Of a DNA stretch of 64,000 bases, positions 1 to 64,000 are shown piece by piece; the first letter of the stretch is position 1; every line of letters starts with the position of its first letter. The notes under the pieces were generated by a model. That model did no database searches. It was given only the letters and a program-made list of their open reading frames with translations, and had not been told where the DNA came from. A program made the translations under genes and the position numbers. This DNA is from Candidatus Bathyarchaeota archaeon (GTDB lineage Archaea > Thermoproteota > Bathyarchaeia > Bathyarchaeales > Bathycorpusculaceae), in the NCBI GenBank assembly GCA_026014685.1, contig JAOZHW010000005.1, forward strand, positions 186,001 through 250,000, in the 5' to 3' direction.

Positions 1-250
1 TCTCCAAAAACTCCTGCCCCCGCTGCGTAATCGCCCACTTCCTCAACCCATCAGCCCCGTCCACTTCCGACAGCCATTGCCTAACCCTCAGCTGCATAAG
101 GCAACTCTGCAAAACCGAGTAGGAAACGCAGGTTTGGCGGCGTATGTAGGTTTGGGTTTGGGGGTTTCGGCAGGTGCAGAGGATGTCTGCGATGATTTGG
201 ATGCGGTCCCGTTTGTGGTTGTGGTTGCTGGACAAAAGTTTATTCTCCAA
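1..250 (-). CDS. Winged-helix DNA-binding protein, C-terminus cut by window edge
   Basis: This is an open minus-strand frame with no stop from 250 to the window edge, giving 83 residues. It runs through DRIQIIADIL, then a helix-turn-helix stretch (RRQTCVSYSVLQSCLMQL), and ends in the wing strand KWAITQRGQEFLE. This layout is that of the short archaeal winged-helix family (HTH_45 type), which usually acts as a dimeric transcription regulator. There is no in-frame ATG, so TTG at 248-250 is my best start, and codons further upstream also stay open. The C-terminus lies outside the window. The target is unknown. Confidence 0.6.
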   Translation of the reverse strand, partial: MENKLLSSNHNHKRDRIQIIADILCTCRNPQTQTYIRRQTCVSYSVLQSCLMQLRVRQWLSEVDGADGLRKWAITQRGQEFLE

Positions 251-371
251 AGAGTTGGCGTTTAACCAAGCAATTAAACGTTTGTTGTAGGAACACCGCA
301 ACCACAAAGAGGGTGCCCACAGCCTAAAAGCGACGTGAAAAAAGAAAAAAGAGATTTGGAAAAGGTGAGGT

Positions 372-536
372 TTAGATCTTTTTCTTGTCTAAGACTTCAC
401 GGAAAGTCTTACCGCAGCAGTCGTAGAGTGCGATGGTGAGCTGTGTTCTTTTTCCTTTTTTGTCTGGTTTCCCAGCCATTTTCCACGTTTTCTTTGCGTT
501 TTTAACTTCTTTTCCACATGTGGGGCATTTTGCCAT
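372..536 (-). CDS. Small zinc-ribbon protein, 54 aa
   Basis: The frame starts with ATG at 534-536 behind a good ribosome-binding site (AGAGGAAA on the minus strand) and stops with TAA at 372-374. The product begins MAKCPTCGKEV and has a second pair YDCCGKTF, so one Cys4 zinc site is likely. The middle is very rich in lysine (TWKMAGKPDKKGKR). Similar 50-60 residue zinc-ribbon proteins are common in archaea and are of unknown function. The lysine-rich core would suit nucleic-acid binding, but that is inference. Confidence 0.75.
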   Translation of the reverse strand: MAKCPTCGKEVKNAKKTWKMAGKPDKKGKRTQLTIALYDCCGKTFREVLDKKKI

Positions 537-637
537 GATTGTTTCCTCTGCGTGAACGTTATCGCATGTATCTATTTAAAACACTTTCGATGGTCAACAG
601 TAAATACGGCTGATTTGGGCTTCTTTTAGGGGGTTTT

Positions 638-1324
638 ATGGAGAAAAAACGGTTTTTTTGGTCAGTAAGCAAGCGCTTGAGGCGCCATGCGCGGGGGCGC
701 AACAAATTTTTAGCTCAGCAACCAAAGTCTGTTCAAATGACGATTGTAGGTTTAGACTTAGCAGGCGTACCAACCAGGCCAACGGGCTTCTGTAGCTTAA
801 ACGGCTTCCAAGCAAAAACCAGCCTGCTCTTCGGTGACAGAGAAATAATCGAGGCAACCCTCCAATGCAACCCCACCATAATCGCCATAGACGCCCCGCT
901 CTGTCTGCCGCCCGGACGGAAAACCATCGAGGAACGCACCGCAAACCACCTAAGAGACAGCGACCGCGCACTGCTCAAAATGGGCATAAAAATCTTCCCC
1001 GTTACACTTGGTCCCATGCGTAAACTCACCGTTCGTGGCATCAAGCTCAAAGAAACCTTCCAAACATGCGGTTACAGGGTGATTGAAGCGTACCCCGGCG
1101 GGGCACAAGACGTGTTGGGTATCCCACGAAAGCAGCGGGGGTTGGATGGGTTGCGGATGGGGTTGGAGAAGCTGGGCATCAGCGGCTTGGCCGACGCCAA
1201 AAGTGATCATGAATTGGACGCTGCCACATGTGCCTACGTTGCCAAACTCTACCTTGAGGGCGAAGCAGTCGTTTACGGTGACCAAGAAGCAGGAATCGTT
1301 ATGCCTAAAGGGAAAAAACTGTAG
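638..1324 (+). CDS. DUF429 family protein (predicted RNase H-fold nuclease)
   Basis: The protein has 228 residues. The conserved core begins at about residue 34 with MTIVGLDLAGVPTRPTGF and includes IAIDAPLCLPPG, EAYPGGAQ and the late acidic motif SDHELDAATCAYVA. These are hallmarks of DUF429 (COG2410), predicted to have an RNase H-like fold with acidic active-site residues; the substrate is unknown. The ATG at 638 has a strong AGGGGG ribosome-binding site and was chosen, although an in-frame ATG at 737 would give the more usual family N-terminus. The extra 33 residues are basic (RLRRHARGR). It is a single gene, convergent with the nitroreductase gene 11 bases away. Confidence 0.85.
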   Translation: MEKKRFFWSVSKRLRRHARGRNKFLAQQPKSVQMTIVGLDLAGVPTRPTGFCSLNGFQAKTSLLFGDREIIEATLQCNPTIIAIDAPLCLPPGRKTIEERTANHLRDSDRALLKMGIKIFPVTLGPMRKLTVRGIKLKETFQTCGYRVIEAYPGGAQDVLGIPRKQRGLDGLRMGLEKLGISGLADAKSDHELDAATCAYVAKLYLEGEAVVYGDQEAGIVMPKGKKL

Positions 1325-1335
1325 GCGAAAAACGC

Positions 1336-1890
1336 CTATTTGACCCATTTGATGATGTTGGGTTTTTGCCGTTTACCCTTACCCTGCGGGGTTTTAGGGT
1401 GACCGATGATGAAGGGCACCATCATCTCGCAGTTTTGTGGCACACCCAGCTTGCGCAGCACGTCGGGTTTGTTGTTTAGCAAGTTCACGAAACCCATGTA
1501 GCAGGTTCCCAACCCCAACTCGTAGGCTTTAAGAAACATATTCTGTGCGGCGAGGACGCAGTCTAGCAGATTCACGTTGCTCCACTGCGGGTCTTTCTCT
1601 GTGCATACCAGCACCAACACGGGTGCATTGTAGCAGATAACGTCTTTGCCGGTGGAGAACTGTGCGGCAAGAGGCGGCATAGCCTTCTTTGCGAGTTCTT
1701 TGGTTTCGTCGGAAACGAGTTTTATAAGTTGTTTGTCTTCGATTATGATGAAACGCCAGGGTTCGCGACCCATACCTGTTGGCGCCCATGTGCCTGCCTC
1801 CAAAACGGCTTCGATCTGTTCTTTGGAGACGGGTTCCTCTGTGTAGGCGCGTACACTTCTTCGTCCTTTGATGCAAACGTCAAGTTCCAA
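1336..1890 (-). CDS. Nitroreductase family FMN oxidoreductase
   Basis: This 184-residue protein has the nitroreductase signatures RRSVRAYTEEPVS near the N-terminus (FMN phosphate binding), GTWAPTGMGREPWRFIII, the mid-protein LLDCVLAAQNMFLKAYELGLGTCYMGF and a C-terminal IIGHPK. Length and motif order match stand-alone nitroreductases, which form FMN-binding homodimers and use NAD(P)H. The substrate cannot be told from sequence. The start ATG follows an AAGAGGTT ribosome-binding site. The C-terminus is basic (KGKRQKPNIIKWVK). It is cytoplasmic and monocistronic. Confidence 0.9.
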   Translation of the reverse strand: MELDVCIKGRRSVRAYTEEPVSKEQIEAVLEAGTWAPTGMGREPWRFIIIEDKQLIKLVSDETKELAKKAMPPLAAQFSTGKDVICYNAPVLVLVCTEKDPQWSNVNLLDCVLAAQNMFLKAYELGLGTCYMGFVNLLNNKPDVLRKLGVPQNCEMMVPFIIGHPKTPQGKGKRQKPNIIKWVK

Positions 1891-2034
1891 TTGTTTAACC
1901 TCTTAAATTTTGGAGACGAAGCCCGCTTATAAAGTAGCGCCATATTGGCTGCAGTGGTTGCGGGTGCGGGGTAACGTAAATGATATACATCGCCTTGCCC
2001 ATTAGTATAATGTTCGGGGGTAATTGAGACGTCT

Positions 2035-2175
2035 GTGGAATGTAAGAACTGTAAAAAAATGGTTAAACCCAAATTCGAAATAGACGCAGGGATTGACCGT
2101 CACGTTTGCCCAGAATGCGGCTGCGTACTAGACGCATGCACAGACAACATCCAAGTCATCGGAAGAGACATGTAA
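2035..2175 (+). CDS. Small zinc-ribbon protein, 46 aa, leaderless GTG start
   Basis: The short frame encodes two CxxC knuckles, ECKNC near the start and VCPECGC in the middle, plus a further DAC, so it should bind zinc. It resembles the N-terminal zinc ribbon of TFIIB-like proteins but is far too short to be one. GTG at 2035 is chosen because a TATA-like element (TAGTATAATG) lies about 30 bases upstream, which places transcription at or next to the start codon, as in leaderless archaeal genes. The frame is closed upstream by TAA at 2008. Function unknown. Confidence 0.6.
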   Translation: MECKNCKKMVKPKFEIDAGIDRHVCPECGCVLDACTDNIQVIGRDM

Positions 2176-2302
2176 CGGCGCGCATCAACTTCTTGAATTA
2201 ACCTAAAAATCGCCTGCAGATTTTTCAGATAAACAATTCAGGACACCTTTACTGATTTCTGATTCATAAATACTAAAAACAAAAACCCCCAACACTTCAA
2301 TC

Positions 2303-2446
2303 ATGTGCCACCTACACCTGATAAACAAAGCAGATTTCCCCAAAAACCCAATCAAACCCAAAAATCTGCAAAAAAAGAAAACAACCGACAACGTCGAAAT
2401 AGGCTTCTATTACCCATGCATCGTCGAGAACATACAACACTTCTGA
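2303..2446 (+). CDS. Doubtful small ORF or decayed gene, 47 aa
   Basis: ATG at 2303 opens a 47-codon frame ending in ENIQHF. A TATA-like CATAAATA lies about 35 bases upstream, which fits a leaderless gene. I recognise no family. After the stop, other frames still show protein-like stretches, for example one ending DYNTTDYLKEKCVF near 2590, but they are broken by stops. This may therefore be the remains of a longer gene. Its position just left of an integrase region is compatible with decay of an inserted element. Confidence 0.25.
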   Translation: MCHLHLINKADFPKNPIKPKNLQKKKTTDNVEIGFYYPCIVENIQHF

Positions 2447-2661
2447 CGCTCAGACTAAAAAATTCTCCAAACGTCTTCGCTGTGAGTGGAACTTACCGTA
2501 AGGCGCTCTCCTACTTGATTACTGATTTGCACAATTCAAACAAGACTACAACACGACCGACTACCTTAAAGAGAAATGCGTTTTCTAGGTTTTTATAAAA
2601 GAATTACCAAACCAAAAAACTAATTAGTTCATCTATTTCAAAGCAATTTGGAAGGTATGGT

Positions 2662-3069
2662 ATGGTTAATAGAGAGGGTGTTAGTACTTTTTCTGCGGTT
2701 TCAGCATTTTTGGGCAGTATCTTTTTCACAGCGTTGATAATATTATTCCAGAGTCCTGATGCATTTAAACAAAGTCTTCTTGACCTTAAGATAAATGAGA
2801 CTTTATCTATTGTTATTACCCAAAGGTTAATCATAGCTTTCCCTCTGATGATAACGATAGTTTTGTTTATTTACTCGGCATTTTTCTTTGCTATTGCTTG
2901 CTGTCGCGATGCACAAGAAGACTGTAGTATGCTGACAGATGTTGCGATAACGCCATTTCTGGTGGGTTTCTTATCAATTTTTGTATCATTATTTGTTGTA
3001 CTTGCCTTCATTGAAGTTATTGTCGCGGTAGTGTTCGTTTTAATTTCAATATGTTTGGTATTGTGGTGA
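2662..3069 (+). CDS. Membrane protein of unknown function, 135 aa
   Basis: The protein has about four hydrophobic segments: residues about 10-30, 52-80, 90-112 and 113-135, the last very rich in V/I/L/F. A short polar loop between the second and third carries CCRDAQEDC, three cysteines that could be paired or bind metal. No family is recognised. ATG at 2662 follows a GAAGGT ribosome-binding site. The base composition is AT-rich compared with flanking housekeeping genes. It sits next to the integrase segment and may be cargo of that element (inference). Confidence 0.6.
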   Translation: MVNREGVSTFSAVSAFLGSIFFTALIILFQSPDAFKQSLLDLKINETLSIVITQRLIIAFPLMITIVLFIYSAFFFAIACCRDAQEDCSMLTDVAITPFLVGFLSIFVSLFVVLAFIEVIVAVVFVLISICLVLW

Positions 3070-3109
3070 GCTAAATCGATTCACAAAAAAACATAAACAC
3101 TTACAAATT

Positions 3110-3345
3110 CGCGCCGTGGGAGGAGTGCGTGGGTACCCCTATAGGGTGGGGTCATCCGCTAAGACGACCGAGGCGCTTAACACACACAAGCGAAGCAAAT
3201 CCGCGGTCGTGCCCAGTGGGCAATTTTTGCGAGGATAGCACTCAAGGAGTACGTAAATCCGAGCAAAAATAAAGCGGTTTGCGAAGCGATGTGTGCGTCG
3301 TTGCCTGGAACGTGCGAGGCAAGCGAAGCACGCCGAGCTATCTTT
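3110..3345. other. GC-rich structured non-coding stretch before the integrase
   Basis: This block is markedly more GC-rich than the AT-rich flanks. It holds several inverted pairs: ATTTTTGC (3223-3230) with GCAAAAAT (3263-3270), extended by GGAT/ATCC; TTGCCT with AGGCAA near 3301-3322; and ACGACCG with CGGTCGT flanking the middle. The 10-mer AAGCGAAGCA occurs at 3188 and 3321, with a near copy at 3280. A minus-strand open frame over it has no recognisable product. I could not match it to RNase P RNA, SRP RNA or a known riboswitch. It could be a non-coding RNA or a structured end of a mobile element. Confidence 0.35.
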
Positions 3346-3449
3346 CTTAACCTTGTGAATTCAGATGTGCGGGCAAGCAAAAAAAGGCCAAAAAAAGATG
3401 CTTACACAGAGCGTTCTTTTGCTGGATAGACTTTTAGGCTCTAAAAAGG

Positions 3450-3571
3450 AGCTTAAATTAGGCTTCTTTTCACAAAACCTCACATGACATATCAGTCTTG
3501 TTTAAAAAGGGAAAAGTGTCTGTGGAGGTTTTGGTGATTCGCAGACGTTGACTAATCTGATAGGAGGTGAA
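3450..3571 (+). promoter_or_regulatory. Integrase promoter and structured leader
   Basis: A TATA-like GCTTAAATTA at 3450-3459 would start transcription near 3480, leaving a leader of about 90 bases. AAAACCTC (3474-3481) is a perfect inverted match to GAGGTTTT (3525-3532), so the leader can fold. A very strong ribosome-binding site, AGGAGGTGA at 3562-3570, lies only a few bases before the GTG start. The leader may limit integrase translation, but that is inference. Confidence 0.35.
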
Positions 3572-4708
3572 GTGGCAAGTAGAGAATGTCCTAATTGTCA
3601 TAGCATTAAGAATTGGAAGGATGGATTGAGGGAGACAAGTATTGGGTGTGTTCAACGTTTTATCTGTCGAGAGTGTGGTTTTAGGTTTAGTGTTTCTTCT
3701 AAAACTTTAAATCTAGAAGTTCCAACATATGGGTTTAGCCAATTATGCGCTGATTTAGAGGCGAAAAAATTGGACACTGCAACAGAAACAAAAACTGTTG
3801 CGGGAGAAACAACCACTATACAGACAAACTCTGATGCAAGAATAGCAGAATTCCTTTGGTACATGAAAAAACAAGGCTACAAAGAAACAACCATTATCAG
3901 CAGAGGCGTAAGACTAAGAAGACTAATTGCGCTAGGTGCAGACCTAAACAACCCCGAAAGCGTCAAAGAAACAATAGCAAAGCAGGAACATTGGAAAGAC
4001 TCAATGAAAGAAGTAATGGTTTTCGCATACGATTTATACGCTAAATGGACAGGGCAAAAATGGCAAAGACCACGATACAAAGCAGTACGACAACTCCCAT
4101 TCATACCGCAAGAAAGAGAAATCGACGACGTAATAGCAGGATGTAACAAAGAAATTGCTCTATTCCTTCAAATAGCAAAAGAAACAGGTGCCAGAGCTGG
4201 CGAAATCTACCGACTTCAATGGACAGATATAGACTTCGAAGGAAGAACATTAAGTCTAATCGCTGAAAAAGGAAGCAACCCACGAATCTTTAGACTCTCA
4301 AACAAACTCCTGAACATGCTAACGGCATTCCCAAAAGAAAAACAACGACTATTCAACCTCTATCTTAACCTAAACAACCTCAGAAGAACATTTGAGCGAC
4401 AAAGAAAAAGACAAGCGAAAAAACTCGGCAATCCGCGACTAAATAAAATCACATTCCACACTCTAAGACATTGGAAAGGTTCAACAGAATACCACAAAAC
4501 CAAAGATATCCTCCATGTAATGCAAGTTCTCGGACACAAAAACATCAAGAATACCCTGCTATACACACAACTAATCGATGTTGAAAAAGACGATTCATTC
4601 ATCTGCAAAGTTGCAAAGACACCACAAGAAATAGCTGAACTAATCGAGCAGGGCTTTGAATTTGTGTGTACTCTTGAGGATTCAAGGTTCTTTAGAAAGA
4701 GAAAGTAA
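3572..4708 (+). CDS. Tyrosine recombinase (integrase) with N-terminal zinc ribbon
   Basis: The protein has 378 residues from GTG 3572. The N-terminus holds a zinc ribbon (RECPNCHS ... FICRECGFRF). A SAM-like core-binding helical region follows at about residues 90-170. The catalytic domain keeps the tyrosine-recombinase residues: Arg in TGARAGEIYRLQW, HTLRH (H-x-x-R), LGHKN, and the nucleophile Tyr in NTLLYTQ. It should cut and rejoin DNA through a 3'-phosphotyrosine. The start is set by the AGGAGGTGA site; TTG at 3548 is less likely because the zinc knuckle begins right after GTG. The gene ends 33 bases from the 3' end of tRNA-Phe, the usual place for an archaeal integrase, though no other element genes are evident. 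Confidence 0.85.
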   Translation: MASRECPNCHSIKNWKDGLRETSIGCVQRFICRECGFRFSVSSKTLNLEVPTYGFSQLCADLEAKKLDTATETKTVAGETTTIQTNSDARIAEFLWYMKKQGYKETTIISRGVRLRRLIALGADLNNPESVKETIAKQEHWKDSMKEVMVFAYDLYAKWTGQKWQRPRYKAVRQLPFIPQEREIDDVIAGCNKEIALFLQIAKETGARAGEIYRLQWTDIDFEGRTLSLIAEKGSNPRIFRLSNKLLNMLTAFPKEKQRLFNLYLNLNNLRRTFERQRKRQAKKLGNPRLNKITFHTLRHWKGSTEYHKTKDILHVMQVLGHKNIKNTLLYTQLIDVEKDDSFICKVAKTPQEIAELIEQGFEFVCTLEDSRFFRKRK

Positions 4709-4723
4709 ACCTGTCGCAGGTTT
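4707..4723 (+). terminator. Hairpin overlapping the integrase stop codon
   Basis: AAACCTG, TCG, CAGGTTT form a perfect 7-bp stem with a 3-base loop, beginning inside the TAA stop of the integrase and ending before the tRNA-Phe 3' end. It is well placed to stop or protect the integrase transcript. It could equally be part of the recombination site next to the tRNA. Confidence 0.4.
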
Positions 4724-4740
4724 ATTCCAAATTACCATGA

Positions 4741-4817
4741 TGGTGCCGAGGGCAGGGTTTGAACATGCGACAACTCGGTCTTCAGCCGAGCGCTCTCCCA
4801 GGCTGAGCTACCTCGGC
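4741..4817 (-). tRNA. tRNA-Phe (GAA)
   Basis: The minus strand folds as a full cloverleaf: acceptor GCCGAGG/CCTCGGC, D-arm GCTC/GAGC, anticodon stem CTCGG/CCGAG with loop CTGAAGA (anticodon GAA), variable TTGTC, and T-arm with loop TTCAAAC. The T-stem GCATG/CCTGC has one T-C mismatch. Discriminator A and an encoded CCA (4741-4743) are present. No intron. The 3' end faces the integrase gene, so the T-arm half is the likely attachment core of the integrase. Confidence 0.95.
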
Positions 4818-4888
4818 ACATATCCTGGGATATCCAAACAAAAGTATGCTGTGATGTTTTAAATGTTTCTGATTTGTCGGCGTTGTCT

Positions 4889-5008
4889 CTAGATGCCGAG
4901 TATGGCTTGGTGGTTCATCAAAAGGTAACCTGCTAGTGCGCCGCCGAAGAAGCAGAGGAAGATGAGTATGCCATCGTATTTTTTTTCTCCATAGTTTAGG
5001 TTAAACAT
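4889..5008 (-). CDS. Small single-span membrane protein, 39 aa
   Basis: The frame runs from ATG 5006-5008 to TAG 4889-4891. The product has a charged N-terminus (NYGEKKYDG) followed by one membrane helix (ILIFLCFFGGALAGYLLM) and a short tail. The helix contains a GGxxxG-type small-residue face, often seen in helix packing. No family is recognised. It lies alone between two tRNA genes. Confidence 0.5.
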   Translation of the reverse strand: MFNLNYGEKKYDGILIFLCFFGGALAGYLLMNHQAILGI

Positions 5009-5093
5009 TTGTTTTTTCGCCTGTACCTTGCAGGGTTATGTGTGGGTTAGCCAAAAGGTTTTATGAAAGCAAAGTATGTATTCTGAATCCTGT

Positions 5094-5170
5094 GGGCCGT
5101 TAGTCTAGCTGGCTAGGACGTCGCCCTCACGCGGCGAAGATCACCGGTTCAAATCCGGTACGGCCCACCA
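5094..5170 (+). tRNA. tRNA-Val (CAC)
   Basis: The cloverleaf is complete: acceptor GGGCCGT/ACGGCCC, D-arm with GGCTAGGAC, anticodon stem TCGCC/GGCGA with loop CTCACGC (anticodon CAC), and T-arm ACCGG TTCAAAT CCGGT. Discriminator A is followed by an encoded CCA. No intron. It reads GUG codons. Confidence 0.95.
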
Positions 5171-5225
5171 AGCCCTCTTAAAACCTTATTAAATCGCAGA
5201 CATCAATGTCCTATGGAGGGTTTTT

Positions 5226-5531
5226 ATGTACAGTAAAGCTGTTTTTGCCCTTGCAGCCGTGTTTTTGGCTGTAGCCATAGTCGTGCCGATTTTGGTTTTG
5301 TCTTTGCAGGCTCAAAACGATTTGGAGCGGTTGATTATCATTCAGAATCCGTCAGGGATGGAGACAGATGGCAACTCCACCGCGTTACCCGACATAGCTG
5401 AGATTAGAGCCAGCCACCAAACAAGCTACCTCATAGCGGGTTTTGTTGCGGCGGTTTTCGTGGCACTTTTTGTGGTGACACTCTACTATGGCATCAACCA
5501 CGTTAATCCAATCCACAGCAAACCTAAGTAG
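5226..5531 (+). CDS. Two-span membrane protein of unknown function, 101 aa
   Basis: There is one N-terminal membrane helix (residues about 5-28) and a second at about 70-92, with an exterior loop of about 40 residues that carries an N-x-S sequon (GNST). The C-terminus is short and ends in PKPK-like basic residues, so both ends are probably cytoplasmic. ATG 5226 follows a TATGGAGGG ribosome-binding site, and a TATA-like CTTATTAAA lies near 5183. No homologous family is recognised. Confidence 0.65.
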   Translation: MYSKAVFALAAVFLAVAIVVPILVLSLQAQNDLERLIIIQNPSGMETDGNSTALPDIAEIRASHQTSYLIAGFVAAVFVALFVVTLYYGINHVNPIHSKPK

Positions 5532-5682
5532 CAACCAACTTTCCGAGTATACATAAGAGAAGGAAAGAGGCCGCTGAGCAGCAGCGTGGTTTTCAACATT
5601 ATTTTGGTATCTGAAAATGTATCGTTCCATATTCAACATGAAGTAAAAAAAGAAAAAGGTTGATTTTAGTTTGGATGACGAG

Positions 5683-6279
5683 TTAGGTGTGGACGAATAA
5701 TGAGTCATCTAATGTTGGGTTTATGGAGATGTCGTAGATTCTGACTGTGGTTGTGCCGTCGGTGTAGGTGTAGTCGCCTGTTCCAGCCCAAGATGCTAAA
5801 GAGGTAGTGTAGCCTTTCCAAAGGTTGTCCCAGATGCTCCACTGGGAAGCGTAGTAGTCAGAGATGTCAACCCACTCTTTGTCGTATGTCCAGGCTTTTT
5901 TTGTGGCTCCGTTAAAGATGTATATGTAATCTCCATCAGCATCTGTGTACTCTATGCGCATCGAAAAGTTGTCTGTGCCGATGCTTTTACCCATGTAAGT
6001 GTAGGTTCCCTTTACCTGGCCGTTTTCGGTGAGTCTAACTTTGAATTGTAACGAGTTGGCTCCAGATACGCCTGTGGTTGTCGTTCCAGTAGCAGAAGGG
6101 GAAACTGATGCGGAAGTGCCAGGAGTCTGCGTGGGAGTCGTTGAATCTGCGGGCGGTGCAGCGGGGTTTTGTGACATGTACCAATATGCGGCAACTGCAG
6201 CTACAACTATAACTGCAACTAAAACTGCCACGATTAGCATTTTTGAGAGCGCTTGTTTGTTGGTTTTTAGGTTTTTCAT
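5683..6279 (-). CDS. Membrane-anchored exported protein, 198 aa
   Basis: The N-terminus has a short basic segment and a strong hydrophobic helix (residues about 14-34) with no clear cleavage site, so it probably stays as a membrane anchor. A linker of about 40 residues rich in Pro, Thr and Ser follows (PAAPPADSTTPTQTPG region). The remaining 130 residues look like a beta-rich extracellular domain with many Thr, Tyr, Trp and Asp residues. This architecture is common for archaeal surface proteins of unknown role. ATG start; monocistronic. Confidence 0.7.
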   Translation of the reverse strand: MKNLKTNKQALSKMLIVAVLVAVIVVAAVAAYWYMSQNPAAPPADSTTPTQTPGTSASVSPSATGTTTTGVSGANSLQFKVRLTENGQVKGTYTYMGKSIGTDNFSMRIEYTDADGDYIYIFNGATKKAWTYDKEWVDISDYYASQWSIWDNLWKGYTTSLASWAGTGDYTYTDGTTTVRIYDISINPTLDDSLFVHT

Positions 6280-6530
6280 GTTGTTTCCTCGAGGGTTTGT
6301 GTATTTTGCGGTTTAGGTAAATTAAACTTTTGTTAACCCCTCGTTGACTAAAGACGAACTGGCTGAAATATGATCTTTTGAGCACAAAAAATAGTATGTT
6401 GGCTCATCGTTTGGCCTTTAAAAAGGTGGGTCTATTCTCCGTCGAACAACAAATCAGCCGTTTCAGGGCTTTTTTGTTTTTTAAGAAACCTTAATGTTGC
6501 GTCATTGTGTATTGTCTGTTGGTGGATGTT

Positions 6531-6950
6531 GTGTACAAGAAAATTTTGGTTCCAGTGGATGGTTCTGATTCTTCATTTAGGGCTCTGCAGGAAGCGTTTA
6601 AACTGGCAAAAAACCTGGACTCCGAAGTTACGCTCATTAATGTCTACTCTGCGGGAAGCTCTGTGATTATGAGTTCCACGCAGGAGATTCTGCGAGATTT
6701 AGCCCTAAAAGAAGCTCACTCAGCGTTGAACCGCGCCAAAGAAGCAGCGAAAGCCGAGGGCGTTGCGGTTAAGGAGTTGCTGCTTGAGGGGGATACAGTC
6801 GACCAAATCGTAAAGACTGCTCAAGATGGAAGTTTTGACTTGATTGTTATGGGTGCAAGGGGATTAAACCCTGTGGCTGAGTTGGTTTTAGGCAGCACAA
6901 GTCATGGTGTGATAAAAAAGGCGCCGTGTCCAGTGTTAATTACTCGGTAA
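6531..6950 (+). CDS. Universal stress protein (UspA family)
   Basis: The fold starts with YKKILVPVDGSDSS and ends with the ATP-binding signature GARG-x9-GSTS followed by CPVLITR, typical of ATP-binding UspA proteins. GTG at 6531 is chosen because family members begin two or three residues before ILVP and a GGTGGAT ribosome-binding site sits just before it; an upstream ATG at 6507 would add eight residues. The product of about 139 aa should be cytoplasmic and dimeric. A hairpin follows the stop. Confidence 0.88.
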   Translation: MYKKILVPVDGSDSSFRALQEAFKLAKNLDSEVTLINVYSAGSSVIMSSTQEILRDLALKEAHSALNRAKEAAKAEGVAVKELLLEGDTVDQIVKTAQDGSFDLIVMGARGLNPVAELVLGSTSHGVIKKAPCPVLITR

Positions 6951-6961
6951 GTTCATCTGGT

Positions 6962-6991
6962 TGCATACACGAAAGCGACAGGTTGTATGCA
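6962..6991 (+). terminator. Inverted repeat after the UspA gene
   Basis: TGCATAC (6962-6968) pairs with GTATGCA (6985-6991) around a 16-base loop and is followed by a T-rich stretch. It lies 11 bases past the UspA stop codon and could act as a transcript end signal. Confidence 0.35.
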
Positions 6992-7161
6992 TACATGTTT
7001 ATTTTAAGACAAGTTTTGATTTAGTTTTGTATTTTTATTACGTTAAAACGCGTGTTTTTTAAAGCAATATTTATAACGAAAGCTCAATATTCAAACAACT
7101 CAAATAGTTCCATTCAGGCGCTGAGAAAATCGGCTTAACAATGCGCTGGGTGACTGTATAG

Positions 7162-8100
7162 ATGCCGTTTAAAAAAACAAAAAGTGACGCGGCAGATGCT
7201 TTAGTGTTAGAATGGGTTTTGCAAGTCAAAAACTACAAACTACACCTTGACCGTAAACGCTGCGCAGGCTGCCAAATATGCACCTTAGCTTGCCCAAGAC
7301 AAGCCATAACCACCCAAAAACAACCCAAACAAAACGGCGAACCCACCAAAAAAGTCAAAGTAGACATAGACCTAGAAAAATGCAACTTCTGCGGCATATG
7401 CGACGTCACCTGCCCATACGGCGCTGTGAAAGTAATCCAAAACGGCAGCCACGACTTGGCAGTTTTAACCAAAGAAAGCTACCCCCAACTAATCCGCGAC
7501 ATAAACGTGGACACCCGCCGATGCGACAAAGAATGCACTTCCTGTGAGACCGCTTGTCCGCTTGGGTTGATTAAAATCTCAAAAGTCGGCTACGACGGCA
7601 AACCCGTTCTCGACTTCACAGGCCTTACACCGTTGGCTAAAAAACGCATCCAAGTTAATATTGATATCCAAAAAGAGTATTGCCCAACATGCCGCGCATG
7701 CGAATTCAGATGCAGCCCTGGCGCAATTAAAGTCAAGAAGTGTTTCGAGGGCAAATTAGCGGTGGATACCGACAAGTGCCCGCCGAATTGCCGTGAATGC
7801 GTAGATGTCTGCCCGATAACTGGAACTCTGACAGTTGGCGATGACCAAAAAGTAGTGGCTGACGAACAAACCTGCACCTTCTGCGGTGCATGCAAAAACG
7901 TCTGCCCCAAACCGGAAGCCTTAACGGTACATCGAACCAAAGTTTTCCACACACCCGTCCACTCAGGAGCATGGAACAAAACCCTTGAGAGAATAACCAG
8001 CCCAAGTGACGCTGTTAAAGAGTTCAAAGCGCAGGCAGCCAAGACAAGGCGAAAACTGGTTTTGCACCGTTTTGAAGTAGAGGAAATGAAGAAGAAATGA
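7162..8100 (+). CDS. Polyferredoxin with six cysteine-rich cluster motifs
   Basis: The protein has 312 residues with at least six iron-sulfur motifs in order: CAGCQICTLACP, CNFCGICDVTCP, CDKECTSCETACP, CPTCRACEFRCS, CPPNCRECVDVCP and CTFCGACKNVCP. Several follow the classical CxxCxxCxxxCP pattern for [4Fe-4S]; the third and fifth have wider spacing. Such proteins carry electrons between oxidoreductase modules. The stop overlaps the ATG of the HdrA gene (ATGA), so the two are cotranscribed and probably form a complex. A GGTGA ribosome-binding site precedes the ATG and a TATA-like ATATTTATAA lies near 7068. It is cytoplasmic; the exact partner enzyme is not in the window. Confidence 0.88.
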   Translation: MPFKKTKSDAADALVLEWVLQVKNYKLHLDRKRCAGCQICTLACPRQAITTQKQPKQNGEPTKKVKVDIDLEKCNFCGICDVTCPYGAVKVIQNGSHDLAVLTKESYPQLIRDINVDTRRCDKECTSCETACPLGLIKISKVGYDGKPVLDFTGLTPLAKKRIQVNIDIQKEYCPTCRACEFRCSPGAIKVKKCFEGKLAVDTDKCPPNCRECVDVCPITGTLTVGDDQKVVADEQTCTFCGACKNVCPKPEALTVHRTKVFHTPVHSGAWNKTLERITSPSDAVKEFKAQAAKTRRKLVLHRFEVEEMKKK

Positions 8101-10526
8101 GCACCCCACAAAATCCTGCTAAACCCGAAGAACTCCGCGTTGGAGTATTCGTTTGCCACTGTGGCTTAAACATAGCTGGCACCGTAGATGTGCATGCAGT
8201 CGCGGAATACGCCAAAACCATCCCTGATGTGGTTTACGTTAAAGAAAACCGCTACACCTGCGCGGACCCGGGACAAGAAGAAATCCGCAAAGCCATCCGC
8301 CAACAAAAACTCAACCGCGTCGTCATAGCCGCCTGCAGCCCCCGCATGCATGAACCCACCTTCCGCCGAACAGTCGCCGAAGCAGGACTCAACAGCTTCC
8401 TCTACGAAATGGCAAACATCCGCGAATTCGCATCCTGGTGCCACCAAAGCGACCCAGCCGCCGCAACAGAACGCGCCAAAGACTCGGTGAAGATGGCGGT
8501 TGCAAAAGTTCGCTTGATGCAGCCTCTTCAAACGATCGAGGTGCCAGTCACCAACAAGGCGCTTATCATCGGTGGCGGCATCGCGGGAATTAACGCTGCA
8601 CTGGACTTGGCTGAGCAGGGCTTTAAAGTCTACATGCTTGAGAAAACGCAAAGCATCGGCGGACACATGGCAGCGCTCGACAAGACGTTCCCAACTTTGG
8701 ATTGCAGCATCTGCATCGAAGGTCCAAAGATGGTGGACTGCGCTCGCCACCCCAACATCACAATCTTTGCCAACAGTGACCTTGTCAAATGCGAAGGTTA
8801 CATAGGCAATTTTAAGGTCAAAATTCGCAAAAACCCCCGCTACGTTATTCCAGAGAAATGTACGGGTTGCGGGGAATGCAAAGACGCCTGCCCCATCGAG
8901 TACCCCAACGAATGGGACAACAACCTTGGCACCCGCAAAGCCATCTCAGTTCCCTTCGACCAAACGGTGCCGTTGGTTTACAGCATTAACCGTGATTACT
9001 GTATCGAATGCTTCAAATGTACTGAAGCCTGTGGGGAACGTGACGCGATTGATTTTGACCAGAAACCCGAAGAAGTGGACATAGAAGTCGGCGCAATCAT
9101 CGTTTCCACGGGTTTTGACGTTTACGAACCCTATGATATGCCGCTCTTGGGTTATGGTAAATACCCCAACGTCGTCACAGGAATGGAGTTTGAGCGTTTG
9201 ATTCTCGCGGCGGGTCCAACAGGCGGCAAAGTCATTCGCCAATCTGACGGCAAAAAACCCCACCGTATAGCTTTCATACTCTGCGTTGGTAGCCGAGATA
9301 AACAGCATTACCCTTACTGCAGCAACTTTTGTTGCATGTACACGCTCAAGCATGTGGTGCAGCTTAAGGAGAAGTACAAACAAGACGTCGAAGTCTATCT
9401 TTTCTACATGGATATACGCAGCCCAGGTAAAGGTTACGAAGAATTCTATGACCGCGCACGCGAACGCGGCGTGAACTTTATCCGCGGCAGGGTTAGCCGA
9501 ATTGACGAAGACCCCACAACCCACAACTTAACAGTGCACAGTGAAGATTCACTGCTGGGTCAACCCATCGAAGTCGAAGTGGACATGGTTGTACTTGCCA
9601 CAGCATCTATTCCTAAAAAGGGCTCAGACGAAATCGCCCGCATCCTCAACCTCAGCCGCGACGCCAACGGCTTCTTCATGGAGGCCCACCCCAAACTCAA
9701 ACCCCTAGATGCACCCACTGACGGAGTCTTCTTTGCTGGTGCCTGTGCGGGTTTGAAGGATATTCCTTACAGTGTTTCGCAGGGCAGCGGGGCTGCGTCA
9801 CGTGCGGCAACGGTGATTAGTAAGCCGAAGTGGAAGATTGAACCAATAATCAGCATCGTGGACGAAGAGAAGTGCAAGAAATGCGGTGTCTGCGTTGACA
9901 AATGCCCATATGGCGCCATACGCCAAGAAGACGGGAAAGCCGCCACAATCGTGACGGCCAGCTGCCATGGATGCGGAACATGCGTCGCCGAATGCCCCTC
10001 ACACGCCATCACCCAGATGCACTTTACTGACGCCCAGGTTTTGGCTCAAATCCGCGCTGCACTGGAAACTAATCCTGAAGACAAAATCCTCGCCATACTT
10101 TGTAACTGGTGTAGCTATGCAGGTGCAGACCTTGCAGGCATCAGCCGATGCGATTACCCTGCAAGCGTCCGCGCAATCCGCGTGATGTGCAGTGGAAGAG
10201 TTGCCCGCGAATTCGTGCTGGAAGCGCTGCGGTTGGGTGCAGGTGCGGTGTTGATTGGTGCATGTCATTTGCCCTATGACTGTCACTACATAAGCGGTAA
10301 TTACAAGATGAAAGAGAGAACCGACGCGCTTAAAGCCATGCTGACCAAGCTAGGTATGAGTCCAGAGCGGTTCCGAGTGGAATACGTTTCAGCCGCGGAA
10401 GGCATCCATTACGCTGAAGTTATCAAAGAAATCGACAGCCAACGTAAGGCATTGGGCAAAGAGCGGATTCAAGCTGAAAACGCAAAACTAAAGCCAATCC
10501 TTGAAAACATGCTTAAACGCAGGTAA
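8097..10526 (+). CDS. hdrA: HdrA-like flavoprotein fused to an MvhD domain
   Basis: The protein has 809 residues. The N-terminal HdrA domain has FVCHCG, YTCADPGQ and AACSPRMHEPTFR. A Rossmann FAD site (GGGIAGINA) sits at about residues 157-165, followed by [4Fe-4S] motifs CTGCGECKDACP and CIECFKCTEAC at about 255-313, and a C-terminal ferredoxin pair CKKCGVCVDKCP and CHGCGTCVAECP at about 593-635. The last 150 residues are an MvhD-like delta domain (ILCNWCSYAGADLAG, RVMCSGRV, GACHLPYDCHY). HdrA is the flavin-bifurcating subunit of heterodisulfide reductase complexes, and MvhD normally links it to hydrogenase. Fusion puts both in one chain. HdrB, HdrC and hydrogenase subunits are not encoded nearby, so its partners are unknown. 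Confidence 0.93.
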   Translation: MSTPQNPAKPEELRVGVFVCHCGLNIAGTVDVHAVAEYAKTIPDVVYVKENRYTCADPGQEEIRKAIRQQKLNRVVIAACSPRMHEPTFRRTVAEAGLNSFLYEMANIREFASWCHQSDPAAATERAKDSVKMAVAKVRLMQPLQTIEVPVTNKALIIGGGIAGINAALDLAEQGFKVYMLEKTQSIGGHMAALDKTFPTLDCSICIEGPKMVDCARHPNITIFANSDLVKCEGYIGNFKVKIRKNPRYVIPEKCTGCGECKDACPIEYPNEWDNNLGTRKAISVPFDQTVPLVYSINRDYCIECFKCTEACGERDAIDFDQKPEEVDIEVGAIIVSTGFDVYEPYDMPLLGYGKYPNVVTGMEFERLILAAGPTGGKVIRQSDGKKPHRIAFILCVGSRDKQHYPYCSNFCCMYTLKHVVQLKEKYKQDVEVYLFYMDIRSPGKGYEEFYDRARERGVNFIRGRVSRIDEDPTTHNLTVHSEDSLLGQPIEVEVDMVVLATASIPKKGSDEIARILNLSRDANGFFMEAHPKLKPLDAPTDGVFFAGACAGLKDIPYSVSQGSGAASRAATVISKPKWKIEPIISIVDEEKCKKCGVCVDKCPYGAIRQEDGKAATIVTASCHGCGTCVAECPSHAITQMHFTDAQVLAQIRAALETNPEDKILAILCNWCSYAGADLAGISRCDYPASVRAIRVMCSGRVAREFVLEALRLGAGAVLIGACHLPYDCHYISGNYKMKERTDALKAMLTKLGMSPERFRVEYVSAAEGIHYAEVIKEIDSQRKALGKERIQAENAKLKPILENMLKRR

Positions 10527-10670
10527 CCATGTTGGATTCACGCGACCTCTCAGCGCAGAGGGCCCCTCCCTTATTTAAAGGCGGAATGAATGAGTTGTAT
10601 CTCCACAGTTGAAGGGTAGTCTCTTTCTTTAGAAAAATACTTAAATCCACTCTCCCTAAAGTCAAGAACT

Positions 10671-10802
10671 ATGTTGGAAACTTGGCTGGTCGCGCAGATA
10701 ATTGCTTTTGGGGTATTCTTTTGGTTTAGCTCCTATCTTGCGTATCGGCGGCAAGCTAAACTGGCAAAGAAAAATAAACGTGGCTTTGCCGTGCTGGTTT
10801 AG
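10671..10802 (+). CDS. Small single-span membrane protein, 43 aa, leaderless
   Basis: An ATG at 10671 opens 43 codons ending in TAG at 10800. One membrane helix (QIIAFGVFFWFSSYLAY) is followed by a basic cytoplasmic tail (RRQAKLAKKNKRG). A TATA-like ACTTAAAT at 10638-10645 lies about 26 bases upstream, so the transcript probably begins at the ATG. No family is recognised. Confidence 0.55.
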   Translation: MLETWLVAQIIAFGVFFWFSSYLAYRRQAKLAKKNKRGFAVLV

Positions 10803-10861
10803 TTTTATCCTGAAAAATTATAATACTTGTTTCCCGTTGACAACACAGAGAGGGGAACAAA

Positions 10862-11593
10862 TTGGATTACGCTGTTGAAGCATCTTCTCTGACTAAGCAG
10901 TTTGGGCAAATACGTGCCCTTGACGGCATAAGCTTTCACATCCGACCAGGCGAGATCTTTGGTTTAATCGGACCTAACGGGGCAGGTAAAACCACAACTA
11001 TACGTATGGTCTGCACGTTAATCAAACCTACCTCGGGAACCATAAACATCTACGATTACGATGCAGTGAAGCAGCCAGAGAAAACCCGCTCAATCATAAG
11101 TTACCTTCCAGAAGAATCAGGCGCGTACCCTAACCTCACAGGCTGGGAATACCTTAACTTCATGGCGAAACTGCAAGCAAAGCAGGGCACAAACATAAAA
11201 GACATCGTCAACGAGGCTGCTGAAATCTGCGGGCTAGGCGACCGATTAAAGGATAAAGCTAAAACCTACAGTAAAGGCATGAAAAGGCGTCTCCTCGTTG
11301 CAAGGGCACTTATGACTAAGCCCAAGCTAGCGGTGCTTGATGAACCCGCAAGCGGCCTCGACGTTATGCACGCGTATCATGTGCGAGAAATCGTTAAGCA
11401 GTACGTGAAACAGCACGGCGTTACAGTCCTACTCAGTAGTCACAACATGCTTGAAGTAGAATATCTCTGCAACCGTGTGGTACTTATCAACAAGGGGCAT
11501 TTGGTCGTGGAAGGCGAACCCAAACAACTCAAAGCGCAATATAAGTGTGAGAACCTTGAAGAGGTTTTCATGAAGGTGGTTGGCGTTGCTTAA
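10862..11593 (+). CDS. ABC-2 type exporter, ATP-binding subunit
   Basis: This 243-residue ABC ATPase has Walker A GPNGAGKTT, Q-loop region YLPEESGAYPNLT, signature YSKGMKRR (a variant of LSGGQ), Walker B LAVLDEPASGLD and a switch His in LLSSHN. It resembles the NatA/DrrA group, which powers export of ions, drugs or polymers. TTG at 10862 is the start, behind GAGAGGGGAAC. It overlaps the permease gene by 14 bases. Substrate unknown. Confidence 0.92.
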   Translation: MDYAVEASSLTKQFGQIRALDGISFHIRPGEIFGLIGPNGAGKTTTIRMVCTLIKPTSGTINIYDYDAVKQPEKTRSIISYLPEESGAYPNLTGWEYLNFMAKLQAKQGTNIKDIVNEAAEICGLGDRLKDKAKTYSKGMKRRLLVARALMTKPKLAVLDEPASGLDVMHAYHVREIVKQYVKQHGVTVLLSSHNMLEVEYLCNRVVLINKGHLVVEGEPKQLKAQYKCENLEEVFMKVVGVA

Positions 11594-12884
11594 GGGTTTC
11601 ACGACTATTCTTGTTAAAGAACTCAAAGAGTTGATGCGTGACCCCAAAATCCTAGTAGGCATGATTGTCCTGCCCCTGATTATGTTTCCAGTTTTGGGGT
11701 TGGTGCTGGGTTACGCCGCTGAAACCGCCCAGTCCGAAGCGCTCCGAGCCACGCTTCTGGTAGTGGACAACGACAACGGTGCATGGAGCAGCATCTTTGT
11801 AAACTACATGAACAGCAGCGGCTTAAACGTAGCCTTGATAAATAACACGTCGCCACAGCAAGTCGTCGACCAAGGCTTACTAGCACAATACAACAGCACC
11901 ACCTTCGCTGTCATACCGCAAGGCTTCAGTGAAAACCTAACCAGGCACGCCTCAGGTGAAACCAACATAACAGGCACAATAAACGTTTATGGAGTTTTCA
12001 ACGCTGGCGGCGGCATATTTAGCGGCATCGGTGGCTCCACAGTGGGCGCTTTAGTTTCTGGTTTCAATCGCGCGGTTGCGCCCGATTTAGTGGTTACTTC
12101 ACAATCCAGCATCATAAAAGGCCAAATCCAAGAAGGCGTAGATGCAAGCGTCCTCTCAGGCTTGATGCTGTCGCAGTCGATTGCGTTGCCGATTACGATT
12201 ATGATTATGCTGACTTATGCAATGCAGATTGCAGCCACAAGCGTCGCCATGGAGAAAGAAGAAAAAACCCTTGAAACCCTCCTCACAGTGCCAGTGGATC
12301 GATTCGCCATATTGATGGGCAAAGTCTCAAGCACCATCATCGTCGCAGGCGTCGCCTCAATCACGGTGCTCATAGGCTACAATTACATGTTGGGCTCCAT
12401 TTCGATGGGGATCACGAGTAGCGTGGGCGGAAGCGTTGACCTCGTCGCGTTGGGTCTTGTGCCCTCCGTTGCAGGTTACGCTCTGCTGGGCGTAAGCCTC
12501 TTTTTCACGTTGCTCTCGGCTTTGGCACTGGCGGTTGTGATGTCCGCATTTAGCGAGAACGTTCGCGGCGCACAGGCATTGGTTGGCTACATATACCCGT
12601 TGATTTTCTTGCCCGCGATGGCGCTGATTTACCTTGACTTAAACTCGCTTCCGACGGCGTTGCAGGCGGTTTTCTACGCGATTCCCTACAGTCACCCCAT
12701 CATCGCTTCCAAAGCAGTCATAGCAGGCAACTACCTCACCGTAGTCCTAGGCATAGTCTACGTGGCCGCCTTCACCGTGGTAATAATGTACATTGCTTCC
12801 AGACTGTTCGCAACTGAGAAGATCCTTACAGCTAAGCTTATGTTTGGCAAGAAAGGCGCTAAAAAGCAGCAAACCAACGAATAA
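11580..12884 (+). CDS. ABC-2 type exporter, permease subunit
   Basis: The protein has 434 residues: one N-terminal membrane helix (residues about 22-43), then an extracytoplasmic domain of about 150 residues with several N-x-S/T sequons (NNTS, NSTT, ENLT), then about five more helices from residue 200 on. The cytoplasmic motif MEKEEKTLETLLTVPVDR before a transmembrane helix is typical of NatB-like ABC-2 permeases. It pairs with the overlapping ATPase gene. The TTG start at 11580 lies inside the ATPase gene, implying translational coupling. The substrate could be Na+, a peptide or a surface polymer. Confidence 0.9.
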   Translation: MALLKGFTTILVKELKELMRDPKILVGMIVLPLIMFPVLGLVLGYAAETAQSEALRATLLVVDNDNGAWSSIFVNYMNSSGLNVALINNTSPQQVVDQGLLAQYNSTTFAVIPQGFSENLTRHASGETNITGTINVYGVFNAGGGIFSGIGGSTVGALVSGFNRAVAPDLVVTSQSSIIKGQIQEGVDASVLSGLMLSQSIALPITIMIMLTYAMQIAATSVAMEKEEKTLETLLTVPVDRFAILMGKVSSTIIVAGVASITVLIGYNYMLGSISMGITSSVGGSVDLVALGLVPSVAGYALLGVSLFFTLLSALALAVVMSAFSENVRGAQALVGYIYPLIFLPAMALIYLDLNSLPTALQAVFYAIPYSHPIIASKAVIAGNYLTVVLGIVYVAAFTVVIMYIASRLFATEKILTAKLMFGKKGAKKQQTNE

Positions 12885-13063
12885 CCCTCTCCCTTTTTCC
12901 CCGTTTTTTAGACAAAATTGTTTTTTGTTTGGGTTTAACCTCAAGTTTAAGCCCCCACTTTTGGTTGCTGAACGGTTATATTTTTATTGATGCCCGCTCA
13001 ATTATTGCTCCGACTAGACCACGGTGGGGTCGTAGTCTAGACAGGTATGACGACGGGCTCCAG

Positions 13064-13132
13064 AAAGCAGACACACACGGGTTTGCTGACTCCGCGAGGA
13101 GAATGACGAATCTCTGGAGCGGTCATAGAGAA
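13064..13132 (+). ncRNA. tRNA-Trp intron 1 with box C/D guide features
   Basis: The intron has a box D (CTGA, 13086-13089) preceded by ACGGGTTT, which is complementary to AAACCCGT (13131-13138). The base five positions before box D pairs with C39 of the tRNA. A C'-like TGACGA (13104-13109) precedes TCTGGAGC (13113-13120), complementary to GCTCCAGA around the anticodon; the position that would be methylated is C34 if GTCA at 13122-13125 serves as a degenerate D' box. Introns of euryarchaeal tRNA-Trp are known to guide 2'-O-methylation of residues 34 and 39, so this fits an established role. The assignment here is from pairing only. Confidence 0.65.
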
Positions 13133-13138
13133 ACCCGT

Positions 13139-13168
13139 AAACGGCCGCTTCGCGCGGCTGTTGGGTAA
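13139..13168 (+). other. Second tRNA-Trp intron, predicted at position 43/44
   Basis: Flanking bases fold as a relaxed bulge-helix motif: ACCC (13133-13136) pairs with GGGT (13163-13166), bulges GTA and AAA hold the cut sites, and the intron itself forms a 9-bp stem (AACGGCCGC with GCGGCTGTT). Cutting inside the bulges leaves CCCGT joined to AGGTC, which is exactly a standard anticodon stem and variable loop. Non-canonical tRNA introns are known in several archaeal lineages. Confidence 0.65.
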
Positions 13169-13245
13169 AGGTCGTCGGTTCAAATCCGGCCGGCCCCACC
13201 AAACTTTTTAACCAAAAAGGTCAATCAAAGATAATTTCATTTTTT

Positions 13246-13275
13246 GGAACGCTTGTTCCGTGATGTCCCTTAAAT
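13246..13275 (+). promoter_or_regulatory. Palindromic operator plus TATA box, copy 1
   Basis: GGAACGCTTGTTCC (13246-13259) is a perfect inverted repeat of GGAAC. Eight bases later comes CCTTAAAT (13268-13275), which includes the TATA box of the 71-aa exported-peptide gene. The same palindrome-N8-CCTTA arrangement occurs at two other promoters (13585 and 15773). Confidence 0.65.
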
Positions 13276-13320
13276 GAACCTTCTATAAAACACTAAATTA
13301 CAAAAAATGGAGGAAAATAA

Positions 13321-13536
13321 ATGAAAAAAATTGGTATCGTATTGTCTGTTTTGGTTTTTGCGAGTTTGATATGTGGAATTGCGTCCGCAGCAAGTGTCGG
13401 GCCAGCGCCTAATTCGGGCGACTGTATTCCTGATGGAAGCGGATTCGTCCAACCTAATCGTAACAACCAAGACAGTCATGGAAAAGGGCCAGCACCCAAT
13501 TCAGGCGACGGTATTCCAGACGGCAGTGGCTTTTAG
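13321..13536 (+). CDS. Secreted 71-aa protein with a tandem GPAPNSGDxIPDGSGF repeat
   Basis: A cleavable signal peptide (residues 1-24, ending GIASAAS) precedes a mature part of about 47 residues. That part contains two near-identical 16-residue units, GPAPNSGDCIPDGSGF and GPAPNSGDGIPDGSGF, separated by a Asn/Gln/His/Lys linker; the protein ends exactly on the second unit. The first unit has a lone Cys where the second has Gly. The Asp/Asn/Gly pattern could bind calcium or be structural, but I know no assigned function. GGAGGA precedes the ATG. It is controlled by the palindromic promoter at 13246. Confidence 0.75.
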   Translation: MKKIGIVLSVLVFASLICGIASAASVGPAPNSGDCIPDGSGFVQPNRNNQDSHGKGPAPNSGDGIPDGSGF

Positions 13537-13584
13537 CAACAACTTACCTTGCCCATCTTTTTTTTGTTTTCATAAGAAAAATCT

Positions 13585-13619
13585 GAAACGCTTGTTCCAA
13601 AATATTCCTTAACTATAAG
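13585..13619 (+). promoter_or_regulatory. Palindromic operator plus TATA box, copy 2
   Basis: GAAACGCTTGTTCC (13585-13598) differs from copy 1 at one base. Eight bases later CCTTAACTATAAG (13607-13619) forms the TATA region of the gene starting at 13648. The spacing is identical to the other copies. Confidence 0.65.
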
Positions 13620-13647
13620 ATACACTATAACATACACAGCGATTAAA

Positions 13648-14724
13648 ATGACTAAAAGCAAAGCCTTGGGCCTAACTTTACTGATTCTGCTAATTTGTTC
13701 AACGTTGCCCACAATTCTTTATGCAACTGGCCAAGTTAACGTAAAAGTTGAAGAAAATACAGTTAAACTGGCTACGCAAACTGGGAACCAAATCCAAGCT
13801 TTAATCACCGCGATCTACGCAGATGAAAACGCCACAGAAAAAATACAAAACGCCAGCCTTACCCAACAATTTGAAGGAAACGTTACGTTGTACCAAGATG
13901 AGGGGTTAAACAAGCTGAAGGTAGCCCAAGAGGCTTTGGAGACTTCAAATTATAATTTGGCAGCCGATTCTGCTCTGCAGGCTTTAGCCGTTTTTAGAGA
14001 AGTATACAGGTCCATAAATGCGATTTTGGAAAAAACAGGATTACAAGATATTTCGGCAAGAGATAATCAAGAATTAATGGATGCCATAAACCGTGATCTC
14101 CAACGGTTAAATATCCTCCAAAACCTTTTACCCGACAATTCACCCCAAGAAATCATTACCCTACTTGAAAGCGCCAACAGCACCCTACTTGAAGCAAAAC
14201 AAGACCTCAAAGACGGAAAATACAATGACGCCCAAACTCTCTATCTTGAAGCAAAACAAAACATAACCGAAATCTACCAGTACTTAAAAATTCAAGCCGA
14301 GGAATCTAACACTTGGCGACTGAGCGGATACTGCGAGGGTTTACAAAAGAGAATCCAGGAAAGATTCAGATACGGTAGCCAAAACGGAATTGACTTTACG
14401 GCAACACTGCAATCGCTTGGATACCAAAGTGAAAACCAATTCATTCAATCATTACAAAGTAAGATACAGAATGCGCAATCACAGGTAGACATCAATAAAG
14501 CCATACAAGAGTGTTTAACAATCGCACAAATGGTTCAACAGATGGAACAGGCACTAAACCAAGAAATTAACCACCAACAGGGACCAAACCCAACTTACGG
14601 AAACAGTGGAACAGGTGGCTCAGATAGTGGAACTGGAGGCGCACCTAGCGGCAACTCCAGCAACAGCAATAATGGCACTGGATACAGTGGCAACAGCAGT
14701 AGCGGCAAAGGCGCAGGTAAGTAG
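13648..14724 (+). CDS. Exported helical-repeat protein with Gly/Ser-rich tail, 358 aa
   Basis: An N-terminal signal peptide (residues 1-26, ending ILYATG) is followed by about 270 residues of mostly helical sequence. Two similar helical hairpins appear (LNKLKVAQEALETSNYNLA and STLLEAKQDLKDGKYNDA), like short tetratricopeptide-type units. The last 45 residues are nearly all Gly, Ser, Asn and Thr. Several N-x-S/T sequons occur (NATE, NASL, NVTL, NSTL, NITE, NSSN). No C-terminal membrane helix, so it is probably released or bound to another surface component. Function unknown; shared promoter element with its two neighbours. Confidence 0.7.
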   Translation: MTKSKALGLTLLILLICSTLPTILYATGQVNVKVEENTVKLATQTGNQIQALITAIYADENATEKIQNASLTQQFEGNVTLYQDEGLNKLKVAQEALETSNYNLAADSALQALAVFREVYRSINAILEKTGLQDISARDNQELMDAINRDLQRLNILQNLLPDNSPQEIITLLESANSTLLEAKQDLKDGKYNDAQTLYLEAKQNITEIYQYLKIQAEESNTWRLSGYCEGLQKRIQERFRYGSQNGIDFTATLQSLGYQSENQFIQSLQSKIQNAQSQVDINKAIQECLTIAQMVQQMEQALNQEINHQQGPNPTYGNSGTGGSDSGTGGAPSGNSSNSNNGTGYSGNSSSGKGAGK

Positions 14725-14738
14725 ACATCGTTTAGCTT

Positions 14739-15632
14739 TTACTTTTTCAGAATAACTTGGTTTTCAAGCCCAATCTTTTTTACTTCAACTATCTCAAGTT
14801 TCTCAAGCCGCTTGATTAACCGCCAAAGACTTGTTCGTGGTATTTCTGGGAAACGTTCGCGTATCTCAGCCTCAAAAGCTTTGCCTTCTTTTTCAGCTAA
14901 GAATTCGAGAACCGCACGATCTTCTTTCATTAAATGTGGATTATCGTTCAATGCTTTCTTGATGTTGGGTTTTCTTTTTCTTTTAAGCAGCAATAGAGCT
15001 ACAACGATGGCTATAATCAAACCTGCAGCAACTACGACAACATACTCTAACGGAATCATGCCCACTGGTTGAGAAGAATCCGTTGGATCTAAACTATCTT
15101 CCCCTCCCGCTATCAACTGTAAAATATAACTTATTTCCCATTGACCCGAACCCAAACATAAAGACAGTTGATTGCCTGCCGTATTTATTGCGGTTGGCGT
15201 ACTGCTCATGTAGATGATGGTTGAATTCAAGGGAAAAGTCACGTTGACGCTGTAAGGACTGCTTAGAAGCAGTGTCCATATTTCGTTTTGTTTGTTTGTG
15301 AGCGTGTTAGTGTCATATTCTATTGATAGTTGGGTAGCACCCAAAGAGTAAACGACTAAGTTAGTGCCTAAAAGTTGATAATCAACGGCCAACTGGTCAG
15401 CGTCAAGAACAACCATGTTTTCCACGTCATCAGATAGCAAAGTTACCGTTGCTTGGGGCGAAAACTCATCCACCACAACCATCTGCTCTACATGCACTAA
15501 ACCATCACGGTAAACCCTAAGATTCGTTGAAGAAACACTAACAGTTGATTGAACCGCTGCACAGTAAACCAGCAACATTGCTAGCAACACAACAACCACT
15601 ATAACTGCTAGTCGCCAACCGTGTTGTCTCAT
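14739..15632 (-). CDS. Membrane-anchored winged-helix protein with extracytoplasmic domain, candidate regulator
   Basis: Of 297 residues, a first membrane helix lies at about 8-27, an extracytoplasmic beta-rich domain of about 150 residues follows (QSTVSVSSTNLRVYRDGLVHVEQ onward), and a second helix (VVVVAAGLIIAIVVALLLL) is at about 195-215. A basic cytoplasmic stretch then leads to a winged helix at about 230-297 (DRAVLEFLAEKEGKAFEAEI, RTSLWRLIKRLEKLEIVEVKKI). This layout is known in archaea as membrane proteins with a C-terminal helix-turn-helix. It would couple an outside signal to DNA binding. It lies between genes that share a palindromic operator, which makes it the obvious candidate regulator (inference). 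Confidence 0.78.
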   Translation of the reverse strand: MRQHGWRLAVIVVVVLLAMLLVYCAAVQSTVSVSSTNLRVYRDGLVHVEQMVVVDEFSPQATVTLLSDDVENMVVLDADQLAVDYQLLGTNLVVYSLGATQLSIEYDTNTLTNKQNEIWTLLLSSPYSVNVTFPLNSTIIYMSSTPTAINTAGNQLSLCLGSGQWEISYILQLIAGGEDSLDPTDSSQPVGMIPLEYVVVVAAGLIIAIVVALLLLKRKRKPNIKKALNDNPHLMKEDRAVLEFLAEKEGKAFEAEIRERFPEIPRTSLWRLIKRLEKLEIVEVKKIGLENQVILKK

Positions 15633-15772
15633 GCAGGGTCACGATAATGTCAACCATAGCCAAAATAAGTTTTGTGCACCTACTTTCCCTGCAATCTTAC
15701 ATTAATTCATAAAAAGCTGTCTGAATCAAAGATTTTAGCTATTCTCATTGAAAAAAGCTCTGATTCGGGCTT

Positions 15773-15799
15773 GAAACGCTCGTTTCACAGTGTACCTTA
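15773..15799 (+). promoter_or_regulatory. Palindromic operator plus TATA box, copy 3
   Basis: GAAACGCTCGTTTC (15773-15786) is a perfect inverted repeat of GAAAC. Eight bases later comes CCTTA (15795-15799), before the gene starting at 15838. It also lies in the shared region upstream of the divergent winged-helix gene. Confidence 0.65.
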
Positions 15800-15837
15800 T
15801 GTCAGGCATCGTAATATTCAATTGCGGTGACAAAACC

Positions 15838-16689
15838 ATGAAAAACCAGAAAAACAACCTAAACAAAGTCAGCCCGCTGCTAATCATACTATTAGTCGCC
15901 GCCTTCATAGCACCTCTCGCTACCACGCTGGCAAGCAACGGAAACGGGTCAAGCCAAGGAGAACAAACAGGCACCACAAACAACAGCACATCCAGCGCTA
16001 ACTTGGAGTCTAATCAAGCGGCTAACGCCTCTACATCAAAACTAAACACAGTTGACATCGTCAAACAATACAACAAAACAAACGTTACACCCAAAAATCA
16101 AACCGAACAGGTCAGAGCGCGTGAACAAACCATGTTTCAGTACCGAAACATGACGATGGTTATGAATTGCACTCAAAACTGTACCGTGACCTTCACAACT
16201 GACGAGGAAGTAACCCCGAAACTTTTCGGTTTAACAGTGGACTCAAACCAAACTATGACTTTAGCCATGAACTTAACTAAATCACCCCTTAACGGAGCAA
16301 TGGTAAACGAAAGATGCCTCAACTTTTATTTAGGCATAGAACCACACGCTACTTTGGAGCTTCAAGCCCAAATACGTCTTTACATAAACCAAACCGAACT
16401 CAACCAAAGCATGAACAGAGAAGTTAACACTTCAAGATTAACTTGGATGTACTGGAACCAAACTAGAGCACAATGGACCGCGGTTGAAAGTTATATGGAC
16501 CAAAACGGATACTTGGTGTGCAACACGGATCATTTCTCAACTTGGACTGTGGCTGAAGAAGCACCTGAAGAACCGGCACCACTGGTGACTCAAAACAGCG
16601 TCTTCCAAGTGGAATACATAGCAATTGCGATAATCGTAGTTCTCGGCGTTATTGCAGTGAGCATATTCGTCTATAGACAGCGAAAATAG
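15838..16689 (+). CDS. Exported, sequon-rich protein with C-terminal membrane anchor, 283 aa
   Basis: ATG at 15838 with GGTGA upstream gives a signal peptide (LLIILLVAAFIAPLATTLAS). An in-frame ATG further upstream would overlap the promoter. The ectodomain is rich in N-x-S/T sequons (over ten, for example NNSTS, NKTN, NMTM, NCTQNCT, NQTE). Cys pairs (NCTQNC, ERC, LVC) could form disulfides. A membrane helix at the C-terminus (YIAIAIIVVLGVIAVSIFVY) is followed by RQRK, a typical type I surface-protein anchor. Function unknown; the segment HFSTWTVAEE resembles the end of a domain seen in S-layer-like proteins. Confidence 0.75.
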   Translation: MKNQKNNLNKVSPLLIILLVAAFIAPLATTLASNGNGSSQGEQTGTTNNSTSSANLESNQAANASTSKLNTVDIVKQYNKTNVTPKNQTEQVRAREQTMFQYRNMTMVMNCTQNCTVTFTTDEEVTPKLFGLTVDSNQTMTLAMNLTKSPLNGAMVNERCLNFYLGIEPHATLELQAQIRLYINQTELNQSMNREVNTSRLTWMYWNQTRAQWTAVESYMDQNGYLVCNTDHFSTWTVAEEAPEEPAPLVTQNSVFQVEYIAIAIIVVLGVIAVSIFVYRQRK

Positions 16690-16796
16690 GCCCCTTATTC
16701 TCTTTTTATTTATTGTAAACGTCAATTTTTATGAGCTACCTGATTAGCAAACTAAAATAACTTCGTGATTGAACATTACTGTTTAAGCGATCGCAC

Positions 16797-17579
16797 TTGG
16801 TGTCCACTCAAAGGCTCACTTGGCTCAAAAGAAATACGCCTCTTCTAGTCTTTGTAGTGTTCGCGCTGTGCCTATGCATCTATGTGCTGTTTGAGGTGTT
16901 GACTGACACTGTAGTGAAAGGTCTTCCGCTGTCAAATTCACCCATGATCAGCATACTCATAAGCTTCACACGTGACGTAACCCGAACGATTAGTTCTTGG
17001 GGTTACGGCGGACTTTTTGGTTTGATGGTCCTTGAAGCCAGCTCGCTGCCTATCCCCAGCGAAATCATCCTCCCCTTCGCAGGTTACCTTGTTTTTAGAG
17101 GCGACTTCGTTTTTTGGCTAGCTTTGGCGGTAACTACTGTTGCAGCCGTAATTGGCGCCTTAATCGAATACTACATTGGTTTAAAAGGTATCCAAGTCCT
17201 AACCAAATACCGATTACTTGGCAAACTCATGGTTTCTGAGAGTCAACTCAGAGTGGCGGCGGCCTGGTTTAACAAGTATGGGGTTGCAATGGTTTTCTTT
17301 GGGCGTATGATTCCAGTCGTTAGAACCCTCATTTCGTTTCCAGCTGGTGCAGTGAGGATGCCGCTGGTTAAGTTTATTGTATACACGGGTGTGGGCAGTT
17401 TGATTTGGAATGCTCTTCTGATCTATGGCGGTTACTATTTGGGTACAAGATACTCAGAGATTGCGGAGTTATCAGATTACCTGATTATACTCACAGCTGC
17501 AGCTTTGATTTTAGCAGGCGCGGTCATAGTGGCTAAATACTACAAAAGAAGGAATACTGCCGTAGACACAACTGCTTAG
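16797..17579 (+). CDS. DedA family membrane protein
   Basis: This protein of about 260 residues has five to six membrane segments. Family motifs are visible: LEASSLPIPSEIILPFAGYL, FFGRMIPVVRTLISFPAGAVRMP and the following GSLIWNALLIYGGYYLG. DedA/SNARE-associated proteins act as lipid flippases or in proton-coupled membrane homeostasis; a role in polyprenyl-phosphate recycling is known for bacterial relatives. The start is TTG 16797 or GTG 16800; no strong ribosome-binding site. The stop overlaps the convergent DUF362 gene by four bases. Confidence 0.88.
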   Translation: MVSTQRLTWLKRNTPLLVFVVFALCLCIYVLFEVLTDTVVKGLPLSNSPMISILISFTRDVTRTISSWGYGGLFGLMVLEASSLPIPSEIILPFAGYLVFRGDFVFWLALAVTTVAAVIGALIEYYIGLKGIQVLTKYRLLGKLMVSESQLRVAAAWFNKYGVAMVFFGRMIPVVRTLISFPAGAVRMPLVKFIVYTGVGSLIWNALLIYGGYYLGTRYSEIAELSDYLIILTAAALILAGAVIVAKYYKRRNTAVDTTA

Positions 17580-18664
17580 AGCAGGGTTTTGATTTCGGGA
17601 TTCAATTCCCCTTCGACGCCCAACGCCTTTGCCTCACGCACTTGCACCATGCAATCTACCTTTGATGCCTCATTGAACACTTGGTAGTCAACAGACTGCA
17701 GAAAAGCAGCGTCAATAGAGACGGCTGAATCCGCTGCGAAAATACCGACATCTTTTAGGGCAATTTCGCCTGGGTTGGGTAGACAGTCACATCCCTGTAC
17801 TATGTCTTTTGCGAAGCTAATGTAGGACACTTTTTTGGGTTTAAACGTTGAGAGGGCGCCGTATGCTGCTGAAGCGAGTGCTTTGGAAAGGTTTTCTTTG
17901 TCCGTGTAGCGTATGGCGTTCATGGGGCAGTTTTCTATACAGACAGGGCAACGCATGCACTCAGCGGAGGTGTTATGGGCTTTGCCTTCGATTATGTCTG
18001 GGAGGTGTAGAGCGCAGACTTCTTTGCATTTTCCGCAACCCACGCATTTTGAGGTGTCTATCTCTATGCCGACTGTACGATGCTGCCTCAGCTTACCTGC
18101 ACGGGGAGTACAACCCATGCCCAAATTTTTGATGGCGCCGCCGAACCCACTTAATTCATGCCCCTTGCAGTGTGAAACAACGATCATGGCGTCGGCTTGA
18201 ACTATTGCGCCTGAAACCTCGATTTCCTGCAGGATACCTTTGGTTTTGATGAGTTGATAGTTTTCGCTTTTTAGGCCGTCGGCGACGATGAAGGGCGCCA
18301 TGTTGAACCCGTTCATCAGGGCGTTGTTCATGTGGTCATAGGCGTTGTGGCGTTGAGCGATGTAGTAGGTATTTGAGTCTGTTAGAAACGGTTTGCCGCC
18401 GACTTCTTTGACTCGCCGCACGATTTCATGAATAAAAAACGGCTGCACATAGTATGGGTTACCAAGTTCGCCAACGTGAAGTTTAACGGCGACTAAATCG
18501 CCTTTCTCGATACAGCTAAAGGTGTCTGCTTCATCGTAGAGGCGGTTTGCTTCCTCAAGCAAGTTGCGATTGGTATCCCAAGGTAACAAGTGAACAGTCA
18601 AGTGGTCTTTCTCCGAAAGTTTAGCACAATTTATTGGTATAAACTTTGGCTTTGAAGCGAACAA
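17576..18664 (-). CDS. DUF362 protein with two [4Fe-4S] motifs
   Basis: The DUF362 core is visible as AVKLHVGELGNPYYVQP, DSNTYYI, SHCKGHELSGFGGAIKNLGMGCTPRAGK. A ferredoxin insert carries CVGCGKCKEVC and CMRCPVCIENCP, so two cubane clusters are expected. Such proteins are common in anaerobic archaea; their reaction is unknown. An upstream frame stays open to 18727, but its N-terminus lies in the preceding gene and is unlike the family, so TTG at 18664, eight bases past that gene's stop, is preferred. It probably forms an operon with the 83-aa gene. Confidence 0.85.
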   Translation of the reverse strand: MFASKPKFIPINCAKLSEKDHLTVHLLPWDTNRNLLEEANRLYDEADTFSCIEKGDLVAVKLHVGELGNPYYVQPFFIHEIVRRVKEVGGKPFLTDSNTYYIAQRHNAYDHMNNALMNGFNMAPFIVADGLKSENYQLIKTKGILQEIEVSGAIVQADAMIVVSHCKGHELSGFGGAIKNLGMGCTPRAGKLRQHRTVGIEIDTSKCVGCGKCKEVCALHLPDIIEGKAHNTSAECMRCPVCIENCPMNAIRYTDKENLSKALASAAYGALSTFKPKKVSYISFAKDIVQGCDCLPNPGEIALKDVGIFAADSAVSIDAAFLQSVDYQVFNEASKVDCMVQVREAKALGVEGELNPEIKTLL

Positions 18665-18671
18665 ATTTCTT

Positions 18672-18923
18672 TTAGTATTTCTTTCCTTCCGATAATTTAC
18701 GCAGTATTTCAGCTGCATCAGCATCACTATCCGCCAATATACCTATCCAAAGCTCAAACTCTGCCTTAGAAATCTCCTTTTCGATTACACCTTGCTGGTC
18801 AGCCGAGAAATACCGCGAAGGTGCAGTTGAGAAGAGTTTTGTGTAAAAGATTCTATCTGCAATTGTGATCTGCGAGGAGCAACCTGCTTTTTCGCCTGCA
18901 GGGTAATCGATTTGGTAGCCCAT
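18672..18923 (-). CDS. Hypothetical protein, 83 aa
   Basis: The soluble, acidic product starts MGYQIDYPAGEKAGC and contains a helical C-terminus (EFELWIGILADSDADAAEILRKL). ATG 18923 follows AAAGGTCT. No family is recognised. The stop lies eight bases before the preferred start of the DUF362 ferredoxin gene, so the two are likely cotranscribed. Confidence 0.55.
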   Translation of the reverse strand: MGYQIDYPAGEKAGCSSQITIADRIFYTKLFSTAPSRYFSADQQGVIEKEISKAEFELWIGILADSDADAAEILRKLSEGKKY

Positions 18924-18991
18924 AGAGTTAGACCTTTCTATGGGAACGCTGGGTTTCTGTTTACTTAAAATTTTCTCTTACAGTTGACGTT

Positions 18992-20581
18992 TTAGCTATC
19001 AGGTTTTTTTCGCTTGATAAGAATGAAACCTGAAGCGCCGATGATTATGGCAATTGTAATCGCTGCTATAACAGTTAGAAATGGGAAAGGCGCAATGTTG
19101 AAGTAGACGGTTTCTTCGGTAGTGTTACCCAATTGGTCAGTCGCATAGATAGTTATACGGTGTCCGCCGTTACTTAACGCAACTAAGGTTAGGTTGCCAA
19201 CTATAGGAAGAGCAGTTTGCCCATCTAAACTGTAGGCTAAGGTCGCGTTTTCGCTTACGGTAAATTCAAGCAGGATATCAGTTGAATCGTAGGATTGGTT
19301 GGCTGGATTCAGAATAACAATCACAGGGCCTTCAGTGTCGATGGAAAAGTACACACTATTTGAGATACCCATGTTGCCTGCCGAATCATTAGCAAACATA
19401 ACTATGTGGTGTCCACCCTGAGCCAGATTGGACAACCTTGTTTGACCTGTAACAGTTACGTTGGCTTGTCCGTCTATGCTATAACCCATCCATTGTGCGC
19501 CCCTATTTAGTGTAAAGTCTAAAGTCACCCGCTGATAGGTTTTGTTTTCTGGAGACGTTATGGTGATTATGGGTGCTACAGTGCCATAGCCGACTGGTTT
19601 GTACTGCTCATTTGTCTTTAACCATTTTGTTCCATCAAAACCGCCTATCACATATAGAACATCACTGACAACCGCCACACCTAAACGTCCCCGCGCCGTT
19701 GGCATCGATTCAATTTTCACCCAAGAATTGTTAGATAAATGATACATCATCACTTCGGCACTAACAGTTTGAGCGGTTGAGCCACCTATAAAGTAGATCC
19801 CAGCAGGCGCATACGTTCCAGTTGTCGCAGCGGCAGCGCCATAGTTTGTTGTGATTGGAAGCGGCGCCGCTTGAGTCCACTGATCAGTTCGGGGGTCATA
19901 AACCTGATTAGTGTTGACTATTGAGACAATGTCTGTTGAAGTAGCTCGTCTTGAGCCTCCGATGAGGTAGATTTTGTTTTCCAGAACCGCTGAGGCATAA
20001 CCCAAAACTGAAGTGGGAACAGCAGCTTTCTGGCTCCAGGTATCATTTTCTGGGAAGTAGCATTCGTTTACGTCTGTGTCAACAAAGAAGGGACTGGTAC
20101 TGGAGTATTTTTTTCCACCAATTAGAAATATCTCGTTATTTACTACGCTGGCTGATAAATCAGCACGTGGAGTAGGCATAGAGGACTTAGTGGACCAAGT
20201 ATTAGTAACTGGATCATAAACTTCATTGTTTCCAACAAAAACACCGTTTATGCTTCCGCCGATGGCGTAGATTTTGTTGTTATAAACCGCTACGGCTAAT
20301 CCGCTTCTCGGAGTGGGCATAGACATCTTGTTTGTCCATGCATCTGTAAGCGGATTATACTCTTCAACAGTGCCCAGCGGCTGATTGTTCTCGTTTACCC
20401 CTCCGATAACGTAGATTTTCCCCGCCACCACTGCTACCCCGAATTCTCCCCGTGCAGTAGGCATGTCGGTTAGGGTTTTCCAGTTTGAGGTGGTTTCGGT
20501 TGCAGCTTCTGCAGGCGCTACACTTAACGGGGCAATTAAAGCTGAGATTAGCGTGGCAGCGATGAGTAGAAGGGTCCACAC
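18992..20581 (-). CDS. Secreted kelch-repeat surface protein with two Ig-like domains and membrane anchor
   Basis: GTG 20581 gives a hydrophobic signal peptide (residues 1-26, APAEA cleavage region). Six kelch units follow at about 30-340, each with a strand of the type IYVIGG, enough for one six-bladed beta-propeller. Two repeated Ig-like domains come next at about 345-500; they share the pattern ITITSPENKTY/IVILNPANQSY, SIDGQ/SLDGQ and GGHHIVMFANDSAGN/GGHRITIYATDQLGN. A C-terminal helix ends in KRKKPDS. It is probably a cell-surface binding or adhesion protein. The start is uncertain because no ATG exists upstream. Confidence 0.85.
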   Translation of the reverse strand: MWTLLLIAATLISALIAPLSVAPAEAATETTSNWKTLTDMPTARGEFGVAVVAGKIYVIGGVNENNQPLGTVEEYNPLTDAWTNKMSMPTPRSGLAVAVYNNKIYAIGGSINGVFVGNNEVYDPVTNTWSTKSSMPTPRADLSASVVNNEIFLIGGKKYSSTSPFFVDTDVNECYFPENDTWSQKAAVPTSVLGYASAVLENKIYLIGGSRRATSTDIVSIVNTNQVYDPRTDQWTQAAPLPITTNYGAAAATTGTYAPAGIYFIGGSTAQTVSAEVMMYHLSNNSWVKIESMPTARGRLGVAVVSDVLYVIGGFDGTKWLKTNEQYKPVGYGTVAPIITITSPENKTYQRVTLDFTLNRGAQWMGYSIDGQANVTVTGQTRLSNLAQGGHHIVMFANDSAGNMGISNSVYFSIDTEGPVIVILNPANQSYDSTDILLEFTVSENATLAYSLDGQTALPIVGNLTLVALSNGGHRITIYATDQLGNTTEETVYFNIAPFPFLTVIAAITIAIIIGASGFILIKRKKPDS

Positions 20582-20648
20582 AGAGCTGTGTTTGGTTATT
20601 GAAGTACACCCGCATTTGATTTCTGTTAGCTATAGTAGTTGTCAGTTT

Positions 20649-20669
20649 ACCCTTATATGGTTAAAGGGT
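20649..20669 (-). promoter_or_regulatory. Inverted repeat around the TATA box of the kelch gene
   Basis: ACCCTT (20649-20654) and AAGGGT (20664-20669) flank a minus-strand TATA-like CCATATAAGG. A protein bound here would cover the TATA box of the kelch gene. The divergent UspA gene has its own TATA-like CATATATTTT just to the right (near 20676). Confidence 0.4.
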
Positions 20670-20741
20670 TACCGTCATATATTTTGCCCCTAGAAACCTT
20701 TAATGCAGGTATTGAGACATTGATTCTTTGAGGCATTTAGC

Positions 20742-21194
20742 ATGATACGGAATGTTCTAGTGGCAGTAGATGGCTCCGAAAACTCAAAACGCGCCCTCGA
20801 CTTCGCTCTCGACTTCGCAGACAGGTATGGTGCAGCGTTAACTATAGTTAATGTCAGCGAATCCGCAACTGTGGCTGCGGTTCCAGCTGATTTGGCGGCT
20901 TACAGTGGAAACAGCAGCATGGTTGTTGTTGCGAAAGATATGCGCAAGTTTCATGAGGAAATCCTAAAGAACGTCTTAGAACATGCAAATGCAGCAAAAC
21001 CAAAATTATCTGTCACTACCTGTTTGCGAGAGGGTAATCCTGCAGCGGAGATAGTGGCCTTAGCTAAGGATGGGCACTTCGATGTAACGGTGGTGGGTCA
21101 TCGGGGGTCTGGTAAGGTCAAAGAGTTTTTGTTGGGCAGTATAAGCGAGAAAGTGGCGCATTCACTCGATTGCACAGTAATAATCGTCAAGTAA
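20742..21194 (+). CDS. Universal stress protein (UspA family)
   Basis: The 150-residue protein starts MIRNVLVAVDGSENSKRAL and ends with the nucleotide-binding pattern GHRGSGKVKEFLLGSISEKVAHSLDCTVIIVK. It matches the ATP-binding UspA type, like the copy at 6531, but is clearly a diverged paralogue. Cytoplasmic. It is divergent from the kelch gene and followed after 75 bases by malate dehydrogenase in the same direction. Confidence 0.92.
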   Translation: MIRNVLVAVDGSENSKRALDFALDFADRYGAALTIVNVSESATVAAVPADLAAYSGNSSMVVVAKDMRKFHEEILKNVLEHANAAKPKLSVTTCLREGNPAAEIVALAKDGHFDVTVVGHRGSGKVKEFLLGSISEKVAHSLDCTVIIVK

Positions 21195-21269
21195 TCCACA
21201 ATTCCCGTATTATTTGCACAAGTTTGCTCCAACAAACCCTTAAATTCCCTTTTCCCTCTCCTATCGGAT

Positions 21270-22181
21270 ATGATTACAATTATTGGGGCAGGTCGCGTTG
21301 GTAGCGCCGCCGCTTTTGATATTCTTAGGTACCGAATCAGCGATGTCGTCTTAATCGACACTAACGAGAAACTAGCTATGGGTGAAGCATTAGATATGAT
21401 GCAGGCGGCTCCAGCTATCGAATTCGACGGCACCATCCACGGTACTGGAGACTTTCGAGAAATGGCGGGTTCCGAATTGGTGATTGTAACCGCAGGTGTT
21501 GCTCGGAAACCTGACATGAGCCGCATTGACCTTATGAACACAAATGCCCAGATAGTTCGCAGCGTTGTCCGTGAGGTTGCTAAGTATGCTCCTAAAACTA
21601 AGCTAATGCTTGTCACAAACCCAGTGGATGTCATGACCTACTTAAGCTTCAAAGAAACAGGTTTTCCCCGGAGACGCCTTTTTGGCATGGGCAACATCTT
21701 GGATGCCATGCGTTTCCGCACCTACATCGCCAGTGAACTCGGAGTTTCACGGGAAGACACAAGGGCGCTTGTTATGGGGGAGCATGGTGACTCCATGGTA
21801 CCCTTGGTTGAATACGCTTCGGTCTCAGGTATACCAATAACAAAGCTGCTTTCGCCTCAACAAATAGAGAGCATCGTTAGGCGCACAGTCACCTCAGGTG
21901 CAGACGTAATTAAACTCAAAGGCAGCACAGAATTCGCGCCTGGAACAGTGATTGCGGTTACGGCAGATGCCATTTTAACTGGCAGAAACCGCGTGATGAG
22001 CGTTTCCACTTGTTTAGATGGCGAATATGGCCAGTCATGCGTCTCGATAGGTGTTCCTGTGGTCATTGGGAAAGATGGAGTGGATAAAATAATAGAGTTG
22101 GACCTCTCCCCGAACACGAAGGCGCTTTTTGAAAATTCAATAGCTAAAGTGAAAGAGGCAATCGCGGCGTTGAAAACTTAG
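21270..22181 (+). CDS. mdh: Malate dehydrogenase (LDH/MDH family)
   Basis: The 303-residue protein has the NAD Rossmann motif IGAGRVGSA at residues 4-12, adenosine-binding Asp in VVLIDTNE, substrate loop GVARKPDMSRIDL, the TNPVD motif and the catalytic His in GEHGDSMVP. The substrate loop with Arg before KPxMSR is that of malate rather than lactate dehydrogenases. It converts malate and oxaloacetate with NAD(P). Cytoplasmic, expected tetramer. The stop overlaps the convergent small gene by four bases. Exact cofactor preference is not certain, but Asp after the second strand favours NAD. Confidence 0.92.
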   Translation: MITIIGAGRVGSAAAFDILRYRISDVVLIDTNEKLAMGEALDMMQAAPAIEFDGTIHGTGDFREMAGSELVIVTAGVARKPDMSRIDLMNTNAQIVRSVVREVAKYAPKTKLMLVTNPVDVMTYLSFKETGFPRRRLFGMGNILDAMRFRTYIASELGVSREDTRALVMGEHGDSMVPLVEYASVSGIPITKLLSPQQIESIVRRTVTSGADVIKLKGSTEFAPGTVIAVTADAILTGRNRVMSVSTCLDGEYGQSCVSIGVPVVIGKDGVDKIIELDLSPNTKALFENSIAKVKEAIAALKT

Positions 22182-22372
22182 GTTGGCAGGCGTTTTTTGG
22201 CACAGTAAAAGTTGCCGTTTAACCGAACAAACGCGGGGCATTTACCGTGGTCGCAGTGTTCTAGCCATTGGCAGGGGGAGCGGACTTCGTGGACGCGGGG
22301 CATGTAATCACGTGGGTTAATGAGTTCTTGTCGGGGTTCTCTTTTAGAAATCTGCTTTAATACTGCTTCCAT
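22178..22372 (-). CDS. Small Cys-rich protein, 64 aa
   Basis: The product carries CQWLEHCDHGKCP and a later FYCAKK, four Cys plus His, probably a zinc site. ATG 22372 is preferred over an upstream TTG (22387) because a GAGGT ribosome-binding site sits about 10 bases before it. The N-terminal half is basic. No family is recognised. It is convergent with malate dehydrogenase. Confidence 0.55.
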   Translation of the reverse strand: MEAVLKQISKREPRQELINPRDYMPRVHEVRSPCQWLEHCDHGKCPAFVRLNGNFYCAKKRLPT

Positions 22373-22550
22373 CAAAAACAACCTCAAACAATCATGCCTG
22401 AATTGTGTATTGTATTGATTTGTGCTTGTTAATTAAAAAATGTGGCAAACGTTGTACAACAACAAAAACATATAAGCACTAACTCGCCCAAAACGTGAGA
22501 AAAACTTTACACCCAACAACCCCAATAAGAATGCAAAGGAGGTTTAACTG

Positions 22551-22655
22551 TTGGAAAAGAAATGTCAAGTCTGCAAGAAACCCTTCACGACGTTTGATAC
22601 GAAAGTTAAGTACTGCAGTACTGCATGCGCCAAAAAAGCAGGCAAATCCAAATAA
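22551..22655 (+). CDS. Tiny zinc-finger protein, 34 aa
   Basis: TTG 22551 follows a near-perfect ribosome-binding site (AAAGGAGGT), which decides the start. The product has CQVCKK and YCSTACAKKA, a Cys4 arrangement similar to MYM/FCS-type treble-clef fingers, and a basic C-terminus ending GKSK. An AT-rich region with a TATA-like ACATATAAG lies near 22470. Function unknown; the high lysine content would suit nucleic-acid binding. Confidence 0.65.
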   Translation: MEKKCQVCKKPFTTFDTKVKYCSTACAKKAGKSK

Positions 22656-22711
22656 CCCCCATCAGAGGTACTTCTACATTTTTTATTTGTCGCTTCTTCA
22701 AGGGACAACAG

Positions 22712-22894
22712 TTAGAGTGTTGCGTGAACTTTTGCAGCAGCTTTTTCTATCTCTAAGCACACGTCACAGAGGTCTGAGTGTGGTCTATTAAGCCGCTTAA
22801 GCAACACAACCCGCGGGTACATTTTGCAGCTTTTCTGCCAATGCCACCTATCAGGTTCCGCTCCCTTAACGTACTCGCCCATTCCAGTCTCCAA
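22712..22894 (-). CDS. Small Trp/Cys protein, 60 aa
   Basis: The motifs RWHWQKSCKMYP and PHSDLCDVCLEIEK stand out. I have a faint memory of similar short archaeal proteins with WHW-x-C and LCxxC, of unknown role. One Cys plus a CxxC could hold a metal. ATG 22894 or the internal ATG at 22882 may be the start. It ends 57 bases before the zinc-finger gene on the other strand (convergent) and lies just upstream of the histidine kinase stop. Confidence 0.55.
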   Translation of the reverse strand: METGMGEYVKGAEPDRWHWQKSCKMYPRVVLLKRLNRPHSDLCDVCLEIEKAAAKVHATL

Positions 22895-22919
22895 ATTACT
22901 TTAGAAACAGCAGATATTT

Positions 22920-24662
22920 CTAATTTGCACCTAACCCAAGCGGCAACTCAACAAAAACGCTTGTACCTTGGCCGATAGAGCTTTCAACCGAAATTTTACC
23001 CCCATGTGCCTCTATCAAGCGTTTGGAAATCGGCAAACCAAACCCCATGCCCTTCGCTTTGGTCGTACATAGAGGCGTCCACAACTTTGTTAGCATATCC
23101 TTTGTCATTCCAGGGCCATTGTCTTGGAACTTAAACAGAACCCGCTCGCCCTTGACTTCAGATGTAATATGCAGTTTCCCACCGTTAGGCATGGCGTCAA
23201 ACGCGTTTTGGATGATTTTCATGAACGCTTTAGATACGTTTGCGGGGTCTACTTTGAAAACGGGTACTTCTGAAGTGTCGTCGAGTATGGTTATGTTTTC
23301 GGGTGGCTGAAGCAAAGCAAGCGAATCTCGCACGAGCATCTTCGGCGTAGCTTTAATCAGTTTAAGCTTTATTTCACACGAGTAATCAAGTAAGTCGTTG
23401 ACGATTTTGTCAGAGTAATCGATACTTTTATCGATGCTTTCAAACATTGCCAAATCCTTATCGTCCAAGTGGTCTGAATGCTTCTTCTTCAAGTAGTAGG
23501 TCGCGTTGCGTATGCCTGAGAGGGGATTTCGCAAATCATGCCCAAGGAGGCTTGCTAACTCGCCGATGGATGCAAACCGCTCTGAACGGACAAGCTTCTG
23601 CTCCATTTCCTTGCGTCTTGTGATGTCATGCAAAACAAAAGCGGCACCCACATCGCGGCCGTTGTTGTTCGTGACGATTGAGCATGAAATCATTCCTGTT
23701 TTACTTTCGCCAGTTTTTGTGGAGAAGGTAATTTCATGGTTTTTTAGTTCTCTGTTTTTTTGCAGTAGCTGCATTATCTGAGCTGTTGTGCTTCCCTTGT
23801 TTGCGGTGCCTGTTTTTTGAATCATATCCGTTATTGTTTTCCCAAGCCACTCTTTCTCCGAGTAACCAGTAAGCTCAACAAGAGAGTTGTTGATCTTGAT
23901 TATTTGGCCCTTCAAGTTGACTAAAATTACTGAATCAGGCATTGTTGAGAATACGTTTTCGGCAGCGATTTCTGTTCGGAAACTGAACAAGTCATACTTT
24001 ATCATGGCGAAAACGACGAAAATGCTGGTGATAGAGGCTAACACGTTACCTATTACCGGAAAGGCGATGCCTAGAACCGGAAAAATCGAGTCTGTAACAG
24101 TGGATACAACTACAGGTATGGCAAAACCTATTGCAACAAGCTTGGTCTGGTGCCGCTTTGTTTTGTCCATTATCCGAGTATAGTAACTCGCAAAAAGAAA
24201 CAGCACCATAAGCCCAACTGCCGCAGCCCAAACTCCCGCAACCCTAGCCATAACTGAATCCATAGAAGTTGCTTGCGCGTACCCCCATGGATTGATTGTT
24301 GGTGTAGCTGAAATCCAATTTGTAGTTAAATCTATTAACGAAAAGAATACCGCTGGGAAATAAATAACGCCGTAGACAAACTTGTTTTTCAGTAGATCGC
24401 TTTCGGTGAAGGCTAAGCTAAAGTGAAGCATGATTGAAATCAGGAAGTGCCACAAGAACAGGGTTTTACTCCAAAAAACTGCTCCAGCCAAAGTGGGGGA
24501 TTGTGATGTCATAAAGGTGCCAAAAGCCCAGTAAGCGTTGAAAATCATCAAGAGCATGAAAAGCTTGTTAACGGTTGATTTTCGGTTTAGGTAGTATACA
24601 CTTAGCCCTAAGGTTATGGAAACTGCACTTGCGCAGAGGCATAGCAGGGCGTATAGATTCAT
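22920..24662 (-). CDS. Membrane histidine kinase (7TM N-terminus, PAS, HisKA, HATPase)
   Basis: Of 580 residues, about 1-220 hold seven to eight membrane helices of the 7TM histidine-kinase N-terminal type. A PAS domain follows at about 230-350 (MPDSVILVNLKGQIIKINNSLVELTGYSEKEW). The H-box is GHDLRNPLSGIRNATYYLKKK (phosphorylated His). The ATPase domain has the N-box NAFDAMPNGG, G1 DNGPGMT and G2 GMGFGLPISKRLIEAHGG. It should autophosphorylate in response to a membrane or redox/ligand signal. No response regulator gene is seen in the window, so its partner is elsewhere. It is a close paralogue of the adjacent broken kinase. Confidence 0.92.
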   Translation of the reverse strand: MNLYALLCLCASAVSITLGLSVYYLNRKSTVNKLFMLLMIFNAYWAFGTFMTSQSPTLAGAVFWSKTLFLWHFLISIMLHFSLAFTESDLLKNKFVYGVIYFPAVFFSLIDLTTNWISATPTINPWGYAQATSMDSVMARVAGVWAAAVGLMVLFLFASYYTRIMDKTKRHQTKLVAIGFAIPVVVSTVTDSIFPVLGIAFPVIGNVLASITSIFVVFAMIKYDLFSFRTEIAAENVFSTMPDSVILVNLKGQIIKINNSLVELTGYSEKEWLGKTITDMIQKTGTANKGSTTAQIMQLLQKNRELKNHEITFSTKTGESKTGMISCSIVTNNNGRDVGAAFVLHDITRRKEMEQKLVRSERFASIGELASLLGHDLRNPLSGIRNATYYLKKKHSDHLDDKDLAMFESIDKSIDYSDKIVNDLLDYSCEIKLKLIKATPKMLVRDSLALLQPPENITILDDTSEVPVFKVDPANVSKAFMKIIQNAFDAMPNGGKLHITSEVKGERVLFKFQDNGPGMTKDMLTKLWTPLCTTKAKGMGFGLPISKRLIEAHGGKISVESSIGQGTSVFVELPLGLGAN

Positions 24663-24821
24663 CTAATGTCTCCAAAGTGTAGGGTGCGGGTGATGTTGTG
24701 TGCTATGAAACTAGACAGCGTTAAAAATTCAATAAAACGATATGTGTGAATGTGTAGGAATAACAGTTATTCAGAACCTGAATAGTTTGATCGGGCTTAT
24801 CTTTCACCTACACGTTTGCCC

Positions 24822-26575
24822 TTAAGGCTTAAGACCCAACGGCAACTCCACCGTTATAGTCGTCCCCTGACCCACAACACTTTCAACACCAATTTTCCCG
24901 CCATGCGCCGTGACGTTTCTCTTGCAGATGATCATGCCAAACCCCATGCCTTTGGCTTTAGTGGTGAACAGGGGGGTCCAGAGTTTTTCGATGGTTTCTT
25001 TACTCATACCGCAACCGCCGTCTTTGAACTTGAATGTAACTTTGTCAGCTTCAGCTTTACTTGTTATTCTCACCTGACCCCCGTTTGGCATGGCATCGAA
25101 AGCGTTTTTGAGGATGTTGATGAAGCATCGGCAAATCTTAACTTCGTCAACGTAGAATTGCGGCGAATCCTCTGTTTCATCTTCTAAATCGATGTTTTGT
25201 GGTTTCACTGAAAGTGCCTGTGCCGCTTTAACCAGGGATTTAGGTGTACCTGCGATAACTCCAATTTGACTTCGTCAGAATAGCAGCTTGAATAATCTAA
25301 GAGATCGTTGATGATTTTGTTAGAGTACTCTATACTTTTATCTATGCTGTCAAGCATGGCTTTTTCTTGAGAGTCAAGTTTACCGTTCAGTTTTCGGCGT
25401 AAGTAGAAACTGGCACCACTTATGCCTGATAGCGGATTACGCAAATCATGTCCCAGCATACCTGCCAGCTCCCCAATCGACGCGAACCGTTCCGCTTTGA
25501 GCAGTTTTTGCTCAATAGCCCGCCGTTCAGTCACATCCCGCAGAACAAAGGCTGCACCAACATCTTTCCCCCCAGTATCAGATACAATAGAGCAGGATAC
25601 AGTGACGAAACGTTTTTCCCCCGTCTTTGTGTGAAATGATAATTCATAGTTTCTTATTTCTCGTACATTAGCAAGGTTTTCAAGTATCCTTGGAGTAGAG
25701 TTTTCGTTGTCTACCGTTTTTGCTTCACTAAGCAATTCATTTAGTGGTTTTCCCACAACTTCTTTTTCGCTGTACCCTGTTAAATCATGGAAAGCTTTGT
25801 TGACTTTCATGATTGTACCGTCAAGCATGACCAGGATAACTGCATCAGACATTGTGGAAAAAATGTTTTCCGCAGCGATTTCAGGCCTAAAACTGAACAA
25901 CTCGTACTTGAGCATTCCATAGGCAACCAAAAACGCGGTTATGCTGCAGGATATTGCGCCTAACCCTGGAAAATCTATTCCTGCAAAAGGAAACAGAGAA
26001 TCCGTTACCAAGGCGAAAAATATAGGGATAGTGAAAGCTAAGGCAACAAATTTTGCTTGCTGCTTCTTAATTTTATCAGTCAAATGATTATGATATCTAA
26101 CAAAAAGAATGATCGTTAAAACGGCAAATGAACACGCCCAAATGTTATCCATCCAGCACAGCAATGAATTGGCGGGTAGTGTGTTCTGGTAACCCCAGTA
26201 TTTCAAAACATGTGTGGTGCTAATCACGTTTGGGTTAGTTAAATCAATCAGCGAAAAGAACAAAGCAGGAAAATACAACGCGACATAGATGAGTTTGCTT
26301 TTCAAAAAGTTGCTTTCTGTGTAGACTAACGTAAAGTGCAACAGAAGCGACATAGTGAAGGGCCAAAGGAAGAGGACTTTTTGCCAAAAAAGGGCACCTT
26401 CAAGGGTGGGTGACTGAGACATCATGAACAGACAGAATGCCCAGTACGAGTTGAAAATCATCATGACTAAGAATAGTCTGTTTAGTTTTGCCTTTCTGTT
26501 TAGAAGAAATACGCTTATACCAACTGTTATGGAGATTGTGCTTGCGAATAAAGTTAGTATAGCGTATAGGTTCAT
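24822..26575 (-). pseudogene. Second 7TM-PAS histidine kinase, frameshifted before the ATPase domain
   Basis: The first frame (26575 to 25205) encodes 7TM, PAS (MSDAVILVMLDGTIMKVNKAFHDLTGYSEKE) and the H-box GHDLRNPLSGISGASFYLRRK. It then runs off into LNPWLKRHRHFQ and stops. The ATPase half (N-box NAFDAMPNGG, GMGFGMIICKRNVTAHGG) continues in another frame to 24822. Alignment with the intact neighbour shows TPKSLVKAAQALS, the expected linker, encoded out of frame, so one base is missing near 25254. Everything else is intact. It is either a recent frameshift mutation or a sequencing/assembly error. G1 reads DGGCGM, an unusual but compatible variant. Confidence 0.85.
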
Positions 26576-26834
26576 CGATGAATCATCCAGCAGTCGGGCA
26601 GTTCATTTTTAATCGTAGGCATTCTTAGGAGTCATTACAGCCAACATAGTTTCGACGAAATAAAACAATTTGTGCGCATACATAAGGAATCACAATTTTG
26701 AAGGACGCTATTAATAATGTGGATAACAAGTTAGCTTTTGATTTGCTGTGCAGAAAGAATCAGCATGCTTTTATTTGAGGCGAAAGAACTACTTTTAACC
26801 AACAAGGAACACGCTAAAACAAGGTTGCATATGT

Positions 26835-28364
26835 ATGGTTGAACTTAGAGCGCAGGAACAGCAAATCCTCTCCGCAATAGATCAACAAGGCGGGAAAGCC
26901 TCAGTAGAGCAACTCGTCCAAACCTGCGGTTTCCCAGACGCCGCAGTCATGCGCTCCGCATTAACCCTGCAAGAAAAAAACCTGCTAACCATACAGGCAG
27001 CCACCCAAAACATCATAAAACTCACAGCCGAAGGCAAATCCTACGCCCAAAACGGCCTGCCTGAACGAAAACTGATTCACGCTGTGGCAGAAATGGGCGG
27101 CAAAGCCGACTTACGTGAAGCAGCCAAAAAAGCAGGACTTGAACAGCAATTAATTCAAATCGCGCAGGGCTGGGTAATCCGAAAGAAATGGGCAATCTAC
27201 TCTTCACAGGATAACACGCTGAACATTTCTGAAACGTTTCTGCATCAGGCAATTATTCCAGAGGGCTGCGACGAAACACTCCTCAAACACGTCGCCAGCA
27301 AAGAGCAAGTGGTGCTTGATGACTTAAGCGACGTCCTAAAAGAGGCAGCGGAGCAGTTAAAGAAACGTAAACTTGCCATAATTGAACCCAAAACAAGCCG
27401 CGTCCTCAAAATCACCCCTGAAGGCAAAAAAGCCGCATCCGAAGCCACCACTGCAACGCCAGAAGTCACCAAACTAACGCCTGAACTCATAATCACAGGC
27501 AAATGGCGCGAAGTCAAACTCCAAAAATACAACATAGAAGCACCTGTAGCCAAAACTTGGCCCGGCAAAAAACATCCATACCTGAGTTTTCTCGACGAAG
27601 TCCGAGCTAAACTGGTGCAGTTGGGCTTCCAAGAAATGACAGGCACAGCCGTGGAAACCAGCTTCTTCAACTTCGACGCCCTCAACGTGCCACAAGACCA
27701 CCCAGCGCGGGAGCCAAGCGATATCTACTACATTAAAGACCCCAAATATGGCGATGTAGGAAGCCACGCCACAGCTCTTGAGCAAGTTAAGCAGACGCAC
27801 CAAAACGGTTGGAAGACAGGCTCCACAGGTTGGGGTTACAATTACTCGCTTGAAGCGGCTCAACGTTTGATTCTGCGGGGACATGGCACATGCCTGAGCG
27901 CCCGCACGTTGGAAGCAGGCAAGTTTGAGGTGCCCAGCCGCCACTTCAGCATAGCCCGCGTCTACCGACCCGAAATCACTGACCGCACCCACCTAAGCGA
28001 ATTCAACCAAGTGGAAGGCATCATAATCGACGAAAACCTGACTCTTCGTGACCTTCTGGGTGTGTTAGGCAAGTTCGCGTTGGAAATTGCTGGCGCAGAC
28101 AAAGTTCGCTTCAAACCCGACTACTTCCCCTTCACCGAGCCAAGCGTGGAACTCAGCGCCTACAAAGAGGGTTATGGCTGGATCGAATTCGGCGGTTCAG
28201 GTATATTCCGTCCTGAAGTCACGCAACCGTTGGGTGTTAAAGTTCCGGTTATTGCGTGGGGGTTGGGTGTGGATCGCCTTTTCATGATGCGCTCGGGAAT
28301 CAGCGATATCCGGATGATTTTTAGCCAAGACCTTGATTGGCTACGCAAAAAGCAGGTGACATAG
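26835..28364 (+). CDS. pheS: Phenylalanine-tRNA ligase alpha subunit
   Basis: The 509-residue archaeal-type alpha chain has N-terminal winged-helix modules (residues about 1-160, SAIDQQGGKASVEQLV) for tRNA contact and a class II catalytic core. Visible parts are HPYLSFLDEVRAKLVQLGFQEM, motif 2 region FSIARVYRPEITDRTHLSEFNQVEG and motif 3 GLGVDRLFMMRSGI. It aminoacylates tRNA-Phe as an alpha2beta2 complex with PheT, whose gene starts one base after this stop. TATA-like CTTTTAAC lies near 26788. The tRNA-Phe gene is at 4.7 kb. Confidence 0.97.
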   Translation: MVELRAQEQQILSAIDQQGGKASVEQLVQTCGFPDAAVMRSALTLQEKNLLTIQAATQNIIKLTAEGKSYAQNGLPERKLIHAVAEMGGKADLREAAKKAGLEQQLIQIAQGWVIRKKWAIYSSQDNTLNISETFLHQAIIPEGCDETLLKHVASKEQVVLDDLSDVLKEAAEQLKKRKLAIIEPKTSRVLKITPEGKKAASEATTATPEVTKLTPELIITGKWREVKLQKYNIEAPVAKTWPGKKHPYLSFLDEVRAKLVQLGFQEMTGTAVETSFFNFDALNVPQDHPAREPSDIYYIKDPKYGDVGSHATALEQVKQTHQNGWKTGSTGWGYNYSLEAAQRLILRGHGTCLSARTLEAGKFEVPSRHFSIARVYRPEITDRTHLSEFNQVEGIIIDENLTLRDLLGVLGKFALEIAGADKVRFKPDYFPFTEPSVELSAYKEGYGWIEFGGSGIFRPEVTQPLGVKVPVIAWGLGVDRLFMMRSGISDIRMIFSQDLDWLRKKQVT

Positions 28365-30065
28365 ATGCCGACAATAGATGTAGACTACTTGGAACTGCAA
28401 CGGTTACTCAACGTTAACCTAAACGGAAACATGGAAAAATTAGACGACATACTCGCATACGTTAAAGCTGAAGTGAAGGGCTTCGACGAAAAAGAGGGCT
28501 CTGTCAGCATCGAAATGAAGGACACTAACAGGCCTGACCTCTGGAGCGTGGAGGGTTTGAGCCGTGCGCTTCGAGGGTATTTGGGGCAAGAAAAAGGCAT
28601 CAAAGCATACTCCGCGGGGAAATCAGTTCTGGAAGTGAATGTTAACCCGAACTTGTTTGGCATCCGTCCCTACATCTGCTGCGCCGTCGTTAAAGACATA
28701 CACCTCTCTGACGGCATCATCAAAGGAATCATGCACCTCCAAGACAAACTCGACCAAACTCACGGTCGAAGCCGCCAGAAAACTAGCATCGGCATCTACA
28801 ACCTCGACTTAATCAAACCGCCGATTGAATATACCGCGGTTAAGCCAGCTGAGGTGCGGTTTGTTCCGCTGGGTTTTTCTGAGAAAATGGGTTTAGATGA
28901 GATTCTCGAGAAGCATCCCAAAGGTCAAGAACACGGTCACATCGTTAAAAAGAACCCGCTTTACCCCATGCTCTATGACAGCGAAGGTAAAGTGCTTTCT
29001 TTCCCGCCTATAATCAACAGTAACGATTTGGGCAAAATCACCGAGGATTCCCGCAATCTGCTAGTTGAAGTCACAGGCACCCTACACAAAACCGTCCTTA
29101 ACACACTGAACTTGGTGACTTTGGCGCTCATCGACCGCGGCGGAAAAGCCTACAGCACCACCATCCACTATCCAAAAAGCTCAGAATACACCGAAGACAC
29201 GGTTGTTACGCCTGATTTTAGTAACCGACGCTTCGAGTTGAACGTAAAAGAAACCAACCGCCTTTTAGGGTTGAAGTTGTCTGCAGAGCAGATATCTGAT
29301 GCCCTAATGACCGCGGGGTTGGACGTCGAAAAAGTCTCCACTGAATGCCTTACCGTTTTGGTCCCCTGCTACCGCGTGGACGTCATGCACCAAGTAGACA
29401 TAATCGAAGATGTCGCCATCGCATACGGCTACAACAACATCGAGCCGCTCTGGCGTGAATTGCCCACCACCGGCAAAGCAAAACCTGACCAGCGCCTAAT
29501 CGATGTGGCGCGAGATTTGATGGTTGGGCTTGGCTACCAAGAAGTCTTCAACACCACCCTCACCAACCAAGAAACCCTCTTCCAGAAAATGCAGGTGCAA
29601 CCCACCAAAATCATAGAGGTATCCAACCCCAAAGTCATCACCATGACGTGCCTTCGCAACTGGCTGCTTCCCAGCCTCATGGAGTTCCTCAGCATCAACC
29701 AATCCGTCGAGTTTCCCCAAAAAATCTTCGAACTAGGCAAAGTCACATTGCCAGACGAGACAAAGGAGACGCGGACACGCGACGAAGACTGGCTTGCCGC
29801 AGTGACAGCGCACCCGAACGCGAGTTTCAGCGAAATCAAATCAGCCTTGGACTCGTTTATGGCGAATTTCGGTGTTGAGTGGCAAATCAAGGAGACATCT
29901 CATCCCAGCTTTATCGAGGGCAGAGTTGGCAAAGTTCTCGCAGGAGGCGTTGAGGTGGGTGTTGTGGGCGAAGTTAACCCGGCGGTGCTTGAAGCGTGGA
30001 AACTTGAAAATCCTGCCGCAGCATTTGAAATTGACTTTAGCAGAATTCTTTTTTATAAAAAGTAG
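28365..30065 (+). CDS. pheT: Phenylalanine-tRNA ligase beta subunit
   Basis: The 566-residue archaeal/eukaryotic-type beta chain begins MPTIDVDYLELQRLL and includes the B3/B4 region (KTSIGIYNLDLIKPP), the B5 domain (NRLLGLKLSAEQISDALMTAGLDVE) and the catalytic-like core (RVDVMHQVDIIEDVAIAYGYNNIEP). It contributes to tRNA binding and editing. It is translated directly after pheS with no gap. It is convergent with the VapC gene seven bases away. Confidence 0.97.
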   Translation: MPTIDVDYLELQRLLNVNLNGNMEKLDDILAYVKAEVKGFDEKEGSVSIEMKDTNRPDLWSVEGLSRALRGYLGQEKGIKAYSAGKSVLEVNVNPNLFGIRPYICCAVVKDIHLSDGIIKGIMHLQDKLDQTHGRSRQKTSIGIYNLDLIKPPIEYTAVKPAEVRFVPLGFSEKMGLDEILEKHPKGQEHGHIVKKNPLYPMLYDSEGKVLSFPPIINSNDLGKITEDSRNLLVEVTGTLHKTVLNTLNLVTLALIDRGGKAYSTTIHYPKSSEYTEDTVVTPDFSNRRFELNVKETNRLLGLKLSAEQISDALMTAGLDVEKVSTECLTVLVPCYRVDVMHQVDIIEDVAIAYGYNNIEPLWRELPTTGKAKPDQRLIDVARDLMVGLGYQEVFNTTLTNQETLFQKMQVQPTKIIEVSNPKVITMTCLRNWLLPSLMEFLSINQSVEFPQKIFELGKVTLPDETKETRTRDEDWLAAVTAHPNASFSEIKSALDSFMANFGVEWQIKETSHPSFIEGRVGKVLAGGVEVGVVGEVNPAVLEAWKLENPAAAFEIDFSRILFYKK

Positions 30066-30071
30066 TTTTTT

Positions 30072-30482
30072 TTATTCTTTTGGAAGCATATTGAAACCTG
30101 CTTGATTAAAGTGGGCGTCGAAACTAAATGCTTCTTTAACGTTTAGTTCTCTCATTAGAGCGAAGCTTGTACAATCTGTAAAGCTCCAGGTTTTGCTGTT
30201 AGATTTTTTGAATACTTCGAGTGCTTTCTGAAAGTGGTCTTCATTTACCCAAAATACTCTGATGCTTTTGCTCTTTGTCACTTTGGTAATGAAAGAAAGC
30301 GCAGACTCTAAGTTTCTTCTTGTTCGTAACAAAGTGAGTGTTTCGTCGATTATGTAATCGGTTGTTATTGCCATGCCATATTTTCCTGACGCAATTTTCG
30401 TAAGAAAATCCTTAGCTGCTTTATGGTTTAGGTCGTCTTCTACTTCCATCGCATACCAAGCACTGGTGTCGATGAATATCAC
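30072..30482 (-). CDS. vapC: PIN-domain ribonuclease toxin (VapC family)
   Basis: This 136-residue PIN domain has the four acidic residues in place: Asp5 (FIDTSAW), Glu in YIIDETLTLL, Asp in FTDCTSFALM and Asp in SFDAHFNQAGF. It should be a Mg2+-dependent RNase acting on tRNA or rRNA, held inactive by the antitoxin encoded just upstream; the genes overlap by four bases (ATGA). Confidence 0.93.
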   Translation of the reverse strand: MIFIDTSAWYAMEVEDDLNHKAAKDFLTKIASGKYGMAITTDYIIDETLTLLRTRRNLESALSFITKVTKSKSIRVFWVNEDHFQKALEVFKKSNSKTWSFTDCTSFALMRELNVKEAFSFDAHFNQAGFNMLPKE

Positions 30483-30715
30483 GCTTTTTCACCGTAGAGG
30501 TGTTTATCGTGCTCGATTGAGCCGTGGTCTACTTTTCCGGTTCGCTTGGAGCTAGGTGGACTCGTGAAAACTGGGTCGTCAGGGTTTACCGTGCCGTCTA
30601 TTGTTGTTCGTATTGCTTCGCGGACGACCTCTTTGATGCTTTTGGAGTTCTTTTTTGCGTATTCTTCTAGTAGCTTATGCTCAGCCTCGGATATTGTTGT
30701 TTGAATTACTTTCAT
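30479..30715 (-). CDS. vapB: Ribbon-helix-helix antitoxin (VapB type)
   Basis: The N-terminal 40 residues (MKVIQTTISEAEHKLLEEYAKK, then SIKEVVREAI) match a ribbon-helix-helix DNA-binding fold. The C-terminal half (NPDDPVFTSPPSSKRTGKVDHGS) is disordered-looking and would wrap around the toxin active site. ATG 30715 is preceded by the repeats described below, so autoregulation is likely. Confidence 0.85.
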   Translation of the reverse strand: MKVIQTTISEAEHKLLEEYAKKNSKSIKEVVREAIRTTIDGTVNPDDPVFTSPPSSKRTGKVDHGSIEHDKHLYGEKA

Positions 30716-30725
30716 TTAACATCTC

Positions 30726-30763
30726 ACATGTAATATTTAACATGTAACATCCTTTTATTTTTT
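30726..30763 (-). promoter_or_regulatory. Repeats in the vapBC promoter
   Basis: ACATGTAA occurs twice (30726-30733 and 30740-30747), spaced 14 bases start to start; each carries the palindrome ACATGT. An A/T-rich TATA-like element on the minus strand (about 30752-30763) lies behind them, so bound antitoxin would cover the transcription start. Confidence 0.5.
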
Positions 30764-30777
30764 ACCACAATTTAGCA

Positions 30778-31575
30778 CTAAAACCATGATAGTGTCCCGT
30801 TTTTGCGCGCTGTTTTTAGACACCAAGCATACACTCCGTACCCAAGCGGCGAGATAACTACGCACATCAAAGCCAGAACCAGCAGATACGGCAATATCAT
30901 AGATATCGTCCAACCCGTCAGCATCAGCCGAATCGAAGTGAAGAAGTAGTATTGCGGTAGCAGGTATGAGATGGCTTGGAGCGCGGCGGGCATGACTTGC
31001 GGGGGGAAGAGGACGTTGCCAAAGAGCGTGGTGGCTATGGTTATGAGTGCAGTTACGGGGTCGCCTTGTTTGGTTAAGATGAGGATGCCTGCGCCTATCA
31101 TGCTAAAGCCAATGAAGGATCCGATACCCAGCGCCAAAACAATCAGCGTCCCCAACACGTTAATGTTAAGTGAGATGCCGAAAACGAATACGCCGATGGC
31201 AAGGTAAACCACCACGACCGCTGTGCTCCAGATGAACCCCCAAAGCGAACTCCCCACGATAAACGTGCGCAAACTGGTCGGGGAAACCAACACTTCTTCA
31301 AGCGCCCATGGGTTGATGGTTTTCTGGACGAGCGTGAGGCTTTGGCTGAGGTAACTGTTAAACGCTAAACCGATGAGCAGATAAGTGGTTAGGTCCATGT
31401 TGTAGAGTTGCAGCACTGCCTGCATCGAAGCATTAGAGCCCAAATACGCGAAAGATAATGCGCCGAAGAGTGCGGTGGCGACGAGGATGGCGATGTTGGT
31501 TTTGTAGGTGCTGAAGCTGATGATGTCGCGTTTCATGAAGTAATAGATTTTTTCCAGCTCAGCCCAAAACCCCAC
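30778..31575 (-). CDS. ABC-2 type permease
   Basis: This 265-residue protein has about six membrane helices. A conserved ABC-2 pattern is visible: NPWALEEVLVSPTSLRTFIVGSSLWG, then LTKQGDPVTALITIATTLFGNVLFPP and MPAALQAISYLLPQYYF. It belongs to the DrrB/NodJ-like export permeases. The ATPase gene lies directly upstream with a one-base gap, so both form one exporter. Substrate unknown. Confidence 0.9.
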   Translation of the reverse strand: MGFWAELEKIYYFMKRDIISFSTYKTNIAILVATALFGALSFAYLGSNASMQAVLQLYNMDLTTYLLIGLAFNSYLSQSLTLVQKTINPWALEEVLVSPTSLRTFIVGSSLWGFIWSTAVVVVYLAIGVFVFGISLNINVLGTLIVLALGIGSFIGFSMIGAGILILTKQGDPVTALITIATTLFGNVLFPPQVMPAALQAISYLLPQYYFFTSIRLMLTGWTISMILPYLLVLALMCVVISPLGYGVYAWCLKTARKNGTLSWF

Positions 31576-31576
31576 G

Positions 31577-32587
31577 CTATGGCCTCCCAGTCAACTCAAT
31601 AAACGCATCTTCCAAGGTGGGTTCTTCGCGGCGAAAGTTCACCAGCTTAATTTTTTCTTTAAACAGAAAGTCAAAGATTGCGGGGAATTGGTCAACGCTT
31701 CTCAGTTCAAGACAGAACCCCTTCTGGTTACCCAGGGCGTACTCGTCATTTTCGGTTAAGCTTGTCACTGCTGGCAGTAGGCGCATTCGTTCGATTTGGT
31801 CGGGGGTGATTTCTTCCACAACTATGTAGACAAGTTCATTTTGTTTGATCATGGCGCGGATTGCGTTTGGGGTGTCGCAGGCGATGAGGCGGCCTCGGCG
31901 AAGGATGCCGATTTGGTCGCAGATGTGGGCTGCTTCTTCGATGTAGTGGGTTGTGTAGAGTATTGTTTTGCCTGTTTCTTTTACTGTGTTGCGTACAAAC
32001 TCGCGGATGTTGCGAGAAGAAATCACGTCTAAGCCCACGGTTGGCTCATCCAGCAGCAATATCGGCGGGTCAGCCAACAACGTTCGGGCTAAAGCGAGTT
32101 TGCGTTTCATGCCGCCCGAATACCGTTGGTAGATGTCAAAAGCGCTGCCCTCCAAACCAACCAACTTCAGCACCTCCATGATGCGTTCCTGGCGTTTGGC
32201 GCGTGGTACGTTGTAGATGGCTGCAAAGAACTCCAAGTTGCGGTACCCGTTTAGCCGCCAAAAAAATCCCCTTTCGCCCACACTAAAAAGGGTGCCCAGC
32301 GAGCGTTTGACTTGCATGGGCTGCTTGACTATGTCGTAGCCGTTGACTGTGGCGGTGCCGCTGTCAGGCGGGAGCAAGGTGCATAGCATTTTGACGAGGG
32401 TGGTTTTGCCTGCGCCGTTGGGTCCCAGCAAACCGAAGAGTTGCCCCCTCTTTATGGTCAGGTTAAGGTTGTCTACGGCGTTTACTGACATTGTTTTCCT
32501 TCGCCCAAAGTGACCGCTACTTTGGGGTGACTTAATTCTGAACGTTTTTGTCAGGTTGATTGCTTGGATGGCATTTTCATTCTGCAA
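31577..32587 (-). CDS. ABC-2 type exporter, ATP-binding subunit
   Basis: The 336-residue protein has Walker A GPNGAGKTTL, signature YSGGMKRKLAL, Walker B ILLLDEPTVGLD and switch His in TTHYIEE. A C-terminal extension of about 90 residues (DTPNAIRAMIKQNELVYIVVEE onward) is of the DrrA type. It pairs with the permease downstream. The insert GHFGRRKTMSVNAVDNLNL before Walker A is common in this group. Confidence 0.92.
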   Translation of the reverse strand: MQNENAIQAINLTKTFRIKSPQSSGHFGRRKTMSVNAVDNLNLTIKRGQLFGLLGPNGAGKTTLVKMLCTLLPPDSGTATVNGYDIVKQPMQVKRSLGTLFSVGERGFFWRLNGYRNLEFFAAIYNVPRAKRQERIMEVLKLVGLEGSAFDIYQRYSGGMKRKLALARTLLADPPILLLDEPTVGLDVISSRNIREFVRNTVKETGKTILYTTHYIEEAAHICDQIGILRRGRLIACDTPNAIRAMIKQNELVYIVVEEITPDQIERMRLLPAVTSLTENDEYALGNQKGFCLELRSVDQFPAIFDFLFKEKIKLVNFRREEPTLEDAFIELTGRP

Positions 32588-32723
32588 CCGTTTAGGCCTC
32601 TGTCGAGCGGTTTTTTGTTTGAAGCCAGTGTATAGTAACCATTCATCAGGTTTTGTTTGGGCTGTTTTTAGGCGTTAACATGCCAAAAAAGCCTCAAATA
32701 CACAGTACACAACAATTTTAGGT

Positions 32724-33386
32724 ATGTTGCCAAAAGTGGTCGTGTATAATTCAGTTAGCGTTGATGGCGCAATTAAGGATTTCGACGTGGACATAGCGCT
32801 GCATTACAAAGTTGCAAGCAGAATAGACGCGCAGGCTATGCTTGCGGGTTCAGATACCGCAAAATCGGGCATAGAACTGTTTATGAAAACGGTTCCAGAG
32901 GAGCAGCCCAGTGACTGCGTGAAGCCAACAATAAAAGAAGACGATTATCGACCATACTGGGTTATTGCCGATAGCCGAGCTAAACTCATGGGGTTGCTGC
33001 ATGTTTATAGACAATCAGAATACTGCAAAGACGTTATAATACTGGTTTCGAGCACCACCCCAAAAGCTTATTTAACGTATCTAAAGGAACGCAACTACGA
33101 CTACATCCTTGCAGGAAACGACCACGTAGATTACAGATCAGCGCTGGAAGAACTCAACAGGCGCTACGGATTTGAGACGATAACGACGGATACAGGCGGA
33201 GTTTTAGCAAGTGTACTCTTAGAACAAGGCTTAGTGAGGGAGGTACACCTGCTTGTTGCCCCTCAAATTGTGGGCAAAAAAGCAGTAGGTCTCTTTCGAA
33301 GCTTAAACCAGCCTGTAAAACTACGGCTTATACAAACTAAAAAAGTGAAAGGGCATGCCTTGCTGATCTACGAAGTCCAACATTAG
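32724..33386 (+). CDS. RibD C-terminal domain / dihydrofolate-reductase-like reductase
   Basis: The 220-residue protein starts VVVYNSVSVDGAIKDF and includes WVIADSRAKLMG, TDTGGVLASVLLEQGLVREVHLLVAPQIVGKKAVGLF and a late VKGHALLIYEV. This is the RibD-C fold, where NAD(P)H reduces a pterin- or pyrimidine-like substrate. The archaeal 2,5-diamino-6-ribosylaminopyrimidinone phosphate reductase of riboflavin synthesis belongs here, but this sequence is not typical enough to assign it. The gene for an ECF S component that may be for riboflavin lies 1.5 kb away. Confidence 0.78.
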   Translation: MLPKVVVYNSVSVDGAIKDFDVDIALHYKVASRIDAQAMLAGSDTAKSGIELFMKTVPEEQPSDCVKPTIKEDDYRPYWVIADSRAKLMGLLHVYRQSEYCKDVIILVSSTTPKAYLTYLKERNYDYILAGNDHVDYRSALEELNRRYGFETITTDTGGVLASVLLEQGLVREVHLLVAPQIVGKKAVGLFRSLNQPVKLRLIQTKKVKGHALLIYEVQH

Positions 33387-34639
33387 GTAATTTGAATTTT
33401 TTTACCCGTAGCCGCATAAACGTCCCGCTCGATGGAACGTTTAAGGTTGCTTATTTTATCCACCGTTTCCTGATACGTGTTGGTTTTGACTGTTTCATGG
33501 GTTTCTACGCTGGTTTTCCGCGCTTTAAGCAAGTTAAGCTGATCCTGATACTGGGCTATATTCCGATTTATTTCATCCATCTTCGATGACAGCACCAACT
33601 GGTCGCGGTTCGTTGCCATCTCAACACAGCGGATTTGTAGGCTGTCTAAGATGTTTTTGTGCAGTATTTCATCAATTGTTTGTTCGGCTTTTCGGGCTTT
33701 GTCGGTTTTAAGCTTAAGCGTGTCCTTGGCAAGCATGCCTTCAAGTTTTTCCAGTATCTCCCTTAATTCGGGGTAACCTGACTTTTCAGTAACAAGCGCA
33801 TCAAAAGGGTTGTCTAAATACTGGTTGATTTTTTTGAGTTCATCGGGTGTTATGCCGCCTCCGCCTCCAGAAGTGGCAAGCGCCTGCATCTTTATAAAGG
33901 GTTTTTGAAGATGGCGGAGCGTGTTTTTTAGTTCGTTGTTGAGGTTTTCGATTTCGGCGTTGACGAGGTTGAGTTTGTCGATGGGTCCTTTGCTTTTGAG
34001 TTCCTCGATTTGTTTTTCCAATTCAGCAATTTCCTGCTCAAGTGGAACTCGCTCGTTTTTTATGCTGTCCTTGTCCTGTTTTAATGTGGCTAATTGTTTT
34101 TCTAAATCTTGAAGTGTGTTTAATTCATGCATTGCTTCTTCGAGGGTTTTGCTTTTTACGTATTCTTTTGTTACAAAGTCGTTTAGAGCGGTGTATGCTT
34201 GCTTGGTTTTTTCGTAGACTGCTAAGAATTTTCGACGATCCATGATAAAGTAGGGGGAGATTCTTGGAAACCAGTTTTTTAAGTCAATTTCTGTGACAAA
34301 AAGAACCTTCTGAGCTTCCTGTGCATACTTGTTTAGGGCTTCATAAGCGACTTGTTCAGGGGCAGGAATTTTTTTAAAACGATCCACAAACACACGCGCA
34401 AGCTTGTTTAATGCTCGAGCGCGGTTGTAGACTTTCATGTTTCGCCGCTCAATTTCTTTAGTGCTGACGTCGAAGAGGAGTTTGCTTACGTCAGTTAAGG
34501 CTTGGATCTGGAGGTTGAGGTTGTCGCGGAGTTCTTTGGCTTTAGCGTGTACGGGAGATAGAAGTGTGGTTGTTTGGTTTTCCAGCCAACTTTTAGCTTG
34601 GTCAGATGATGAAAATTGGATGGTTGCTTCCGTCAACAC
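33383..34639 (-). CDS. Long coiled-coil protein, 418 aa
   Basis: No enzyme motif is visible. The centre (residues about 160-270) is strongly heptad-like and charged (ELEKQIEELKSKGPIDKL, ENLNNELKNTLRHLQKP), with a glycine-rich break (SGGGGGITPDELK) before a second helical part. No membrane segments or signal peptide. The start is GTG at 34639; TTG two codons in is an alternative. A scaffold or cytoskeletal role is possible but not shown. The 3' end overlaps the convergent reductase gene by four bases. Confidence 0.7.
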   Translation of the reverse strand: MLTEATIQFSSSDQAKSWLENQTTTLLSPVHAKAKELRDNLNLQIQALTDVSKLLFDVSTKEIERRNMKVYNRARALNKLARVFVDRFKKIPAPEQVAYEALNKYAQEAQKVLFVTEIDLKNWFPRISPYFIMDRRKFLAVYEKTKQAYTALNDFVTKEYVKSKTLEEAMHELNTLQDLEKQLATLKQDKDSIKNERVPLEQEIAELEKQIEELKSKGPIDKLNLVNAEIENLNNELKNTLRHLQKPFIKMQALATSGGGGGITPDELKKINQYLDNPFDALVTEKSGYPELREILEKLEGMLAKDTLKLKTDKARKAEQTIDEILHKNILDSLQIRCVEMATNRDQLVLSSKMDEINRNIAQYQDQLNLLKARKTSVETHETVKTNTYQETVDKISNLKRSIERDVYAATGKKIQIT

Positions 34640-34674
34640 GCTTCACTTGACGTAAATGTGTGAGTGGAGCTTTA

Positions 34675-34711
34675 TGTATTTAATCCCAAATTTCTGGGAC
34701 GTAATCCCAAA
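34675..34711 (-). promoter_or_regulatory. TATA box and direct repeats before the coiled-coil gene
   Basis: TAATCCCAAA occurs at 34681-34690 and 34702-34711, 21 bases apart (two helical turns). The minus-strand TATA-like TTAAATAC (34675-34682) overlaps the first copy, so the element sits at the promoter of the coiled-coil gene. Confidence 0.4.
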
Positions 34712-34754
34712 CTGTGGCTGACTGCTACACCGCTTCGGTTTACGGAAACAATGC

Positions 34755-34777
34755 ATCTCAGTAGAGCAAACTGAGAT
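34755..34777. repeat. Inverted repeat in the 34.64-34.93 kb intergenic region
   Basis: ATCTCAGT and ACTGAGAT form a perfect 8-bp inverted repeat around a 7-base spacer. It lies midway between the two divergent promoters. I see no coding potential in this region of about 290 bases. Confidence 0.4.
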
Positions 34778-34861
34778 TACAAAAAAGAGGAAGTTGAGAG
34801 AGGTTTTCGGGCGACGATTTCAGGTAAAGGTGAATAGGTATTTTAGCCCAAATCCCCACTC

Positions 34862-34890
34862 ACTCAGTTTTGAGTAGCTACTCTTAAATA
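34862..34890 (+). promoter_or_regulatory. Operator-like palindrome joined to the TATA box of the ECF gene
   Basis: GAGTAGCTACTC (34872-34883) is a perfect 12-base palindrome ending at the TATA box CTCTTAAATA (34881-34890). ACTCA/TGAGT (34862-34875) forms a second, overlapping inverted pair. The position fits repressor or activator binding at the promoter. Confidence 0.5.
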
Positions 34891-34928
34891 GGTATCATAG
34901 CATGAAAACGTACCAGAAGCGAACAAGC

Positions 34929-35525
34929 ATGAACACAAAAACAACCACAAAATCACTCGCCCTAATCACAATATTTGTAGCCCTCGCAATAGCACTAAAC
35001 GTTTATGGACCAAAAATCCCCTACCCCTTCGCACCATACCTGTTTTTCCAACTCTGGGAAATCCCAATAATAGTTGCATTCTTGCTCATTGGACCAAAAA
35101 CAGGCATAACCGTAAGCGCACTCAACACACTCGTGTTGTTCGCAGTCTTCCCCGGAGAACTCCCCTCAGGACCACTCTACAACTTTGCTGCAGTACTGTC
35201 GATGATGCTTGGCATCTACTTACCCTACCGCCTAGCAACACGCAACTGCAAATCAGAAAACCTAAGCACATATCTAAGAAAACACGTTGCACTGTTAACC
35301 TTCTCTGTCACCGCCCTAGGAGTAATAATGCGCGTAGTAATCATGAGCGTTGTCAACTATTTTGCCTTGCAGCAGCCCTTCCCAATAGGATTTGAATTAA
35401 ACCAAGCCGCAGTCTTAGCTTTTCTACCTCTTGGCGCGCTCTTCAACGGCATAATCGCAGCTTACACTATACCAATTTCGATCGCGATAACCATAGCCAT
35501 AGCTTCAAGGATAAAAATGCAATAA
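34929..35525 (+). CDS. ECF transporter S component, possibly for riboflavin
   Basis: The product has about six membrane helices. The N-terminal pattern SLALITIFVALAIALNVYGPKIPYPFAPYLFFQLWEIP and the later GPLYNFAAVLSMMLG are typical of archaeal ECF S components, which bind a vitamin and dock on an energy-coupling module. The resemblance is nearest to those predicted for riboflavin, but substrate is an inference. The TATA box at 34881 places transcription near 34910, so ATG 34929 is preferred over ATG 34902. ATPase and T components are not nearby. Confidence 0.8.
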   Translation: MNTKTTTKSLALITIFVALAIALNVYGPKIPYPFAPYLFFQLWEIPIIVAFLLIGPKTGITVSALNTLVLFAVFPGELPSGPLYNFAAVLSMMLGIYLPYRLATRNCKSENLSTYLRKHVALLTFSVTALGVIMRVVIMSVVNYFALQQPFPIGFELNQAAVLAFLPLGALFNGIIAAYTIPISIAITIAIASRIKMQ

Positions 35526-35536
35526 AAAATAGAAAA

Positions 35537-36511
35537 TTAGAAGCCCAAGGCTTGGGCTAAAACTTTCGGGTTTATTTGTCCCGCCTTAAATGTCCTGCCC
35601 GTCTTAGCGTTGTTAATCATTAAAACGGCGGGGGCAAATAAGCCGGGGTCAATCTTGTAGAAGTCCTTACCTGCATTGAGGAAGATGTCTAGGAAGGGGT
35701 TGCCGTAGTCTTTTGAGTTAATCGAAGGCGCATCCTTAACCAATTGTTGCAGTTTGGCTTCGTCGTCGTAGTCGACTGTTAAGTAGACTGTTCCACCGTA
35801 GAGGATAACGTCGTTGGTTCTTGCCATAGCCACTTCGAAGTCAGGGCCAACAGGTGGAATCGGCGCATACCCCATTGCATAGCGGATAACTTTGGGGTCT
35901 AATCCCAACGTGTGGAGTTTGTGAATGCCTACCTCGACAACGCGCCCTGTGACCTGCGTGAGACCTGCAACGCTTGCCGTTGGGGCAACGACGACTATTA
36001 GGTTTTGCGCGGGCACATTGGGGCAGTTTTTGAGAACTTTCTCGATTAATGCGTCAGATGGAAGCACGTTGCTTTCCAAGGTGATGACGGCTTTGTCGCT
36101 TTGGTCAGTGTAGTGGATTTCTTCATAGATTTCTTTTGGTTTAAGTGCGATTGCGCGGGCGGGTCCAGAACCGATGGCGATGTTGTCGCCGTCTTTGATT
36201 CGCCAACCAGCAAACTGACTGCCCAACATGGCAACTGCGGGGTAATCTGAGGTTATGGTAACTGAGGGAAAATCTAGGTCGCCGTAGGTTTTGTAGCCTA
36301 ACTCGACTGTGCCTGCACCGCCTAAACAGAGTTCAGTGAAAAGTTTCCCCGCTGCAAAACCACCAGTGGCTTTGACGCCTGCGTCAATTATGGTGGCGCC
36401 TGCGGTTGATTTTGAAATCTCCACTCCGTAATATTCGGGGTTATTGAGGAATTGTTGGGCTTTTTGCCATGCTGTTTGGTTTACGCTTAATGCTTTAACC
36501 ATGACTTTCAC
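35537..36511 (-). CDS. mch: Methenyltetrahydromethanopterin cyclohydrolase
   Basis: The 324-residue protein is the archaeal Mch: TGGFAAGKLFTELCLGGAGTVELG, IGSGPARAI, YTDQSDKAVITLES and the late KDYGNPFLDIFLNAGKDFYKIDPGLFAPA are all family landmarks. It interconverts methenyl- and formyl-H4MPT (hydrolysis of the methenyl bridge), a step of the methyl branch of the archaeal Wood-Ljungdahl pathway and of methanogenesis. Length is normal. It is cytoplasmic and monocistronic; other C1 genes are not in the window. Its minus-strand promoter is AT-rich near 36540. Confidence 0.97.
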   Translation of the reverse strand: MKVMVKALSVNQTAWQKAQQFLNNPEYYGVEISKSTAGATIIDAGVKATGGFAAGKLFTELCLGGAGTVELGYKTYGDLDFPSVTITSDYPAVAMLGSQFAGWRIKDGDNIAIGSGPARAIALKPKEIYEEIHYTDQSDKAVITLESNVLPSDALIEKVLKNCPNVPAQNLIVVVAPTASVAGLTQVTGRVVEVGIHKLHTLGLDPKVIRYAMGYAPIPPVGPDFEVAMARTNDVILYGGTVYLTVDYDDEAKLQQLVKDAPSINSKDYGNPFLDIFLNAGKDFYKIDPGLFAPAVLMINNAKTGRTFKAGQINPKVLAQALGF

Positions 36512-36615
36512 CTTTGAGGCAACCCTAACTGGATATGTTTTGAAATATTAAGGTTAACATGACACTGGAGGGTTTTCTGCATCATAAAAGTCAAAAGCCC
36601 AAGCAGCTATGCGGA

Positions 36616-36830
36616 GGTGTGTTGCTGTAGCCTTACAGTCACACCAACTTAAATCCTAAAACAGCCAATAGCTGTCTTGTAGGAATGCATGGAGAACCTA
36701 TAAAGATTGGATGCAAACCAACCCCTTTGAGCAAGTCAGGCGACCACAAGTGCAAGGCATAACCTGCCGTTTTTGTGCCTTGTGTTTGGCGGTGCAGGGC
36801 TTGGCTTGCTCAACTCCACTTTTAAAATAA
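36616..36830 (+). ncRNA. Unassigned structured region, candidate non-coding RNA
   Basis: No gene fits this stretch, but it folds repeatedly. GGTGTG/CACACC (36616-36645) encloses CTGTA/TACAG. TCCTA/TAGGA (36654-36684) encloses ACAGC/GCTGT. TGCAT/ATGCA spans 36686-36715. TTGAGCAAG (36727-36735) pairs perfectly with CTTGCTCAA (36805-36813). Inside the last, CAAGGCA/TGCCTTG and CCTGC/GCAGG compete, so alternative folds exist. A T/A-rich run follows. The plus strand is guessed from the TATA-like TGAAATATTAAGG near 36541. I could not match it to a known archaeal RNA or riboswitch. Confidence 0.4.
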
Positions 36831-36840
36831 ACGTTTTTTG

Positions 36841-36984
36841 TTAAGGTCGTGGTGTGTGGTGTTTTCTTCTATTTTTAAAATAACGCAGTTGATTGTCTAG
36901 CCAGATTAAGATCCAGCCTGAAAGCCAAATTACGGGTACAAATAAAAGGAATACTGCTTTTAATTTGCCGTCTATTTTTTGCAT
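36841..36984 (-). CDS. Small single-span membrane protein, 47 aa
   Basis: ATG 36984 (behind GGGGGTT) to TAA 36841. The short basic N-terminus is followed by one Trp-rich helix (AVFLLFVPVIWLSGWILIWL) and a basic tail (RYFKNRRKHH). No family recognised. It lies beside the structured region. Confidence 0.5.
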   Translation of the reverse strand: MQKIDGKLKAVFLLFVPVIWLSGWILIWLDNQLRYFKNRRKHHTPRP

Positions 36985-37122
36985 GGAACCCCCATGCTTT
37001 ATTGCAGTGTTGAGAAGATAAAACTTTTGGTTCCTACACAGAGCTTTTCTTGCAAATAAATGGCTTTAATTCAAATTTAATTAGTTTTAGGTCAAGTATT
37101 TCTGAGCAAAAATTGCATCACT

Positions 37123-37138
37123 CAACAATTTATTGTTG
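37123..37138. repeat. Inverted repeat in the intergenic region before map
   Basis: CAACAA, TTTA, TTGTTG is a perfect 6-bp hairpin in the 250-base AT-rich gap between 36985 and 37237. Otherwise the gap holds only a TATA-like CATTTAAAGG at about 37199-37208, which would start the map transcript near its start codon. No coding potential seen. Confidence 0.35.
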
Positions 37139-37237
37139 TAACTCACCTATGCATGATACCTGAAAGAAGACCAAATGACAACACTGCCAAGTGGGTATGC
37201 ATTTAAAGGTGCAACGCGTTTAACCAAATAATCGTCA

Positions 37238-38149
37238 GTGATTTCGATGCCCTACGACAAAGAAGAACTCGAAAAGTTTCATCTATCAGGCAAGATTCTA
37301 AGAGAAACCCGCGAAGAAATGCGCAGCTACATAAAAGAGAACATGCCCATAATCGAAGTATGTGAAAAAGCAGAAGGCCTCATCCGCAGCAAAGGCGGTA
37401 AACCCGCGTTTCCAGTAAACGTAAGCATAAACGAAGTCGCCGCACACTACACAGCAACGCCAAACGACAAATCTACAATTCCTGTCGGGTCAACGGTTAA
37501 AGTGGATATAGGTGTACATGTAGACGGCTACGTCACCGACACCGCGTTTACCGCTGCGTTTAGCTCTGAAGGCCGCGCAATGACCACCACCGCTGAACTT
37601 GCCCTCAAGGCGGTCATAAAAAACATCCGCGGCAACATGCAGTTGGGCGACATCGGCGCATTGGTGGAAAAAACCATAAAGAACCGCGGGTTTAAACCGA
37701 TAAGCAACCTCACTGGGCACAGCGTCGGCAGATACCTCATCCATGCAGGCACCTCGATTCCAAGCATCTCAGGCTTTAACCCCCACAGGGTAGAAACTGG
37801 CGGAGTCTACGCAGTTGAACCCTTCGTCACCTACCCCGATGCCATAGCCCGCGTAGATGATACCGCGGAAAAAACGATTTATCGGTTCCTGAAAACAAAG
37901 TCGCTTAAAACTGACTCTGCAAAAAAGTTAGCTAAATACATAGAAACCAACTTTCGCACGTTGCCCTTCGCGGAACGCTGGCTCATCGACGTATTACCCG
38001 CCGAAAAACATTCGGCTGCATTCAAAGAGCTTTTGACGTCAAAAACAATCATGGCGTACCCAGTTTTTGTTGAAGCAAGCAGAAAACCGGTAGCTCAAGC
38101 CGAGCATACGTTGTTAATAAAAGAAGATGGATGTGAAGTTTTAACCTAG
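37238..38149 (+). CDS. map: Methionine aminopeptidase, type II
   Basis: The 303-residue protein has the metal ligands of the pita-bread fold: VDIGVHVDGYVTDTAFT (two Asp), NLTGHSVGRYLIHAG (His), VYAVEPFVT (Glu) and the late AQAEHTLLI (Glu). The insertion typical of type II enzymes is present near residues 185-245. It removes the initiator Met from new proteins. GTG 37238 or ATG 37247 is the start; the TATA box position suits a leaderless transcript. Confidence 0.95.
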   Translation: MISMPYDKEELEKFHLSGKILRETREEMRSYIKENMPIIEVCEKAEGLIRSKGGKPAFPVNVSINEVAAHYTATPNDKSTIPVGSTVKVDIGVHVDGYVTDTAFTAAFSSEGRAMTTTAELALKAVIKNIRGNMQLGDIGALVEKTIKNRGFKPISNLTGHSVGRYLIHAGTSIPSISGFNPHRVETGGVYAVEPFVTYPDAIARVDDTAEKTIYRFLKTKSLKTDSAKKLAKYIETNFRTLPFAERWLIDVLPAEKHSAAFKELLTSKTIMAYPVFVEASRKPVAQAEHTLLIKEDGCEVLT

Positions 38150-38153
38150 CCGC

Positions 38154-38594
38154 CTATACGGCGTAGGTTTTTTCTTTAACTTTAACTTCTTTGTAGATGG
38201 CAGTTATCATTTGTTTGCCGCCGCATTTGGGGCAGGCAACGTCGAGGTCTTTGAAGACGTAGTCGCCGCGTTGGAATTCTCGGACAGTTTTATTGGCGCA
38301 TCCTTTGTTTTGGCATTCGATGGTAGTCATGACTTTGGGGATGTCGATTTTTACTTCTGCTGCTTGGCGTCTGGATTGGTATAACAAGAACAGGCACATA
38401 GCCATCGCGATTGCGCCGATGCCTGCGAATATGCTGGCTGATAAGGCGTCGCCGAGGAAGTAGGTTTCTACCGCGACAAACATCGCTACGACTGAGAGCG
38501 CCAAGACGACGAGCACGATTAGCATTAGGTAGTTGGTGATTTTGTTGTTCTGGTTTGTCTGCTGTGTTTGTTGTGACATGCTACTTAGCCTCAT
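38154..38594 (-). CDS. Two-span membrane protein with C-terminal zinc ribbon, 146 aa
   Basis: Helices at about residues 20-45 and 48-70 are followed by a soluble region with CQNKGC and CPKCGG, a Cys4 zinc ribbon. The stop-start region overlaps the upstream DUF1512 gene by one base, so the two are cotranscribed and may act together at the membrane. No function is known to me. Confidence 0.7.
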   Translation of the reverse strand: MRLSSMSQQTQQTNQNNKITNYLMLIVLVVLALSVVAMFVAVETYFLGDALSASIFAGIGAIAMAMCLFLLYQSRRQAAEVKIDIPKVMTTIECQNKGCANKTVREFQRGDYVFKDLDVACPKCGGKQMITAIYKEVKVKEKTYAV

Positions 38595-39706
38595 TATTGA
38601 CCTACTCCGATGCTGTTGCCGACACCGACAATCAGGACAGTGTCGCCTTCTTTGGTGCGTTCCTTAACTACGTCTCGGACGCGTTCGATAACTTTGTCTA
38701 CGGCGTCGTTGATTTCTTTGCGCATGGGTGAAACTGCGTCGCCCACGTCTTCTTTGATTATGACGGCGTAGTTGCGTATTTTGTATTTGGTAAGTTTCTC
38801 TTCGATCTTGAATTGGTCTACACCGGGTCCGCCGATGGCTGCGCCGATGCCTTCTGAGACTTCGCCGACTGTTTCGCCTTCCAGCTTTAAGCCTGCGTCA
38901 ATCATGATTAAGCAGGCAATTTTGCCTTGCTGCTCTTCGATGACGTGCTCGATTGCGTCGCCTGGTTTACCGACGTTTCCGCCTGGACCTTCAGCTTTTA
39001 AGACTAATGCGTTGCGTCCTTCGAATGGAACTGAAGCTACGACGCAGTCTTTGGGGACTTTGCGGACTTCGTAGCCATGCATCAACTTGGAGGCAATCAA
39101 TGGACCGACACTGTCGCCGATGGGTTGACCCCATGCGAACGCTTTGAGTGCTGAGGCGTATGCTTCGGCTTCCTTCATAACCAGTGGCAAGATCATCTGG
39201 AGTTGCATGATTACGTATAGGCTGAGTGTTTTTTTGCCTTGGATGTAATAGTGGCGTACTACTTTGTAGATGTAGTTGAGCGCCATGGCTGCTTCTAAGG
39301 TGTTTTCTAAGTTGTTGATTTGGACGTCGTTGTTTGCTGCTTCGGGCGCCATGATTCTGACGTCTTCTTTTAATCGCTCGTCTCGCGTGTCTAAGATGTG
39401 GTCTAGCTTGTACACTATACCTGCGGGATCCATGCTCTGGGGCCCGATAGTGAAGTATTCTAGGTAGCGGTCAACGCGTGGGGAGGGGTCAGTGGTTGGT
39501 TTGCCTATTTCTTTAATGGCTTCGATGGTGATTTTTCTACCTTCATCTTTTATGACCCTAAGTTTATGAAGGCTGTTTTCAACTTCGCGCACCATCACAT
39601 ACATCTGGATGCGTTGACCGTAGAATATGAAGATTATAAAGAACACATACATGCCTAAGCTGAGTAATTGTAAGATTGGGGAATCGTTGCCGGGGATAAA
39701 GCTCAC
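38594..39706 (-). CDS. DUF1512 family membrane protein
   Basis: The 370-residue protein has one N-terminal membrane helix (LSLGMYVFFIIFIFYG) and a large cytoplasmic part. Landmarks are DPAGIVYKLDHILDTRDERLK, GDSVGPLIASKLM, VPFEGRNALVLKAEGPGGNVGKPG and GPGVDQFKIEE, which I recognise from the archaeal DUF1512 family. The C-terminal half resembles a nucleotide-type alpha/beta fold, but no activity is established. A TATA-like CTTATAAATGA (minus strand, near 39750) fits its promoter. Confidence 0.85.
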   Translation of the reverse strand: MSFIPGNDSPILQLLSLGMYVFFIIFIFYGQRIQMYVMVREVENSLHKLRVIKDEGRKITIEAIKEIGKPTTDPSPRVDRYLEYFTIGPQSMDPAGIVYKLDHILDTRDERLKEDVRIMAPEAANNDVQINNLENTLEAAMALNYIYKVVRHYYIQGKKTLSLYVIMQLQMILPLVMKEAEAYASALKAFAWGQPIGDSVGPLIASKLMHGYEVRKVPKDCVVASVPFEGRNALVLKAEGPGGNVGKPGDAIEHVIEEQQGKIACLIMIDAGLKLEGETVGEVSEGIGAAIGGPGVDQFKIEEKLTKYKIRNYAVIIKEDVGDAVSPMRKEINDAVDKVIERVRDVVKERTKEGDTVLIVGVGNSIGVGQ

Positions 39707-39811
39707 TTTTTACACCACTTCTTTCAAAAACTACTGTTGCTCATTTATAAGGGTATGCCAATTCAAAGCTAAATATGCTCTGAAAAAATTAGAAAAGGTT
39801 GCAAGAAGAGG

Positions 39812-39928
39812 TTGCCAGCTTTCCCAGGTTCACGTGGCCTAAGACCACACTACAGCTGGGAACGGAACACGGTTTAACTTCTGAGTTCGGAATGGGATCA
39901 GGTGGAACCCGTGCCCTATGACCGGCAA
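39812..39928 (-). rRNA. rrf: 5S ribosomal RNA
   Basis: The minus strand contains the universal 5S core CCCATTCCGAACTCAGAAG, followed by TTAAACC, and ends that pair to form helix 1 (TTGCCGGT with GCTGGCAA). Length is about 117 bases. No 16S or 23S gene is adjacent, so it is an unlinked 5S gene as in many archaea. Confidence 0.95.
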
Positions 39929-39948
39929 ACCCAACCTAACTGTTCAAC

Positions 39949-39958
39949 ATTCCCTTAT
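39949..39958 (-). promoter_or_regulatory. TATA box of the 5S rRNA gene
   Basis: The minus strand reads GGTATATAAGGG about 26 bases before the predicted 5S start, the standard archaeal TATA-to-start distance. Confidence 0.7.
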
Positions 39959-39971
39959 ATACCTTTAGCTT

Positions 39972-40790
39972 TTATGACGCGTTTTTGTTGGAAAAGCATA
40001 GTTTTAGAGGGAGTTCGTTTTGGTTTTTTGGTGGAAAGAGTTTTTGTTGATTAAGGTTTTTTGGTGCATCTGCGGCGGGCGAATAATCATGCGCAATAGT
40101 TTCTGACTGATCACCAATTGGTGCTTTGCCATTTTTGTTTCCAAACCATTTACGATACAAGAAAACTAACGTCTTTAAGACTGCTATGCTGAAGAGCACA
40201 AGGTAAAACAGGTGCGCCATTGCCAAGAGAGGAGCGGTTATAATGAGTGATTGACTGAAGGGGTAACCGATTGTGCTCGGCAACAAAACCGTAGTTATTG
40301 GAACTATAAGTACCAAATGTGTAGTTTTCGGTTTGAAGAAGACTTTCCAGTCACCGCTTTTGTAAAGAACTATCGTGGCAACGATAAACAGCGATAATTC
40401 AAGAGCTATATTGATTGGGCTAAAGATGTCGATGTAGTAATACCCTAACTCGTGAAGCCCAAACCTTGCGCGGGTCAGCGGCCAAAAGAGCTGCAGTTGG
40501 CCGGCAACTAAAAAGTCGCCGATTGCGGCGTGTGAAATTAGCGCAAGGAAATATGGGATTGCTTTCTTACGGTAGTGAATAAAGACGGGGATAAACACCA
40601 ATACAGCCACGATGAGAGAGTGACTTGGGCCTCTGTGTATGTTGATGCCGAATAAATAATCAAAGACAATATCGACGTCGGGCAGTATGGAGAGGACAAG
40701 TATTATGGGTATGTTGATTTTGGTGTGCAGCGCTTTCGATGAGCCTTTAGCTAGCAGGTAAGCTATTGCCATATGTCCGACTGCAAACAA
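39972..40790 (-). CDS. YdjM-like membrane metal-dependent hydrolase (DUF457)
   Basis: From TTG 40790 the protein has 272 residues. Family residues appear early: AVGHMAIAYLLAKGSSKAL, ILPDVDIVFDYLFGINIHRGPSHSLI and ALISHAAIGDFLV, giving the conserved His/Asp set next to about six membrane helices. TTG 40790 is chosen because GGAGG lies seven bases upstream; a longer open frame to 40907 has no family match. The polar C-terminal 50 residues are extra. Its substrate is unknown. Confidence 0.78.
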   Translation of the reverse strand: MFAVGHMAIAYLLAKGSSKALHTKINIPIILVLSILPDVDIVFDYLFGINIHRGPSHSLIVAVLVFIPVFIHYRKKAIPYFLALISHAAIGDFLVAGQLQLFWPLTRARFGLHELGYYYIDIFSPINIALELSLFIVATIVLYKSGDWKVFFKPKTTHLVLIVPITTVLLPSTIGYPFSQSLIITAPLLAMAHLFYLVLFSIAVLKTLVFLYRKWFGNKNGKAPIGDQSETIAHDYSPAADAPKNLNQQKLFPPKNQNELPLKLCFSNKNAS

Positions 40791-40945
40791 GCGGCGTCCT
40801 CCATGAACCCCAAAACACAAGTTTACTTCGCTATTAAGGGTTAGGGTCAAGTTTAGGTGAACGCCAGCCGCAACCCGCATAGTTGACCGAAAAACCAACG
40901 TGCACAAAAAAATTAATCGCTATGTAGCAGAAAAATTGAGAACTA

Positions 40946-41152
40946 TTAACCCATCCCTGCCACCCGCATCAAAACGGTAAACAAGAAACCAAAACCACAC
41001 CCAATTGCTATAAGGCGTAGCAACCGTTTATCGAGTACGATTCTTGATGCATAATTCGGAGAAGAATACAACAACTCAGACGTCACTAAAAGGACGATAG
41101 CGGCTACTGCAAGCCAAAGCCCAACATCCGAAATTGTGAGAGGAAAAATCAT
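40946..41152 (-). CDS. Small two-span membrane protein, 68 aa
   Basis: Two helices (GLWLAVAAIVLLVTSELLY and LIAIGCGFGFLFTVLMRV) with a short basic loop between them. Its start overlaps the stop of the preceding gene by four bases, so it is translated with the 266-aa protein. No family recognised. Confidence 0.65.
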   Translation of the reverse strand: MIFPLTISDVGLWLAVAAIVLLVTSELLYSSPNYASRIVLDKRLLRLIAIGCGFGFLFTVLMRVAGMG

Positions 41153-41949
41153 TTTTCTCCCTCAACAAAACTTAAAATTACATTAACGTTGTTGCTGTGG
41201 GTGGCATGTTGATTTTCTATGACCACTGTTTTGCCTGAAACCTTAGCAAGTGCGGAAGCCACCGCGCTAACGACGGGGCAGCCTAATACATCTACGCAGT
41301 TAGGTCTGGTCTCTGAAGCGTAAAGGCTATTGAAGACAATTCCTGTGGCTTTAAATTGTGCTCCGTTGGAGGTTAATGTCATCTGCGCGTTTCTGGTTAA
41401 ATTCAAGGTTTCTGTGAGACACTTAGGAAACATGTCAACCAGTTCATTTAAGCTGATTTTACTTAAGTCTATATGCAGATTACTCTCCACTTGACTCATG
41501 ATTGCCGCGCCAGGTGACGAAATAAAGACACCGTTTGTTTTGGAGGAAAAGAATTTGCCTGACGCCAGATCATCAACAACCATTTTTTCGTTAAAGTTTT
41601 CAGAGATAAAAACTACGGGGTCTCTTAGCTTTTTTAGGTAGTCAGGCAGAAATACATCTTTTGGGTAAGCCGCAATGTAGTAGGCTTGTCCTTTGTTCTT
41701 AACGTCGGTCATGATTCTGTCAATCGTGGAGTAGTTGGACAATGCGGTGCTGTCTAGCAGGGCGCTGTCGACGTAATTTCCGTCTCTTGCAAGAGCTAAA
41801 ACAGCGCCCCAAAAGGTCAAACCTAACCCTATGAAAGCTAAAACCTGCAACTCAAAAATTAGAGCAAAAACAAGCAGAACCACTCCGATTCCTAAGAATA
41901 CTGCGGCAAATCCAATGGCGCTGCTTTTCTTATCACGTGTAGAATCCAA
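41149..41949 (-). CDS. Membrane-anchored protein of unknown function, 266 aa
   Basis: Two membrane helices near residues 10-50 form a hairpin, followed by a soluble domain of about 200 residues, probably cytoplasmic. It contains YYIAAYPKDVFLPDYLKKL and CPVVSAVASALAKVSGKTVVIENQ. I do not recognise a family. It sits directly downstream of the flippase gene and overlaps the 68-aa gene, so these two are candidate accessory factors for polysaccharide export. Confidence 0.65.
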   Translation of the reverse strand: MDSTRDKKSSAIGFAAVFLGIGVVLLVFALIFELQVLAFIGLGLTFWGAVLALARDGNYVDSALLDSTALSNYSTIDRIMTDVKNKGQAYYIAAYPKDVFLPDYLKKLRDPVVFISENFNEKMVVDDLASGKFFSSKTNGVFISSPGAAIMSQVESNLHIDLSKISLNELVDMFPKCLTETLNLTRNAQMTLTSNGAQFKATGIVFNSLYASETRPNCVDVLGCPVVSAVASALAKVSGKTVVIENQHATHSNNVNVILSFVEGEK

Positions 41950-41975
41950 ACTTAAAACCTCTATAACAAAAATAA

Positions 41976-43751
41976 TCAGGTTGCCCTGTGCAAGTTGTCT
42001 TCACTAACTTTAAGCGGTTTACGAATTGTCTTGTGCTCAGTGTGCCTGCACATTTTACTCATAAACATCAAAGGAAAATTGATGATTTTGGAAACAACTC
42101 CTAAACCAGAAAACATCGAGCGAAAATTTTCTATATCAACACGGTTTACTGCACCGATGATGGGAGCCGCGCTCAAATATACAAGCACAAAAACGCCGAA
42201 GCCCACAGCAAGCGTCATCCACCAAGGCAAGACAAGGAAATTGATTAGCATAAAGGCTGCGGCTGACGCGATTAGTGATGCGGCGAAGATTTTTGCAGAC
42301 GCCACGAAGTCAGCCTTGACCTTGTAGTTCCGCCAAGACCACACAAGTCCCCAAATCATTCCAGGCATGCTCGCTATGAGTGCGCCGATTAAGCCGCCGA
42401 TTACTGCATACACCGCTGAAGTTTGAGCGTTCGAGCCACCCAGCGAGTAAAAGTATGCTACAGAGAAGTATACGAGTGGCAAACCGAAGGCTAAAGTCAA
42501 AACGCTTTGCTTCATGATTTGTTTGGTTTGCCCAATCCCCGACTGGAAGGTTGCGAGGCTAACGTTGCCCACCAAAACGAACAAGTTAACGGCTACGCAT
42601 AACGCCAGAAACATCGGGGCATAGGGGAACTTGGGTTCGGCGTTGGCGACGAATAGCGATTGGAATAAGCCTTCTTTGGGGAAAAGGGTGTTTATCAGCG
42701 GGTTTGAGAGGGTGATTAGCATCAATGTTGCTGGAACCAGAAGTAGTGCGGTGTACTTGACTGAGGCGGCGTACACTGTTTTTACCAATTCAGGCTCCGT
42801 TTGTGGGTTCAGCTTCGAAAACACAGGGAACAGCGCGGTTGCGGTGGGGAAAGAAACGAAGGTTAAGAGTATGGCAAAGTTGGTGGCGGTGAAGTAGTTG
42901 CCCATTGTCCAGCCGAACGGTTGCCCCGCCGCTACGTCGCCTTGCCCTGCGTAAACGCTCATGGAGAGCGCGAAAACTTGCGGCATAACGCCGATGACCA
43001 CGGTTGAAAAGGTAAGCGGCAAACCAAACCGCAGCATCGGTTTGAGGGTGGCTTTAACATCGCATTTGCCCACTTTGCATTTGCGCAGGGGTCTAAATAG
43101 CACGTGGTAAACGATGGCTATGCTTATAGCGGCGCCTGCAACGATGGCAACCATGGCTGCGGTTACAGCACCTAACACACCGAAACCCAAAACGATGAGG
43201 AGCGGTCCAAGAGCTGTTTTCACGATTGCAGAGAAAACCTGCGTGAAGCTGTTTAGTTTCATGCGTTCAAACCCGACGAATATGCCGCTTGCCGCCGAAG
43301 TCAACGCGCCAGCGAAAACCGAAATCGACATTATTGAGATGTAGAGGGATAGTGCGGTTGCGTCTGCTGGACTTATCAACATGGCAAGAGGCGAAGCGAT
43401 CGCGAAGCAAATCAGCGCCAAAACAGCGCCGCTTATGACTTCAAAGACGATGCCTGAGACCATGACGTCGTGGATTTCTGCTTTGCGGTCTTGGGCTTTG
43501 AGGCGCGCGATTTCTTTGGTTAAAGCCGAGTTTACACCCCAGTCTCGGAAGAAGTTGATGATGGAAGAGGGGATCAATGCCATGCCGTACAAGCCCACGC
43601 CCTCCGCAGGTAGCAAAATTCCCAGAGCGATAGTGCCTACTGCCATGATTACGGTGGCGCCTACGACTCCAAGCATAAGGTGGAAGCTGCCTGTAGCGGA
43701 GGATTTCCCTATTTCCAGAGCCTTATCAATCATCGGAGTCATTACCGTCAA
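41976..43751 (-). CDS. Polysaccharide flippase (MOP superfamily, Wzx-like)
   Basis: The 591-residue protein has about 14 membrane helices. The N-terminal pattern GPxxG-like GAEGVGLYGMALIPSSIINFFRDWGVNSALTKEIA region is typical of lipid-linked oligosaccharide flippases of the PST/Wzx group. It would turn lipid-linked glycans across the membrane. The Lys/Arg-rich C-terminus (SKMCRHTEHKTIRK) is cytoplasmic. It follows the Gfo/Idh/MocA gene by one base and belongs to the long minus-strand glycan operon. Confidence 0.9.
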   Translation of the reverse strand: MTVMTPMIDKALEIGKSSATGSFHLMLGVVGATVIMAVGTIALGILLPAEGVGLYGMALIPSSIINFFRDWGVNSALTKEIARLKAQDRKAEIHDVMVSGIVFEVISGAVLALICFAIASPLAMLISPADATALSLYISIMSISVFAGALTSAASGIFVGFERMKLNSFTQVFSAIVKTALGPLLIVLGFGVLGAVTAAMVAIVAGAAISIAIVYHVLFRPLRKCKVGKCDVKATLKPMLRFGLPLTFSTVVIGVMPQVFALSMSVYAGQGDVAAGQPFGWTMGNYFTATNFAILLTFVSFPTATALFPVFSKLNPQTEPELVKTVYAASVKYTALLLVPATLMLITLSNPLINTLFPKEGLFQSLFVANAEPKFPYAPMFLALCVAVNLFVLVGNVSLATFQSGIGQTKQIMKQSVLTLAFGLPLVYFSVAYFYSLGGSNAQTSAVYAVIGGLIGALIASMPGMIWGLVWSWRNYKVKADFVASAKIFAASLIASAAAFMLINFLVLPWWMTLAVGFGVFVLVYLSAAPIIGAVNRVDIENFRSMFSGLGVVSKIINFPLMFMSKMCRHTEHKTIRKPLKVSEDNLHRAT

Positions 43752-43752
43752 G

Positions 43753-44733
43753 TTATAGGCTTATTCGGTTTTGATAAGCCGCGTAAATAGCCTCTAAATC
43801 TCTTAACCCATCCAACCCAGAGGGCGAAGGTGCAGTGTCGTTTTGTATGCAGTTAACGAAGTAAGCTAACTCGTCAAGATGAGGCTGATTAAAGGTGGTT
43901 ATGCCTCTTCTGAGCATCTGGTAGGCGGCTGAAACGCTGGCGGGCGGTATATGCTCAACGGATGCGTTGCGTACGGTTCCATGCAAATCCAGCCGCAGCA
44001 GGTAATCCTGCGAATACCAACCCACATTCACCGCCGCCACTGTTCCCGAAGTGAACCTTGCCAAACACATGGCTGAATCCTCAAAATCCATCCCGTAACG
44101 GTGCCCAAACTGGCCTCTAATGTCTACGACTTCGCCTAGGAGCATGCGCATGAGGTTGATTATGTGGCAGCCTAAATCGATGAAGGCGCCTCCGCCCGTC
44201 TGTTTAGGGTTGAACCACCAGTCTGGCACGGGCGCGGGGGAGTGGCCGTCGGCGCGGTGCACAAACGGGCCAGCGCAAACGTAGGTTGCATGGGCGTTTT
44301 CTACGTCGCCGAGTACCCCGTTTTCTATGTCTTGTTTTAGTTTGAGGAAGTGCTTGTTGAAGCGCATAGGGTACCCAAGCATCAACTTCACCGAGTTTTG
44401 TTCTGCAGCGGCGATTACTTCTTTTGCTTCTTCGACGGTGGCGGAGATGGGTTTTTCGAGGAAAACATGCTTTTTTGCCTCTGCAACGTCTCTGGCGCAT
44501 TTCAGGTGTAGATGTGTCGGTAAAGCGATTATTACTGCGTCAAGCTCTGGTGTTTTTAGCATTTCTGTGTAGTCGTTGTAGGTGTTTTTGACTCCGAGGG
44601 CTTTGGCTGCTTGCAGAGCAGATTTCGACGTGTCAGCCACACAATAAACCTCAGCGTTTCCAAGGCGAAGGGCATGTTTGAGGTGTAGCTGCCCGATGCC
44701 GCCTACACCGATTATACCCAGCTTAATTTTCAT
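43753..44733 (-). CDS. Gfo/Idh/MocA family sugar oxidoreductase
   Basis: From ATG 44733 the protein has an N-terminal Rossmann fold (IGVGGIGQLHLKHALRLG), the EKPIS motif with the catalytic Lys, and the C-terminal substrate domain with GGGAFIDLGCHIINLMRML. It oxidises or reduces a nucleotide sugar with NAD(P). The ATG at 44733 is preferred to 44778 since GGAG lies upstream and family members begin with KIKLGIIG. It lies in the glycan operon between the DUF362 and flippase genes. Confidence 0.92.
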   Translation of the reverse strand: MKIKLGIIGVGGIGQLHLKHALRLGNAEVYCVADTSKSALQAAKALGVKNTYNDYTEMLKTPELDAVIIALPTHLHLKCARDVAEAKKHVFLEKPISATVEEAKEVIAAAEQNSVKLMLGYPMRFNKHFLKLKQDIENGVLGDVENAHATYVCAGPFVHRADGHSPAPVPDWWFNPKQTGGGAFIDLGCHIINLMRMLLGEVVDIRGQFGHRYGMDFEDSAMCLARFTSGTVAAVNVGWYSQDYLLRLDLHGTVRNASVEHIPPASVSAAYQMLRRGITTFNQPHLDELAYFVNCIQNDTAPSPSGLDGLRDLEAIYAAYQNRISL

Positions 44734-44740
44734 CGGCAAT

Positions 44741-45643
44741 CTACTCCAGTCCCATCCTTGCACCGAGCCCAACTGCAACCAAAGTCCGCTTCACCCGCCT
44801 CTTTGTTTGCATCCTAAAAGTTGGCTTAGGATACAGCGACCTAAACGCTTCAAGCGGTTCGCCCACAGCCACGTACGCCCGTTTGCCGACGCCTTCCTTC
44901 TCCGCCAGTTTGAGGTAGGGGATTTTGTTGGGGTTTAGCCCCGCGATTTTTGCCGCCGCCGAGTCAAGGGCAACGGGGTCTTGGCTCGCCATAACTAATC
45001 CCATTTTTCGGGGTTGAACGCCTGCGGCGATGTTGTTGTCGATTAAGTGGAGGTTAAAAGGCATAGCTTTGTTTAGTGCCACGATTGCTTCCCCGAGGTA
45101 GGGGTGGTACTTGAATTTCTTCTGAATGGGGTTGCAGCCAAAAATGTTTTTCATCGCACAAGTCAACTTTACGGGGTCAATGGTGTATTTGATGTGGGCT
45201 ACGTTGATTTTCAGGTCTGCTTGGCTGATGATTTTGGGCACTGAAAAAGTGTAAACGTTCCCGTCGAGCCCTACGTCTACGCTTGTGCTTTCTTGTTCAG
45301 TGAGGTTGATGAGTTGGACGTTTTTTTCTTTGGCGAGCTTCTCGTAACCCAGCATGCGAAACGCGTATTTGCATCGCATAGCCGAAGCATCTGACTCTAC
45401 GACTGCAATTTCCACTTCGGGGGAGGTTTGCACGCGGATTAAGTCGATGAGTTCTGAAACGAACTGCGGCGAGGTCGTCTGCCCTGTAGTGTGGTCCCAG
45501 TAGTAGCACAGGTTGGGTTTGATGACTACTTTGCGAGCGGTTGGGTTGAATCTGTAGTCGACTCGTTGGATGGCCTTAGTAATGGCTTCTCTAAATGGGT
45601 ATGAAGAGGCTGAGGGGATTTTCACAAGACTTACAAGACTCAC
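44741..45643 (-). CDS. DUF362 domain protein without ferredoxin insert
   Basis: The 300-residue protein has KVVIKPNLCYYWDHTTGQTTSPQF region, CYS-poor core and KINVAHIKYTIDPVKLTCAMKNIFGCNP, plus DPVALDSAAAKIAGL, all DUF362 landmarks. Unlike the copy at 17.6 kb, there are no [4Fe-4S] motifs. Its role in a glycan cluster is unknown. A tail rich in Arg/Lys (RMQTKRRVKRTLVAV) is unusual. Confidence 0.85.
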   Translation of the reverse strand: MSLVSLVKIPSASSYPFREAITKAIQRVDYRFNPTARKVVIKPNLCYYWDHTTGQTTSPQFVSELIDLIRVQTSPEVEIAVVESDASAMRCKYAFRMLGYEKLAKEKNVQLINLTEQESTSVDVGLDGNVYTFSVPKIISQADLKINVAHIKYTIDPVKLTCAMKNIFGCNPIQKKFKYHPYLGEAIVALNKAMPFNLHLIDNNIAAGVQPRKMGLVMASQDPVALDSAAAKIAGLNPNKIPYLKLAEKEGVGKRAYVAVGEPLEAFRSLYPKPTFRMQTKRRVKRTLVAVGLGARMGLE

Positions 45644-45664
45644 AAAGTTAGCCTCCTATCGTAG

Positions 45665-46741
45665 CTATACTGTTATAGCGCGCTCGTAGCGCCGAACCGC
45701 TGAAGCGAAACATTCATCGCTCAACTTGGAAGGGATTAGGTAAAGAGCTAAGGGGAGGTTTAGGCGCTCAAACCGCGCCTTCAAGGCCTCAGGGGAGATT
45801 TGTGTTGCCCTCCAATGGGTTTGCCTGTTCCGCCAAAGGTACTTCAAGTTGCCAAGCCCCCACAGTAACCCACGAAGGTTGGCGTAAACGACGGGCAAAT
45901 TCCGTTTTTTCAGCGCTAACAACGAATTGATTGCGGTGTTGGTAAAGTTCACAAAAGCCGCCCCCACCAACTCTCTCAACTTGAAATAAACGTCAAACAT
46001 TAGACAGATTTTTGCCTTCAAAAGGTTAAAGGTCGTCCGCTCCAACGTCCACACGCTCGTCGCCCCCATCATGTGCCTGATCTGAGAGTTTTCTACTGTG
46101 ACGATGCGTTTGTTTGCTAGCCAAACCTTAAACGACAGCAGCGTGTCGTCGTAGAAGAAGGGAATTTTGGCGTCAAACAACCCCACTTCATTGATGAGTG
46201 CACGTCGTGTAATCATGCTTGTACCAGAAGCCACCGAAACCTCAAAGGTCGACTGGAAAACTATTTTTTGGTCTCTGTTTTCGCCCACTGCCTGCTTACG
46301 AACCAGATAATTGCTAAAAAGCCAACCTGCACACTGAATTTTTTCGCCGTTTATCATCAGGATTTTGCTCTGCGCCAAACCAATCGACGGGTCATCTTCC
46401 ATCGCCTCAATCAAGTTGACAAGCCAATCCCGCTCGACCACGGTGTCGTTGTTCAAGAAAACCACGTATTCGCCTTGAGAGTGCTCGAAACCGATGTTGT
46501 TGCCGCCACTGAAGCCGAGGTTGACGGAGTTTTGTACGGTTTTTAGGCGGGAGTTGCCCCCGAAGCGTTGCTGGACTGTTTTGAAGCTGTCGTCGGTTGA
46601 GGCGTTGTCGACGAGTATGACTTCAAAGTTTTCGTATTCGTTTGCCAAAACGGATTCTATGCAGTTGGCTAAGTAGTCTTTGCCGTTATAGTTCAACACG
46701 ATCACTGAGGCAAGCGGAGCAGAAAAACCAACCAACTCCAT
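45665..46741 (-). CDS. Glycosyltransferase family 2 (rhamnosyltransferase-like)
   Basis: The GT-A fold has VIVLNYNGKDYLANCIES, NASTDDSF, NLGFSGGNNIGFEHSQG and the metal site LNNDTVVERDWL, typical of WbbL-like rhamnosyl or other deoxyhexosyl transferases. About 358 residues. It has no clear membrane helix. The acceptor is unknown. Confidence 0.92.
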   Translation of the reverse strand: MELVGFSAPLASVIVLNYNGKDYLANCIESVLANEYENFEVILVDNASTDDSFKTVQQRFGGNSRLKTVQNSVNLGFSGGNNIGFEHSQGEYVVFLNNDTVVERDWLVNLIEAMEDDPSIGLAQSKILMINGEKIQCAGWLFSNYLVRKQAVGENRDQKIVFQSTFEVSVASGTSMITRRALINEVGLFDAKIPFFYDDTLLSFKVWLANKRIVTVENSQIRHMMGATSVWTLERTTFNLLKAKICLMFDVYFKLRELVGAAFVNFTNTAINSLLALKKRNLPVVYANLRGLLWGLGNLKYLWRNRQTHWRATQISPEALKARFERLNLPLALYLIPSKLSDECFASAVRRYERAITV

Positions 46742-46742
46742 G

Positions 46743-47789
46743 CTATGCTTTTTGGAATCTCGCCAAATCAGTCAGCGGCGAATATTCACATCCCAGCAGT
46801 TTGTAGAGCATCCACTTAGCGCCAATAATGTTGCCCAGCAGTATGCCTTCGAGTTTGCGAAGGTTATATGGTACATTAGAGGGCAGATACTTCAAGCTGT
46901 GCACCAGGCGGAGTAGGTCAGATTCCAATTTGCTAATTACAGAAAGCTGCGGTTCGTCGTGGTATAGACGGTAGAACAGTAACTCCGCTTCCACTGACCA
47001 TAAAAGGTCTGTTCGAGGCATCTGGTAGTCTCGGCTGGATGTTCTGCCATGAACGATGTGGTAGACTTTCACGTTTGGGCTGTAAATCATGCGGTACTCT
47101 CGCCGCCAAAGCTGCCACCCCAGCACCATCTCCCAAGCACAACCCAAAAGCCAATCCCCATTCAAATGCACACCACGCAGGACATCGCCCCAAACCGCCA
47201 TCGACGGCCCCCGAAGCAACGCCTTTGCCGCGCCCCGATTTCGCCAGTAAGCGTTGTTGCCTCTTTCATAGATGAAACCTGAGTCTGCGATACAGTTCTT
47301 GTAGTCTTCAAGCCCCCGAAGAGGACGACCAAACAGGGCAAAATCGAGGTGTGTATAAACGGTTGGGGCTTCGTTTTCTTTTAGGATTTGGAAGCCGTCT
47401 CCGTTTAGCAGAACGGGGTATGAATCGCCAGTTACGCCTGTGACTTGCTGTGTCTGGAAGATTTTCACGGTTTGCATTAACCAGTCGTCGGCGGGGATTG
47501 CGTCGTCGTCAAGCAGGGCAACTATGTCGCCTGCTGTGTGTTTTATGCCCAAAAAGTAGGCGTCAACTATGTGTCCATGGGTCTGTTTTATCTGGGTTAA
47601 GTTGAGTTCTTTTTTGGCTTTTTCAAGGAGTTCTTCGGTGCCGTCTCCTGAAGGCTTAACAACGAAAACCACGTCAAAGTTTCGGTAAGTCTGGCGACGC
47701 AGCCCTGAAAGCAGGTGTGGCAGAATTGTGGCTCTTTTGTAGGTGGGAATAACCACCGAAACCGTCGGCTCGCCACGTTTTGTCGCCAA
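46743..47789 (-). CDS. Glycosyltransferase family 2
   Basis: The 348-residue protein begins VSVVIPTYKRATILPHLLSGL and has DIVALLDDDAIPADDWL as metal site. It lies one base before the upstream neighbour's end, so genes are tightly coupled. C-terminal helical region is unassigned. Confidence 0.92.
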   Translation of the reverse strand: MATKRGEPTVSVVIPTYKRATILPHLLSGLRRQTYRNFDVVFVVKPSGDGTEELLEKAKKELNLTQIKQTHGHIVDAYFLGIKHTAGDIVALLDDDAIPADDWLMQTVKIFQTQQVTGVTGDSYPVLLNGDGFQILKENEAPTVYTHLDFALFGRPLRGLEDYKNCIADSGFIYERGNNAYWRNRGAAKALLRGPSMAVWGDVLRGVHLNGDWLLGCAWEMVLGWQLWRREYRMIYSPNVKVYHIVHGRTSSRDYQMPRTDLLWSVEAELLFYRLYHDEPQLSVISKLESDLLRLVHSLKYLPSNVPYNLRKLEGILLGNIIGAKWMLYKLLGCEYSPLTDLARFQKA

Positions 47790-48506
47790 TTAGCTCCCCA
47801 CTTTTCGGTTCTTGATGAAACCCTCTTCACCGTTTAGCCACTTAACTAAGTCGAGGTATTTTTCGTATCGACGGTTACGCGTCGAATCATAAACATGCAC
47901 TTCACAAGCATAATCCTCCACAAACACAGTGCAACTCGACTTTGGGCAGGGTTTTGATGAGAAAAAAATTTTGCGCTCAAAAGGCAGCCGCTCAAACCTC
48001 TCCAAAAGGTCGTCGTGGTATTCTTCGCCGTCAGAGAACATCACAAACAGGTTGCCTCTGTTTACGCGTTTTAGTCGGTTTGTCCATTTTTCTTGTGCTT
48101 GCTGCTCGGTGCGGTAGTGCATGAAGTGAATTTCTACGTCGCTGCCTAAGACGCCGATGGGGTATCTGCGTTTTGTTGCTTCATAGTGTTTGTGTGCCAT
48201 CGGATGATGTGTTTCTGTTTTGAACGTTAGGGGTTGGTTTAGGTACCAGTCGAGCTTCTCTAAAAAGCGCAGGTAATCGTCAGGAAAAATGTAAGTCCAA
48301 ACGGTTGGAGTGCGATATTGCAAGCCGAACTTGTGGTATATGCCGCCTGCGAAGCAGTTGTTGCCGATGATGGAAAAGTCGCGGTTCCTAAGCTTAGACC
48401 TCGGAATCCAAGAGAAGTATCGGTCGATTAGGTTCCATTTTAGTGGAGATTCGATTTTGTCGGCGTAGAATGCCTTTATGTAAGCTTTGACGCCCACAGA
48501 ATTCAC
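47790..48506 (-). CDS. DUF1919 family protein, glycan cluster
   Basis: The 238-residue protein has FSIIGNNCFAGGIYHKFGLQYRTPTVWTYI-type landmarks, including FPDDYLRFLEKLDWYL, YPIGVLGSDVEIHFMHY and the pattern RLKRVNRGNLFVMFSDGEEY. I recognise DUF1919, found in exopolysaccharide gene clusters; activity is not established. It overlaps the upstream membrane protein gene by four bases. Confidence 0.8.
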   Translation of the reverse strand: MNSVGVKAYIKAFYADKIESPLKWNLIDRYFSWIPRSKLRNRDFSIIGNNCFAGGIYHKFGLQYRTPTVWTYIFPDDYLRFLEKLDWYLNQPLTFKTETHHPMAHKHYEATKRRYPIGVLGSDVEIHFMHYRTEQQAQEKWTNRLKRVNRGNLFVMFSDGEEYHDDLLERFERLPFERKIFFSSKPCPKSSCTVFVEDYACEVHVYDSTRNRRYEKYLDLVKWLNGEEGFIKNRKVGS

Positions 48507-50608
48507 CGAATCGGAACTTGGTAGACGCTCGTTCCGCCATTTGAGTAGATTACATCGGTTTGGTTGACGTGTCTGGGCATGGTGCCGTTTGATGATTGCA
48601 ACTCGTAGTTTATGCTGATGTAACTTAGAAACACAAATTCTCCTGACCGAAGGTACGTGTCTGGCAAGAGTTCACGCATGTAGCCTCGGTAGATTGGTCC
48701 GTAAGCTGTTAGCGAAGTGTAAAACGCGTTGTCAGCGGAAAGGTTGAATTTGTATGGAACGTTAAGTGCGGTCCACTGGGCGCCGTAGACGCTATAGGAA
48801 TCAATCAATCCATACAAACCATACAGTTGGGTGGGGCGCATTCGGTAGCCGCTAAGGGGAATTGACCAGCTTTCTGTTCCAGCAACTTCATAAACCCAGT
48901 TGGTTTGGAAAAGGAAATACGGAACCAACACGCCGATGGCAAGCACTACAAACGCTGTTTCTCTTTTGTGCTTTGACAGATAATCCGCTGTTAACCATAT
49001 GCCGACGACGCAGAATGGTGCTAGAATCATCAGCAGAATGTGGTAGAAGCGGGTCATTGAAAGGGTATTAGCTAAACCGGGAATCAGTGTGAGAAACACT
49101 AGAAAAATTGCGGTTATTATGCTAAAGACGATGTAGTCACGTCCGAATCGGAACGGCAGCTTTTTGGTGAATAAAACAATTACGCCTATTACGATGAAGA
49201 TTTCGGTTAGGTAAGCAAAACCTCGACTGACTGTGTTAAGCATGGAAGGTGATTCAGCGAGTCCTAAGCCAGTGAGTACCGCTTGACCACGCGAGGCAGG
49301 ATTAAAAAAGTCACCTAACTGACCAGCTATGTAACCTGTAAACGACATAAAACTCTCAAACACCACCGCGCCTGAAGTGTAGATGTACCACAGAAACATC
49401 GAAACAAAAAAGAATAGAATCATGCTGAGCTGCAAATTGAAGCTGGGACGTTTGAGGTAGAATTTTGAGGCAGCCCACGCAGCAAATATGAGAAAAAGAA
49501 AAATCTCTGCTAGCGCGTAGTGGCTGAAAATTAAGCCGAAACTGAGCAACGCGAACGTGATGAATTTGGTTTCTCTGCCGATTTTTTTACTTAAAATCGT
49601 CAACAATAACAGAACAAAGAACAGTTCACCGATCATCTGGCGGTTTAAGGCCAGCATTTCTGTGAAGAAGGTTGACTGAGCCATGAAAAAGAAGGCGGCG
49701 ATGAAGCCCAGTTTTAAGCCGATGTAGGGTTGCCACAGCAAGAATAATGCCACGGGCACTACGGCGAATATCAGGGGGTAGATGATTTTGAAAACCCATG
49801 TTGGCTCTAACCCCAGCATGTTTGAGTAAACCGTGGGCAGAATTGTGATGCTGAGCATGGCGTTGTATCTGCCGTATGCTTGGTCGGAGGGCACCATGAA
49901 AACGGGTTCCCAACGCGAGTTGACTTGGGCGTCTTGGAACACGTAGAGCTCAACGGGTACATCGCCACCGTAGGGAATGATATAGCTGGAAACGAGCGAT
50001 ACATGCAGCAACAGCGCAAGTCCAATCATCAAGATGACAAGAGCGTAGGTTTTGGCCGGTTTCTCCCCTCTAGCAACGGCGAAAACGAACAAACCCGCCA
50101 CCGCCAAAATCATCAGCATCAAAATCAAGTTGTTGCCTGTTGAGTTAACAAAAAACGCGCCCATAACGCTAAGTATTGGAAGCAGCACCAAGAGCAAAGT
50201 CGAGGGGTTCAGCGAGGGGCGCTGGTTTGGGGGTGGCTGTTGGGGTTTGCCTTGTCGTAGATAAGCAACAGCTGCGCCGACGAGAACAACTGTGTTTATA
50301 AAAAGGGAAAGCGGTAACGTCGCAAGCGGGAAGTTTAAACCGACAAGGTACCCGAATTGGTTGATGATCAACCCCGCAATCATTAAGAAGGCGACGCTGA
50401 ACCCAACCGCGTACACAGCCGATTCAAGCTGACCTAACTTGTCCAGTTTAAGGAGTTTTACAAGAACTAAACCTGGAATAACTGTCAGGTAAGCGGTGCC
50501 GATTACGATTCTGGCTAAGGGCAAATCGAGGAACAGTGAAAGGTACATTACGACTTGGAGAATCACCACTATAGCCAAGAAATGACTGGAAAAATACTGC
50601 TGGCTCAT
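48503..50608 (-). CDS. DUF2206-like multispanning membrane protein
   Basis: The 701-residue protein has some 15 membrane helices and a C-terminal extracytoplasmic region with sequons (NLSA, NGTM, NQTD). The stretch GRYNAMLSITILPTVYSNM, then EPTWVFKIIYPLIFA, is characteristic of archaeal DUF2206 proteins, which resemble membrane glycosyltransferases or polymerases. In a glycan operon it might polymerise or ligate glycans (inference). Confidence 0.82.
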   Translation of the reverse strand: MSQQYFSSHFLAIVVILQVVMYLSLFLDLPLARIVIGTAYLTVIPGLVLVKLLKLDKLGQLESAVYAVGFSVAFLMIAGLIINQFGYLVGLNFPLATLPLSLFINTVVLVGAAVAYLRQGKPQQPPPNQRPSLNPSTLLLVLLPILSVMGAFFVNSTGNNLILMLMILAVAGLFVFAVARGEKPAKTYALVILMIGLALLLHVSLVSSYIIPYGGDVPVELYVFQDAQVNSRWEPVFMVPSDQAYGRYNAMLSITILPTVYSNMLGLEPTWVFKIIYPLIFAVVPVALFLLWQPYIGLKLGFIAAFFFMAQSTFFTEMLALNRQMIGELFFVLLLLTILSKKIGRETKFITFALLSFGLIFSHYALAEIFLFLIFAAWAASKFYLKRPSFNLQLSMILFFFVSMFLWYIYTSGAVVFESFMSFTGYIAGQLGDFFNPASRGQAVLTGLGLAESPSMLNTVSRGFAYLTEIFIVIGVIVLFTKKLPFRFGRDYIVFSIITAIFLVFLTLIPGLANTLSMTRFYHILLMILAPFCVVGIWLTADYLSKHKRETAFVVLAIGVLVPYFLFQTNWVYEVAGTESWSIPLSGYRMRPTQLYGLYGLIDSYSVYGAQWTALNVPYKFNLSADNAFYTSLTAYGPIYRGYMRELLPDTYLRSGEFVFLSYISINYELQSSNGTMPRHVNQTDVIYSNGGTSVYQVPIR

Positions 50609-50622
50609 TTTTATCCGCTGAG

Positions 50623-51804
50623 TTATTGGTTAGTTACTTGTTGGTAGATTGCCGACATTTTCGGTGCCACCGCGCCAATGTCGTAGTCCTGTACTGTTTT
50701 TGCGCCATTCAAAGTGAGGCGTTCGCGCAGCTCTGTATCTTTGATGATGCGTAACAGGTTAGACGTTAAGTCCTCTAGGTTGTGGGGTTCAAAAAGCAGC
50801 CCGTTATGTTCGTGGATGACGGTTTCTTTCATGATTCCGAACTCGGGTGCAACCACCGCCAACCCCGCTGCCCAAGCCTCCAAAGTTGCTATGTAGCCAA
50901 AGTTGGTTGCCACAAATACGTCGCTGCCCCATAGGAAGTTGCGCACATCAGTTTGCTTGCCCGCCATGTTGACGCAGTCTTCCAAGTGTAGCTCTTTGAT
51001 TAAGAGCTTAAGGGTCTCGTTCATTCGTCCATAGCCGACCATCGTTAGCTTTGCGTTAGGCATTTCGTCGTGAACCCGTTTGAAGGCTTTGATTACCAAG
51101 TCAGGGGTTTGGAGCGGCTCGAACCTGCCGACATAGATAAGCGTTAAATCGTGGGGTTTGGCGGGGTTTGGGTTTTTGAATTTTGATGCATTAACAAAGT
51201 TGGTTACAAGGTGGCTTTTTTTGCCTACACCCAAGTCTTCAAGTGCGCCCAGAATCTCTTTGGAGTAAGTCGTTACTGCAGCCACGTCATCTTCCAGAAT
51301 CGCCTTAACGCGGGGAGAATCCAAAGGCATACCCCCATGCACTGGGTTGCCGACGAAGCCGCCGTGCAAGGTCAACACTAACGGCTTACCGAAACGCCTG
51401 CTTAGGTAAATGCCTAAATCGATGTATTCAAGGTCGCTCCATATGCCGTGAATGTGGAAGACGTCAGCGGATTTGGCGCATTCTAAGCTGCATGCTTCTT
51501 GGTATAGGCTTGTGAACTTCATTTTCTGCAGCAGCATAGGCGCAGTAGTGGAGTGCGACGCATACAGGTAGGCACCGTTTAAAACATCAACAGGGTTTGG
51601 GCCCAGTCGGTACACTTTTAGGTAGCCTGAATCTTCGAATTTTTTGATTTTTCTCGGTATCCAGGTTAGTTTGGCGCGGCCTGTGATGAGCGAGAAATCT
51701 ATGGCTTGCTTCTTTGCCAGATACGTGGATAACCAGAGGATGTAGCGTTCTAATCCACCTATTTCTATGGGCCAAAAACGTTCCCAGACATGACATACCT
51801 TCAA
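50623..51804 (-). CDS. Glycosyltransferase family 4
   Basis: The GT-B fold shows KVCHVWERFWPIEIGGLERY at the N-terminus, VFHIHGIWSD, and in the C-terminal half LIYVGRFEPLQTPDLVIKAF, GSDVFVATNFGYIATLEAWAAGLAVVAPE (E-x7-E site). TTG 51804 is preferred over ATG 51837: a strong GGAGAGGT lies seven bases before it and the family starts at that point. That leaves a 23-base gap to the upstream GT gene. Confidence 0.9.
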   Translation of the reverse strand: MKVCHVWERFWPIEIGGLERYILWLSTYLAKKQAIDFSLITGRAKLTWIPRKIKKFEDSGYLKVYRLGPNPVDVLNGAYLYASHSTTAPMLLQKMKFTSLYQEACSLECAKSADVFHIHGIWSDLEYIDLGIYLSRRFGKPLVLTLHGGFVGNPVHGGMPLDSPRVKAILEDDVAAVTTYSKEILGALEDLGVGKKSHLVTNFVNASKFKNPNPAKPHDLTLIYVGRFEPLQTPDLVIKAFKRVHDEMPNAKLTMVGYGRMNETLKLLIKELHLEDCVNMAGKQTDVRNFLWGSDVFVATNFGYIATLEAWAAGLAVVAPEFGIMKETVIHEHNGLLFEPHNLEDLTSNLLRIIKDTELRERLTLNGAKTVQDYDIGAVAPKMSAIYQQVTNQ

Positions 51805-51827
51805 GAATCTAACCTCTCCAAACTGTT

Positions 51828-52949
51828 TTAGTTGCATCCAAAATACTGGTTAAATAGCGTCATAAACCGCAGAGAAAACTTTTCCAAAGAAAAACCTGCT
51901 GCAATCTGTTTTGCTTCTTCGCTTTTTTCAGGCGACCACGCAGCCATTTCGCTTGAGATTTTTTGCGCTGCCACTTCGATGGTGCTGTATCGGTATTGCT
52001 CTGGAACGAATTCGCGCATGCCGCCAGAATCGTGAACTATGGGCACGCATCCCAACGCCATGGCTTCGACGATGGAGATGCCGAAATGCTCCCCCACCAT
52101 AGTGTGCAAGTAAAGTTTTGCTCGCTGCAGCAAACTGATTTTTTGTTCGGCTGAAGCGTTTGGGTAAAACTTGACGCGGTCAGCTAAGTTCAATTTTTTT
52201 ACCAGCACCTGCAGACGTTCGAAGGTGTTTTGGCTGCATAAGCGTCCGATTACTGCGAAGTGTATGCTGCTGTCTGTTTGGTGGGCTATGTAGGGTATTC
52301 TTTTGAGGAGTTTGTTTTCATCTAAACGGGAGGTTGTGACCACAAGGTTTTCTTGAGGTTCTTTTGTGGTGTTTTTGCCGATTTCACCTATTTTGGATGC
52401 AAACGGGGGATACAGCACCTCAACGGGTTTCCCTGAGAACCTCTGAATTTCCTCTGCAGTGTAGTTGCTGTTGGCAAGCACCAACCGTTTACTGTAGTCA
52501 ACCAAGTTTTTTTCCAGCAAAACCTCAGGGAAAGTGCCTGCTTGGGTGAGACGGGGGTGGCTTAAGTAGGGGAACTGCGGGTTGAAGGCGCTTCGGTTTA
52601 GGTGGGGGTAGTGTATGTAGCTGACATTTGTCCAGGGGTATACGCAGTTTGAGAAGGCGTCGATGAGGGTAGTGCATTTGTTTTTGGCGATGTATGAGTG
52701 GAGGATGGTTTGGTAGAAGTCAAGCAAGCCGCGGGGGGCAAAGCGGGTGGGTTGCTGGATGGTGCGGATTTTTGGGTGAAGTGGTTCACCGAAGAAGTTT
52801 CTGATTTCAACGGGTGCTATTTGGGTGCTGGAAAAGACTGTGACGGGGTGGTTGTGTTGGGCGAGGGTGTTTGCGATGGCTAACGCGACGTATTCTCCGC
52901 CTCCGTAGACGTTTAGGGTGGGGCAGAACACTCCGATTTCGTGGTTCAT
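51828..52949 (-). CDS. Glycosyltransferase family 4, ALG11-like
   Basis: From ATG 52949 the 373-residue protein begins MNHEIGVFCPTLNVYGGGEYVAL. It has SYIHYPHLNRSAF, VVTTSRLDENKLLKRIPYI and GEHFGISIVEAMALGCVPIVHDSGGMREF. This resembles the ALG11/mannosyltransferase group acting on lipid-linked oligosaccharides. The open frame extends upstream to 53162, but that part overlaps the divergent promoter and lacks homology. It is the first gene of the long minus-strand operon. Confidence 0.9.
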   Translation of the reverse strand: MNHEIGVFCPTLNVYGGGEYVALAIANTLAQHNHPVTVFSSTQIAPVEIRNFFGEPLHPKIRTIQQPTRFAPRGLLDFYQTILHSYIAKNKCTTLIDAFSNCVYPWTNVSYIHYPHLNRSAFNPQFPYLSHPRLTQAGTFPEVLLEKNLVDYSKRLVLANSNYTAEEIQRFSGKPVEVLYPPFASKIGEIGKNTTKEPQENLVVTTSRLDENKLLKRIPYIAHQTDSSIHFAVIGRLCSQNTFERLQVLVKKLNLADRVKFYPNASAEQKISLLQRAKLYLHTMVGEHFGISIVEAMALGCVPIVHDSGGMREFVPEQYRYSTIEVAAQKISSEMAAWSPEKSEEAKQIAAGFSLEKFSLRFMTLFNQYFGCN

Positions 52950-53129
52950 GGCTTTCTCGCCTGTTGGGCTGAAAAACAAACGGTATTTTGATTTAAGGCA
53001 TGATTTTGCCTGAATTTGTAGCTGAATTGCTTGCAAACGCGACTTTGCAAGGTGCTTTATTTCGGTTTTCAAAAGCCTATAAAAATGATGCATCCCAGTA
53101 GGGTTTTCAAAATTCAGGAAGAGAGAGAA

Positions 53130-54827
53130 ATGAATACATATGCAACAGCAAACAGACTGCACTCCCTAAACCGCAAACTAAAAAAGCCCACCGCACTGTT
53201 CATCGTCGCGCTTTTCGCCGCAGGCATCCTTTCAGCGTTTTCAGTGACGTCGGTTAGTGCAGCAACATCAACTTCTGCCCTCCACACATCAGGGTCCTAT
53301 ATCCTTGATGCAGATGGCAACGTCGTCTACTTGCGTGGTATGGGTCTCGCCGGTATGGTGCCTGACCTGCTTTTGTGGGGTCAAGGCCAAAGTGACAATT
53401 GGGGCAACCAATGGAACTACAACCCCACCTCTGTCATGGATCAAACCTTCGCGGAGATGAGAGACAAATGGCACATCAACATGATCCGCGTCTTCATCTA
53501 CCCAAGCTGGTACTACCGAGACAACATCGTACCCGCACAGGAAGACCCCGCCAGCTACGGTTCATCGACAACGCCGATAAGCGTCAAAACTTACTTGCGA
53601 ACGCTATGTCAAGAGGCAGACAAATACGGCATCTACGTAAACGTCGTTCCTTACATGCTGACGCCGTCAAGTAGCTCGTTTGGAGCTGACCCCTACGCAA
53701 GCAGTGGTTACGGATGGCAAGGAATGCCCATGTGTGGTTGGGATGAACCTGCACAAAGGTTCCTACGAGACGCAGGTTACGGCAACAACGAGTTAGGCTT
53801 CTGGAGCTGGTTCTGGACCGACATGGCAAACACATTAAAAGACTACCCCAACGCGATCTTTGAAGCTTGGAATGAACCAAACCTCGGCAGCGACGTAGAC
53901 CCCATACCATCTGGATACATGTCCTACCTAACAACCATGTACAACGCTATCCGCTCAACGGGCGCAACTAACCTGATTATGATGCAGTGGCATATGGGTT
54001 GGTTCCCTAACGGTTACGGCAACGACCTCAGCTGGTGCAAACAAATCGCCACCGCCATCCCAACAGCAACCAACCTCGTCTACACCACCCACCTCTACTA
54101 CTACGCGCCAACAGACTTAACATCGTACTGGGCAAAAGACTACGCTGGCCTCAAAGCGCAACTGCAAGCAGGCATCGCAACCATGGGCATCACAGCACCC
54201 TTAGTCATCAACGAAGAAGGCTCATGCCTACAGCGCTCACCCAACATACAAAACGACGTAAACTGGTGGACAAACCTACTCAAAGCACAATACGACCTCG
54301 GTGTCGGCGCATGCGCATACTACTGGCTTAGTGATTCAGGACTAGGCGGAGTCTACGCGGGAGAAACCATGCTTAGCAGCGGCTACACACCAAACGACAT
54401 GGGCACCGCATTCATAAACGCCTACGTGCCTCAACAGAAAACCACCGTTGTAACCCCAACACCTACACCAGCACCCATAGAAACTCCTGAGCCAACTCCT
54501 GTAGCAACACCTGAACCGACTGCTGAACCAACCGCAACCCCCCAACCAACTACTGAGTCAACTTCAACCATTACGCCAGAACCCGCACAAACCAGCACCG
54601 CCACAACATCATCATCTGCCCCGAAACAAACCGCCACCTCTACACCAACCCCCTCGCCTCAGCCAACATCGACGCCGACTCCAACACCAGAGCCCACCGA
54701 ATCAACCCAGCACAGAGACCCTGAACCCGCAAAGGTGCTGCAACCCACTTTCGAGTTTACCTACAAAAACTGGTTCATACTCTACTGGCCAAGGTTCAAC
54801 ATGTGGTTTGCATACCGCTACTGGTAA
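53130..54827 (+). CDS. Secreted GH5-like glycoside hydrolase with Pro/Thr linker and aromatic tail
   Basis: ATG 53130 (after GGAAGAGAGA) gives a signal peptide with an n-region of about 20 residues ending VSAA. A TIM-barrel domain at about 50-400 has YLRGMGLAGMVPDL, NMIRVFIYPSW, acid/base Glu in FEAWNEPNLG (residue about 249) and the nucleophile region VINEEGS (about residue 362). This is the GH5/cellulase pattern. From about 435 to 530 runs a linker of Pro, Thr, Glu and Ser. The end, FEFTYKNWFILYWPRF, then NMWFAYRYW, is strikingly aromatic. It should hydrolyse beta-glucan or mannan outside the cell. TATA-like CTATAAAAATG near 53072. Divergent from the glycan operon. Confidence 0.88.
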   Translation: MNTYATANRLHSLNRKLKKPTALFIVALFAAGILSAFSVTSVSAATSTSALHTSGSYILDADGNVVYLRGMGLAGMVPDLLLWGQGQSDNWGNQWNYNPTSVMDQTFAEMRDKWHINMIRVFIYPSWYYRDNIVPAQEDPASYGSSTTPISVKTYLRTLCQEADKYGIYVNVVPYMLTPSSSSFGADPYASSGYGWQGMPMCGWDEPAQRFLRDAGYGNNELGFWSWFWTDMANTLKDYPNAIFEAWNEPNLGSDVDPIPSGYMSYLTTMYNAIRSTGATNLIMMQWHMGWFPNGYGNDLSWCKQIATAIPTATNLVYTTHLYYYAPTDLTSYWAKDYAGLKAQLQAGIATMGITAPLVINEEGSCLQRSPNIQNDVNWWTNLLKAQYDLGVGACAYYWLSDSGLGGVYAGETMLSSGYTPNDMGTAFINAYVPQQKTTVVTPTPTPAPIETPEPTPVATPEPTAEPTATPQPTTESTSTITPEPAQTSTATTSSSAPKQTATSTPTPSPQPTSTPTPTPEPTESTQHRDPEPAKVLQPTFEFTYKNWFILYWPRFNMWFAYRYW

Positions 54828-54859
54828 ACCTGCAACAACCCTTTTTCTTTTTTTTTCAG

Positions 54860-55756
54860 TTAAGCTTTTAGTTGTCCTTTTATGAAACCCGCCGTCCACG
54901 CAGCATGCTTAAACCCGTAATGAAGCGGCAACAGAAACAGCTGTTTTTGACCAAGAAACCTGTAAGCGGGAAACGAGTACAGAACCCCCGTAATCAACCC
55001 CGCAAGAGGGGACATACGCAGAAAAGAGTACGCACCCAAAGTTTTCTGGAAACACTTTTGGCAGCCATATCCATACCAAAAATATTTCCGCCACAACCCT
55101 TCAGGCGACGACAACCCTCCATGCAACTCGTAGAATTCGGCGGTGTTAGGTTGAATAAGCCACCCCGCCCTCTTTATCCGCAGAACCAAATCCATATCTT
55201 CACCTGCACCGCTGATGCTCTCATCAAAGCCCTTAACCTGACGAATTGCTTCAACGCGAAACGTGGAGCCGCCTGTGCCGATGAGTTTCTCTGTTTTCCA
55301 CACAAAACTCTTTGGTTTGCCATAGCTTTTTTGGTTAACGATGTGGGGGGCGACTTCAAGGTTGAGGATAAAGTTGTGTGGAACCGTTTTGAAGACCCCT
55401 GCGGTTACGCCAACTTTTGGGTTACCGTTTAGTGTTTGGACTTGTGTTTGGATATAGTTGGGTGTGAGGATTTCGTCTGCGTCTACAAAAAGGATGAATT
55501 CGCCGTCTGCTGAATCAACGACGATGTTTCTTGCGTGCCCCAGCCCTTGTCCATGCGTTTTGAAGGCTTTGGCTCGACTGTTGAGTAGGGTTGTGTAATG
55601 GCTGATTATTTGCGGGGTTCTGTCTTTGCTGCCATCATCAACGAATATGACCTGCGTTTTCTCTTTTGGGTAGTCTTGGCTTAGGATGCTTTCAACAGCG
55701 TTGGGCAACATGTTTTCGCCGTTTCGAACGCAGACCCCCACCGTGATAAGTGAACT
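54860..55756 (-). CDS. Glycosyltransferase family 2
   Basis: The protein starts MSSLITVGVCVRNGENMLPNAVESIL and has VIFVDDGSKDRTPQI and FILFVDADEILTPNYI as nucleotide-sugar and metal sites. C-terminal hydrophobic stretch SPLAGLITGVLYSFPAYRFL may touch the membrane. ATG 55756 is preferred; ATG 55771 is possible. The 5' end overlaps the upstream GT gene by about 65 bases. The last residues share IKG/LRA-type ends with the neighbour, indicating duplication. Confidence 0.9.
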   Translation of the reverse strand, partial: SSLITVGVCVRNGENMLPNAVESILSQDYPKEKTQVIFVDDGSKDRTPQIISHYTTLLNSRAKAFKTHGQGLGHARNIVVDSADGEFILFVDADEILTPNYIQTQVQTLNGNPKVGVTAGVFKTVPHNFILNLEVAPHIVNQKSYGKPKSFVWKTEKLIGTGGSTFRVEAIRQVKGFDESISGAGEDMDLVLRIKRAGWLIQPNTAEFYELHGGLSSPEGLWRKYFWYGYGCQKCFQKTLGAYSFLRMSPLAGLITGVLYSFPAYRFLGQKQLFLLPLHYGFKHAAWTAGFIKGQLKA

Positions 55757-56699
55757 CATCTTCAGCATCATCCAAAACGTTAACTTTCTCGCCTAAGCCA
55801 TGCCCATAACCCCTTAGGTGAGCACGTAAAAAACCAACCAACCACGCAAGCCGCTTGTAAGTATAGTGAAAAGGCAAAAGAAAGAAAGACTTTTTATGAG
55901 TCAACAGGTAAGCGCCAGGCAGCCTCAAAACCCCTGCGATGAACCCCGCCATCGGCGACATCTGCAAGAGGTTTAATGAATTGGGGTCTTTATGAAAAAT
56001 GAAATGCCCACCCTGGCCATACCATCCGTATTGGCTCCAAAGAGTCTGCCAGGTTGCGCGGGTTGCTTCAGTGAAGCTCTCTTTTGTAAAAGCGAGCGCC
56101 CATCCGTCGGCTTTAACCCTGTAGGCGATGTCGGTGTCTTCTGCGGCGCCGTTGATGCGGGTGTCAAAGCCGCCGACTCCTCTAACGGCGATAACACGGT
56201 AGATTGCTCCTTCGGCTCCAGGCAGGTACCCAAACTTAGAAACCTTACCGGGCTGCCCATAGATTGAATCTACAGCGTAAACGATGTTTTCTAAATCGGC
56301 CGCTAAACCGTAACCGACGTGGACGTTGAATTTTGCGCCTGCGATGCCTACTTCGGGGTGCTGCTCCATGAAGGCAACTTGGTTTGCTAAGTAATCGGTT
56401 GGGAGGGTCATGTCGGCGTCGAGCCAAACGATGTATTTTCCTTGGGCTTTCTGCACCACGGTTTGACGGGCGATTCCTAGGCCGCTGTTTTCTTTAATGA
56501 ATTGGGTGTCTCTGAAGTTGCGTTTAAGGTTGTTTTTGATTACTTGGAGGGTGTCGTCTTGGCTGTTGCCGTCAACTACGAGTAATTCTATGTTTTCTGC
56601 AGGAAACGTTTGGCTGCATAAGCTGTCTACAGCGTTCTTGACAAGCGCAGCACCGTTCTTAACACATAACCCTACTGTGACAACGAAAGATTCAACCAA
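55692..56699 (-). CDS. Glycosyltransferase family 2, paralogue of the downstream GT
   Basis: The product (about 335 aa from TTG 56699) reads VVTVGLCVKNGAALVKNAVDSL, LLVVDGNSQDDTLQVI and YIVWLDADMTLPTDYL. The C-terminal MSPMAGFIAGVLRLPGAYLL and LPFHYTYKRLAWLVGFLRAHL match the downstream gene, so the pair arose by duplication. TTG 56699 is chosen because GGAG precedes it; an ATG at 56753 is possible. Its 3' end overlaps the next GT gene. Confidence 0.88.
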   Translation of the reverse strand: MVESFVVTVGLCVKNGAALVKNAVDSLCSQTFPAENIELLVVDGNSQDDTLQVIKNNLKRNFRDTQFIKENSGLGIARQTVVQKAQGKYIVWLDADMTLPTDYLANQVAFMEQHPEVGIAGAKFNVHVGYGLAADLENIVYAVDSIYGQPGKVSKFGYLPGAEGAIYRVIAVRGVGGFDTRINGAAEDTDIAYRVKADGWALAFTKESFTEATRATWQTLWSQYGWYGQGGHFIFHKDPNSLNLLQMSPMAGFIAGVLRLPGAYLLTHKKSFFLLPFHYTYKRLAWLVGFLRAHLRGYGHGLGEKVNVLDDAEDEFTYHGGGLRSKRRKHVAQRC

Positions 56700-56846
56700 A
56701 CAAACCAACTCCAACTGTTTCCATGGAAAACGCAACAGACGCCACGTTTTCACTGCGTTTGGATGCGTTTTTCTCCAACATAATAGGATGCAAATATCAG
56801 TTCTATGCAGAAACCTATAGGAGGAAGAGGACGCTGCGGCGAAACC

Positions 56847-56890
56847 GTGCGTTTAACGCACCGTTTGATCATTTTGGGCTTTATATAAGG
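56847..56890 (-). promoter_or_regulatory. Promoter with palindrome at the transcription start
   Basis: Minus-strand TATA CCTTATATAA (56881-56890) is followed, about 25-35 bases downstream, by the palindrome GTGCGTTTAACGCAC (56847-56861), which overlaps the expected start site of the two-GT operon. The leader to 56699 is about 150 bases and has no ORF I can support. The rest of the 56.7-57.0 kb gap shows nothing else. Confidence 0.5.
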
Positions 56891-57002
56891 GAGGGGAGGT
56901 CCGCTTTGAGACGTCGCGTGGTTCCAGCATGTGCGGATACGGAAGCGTATGCGCACCTAAATGAGAGGCCTATAGAAAAAATCGCAAGCCATTGCTCTTT
57001 TA

Positions 57003-58172
57003 CTAAATCAACTGTTTTTCCCTTAACACTTCCTCACTCAACGTTGACCTTGATTCCTGGGATGGCTTCCAAAATGCAAAATTGCGCTTAGTAAAAAACG
57101 AAGACAACGCCGTTAGCAAGATAAGGTTGTTCTGTATGAGTTCAAGCGCCGTCACGCGAGTTTTTTTGGCAGCAAAAACTGCACCAACAAAAATCGCCAT
57201 CGCCAACGCCAATAATGGATACTGAAACATCACAGCCACCGAAAAAACCGCGAAAACAACCAGCAGCACAGGATTGAAAATATGCAGCATTATCTCGGGG
57301 ATAGCGATTCTTTTAGGCAGTGCCAATTTGCCGTGAACAAGCAGATTCAGCGAGCGCGCCCAAAGATGCTGCAAGTGGCTGGCACGCCGAACCTTAATCG
57401 CAACTTTGTTGACCCATTTTGTTGGGCTAAGAGTGAAAAAGCCAAGTTCAGGAATCAAAAGCGCTCTTCGCTTGGTTTGCACGATGTCTAATGCTGTTCC
57501 AGAATCGTCGGTGGCGTGATTGAACTCGGTTAGAGCACTTTTTTTGTAAGCCGCAAAGCCGCCTTGGAAAAAGATGGTTGAATGGATTTTTGATTCGCCG
57601 ATTCTGACAGATTGAATGGTGCTGTCGTAGAATTGTTCACTAAGCGTCACCCACGTAGCCTGTGGATTAAGCAGCAACTCTCTTGCAGTTATGGCGCCGA
57701 CGTTTGGGTCAGAAAGGTAAGAAACAGCTTTACTCAAAATGTCACTTGGCCAAAAACAATCCACATCAGAAATAATGACCACATCCGCATCAACGCCTTT
57801 CAGCGCATTGTTTAGGCAGCCTGCTTTGCCAAGGTGAACCTTGCTGTCGTAGAGGGAGATTTTCGGCGCGGAATGAGTAGAAACGTAGTTGTTAACCTCT
57901 TGTATGGTGCCGTCTGTGGAGCAGTCATTGATGACGGTGATTTGCATCTTGTCAGGTGGATAGAGCACTTTAGAAATGTTGTCCAGCTTGAGCCGAATCA
58001 CTTTTTCTTCGTTATGCACCGGGATAAAGATGGCTGTTGAAGGCAAATAACTGCTATCTAAGTTTAGGTTCCAACCAGACTTAGCGCGTTTCTTCATGTA
58101 CAAAAAGTACACTGCTGGAACACCAAAGAAAACCGCGCCGACCGCGACCCAAACAACCAAAACTAAACTCAC
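57003..58172 (-). CDS. Membrane glycosyltransferase family 2
   Basis: The 389-residue protein has an N-terminal helix (LVVWVAVGAVFFGVPAVYFLY), a GT-A domain with AIFIPVHNEEKVIRLKLDNI, VINDCSTDGTIQEV and ISDVDCFWPSDIL (DxD), and two C-terminal helices (residues about 300-345). This is the architecture of processive or polyprenol-dependent GT2 enzymes, like cellulose or hyaluronan synthases, though the QxxRW motif is not visible. It overlaps the unknown 316-aa gene by four bases. Confidence 0.9.
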   Translation of the reverse strand: MSLVLVVWVAVGAVFFGVPAVYFLYMKKRAKSGWNLNLDSSYLPSTAIFIPVHNEEKVIRLKLDNISKVLYPPDKMQITVINDCSTDGTIQEVNNYVSTHSAPKISLYDSKVHLGKAGCLNNALKGVDADVVIISDVDCFWPSDILSKAVSYLSDPNVGAITARELLLNPQATWVTLSEQFYDSTIQSVRIGESKIHSTIFFQGGFAAYKKSALTEFNHATDDSGTALDIVQTKRRALLIPELGFFTLSPTKWVNKVAIKVRRASHLQHLWARSLNLLVHGKLALPKRIAIPEIMLHIFNPVLLVVFAVFSVAVMFQYPLLALAMAIFVGAVFAAKKTRVTALELIQNNLILLTALSSFFTKRNFAFWKPSQESRSTLSEEVLREKQLI

Positions 58173-59119
58173 ACCTTCACCTCACTCAAAACAAAATCCT
58201 GCGGCAACTCGACAGAAGGTAGACCGCTTTTGAATAAGCGAAACGTCTCAGCAGCTTGTCGCTCCTTTGATACCCCAATCACCAATCCGCTTAAACCAGA
58301 AAGACCAGCCAGATAACCCACAGCCTCAGCAGGCTTAAGATAACCCGCGGCAAGAACACTCATGGCGATAACTTCAGCTTCGCAAGCGCGATTGAGGGCT
58401 TGTTCACATTCCAGCTTTGAGGGACACATCTGGAAGCCAACTTTGTTGAAGGCAGATGTCAGGGTTAGTTTGCTGAAATCTATGTTCCACTCTCTGAATT
58501 TGTTGACTAAGTAAGGGAAGTTGCGTGTTTCAAAACCAGGCCGAATGTTTCGTTCTTCAAGGAAATCAATGTAGGATTTGCAGAGACCCTCAAGGTTTAG
58601 GGCCAGCGCCATGTCCGTTACGAGTTCATGAAGCATAAACGATTCAAGAACCACGTTTCTCTTAGCCGCTGCCTTTATGCGGGAAAGCTCGTATGCCACA
58701 TAGGTTTTTAGAAGCGCTGAAAGGTTCAACCTCAAAAGCCCAGCAACGTTCGACGCCACAACTTTGATGTTTGAGGATAAGAGTAGCTCTTTAGCTAAAC
58801 TTTTAGCTAAACCCGAAACACCCCCGTTGTGGGTTGCTTTGCGCACGTACTCGTAAGCGTAAGGTGCAATCGCATACAAGCGGACGGGTTCACCGCTGTG
58901 GTTTTGGCTGACTTTTTCAATTATTGAAAGCGTGGTTTGATCAACGGAGAACATGAAGCCGTCCGCGCCGTTCTCCAAGCTAAGCGCCACCAAGTTCGCT
59001 GCGTGCTCGATGGTTTCTTGGTTTTGGTCAAAACGTGTGCGTGCTCTCTGCTGGGATAGGTGGCTGATTCCATGAAAAGGGTTGTCACCCACTAAAAGAC
59101 TGAACTGAGCATTTGTCAT
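58169..59119 (-). CDS. Conserved protein of unknown function in the glycan operon, 316 aa
   Basis: The sequence starts FSLLVGDNPFHGISHLSQQRAR and looks like an alpha/beta barrel: SLENGADGFMFSVDQTTL, KVVASNVAGLL, LTLTSAFNKVGFQMCPS and SGLSGLVIGVSKERQA. The repeated strand-then-loop pattern suggests a TIM barrel, but I cannot name an enzyme family. It is flanked on both sides by four-base overlaps with a Gfo/Idh/MocA gene and a membrane GT gene, so it likely serves the same pathway step. Confidence 0.7.
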   Translation of the reverse strand: MTNAQFSLLVGDNPFHGISHLSQQRARTRFDQNQETIEHAANLVALSLENGADGFMFSVDQTTLSIIEKVSQNHSGEPVRLYAIAPYAYEYVRKATHNGGVSGLAKSLAKELLLSSNIKVVASNVAGLLRLNLSALLKTYVAYELSRIKAAAKRNVVLESFMLHELVTDMALALNLEGLCKSYIDFLEERNIRPGFETRNFPYLVNKFREWNIDFSKLTLTSAFNKVGFQMCPSKLECEQALNRACEAEVIAMSVLAAGYLKPAEAVGYLAGLSGLSGLVIGVSKERQAAETFRLFKSGLPSVELPQDFVLSEVKV

Positions 59120-60111
59120 CTACATTTCTCCCGTACTTGCTCTAAAAGATAATCGACTTTTAGGGCACTGCAGAAATCTGAAACGGCATGTTGACCCGAA
59201 GTCACCGCGTTAAAGAAGTGCAGGGTTTCACGGTAGTATTCTGGTCCGCCCAAGAGGAAGTCAACGTTGTCGTCCATGTCGTGACGATACCACTTTGCTG
59301 GCGGTGACTGGTTCAGTTCTAATCGCAGTTCATCGTCGTTTACATGCAAAGTACCCATCGTTCCATGTATGGTTAAGCCGAATTCGGGCATGCGATACCC
59401 ACGTTTACGCCAAGACACCTCAAACTTGCCCTGCAACCCGCCAAAACCGTTCACATAAAAAGTTACGTCATCTTCCGAGAGGGGTGTGCATCGGTAATTG
59501 ACGGTGGCAGACTCAACAGTTAAGTCTCCGAAAAGCCAAACTGCCATATCCACAACATGCGACCCCAAATCCTCAATTACGCCGCCTCGCAACATCGAAA
59601 TTTTTGAGCCCTCAGGGATTTCAGCGAAATCAGAAGAGAACGCGTATGCCTCAAAAGAAACCAAATCGCCCAAAACGCATCTGTTTAGGAGTTCTTTGGC
59701 TTTGTTGAAGGTAACTGCGAAGCGTTTCATGTAGCCGACCATGTTAACGCCAAAATTATCTGCTGTTGCACAAAGCTCCTGAGATTGCTGAAAACTTGAG
59801 GAGAGGGTTTTTTCTGTGAATACGTTTGGCGCAATTTTTTGGTCGTATACTTCTTTGATTATTTGGTAGTGCACTGGTATGGGTGTGGCCACGTAAACCG
59901 CGTTAAGACTCAAATCGGCGAATCTGCCGAGGTCATCGGTGATTGTTGCGTTGGGGAAGGCTTTTTTTGCGATTTTCCGCATCAGGACGCTTTTGTCGCA
60001 TAAAGCGGCAACTGTGATGTGCGGGAAGGTGTTTAGGATACAGGCATGCATAACACCCATTTTTCCTAACCCAATGACTCCGACCCTCAGTTTAGAACCA
60101 TCAGTTGACAT
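59116..60111 (-). CDS. Gfo/Idh/MocA family oxidoreductase
   Basis: The Rossmann start is VGVIGLGKMGVMHACILNTF. The usual EKP motif appears as EKTLSSSF, with the catalytic Lys kept but Pro replaced by Thr. Next come MVGYMKRFAVTFNKAKELL and GGVIEDLGSHVVDMAVWLFGD. It would act on a nucleotide sugar. It starts a three-gene overlapping set with the unknown protein and the membrane GT. Confidence 0.9.
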   Translation of the reverse strand: MSTDGSKLRVGVIGLGKMGVMHACILNTFPHITVAALCDKSVLMRKIAKKAFPNATITDDLGRFADLSLNAVYVATPIPVHYQIIKEVYDQKIAPNVFTEKTLSSSFQQSQELCATADNFGVNMVGYMKRFAVTFNKAKELLNRCVLGDLVSFEAYAFSSDFAEIPEGSKISMLRGGVIEDLGSHVVDMAVWLFGDLTVESATVNYRCTPLSEDDVTFYVNGFGGLQGKFEVSWRKRGYRMPEFGLTIHGTMGTLHVNDDELRLELNQSPPAKWYRHDMDDNVDFLLGGPEYYRETLHFFNAVTSGQHAVSDFCSALKVDYLLEQVREKCR

Positions 60112-60165
60112 AACCTCCCTCCAAAAACATAGCTAGTTCCATTCCAGAAAATACGCATCCCATGA

Positions 60166-60867
60166 CTATGTGTAGTTTAAAGTGAAACTCTCAGCCAGTA
60201 TACGCTTCATTATCCCCAAACCATGCCGCAACTTGAGTTTTTTCTTCCCTAAACGATCACGATAATCAATCGGCACCTCAACGATTTGGTACCCTCTGCG
60301 CTCCACGATGGCGTTCATCTCCACTTCGACATCAAAACCTTTGCTCTTCGGCATCCAACCACGCAAAACCTCGCTGCGCACTACCCTCAAACCCGACAGT
60401 GGATCCTCAAGCTTAACCCCGTTCATTACTAACTGTGCGAACGCCAAAAGTTTGTTGCCTAAGTAGAAGGGGTTGGTGAGGGATTTTGAGTCGTTGTATT
60501 GACCTTTGAACCTGTTGCCGATTACCATGCCAACGTGGGGGTTTTGTTCCAGAACTTCAACCATGTGGGGAATGTATCCAGCTGGGTACGTGTAGTCAGC
60601 GTCAGTGAAAACCACGTACGGCGTCTGCAAATTAAGCATCCGTAACCCTTGGAACAACGCGTCACCTTTGCCTTTGCCTTCTTGGAACAAAACGTCTGCA
60701 CCCCTGTTTTTGGCGATTTCAATGGTTCGGTCAACGCTGTTGCCGTCAACCACAACCATGTAGGGGTTGTTTAGGACGTGCTGCATCTCGTCGATTGTAG
60801 GTCCAATTCCTTGCTCTTCGTTAAGAGCCGCAATAACCACTGAAACATTAGAACGAAGATCAATCAT
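60166..60867 (-). CDS. Polyprenol-phosphate glycosyltransferase (GT2, DPM1-like)
   Basis: The 233-residue protein has VSVVIAALNEEQGIGPTIDEM, MVVVDGNSVDRTIEIA, YVVFTDADYTYPAGYIP and DPLSGLRVVRSEVLRG, the DPM1-type pattern of enzymes that move a sugar onto dolichyl phosphate. It has no C-terminal membrane helices, like archaeal soluble DPM synthases. It would supply lipid-linked sugar for the glycan pathway. The gap to the next gene (60868-61029) is AT-rich with no ORF. Confidence 0.92.
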   Translation of the reverse strand: MIDLRSNVSVVIAALNEEQGIGPTIDEMQHVLNNPYMVVVDGNSVDRTIEIAKNRGADVLFQEGKGKGDALFQGLRMLNLQTPYVVFTDADYTYPAGYIPHMVEVLEQNPHVGMVIGNRFKGQYNDSKSLTNPFYLGNKLLAFAQLVMNGVKLEDPLSGLRVVRSEVLRGWMPKSKGFDVEVEMNAIVERRGYQIVEVPIDYRDRLGKKKLKLRHGLGIMKRILAESFTLNYT

Positions 60868-61029
60868 CCCTAAAAACCGCCTAAAAACAAAGCAAGATTC
60901 TAGCGGTTCAAGCGTCTTTTAAAGCCCTAAGGAAGTTACATCTGGAAAACTTGGGCAGTAATATAGAACCTTGTTTTGTTTTTCTATAACTTTTGCCCCA
61001 CAAAAACAAAGCGAAAGCAAACAATTAAC

Positions 61030-62163
61030 TTAGTTTGCTACAGCAAAATAAGCCCTCAACAACTGCACAGTTTTTTCAACCACAAACAATGCGTCTTCAT
61101 CGCACAGCGCAGCATGCATCGGTAACGTGATGGTTCTCGATAAAACGTCCTCAGCCACGGATAAGCTGCCAGCACCCAGTTTTTTGTAAACGTCCTGAAG
61201 ATGGCAGGGCGGATAGAAAACCGTGCCTGTTTCTATGCCGAAATCCTCAAAAAGTGCTTGAGTAACTTCTTTTTTGTTTACTTTTTTGTCAAGAATCAAG
61301 GGATACTTGTAATAGCTACACCTGTTCTCTGTTGGGCAAGTTACCGTTTGGATGCCCTGAGTATCTCTGAACGCTTCATTGTAAATTTCAGCGATCTCGT
61401 TACGTCGTTTAATGAACTCTTCAAGTCGCCTCAACTGATAGATGCCCAAAACAGCCGAAACCTCAGGCAGCATCATATGTCTACCTAAATCTGCAAACTC
61501 CGTTTTTCCAAACCCTGAACCATAATATCGGTAGCGTTTAGCGAACGAGCACAGTTCACTGTTGTTTGTAACCAGCATACCGCCCTCGCCAGTCGTCAAA
61601 ACCTTGGTTGGAGTGAAAGCAAAAACCGCCGCGTCACCGAAGCTGCCTACTTTCTGGTTGTTTACCTCTGCGCCGATGGCGTGGGTTGCATCCTCAATCA
61701 AGAACAGTTTGTGGTCTAGACAAATTTTTAGGATGGTTTTTAGGTCTGGGTTTGGAAAGCCTGCGATGTGCGTTACGATGACGCCACGCGTGTTGGGCGT
61801 TAGTTTTTGCAGGAGGCTCTCTGCAGTCATAGAGAGGGTGTCTGCTTTGATGTCTGCAAAGGCAACTTTACCGCCTGAATTGACTACACTGTTGGGCACG
61901 GAAATGAAGCTGTTGGTGCATACGACAACTTCCCCGCCAGATGGGTTGAAGAAGCGCAATGCGGTTTCGTATGCGCTGGAATCTGAATCAAAAGCCACTG
62001 CGCCGCCAACCCCGATGTAGTTAGCCACCTGCTCCTCGAAGGTTTTCACGTTTTCGCCGTTTCTAAACTGCCCTTCTTCGAGAATCCTGCGGATGTCTGC
62101 CAGTAATGGTTCTATGTCTTCTTGTGGGAAAAATGGTTTAGAGGAGCGGATAAGTTTGGGCAT
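61030..62163 (-). CDS. DegT/DnrJ/EryC1/StrS sugar aminotransferase
   Basis: The 377-residue PLP enzyme has FLIEDATHAIGA (Asp that contacts PLP), SFGDAAVFAFTPTKVLTTGEGGMLV with the PLP-binding Lys in PTK, and RYYGSGFG. It transfers an amino group from Glu to a keto-sugar nucleotide. Paralogue of the enzyme at 62807. Confidence 0.93.
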   Translation of the reverse strand: MPKLIRSSKPFFPQEDIEPLLADIRRILEEGQFRNGENVKTFEEQVANYIGVGGAVAFDSDSSAYETALRFFNPSGGEVVVCTNSFISVPNSVVNSGGKVAFADIKADTLSMTAESLLQKLTPNTRGVIVTHIAGFPNPDLKTILKICLDHKLFLIEDATHAIGAEVNNQKVGSFGDAAVFAFTPTKVLTTGEGGMLVTNNSELCSFAKRYRYYGSGFGKTEFADLGRHMMLPEVSAVLGIYQLRRLEEFIKRRNEIAEIYNEAFRDTQGIQTVTCPTENRCSYYKYPLILDKKVNKKEVTQALFEDFGIETGTVFYPPCHLQDVYKKLGAGSLSVAEDVLSRTITLPMHAALCDEDALFVVEKTVQLLRAYFAVAN

Positions 62164-62174
62164 GATGGGTTCCT

Positions 62175-62807
62175 TTAGAAGTCATATCTCACAGTGAATA
62201 GGTGGAGTTTCTCGTCTAAAATTGCGTGTATGACTTGCCATGTCGGGTGGCGGTAGAGCTTGTGGAAAATGAAGCCCAACCGCAAAGAGGCTGAAGCACC
62301 TTTTAGGGGTTTTAGCAGCAGCTGATTTCTTTTTTTGAAAACAATCCAGCTGTGAACTGATTCACCATAAAAGAGTTCGTTGAGCCACGAGGGGCTTTGT
62401 ATGTAGCCGTGCCGCGACACCCTCTTCATTTCATTAAACATAGTTCGTGGATACGCTAAATGTTCAATCAGGTAATAGCTGGTTACAAATTCAAACGCAC
62501 AGTCCTTAAAAGGCAATGCGTAACAACTGCATAGAACAAACGGTTTGCCTGCAGTTTCAAGTTTTTTCATGCTTCTGTCTGGAACAGGCTCAACATAGAG
62601 GTCACATAGGACGTCGGCTTTGGGGAAAGGTTTTGCGCCGCAAGCAACATCCAAACAGAGACCAGCACCTTCTGCGCTCAAACCCACAACGCGATTGTAT
62701 GCCTGTTTTCCGAATTTGAAACGGTCTAGTTCTGATTTTCGGATTGGACAACGCCTAAGCGGCAGGTTTTGCCCCTGAGCGGCAGTTCTGTTTTGGTTTT
62801 GCTGCAT
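62175..62807 (-). CDS. SAM-dependent methyltransferase, class I
   Basis: The 210-residue protein has motif I GLCLDVACGAKPFPKADVLCD, then SCYALPFKDCAFEFVTSYYLIEHL and EMKRVSRHGYIQSP, of the Methyltransf_11 type. It overlaps the DegT stop by one base and precedes another DegT gene by 11 bases. It is likely to methylate a sugar intermediate in this pathway. Confidence 0.88.
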   Translation of the reverse strand: MQQNQNRTAAQGQNLPLRRCPIRKSELDRFKFGKQAYNRVVGLSAEGAGLCLDVACGAKPFPKADVLCDLYVEPVPDRSMKKLETAGKPFVLCSCYALPFKDCAFEFVTSYYLIEHLAYPRTMFNEMKRVSRHGYIQSPSWLNELFYGESVHSWIVFKKRNQLLLKPLKGASASLRLGFIFHKLYRHPTWQVIHAILDEKLHLFTVRYDF

Positions 62808-63958
62808 TAAACAGCACTACTTACCGAGATGGCTTCAAGAGGTAACTTGCTAAGTTTCGCTAAGAGCGCGTTTTTGATGTATTCAACGTTTTCTTTTGTT
62901 ACGCCGCAGTGCATCGGCAAGCACATCACCTGCGGGAGCACCCGTTCCGCGGTCTGCAAATCCCCTGCTTTTTTACCGTAAGTTTCTTTGTAGTATGGGT
63001 GGAGATGGCAGGGAGGGTAGTAAACATGCCCTGTTTCTATACCGTACTGCTCCTTTAGGGTGCCTGCAAGTTTTATACGGTCGATTGTGTCTGCGAGTTT
63101 TATGGGGTACTTGTAGTAGCTATGCCTAAAGTTAGGTGGAGTATAAAACACCTCGATACCTTCCACGTCTGAGAGAGCTTCTTGGTACCAGCCTGCAACC
63201 TGATTACGCTTCGCAAGGAACTCGTCAAGGTGCGCCAGCTGATTTTTTCCCACAATCGCGGAGAGTTCACTCATGCGCCAATTGTGCCCAAGCATAACCA
63301 TCTGCCGATCAGAGTTTTGGCCATTAGTACGGGTTATTCGTATTTCACTTGCGAGTTCGTCGTCGTCAGTTATGATCATGCCTCCTTCGCACGCGGTCAT
63401 AACTTTAGTTGGGTAGAAAGAGAAGCAGCCTGCGTCGCCGAAGGTTCCAGCCTTCTTCCCGTCCAGCATTGCGCCATGGGCGTGTGCGCAGTCCTCGATT
63501 AGAAAGAGCCCTTTCTGCTGACAGAATTCTTTGAGTTCATGGATTTGGGGGCACACTAACCCTGCAATGTGAACTACAATGACGCCCGCCGTGTTGCTGT
63601 TAACTTTTCGTTTCACGTCTTCGACGTCTATTCCTAAAGTCTGGGCGTTCATATCAGCGAAAACTGGTTTTCCACCCGCAAAAATCACACCGTTGGGGGT
63701 GGCTATGAATGTGTTAGTTGGAACAATAACTTCTCGGCCATTAAGCTTAAAGTGCCGCAATGTTACATCAAGCGATGCTGAACCTGAACTTACCGCGATG
63801 GCATGTTTAGCGTTGTTGTATTGAGCAAATTTTTCTTCGAACTCTGCACCGTATGGGCCATCGGTTAATTTTCCGCTTTTTAACATCGCTTTGATTTCAC
63901 GGGCGATTTCTTCTATGCTTTCTTCTGAAAAGTAGGGACAAGCCCCAGAGATGTTCAT
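62807..63958 (-). CDS. DegT/DnrJ/EryC1/StrS sugar aminotransferase
   Basis: The 383-residue protein has FLIEDCAHAHGAMLDGKKAGTFGD and CFSFYPTKVMTACEGGMII with the PLP Lys, and the C-terminal YYPPCHLHPYYKETYG. It shares the phrase YPPCHL with the copy at 61030, so the two are paralogues that may act on two different keto sugars. ATG 63958 is preceded by AGGAGC-like bases in the last 42 bases of the window. Confidence 0.93.
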   Translation of the reverse strand: MNISGACPYFSEESIEEIAREIKAMLKSGKLTDGPYGAEFEEKFAQYNNAKHAIAVSSGSASLDVTLRHFKLNGREVIVPTNTFIATPNGVIFAGGKPVFADMNAQTLGIDVEDVKRKVNSNTAGVIVVHIAGLVCPQIHELKEFCQQKGLFLIEDCAHAHGAMLDGKKAGTFGDAGCFSFYPTKVMTACEGGMIITDDDELASEIRITRTNGQNSDRQMVMLGHNWRMSELSAIVGKNQLAHLDEFLAKRNQVAGWYQEALSDVEGIEVFYTPPNFRHSYYKYPIKLADTIDRIKLAGTLKEQYGIETGHVYYPPCHLHPYYKETYGKKAGDLQTAERVLPQVMCLPMHCGVTKENVEYIKNALLAKLSKLPLEAISVSSAV

Positions 63959-64000
63959 TTTTTACGCTCCTTTATGATTTTTTATTTCGTTACCGGTACA

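Follow-up and report, generated by a model that had tools for sequence, protein, structure and literature searches.

The locus at positions 13026 to 13201 of the forward strand raises the question of whether a segment passed over by standard searches is a working tRNA-Trp gene, and what its introns do. Neither ARAGORN nor the Rfam tRNA model at its gathering threshold found the gene in the window (the whole 64,000-nucleotide stretch of DNA that was analyzed), and relaxing the Rfam threshold returned spurious matches to tRNA ends only. The organization of the gene, with its introns, accounts for both tools missing this essential gene. It is the sole tRNA-Trp gene found in a 2.32-Mb, 99%-complete Bathyarchaeia genome, in which BLAST detected one copy. 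Judged by a linked protein, this genome stands nearest to Candidatus Bathyarchaeota and Bathycorpusculum. Judging from its sequence, the segment is very likely a working tRNA-Trp(CCA) gene with two spliced introns, the first of which would descend from the archaeal tRNA-Trp box C/D guide intron and would guide modification of C39 on the precursor; its action on C34 is uncertain. For comparison, 72 tRNA-Trp genes were parsed from a family set of 91 genomes, and the whole comparison covered about 140 related genes.

Exons and the intron at 43/44

All features described here lie on the forward strand. Exon 1 (nucleotides 1 to 37; 13026 to 13063) carries the anticodon CCA at 13060 to 13062 and ends with G37 at 13063. 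Exon 2 (nucleotides 38 to 43, ACCCGU; 13133 to 13138) contains C39 at 13134, and its bases 13134 to 13138 pair with 13053 to 13057 in the mature tRNA. Exon 3 (nucleotides 44 to 76; 13169 to 13201) encodes the terminal CCA and was delimited from the ARAGORN call on the spliced sequence. When both introns were removed, ARAGORN called tRNA-Trp(cca) with all cloverleaf pairs intact; exon 1 is conserved in the 72 relatives. No tRNA was called by ARAGORN when either intron was retained. The first-pass annotation, which placed two introns at 37/38 and 43/44 with these coordinates, was therefore right. The pre-tRNA folded better than shuffled sequences (z = -2.85), and its minimum-energy fold contained the intron-2 motif as drawn in that annotation. 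Upstream of the gene, an AT-rich TATA-like stretch at 12973 to 12990, read directly from the sequence, is a possible archaeal promoter. A similar stretch precedes the related copy L135.

Intron 2 occupies 13139 to 13168, and its proposed length of 30 nucleotides and relaxed splicing motif were borne out. The motif consists of a central helix (ACCC/GGGU) formed by A38 to C41 with 13163 to 13166, 3-nucleotide bulges (GU|A and AA|A) and an inner helix between 13140 to 13148 and 13154 to 13162; it is classed as a relaxed bulge-helix-bulge because one flanking helix is missing. The intron is present in 58 of the 72 family genes and absent from 14. Every insert shares a GU|A bulge (G42-C43 in two genes), GGG opposite C39 to C41 and a second bulge of AA|A or AT|A. 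The innermost three pairs of the inner helix were formed in all 55 distinct introns through A-U, G-C, G-U and C-G exchanges. Among the naturally intron-less alleles, four read CCCGT|AGGTC, the exact joined product predicted for this gene, and most others read CCCAT|TGGTC or CCCGT|TGGTC. These alleles, with AGGTC in four, agree with the earlier prediction that the cuts yield a normal variable loop.

Two other readings of the locus were weighed against these data, and we regard both as very improbable. The 43/44 stretch forms a stable hairpin, as would a long variable arm retained in the mature tRNA. However, relatives precisely lacking the stretch exist, the sequences on either side of it build a relaxed splicing motif that 58 genes retain, and the variable loop of archaeal tRNA-Trp is short. 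That the segment is a decayed copy is comparably remote: decayed or fragmentary copies do occur in relatives (L128 and L135), but here BLAST found one copy only, although the genome is 99% complete, and this copy retains intact cloverleaf pairs and conserved guide pairs. In its own right, L128 (genome G041) was found to be a decayed tRNA-Trp copy with intron remnants still present. On contig 22 of genome G016, at about 5 to 10 kb, three copies or fragments (L012, L134, and L135) lie within 5 kb; one has two introns, one is a single-intron gene without the C39 guide and one is a 5' fragment.

Guide elements of the 37/38 intron

Intron 1 (69 nucleotides, 13064 to 13132) interrupts all 72 family genes at the same position and measures 60 to 71 nucleotides in 71 of them. 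Near its 5' end, the antisense element ACGGGUUU (13077 to 13084) pairs with 13131 to 13138 over the 3' splice junction. It ends one base short of a box D' CUGA at 13086 to 13089 (CUGA in 39 of the 72 genes, CGGA in 28), so that the partner of C39 is the fifth base upstream of the box. In box C/D guides, the methylation target lies opposite the fifth base upstream of the box. The guide, its CUGA or CGGA box and the N+5 spacing were all retained in 67 of the 72 genes, which upholds the earlier assignment of C39 as a target five bases before box D. Box D' is linked to box C' by a capped K-turn stem (CUCC-GCGA-GGAG, 13090 to 13101), in which 93.8% of cells were paired with 25 two-sided changes, a value not reached in any of 500 shuffles. 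Box C' itself (AUGACGA, 13103 to 13109; consensus RUGANGA) had also been recognized correctly: RUGA[C/A/U].. was found in all 64 script-matched genes, and [AG]TGACGA was seen by eye in the other 8.

Covariation of the guide-target helix was tested on 34 diverse genes with 500 shuffles and slid controls. Paired cells amounted to 97.1%, and the covariation score was matched neither by shuffling nor by sliding. Since 67 of the 72 genes keep the register and the guide-target pairs covary, the C39 guide is not a chance match. The base of the guide opposite the last nucleotide of intron 1 is U facing A in 57 genes and A facing U in 11, so that all 68 genes keeping the motif form this pair; in the wider phylum, guide C faces G (L230 and L234) and guide G faces C (L232). 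This covarying nucleotide is absent from the mature tRNA, and the duplex therefore forms on the unspliced precursor. It should be noted that the A/T exchange corresponds to about four events on the tRNA tree, too few for the independent-pairs test to reach significance. The C39 guide was lost in three genes (L131, L133, and L134) and carries a mismatch in L108, and it is therefore dispensable. All the same, we infer with strong support from the sequence comparison that intron 1 would guide 2'-O-methylation of C39.

Two observations concern the 5' part of this intron. An inverted repeat, AGCAGAC...GUUUGCU, spans 13067 to 13087, with GCAAAC...GUUUGC in most relatives, and could fold into a hairpin that hides the C39 guide. 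In L131 (genome G044), an 88-nucleotide intron 1 carries a remodeled guide region, AATGGGAG, before TCGA; the match to C39 is gone, and the region may be aimed at another target.

The second antisense element, UCUGGAGC (13113 to 13120), is complementary to 13057 to 13064, which starts at G31 and ends with the initial nucleotide of intron 1, and would aim at C34. It spans the 5' splice junction and ranks with the best-conserved parts of the intron, reading TTCTGGAGC or CTCTGGAGC in 57 of 64 genes. It also tracks changes in its target: the second intron base of L093 is G with C opposite, and A37 in L265 to L267 is matched by U. The first-pass annotation had proposed C34 as a guided position; the conserved antisense favors this, but the boxes do not. 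A search upstream of the first antisense, with up to one mismatch allowed, found a terminal box C in none of the 72 genes, and none was seen by eye over the junction of the circular intron. The slot five bases from the C34 partner reads GUCA, GUCU, GUUA or GUAG instead of box D. In the window it is GUCA (13122 to 13125), probably not a working box D; across the 72 genes, GTCA occurs in 29, GTCT in 15, GTTA in 8 and GTAG in 8, with other variants and never CTGA. The annotation had named this GTCA a degenerate D' box, which holds for its degeneracy but not for its place, as it occupies the terminal box D slot.

Four Archaeoglobaceae tRNA-Trp introns, used as controls for the terminal motif, share the same design and have all four boxes, including terminal box C, at homologous places. 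The terminal motif has therefore been eroded in the present lineage. With terminal box C missing and the box D slot degenerate in all 72 genes, the canonical two-motif guide RNP is incomplete, which makes C34 methylation uncertain; from sequence, C34 guidance appears doubtful.

How much of this conservation reflects guided methylation can be judged by considering less demanding explanations. If the pairings were purely structural or served as splicing aids, loss of the C39 guide in some genes would be easily understood, and the passage of PMC7714728 that refers to Joardar 2008 describes the tRNA-Trp intron as dispensable in Haloferax. Splicing alone, however, gives no reason for an exact N+5 spacing to a conserved CUGA or CGGA accompanied by box C' and a K-turn stem. 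This signature of methylation guidance persists in 67 of 72 genes and phylum-wide; we hence consider the structural explanation unlikely. Evenly balanced, in our estimation, is the proposal that only C39 is guided. It agrees with the main reading except on C34: the C34 antisense would be a protective helix on the anticodon and 5' splice site, or a relic, and any Cm34 would come from another guide or enzyme. The complete lack of terminal box C, a box D slot that is never CUGA and the presence of the 8-bp antisense helix in the most stable precursor fold agree with it. Against it, the antisense is highly conserved and follows target changes (L093 and L265 to L267), and the tRNA-Trp of Sulfolobus acidocaldarius has Cm34 (PMC7668247), although the Sulfolobales-like introns in our comparison also lack the terminal motif.

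Competing pairings and processing enzymes

The anticodon stem, the guide and the splicing helix of intron 2 compete for bases 38 to 41 of exon 2. Each of the three pairings draws on bases from positions 38 to 43, includes C39 to C41 and excludes the other two. Since bases 38 to 41 can pair with one partner at a time, methylation and the two splicing events would have to take place in turn.

Folded as a whole, the precursor reached its energy minimum (-73.0 kcal/mol) with the intron-2 motif and the anticodon-antisense helix formed together. Imposing the C39 guide duplex on it cost 3.8 kcal/mol and imposing the anticodon stem cost 6.8 kcal/mol; with intron 2 removed, the respective costs fell to 0.9 and 2.6 kcal/mol, all values deriving from one-strand folding without proteins, in which differences between competing folds are small. 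This modeling suggests an order in which intron 2 leaves first, C39 is then methylated and intron 1 leaves last.

The central helix of intron 1 would pair AGAG (13127 to 13130) with C32 to C35 (13058 to 13061). Paired cells amounted to 79%, and no covariation was detected in this helix. Its CUC/GAG core was seen when the anticodon stem was imposed, and after removal of intron 2, it arose unforced with that stem. With CUC/GAG plus a mismatch and no inner helix, intron 1 does not conform to the strict bulge-helix-bulge (4-bp central helix, 3-nucleotide bulges and two flanking helices).

In the literature, relaxed motifs are associated with endonucleases of the alpha-beta or epsilon type (PMC4090602 and PMC12397907). 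Two PF01974 proteins, one catalytic and one noncatalytic, are encoded in the genome, as in an alpha-beta splicing endonuclease. The former resembles the catalytic subunits of Aeropyrum and Sulfolobus, matching 3p1z_B at 7.4e-38 with the GPG[V/I]-[E/D]-HAP motif, its catalytic His and, in the lineage-specific loop, the Lys (the Lys equivalence being read from the alignment); in the latter, the catalytic His is replaced. The predicted enzyme is thus similar to the crenarchaeal alpha-beta endonucleases (PDB 3p1z and 3ajv from Aeropyrum pernix; 2zyz) in its catalytic motif and its second, His-less subunit, and would be suited to relaxed motifs. Fibrillarin and Nop5 genes lie near each other on contig 5, and L7Ae-family and RtcB genes are present in the same genome.

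We therefore envisage the following scheme. The internal D'/C' K-turn on the unspliced precursor would presumably bind L7Ae, Nop5, and fibrillarin, and the bound RNP would place ACGGGUUU on the 3' exon-intron junction, such that C39 could be 2'-O-methylated five bases from box D'. The second antisense would still pair with the anticodon over the 5' junction. Intron 2 would behave as an ordinary small archaeal intron, cut by the alpha-beta endonuclease after U43 and before A44, with methylation and the two splicing steps following one after another. Extending this scheme to evolution, we tentatively propose, as a possibility short of an even chance, that the guide of Bathyarchaeia and of a large part of Thermoproteota was pared down to one motif acting in cis on position 39, and that a later 43/44 intron captured its target bases as a splicing helix. 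If so, the six-base exon would be the site of an obligatory relay in which the guide RNP, intron-2 splicing and intron-1 splicing act in a fixed order.

Distribution and known systems

A covariance model of the guide intron matched 194 of 251 genomes of the class and 198 of 398 genomes drawn from the phylum. Introns were counted by alignment at 70 loci matched by the model, mostly outside the family set, and roughly two-thirds had at least one further intron, a few of these counts being alignment artifacts. The combination of a guide with an extra intron is therefore common, and guide introns occur with one to four extra introns across Bathyarchaeia and Nitrososphaeria. This contradicts the suggestion in the first-pass annotation that a second noncanonical intron beside the guide is unusual; it is the rule in the family (58 of 72) and frequent in the phylum. 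That annotation correctly regarded guide introns as established in Euryarchaeota; the present genome belongs to Bathyarchaeia (Thermoproteota), a group in which this guide intron is widespread too.

Several relatives have more elaborate arrangements. Five introns, after mature nucleotides 10, 29, 38, 46, and 57, were predicted in L223 (G091 contig 13, 25480 to 25790) and L228 (G097 contig 1, 398660 to 398980). Intron duplication is suggested in L223, where introns 1 and 4 have almost the same sequence, each preceded by exon GTAG and each complementary to intron 2 (TTGGCGGA/TCCGCCAA). Four introns including the guide intron were predicted in L221 and L225, and three in L118, where an extra intron near 25/26 accompanies the guide intron. 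The Nitrososphaeria loci L265 to L268 combine a guide-type 37/38 intron with an anticodon-stem intron; they have lost the C39 guide and retain D', C' and the C34 antisense, with the A37-U match in L265 to L267.

These findings carry the textbook euryarchaeal guide intron over to many Bathyarchaeia and to further Thermoproteota, and the base pair exchanges show the unspliced precursor to be the substrate. Natural pairs of genes with and without intron 2, and with and without the guide, provide material on the order of methylation and splicing. A literature search, with most subscription journals outside its reach, found no paper on the Bathyarchaeia case.

A box C/D guide intron in euryarchaeal pre-tRNA-Trp (Pyrococcus sR50 and Haloferax volcanii) was reportedly described by Omer in 2000, Clouet d'Orval in 2001, Bortolin in 2003 and Singh in 2004. 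Like it, intron 1 lies at 37/38 and carries an antisense to position 39 before D', a K-turn box C' and an antisense to position 34 after C'; in the window, both antisense duplexes span exon-intron junctions. C39 was already predicted as a target for P. furiosus (PMC7668247). Unlike the euryarchaeal intron, the one described here has lost terminal box C, has a degenerate box D and a capped stem joining D' to C', shows a relaxed splice motif and is accompanied by a second intron. In its short extra intron at a noncanonical position with a relaxed motif, the gene resembles the multi-intron tRNAs of Crenarchaeota, Thaumarchaeota, and Asgard archaea (PMC8450103, PMC4390854, and PMC11291895), the first two of which have an alpha-beta endonuclease (PMC4090602). 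Multi-intron archaeal tRNAs have long been known, with a reported ceiling of three introns per tRNA (PMC4390854 and PMC8450103), whereas some relatives described here are predicted to have four or five. In contrast to those tRNAs, the central helix of the extra intron here uses the target bases of the neighboring intron's guide. By these features, intron 1 is a reduced homolog of the known tRNA-Trp guide intron, predicted to work like it and joined by an added intron that uses the guide's target in its splicing helix.
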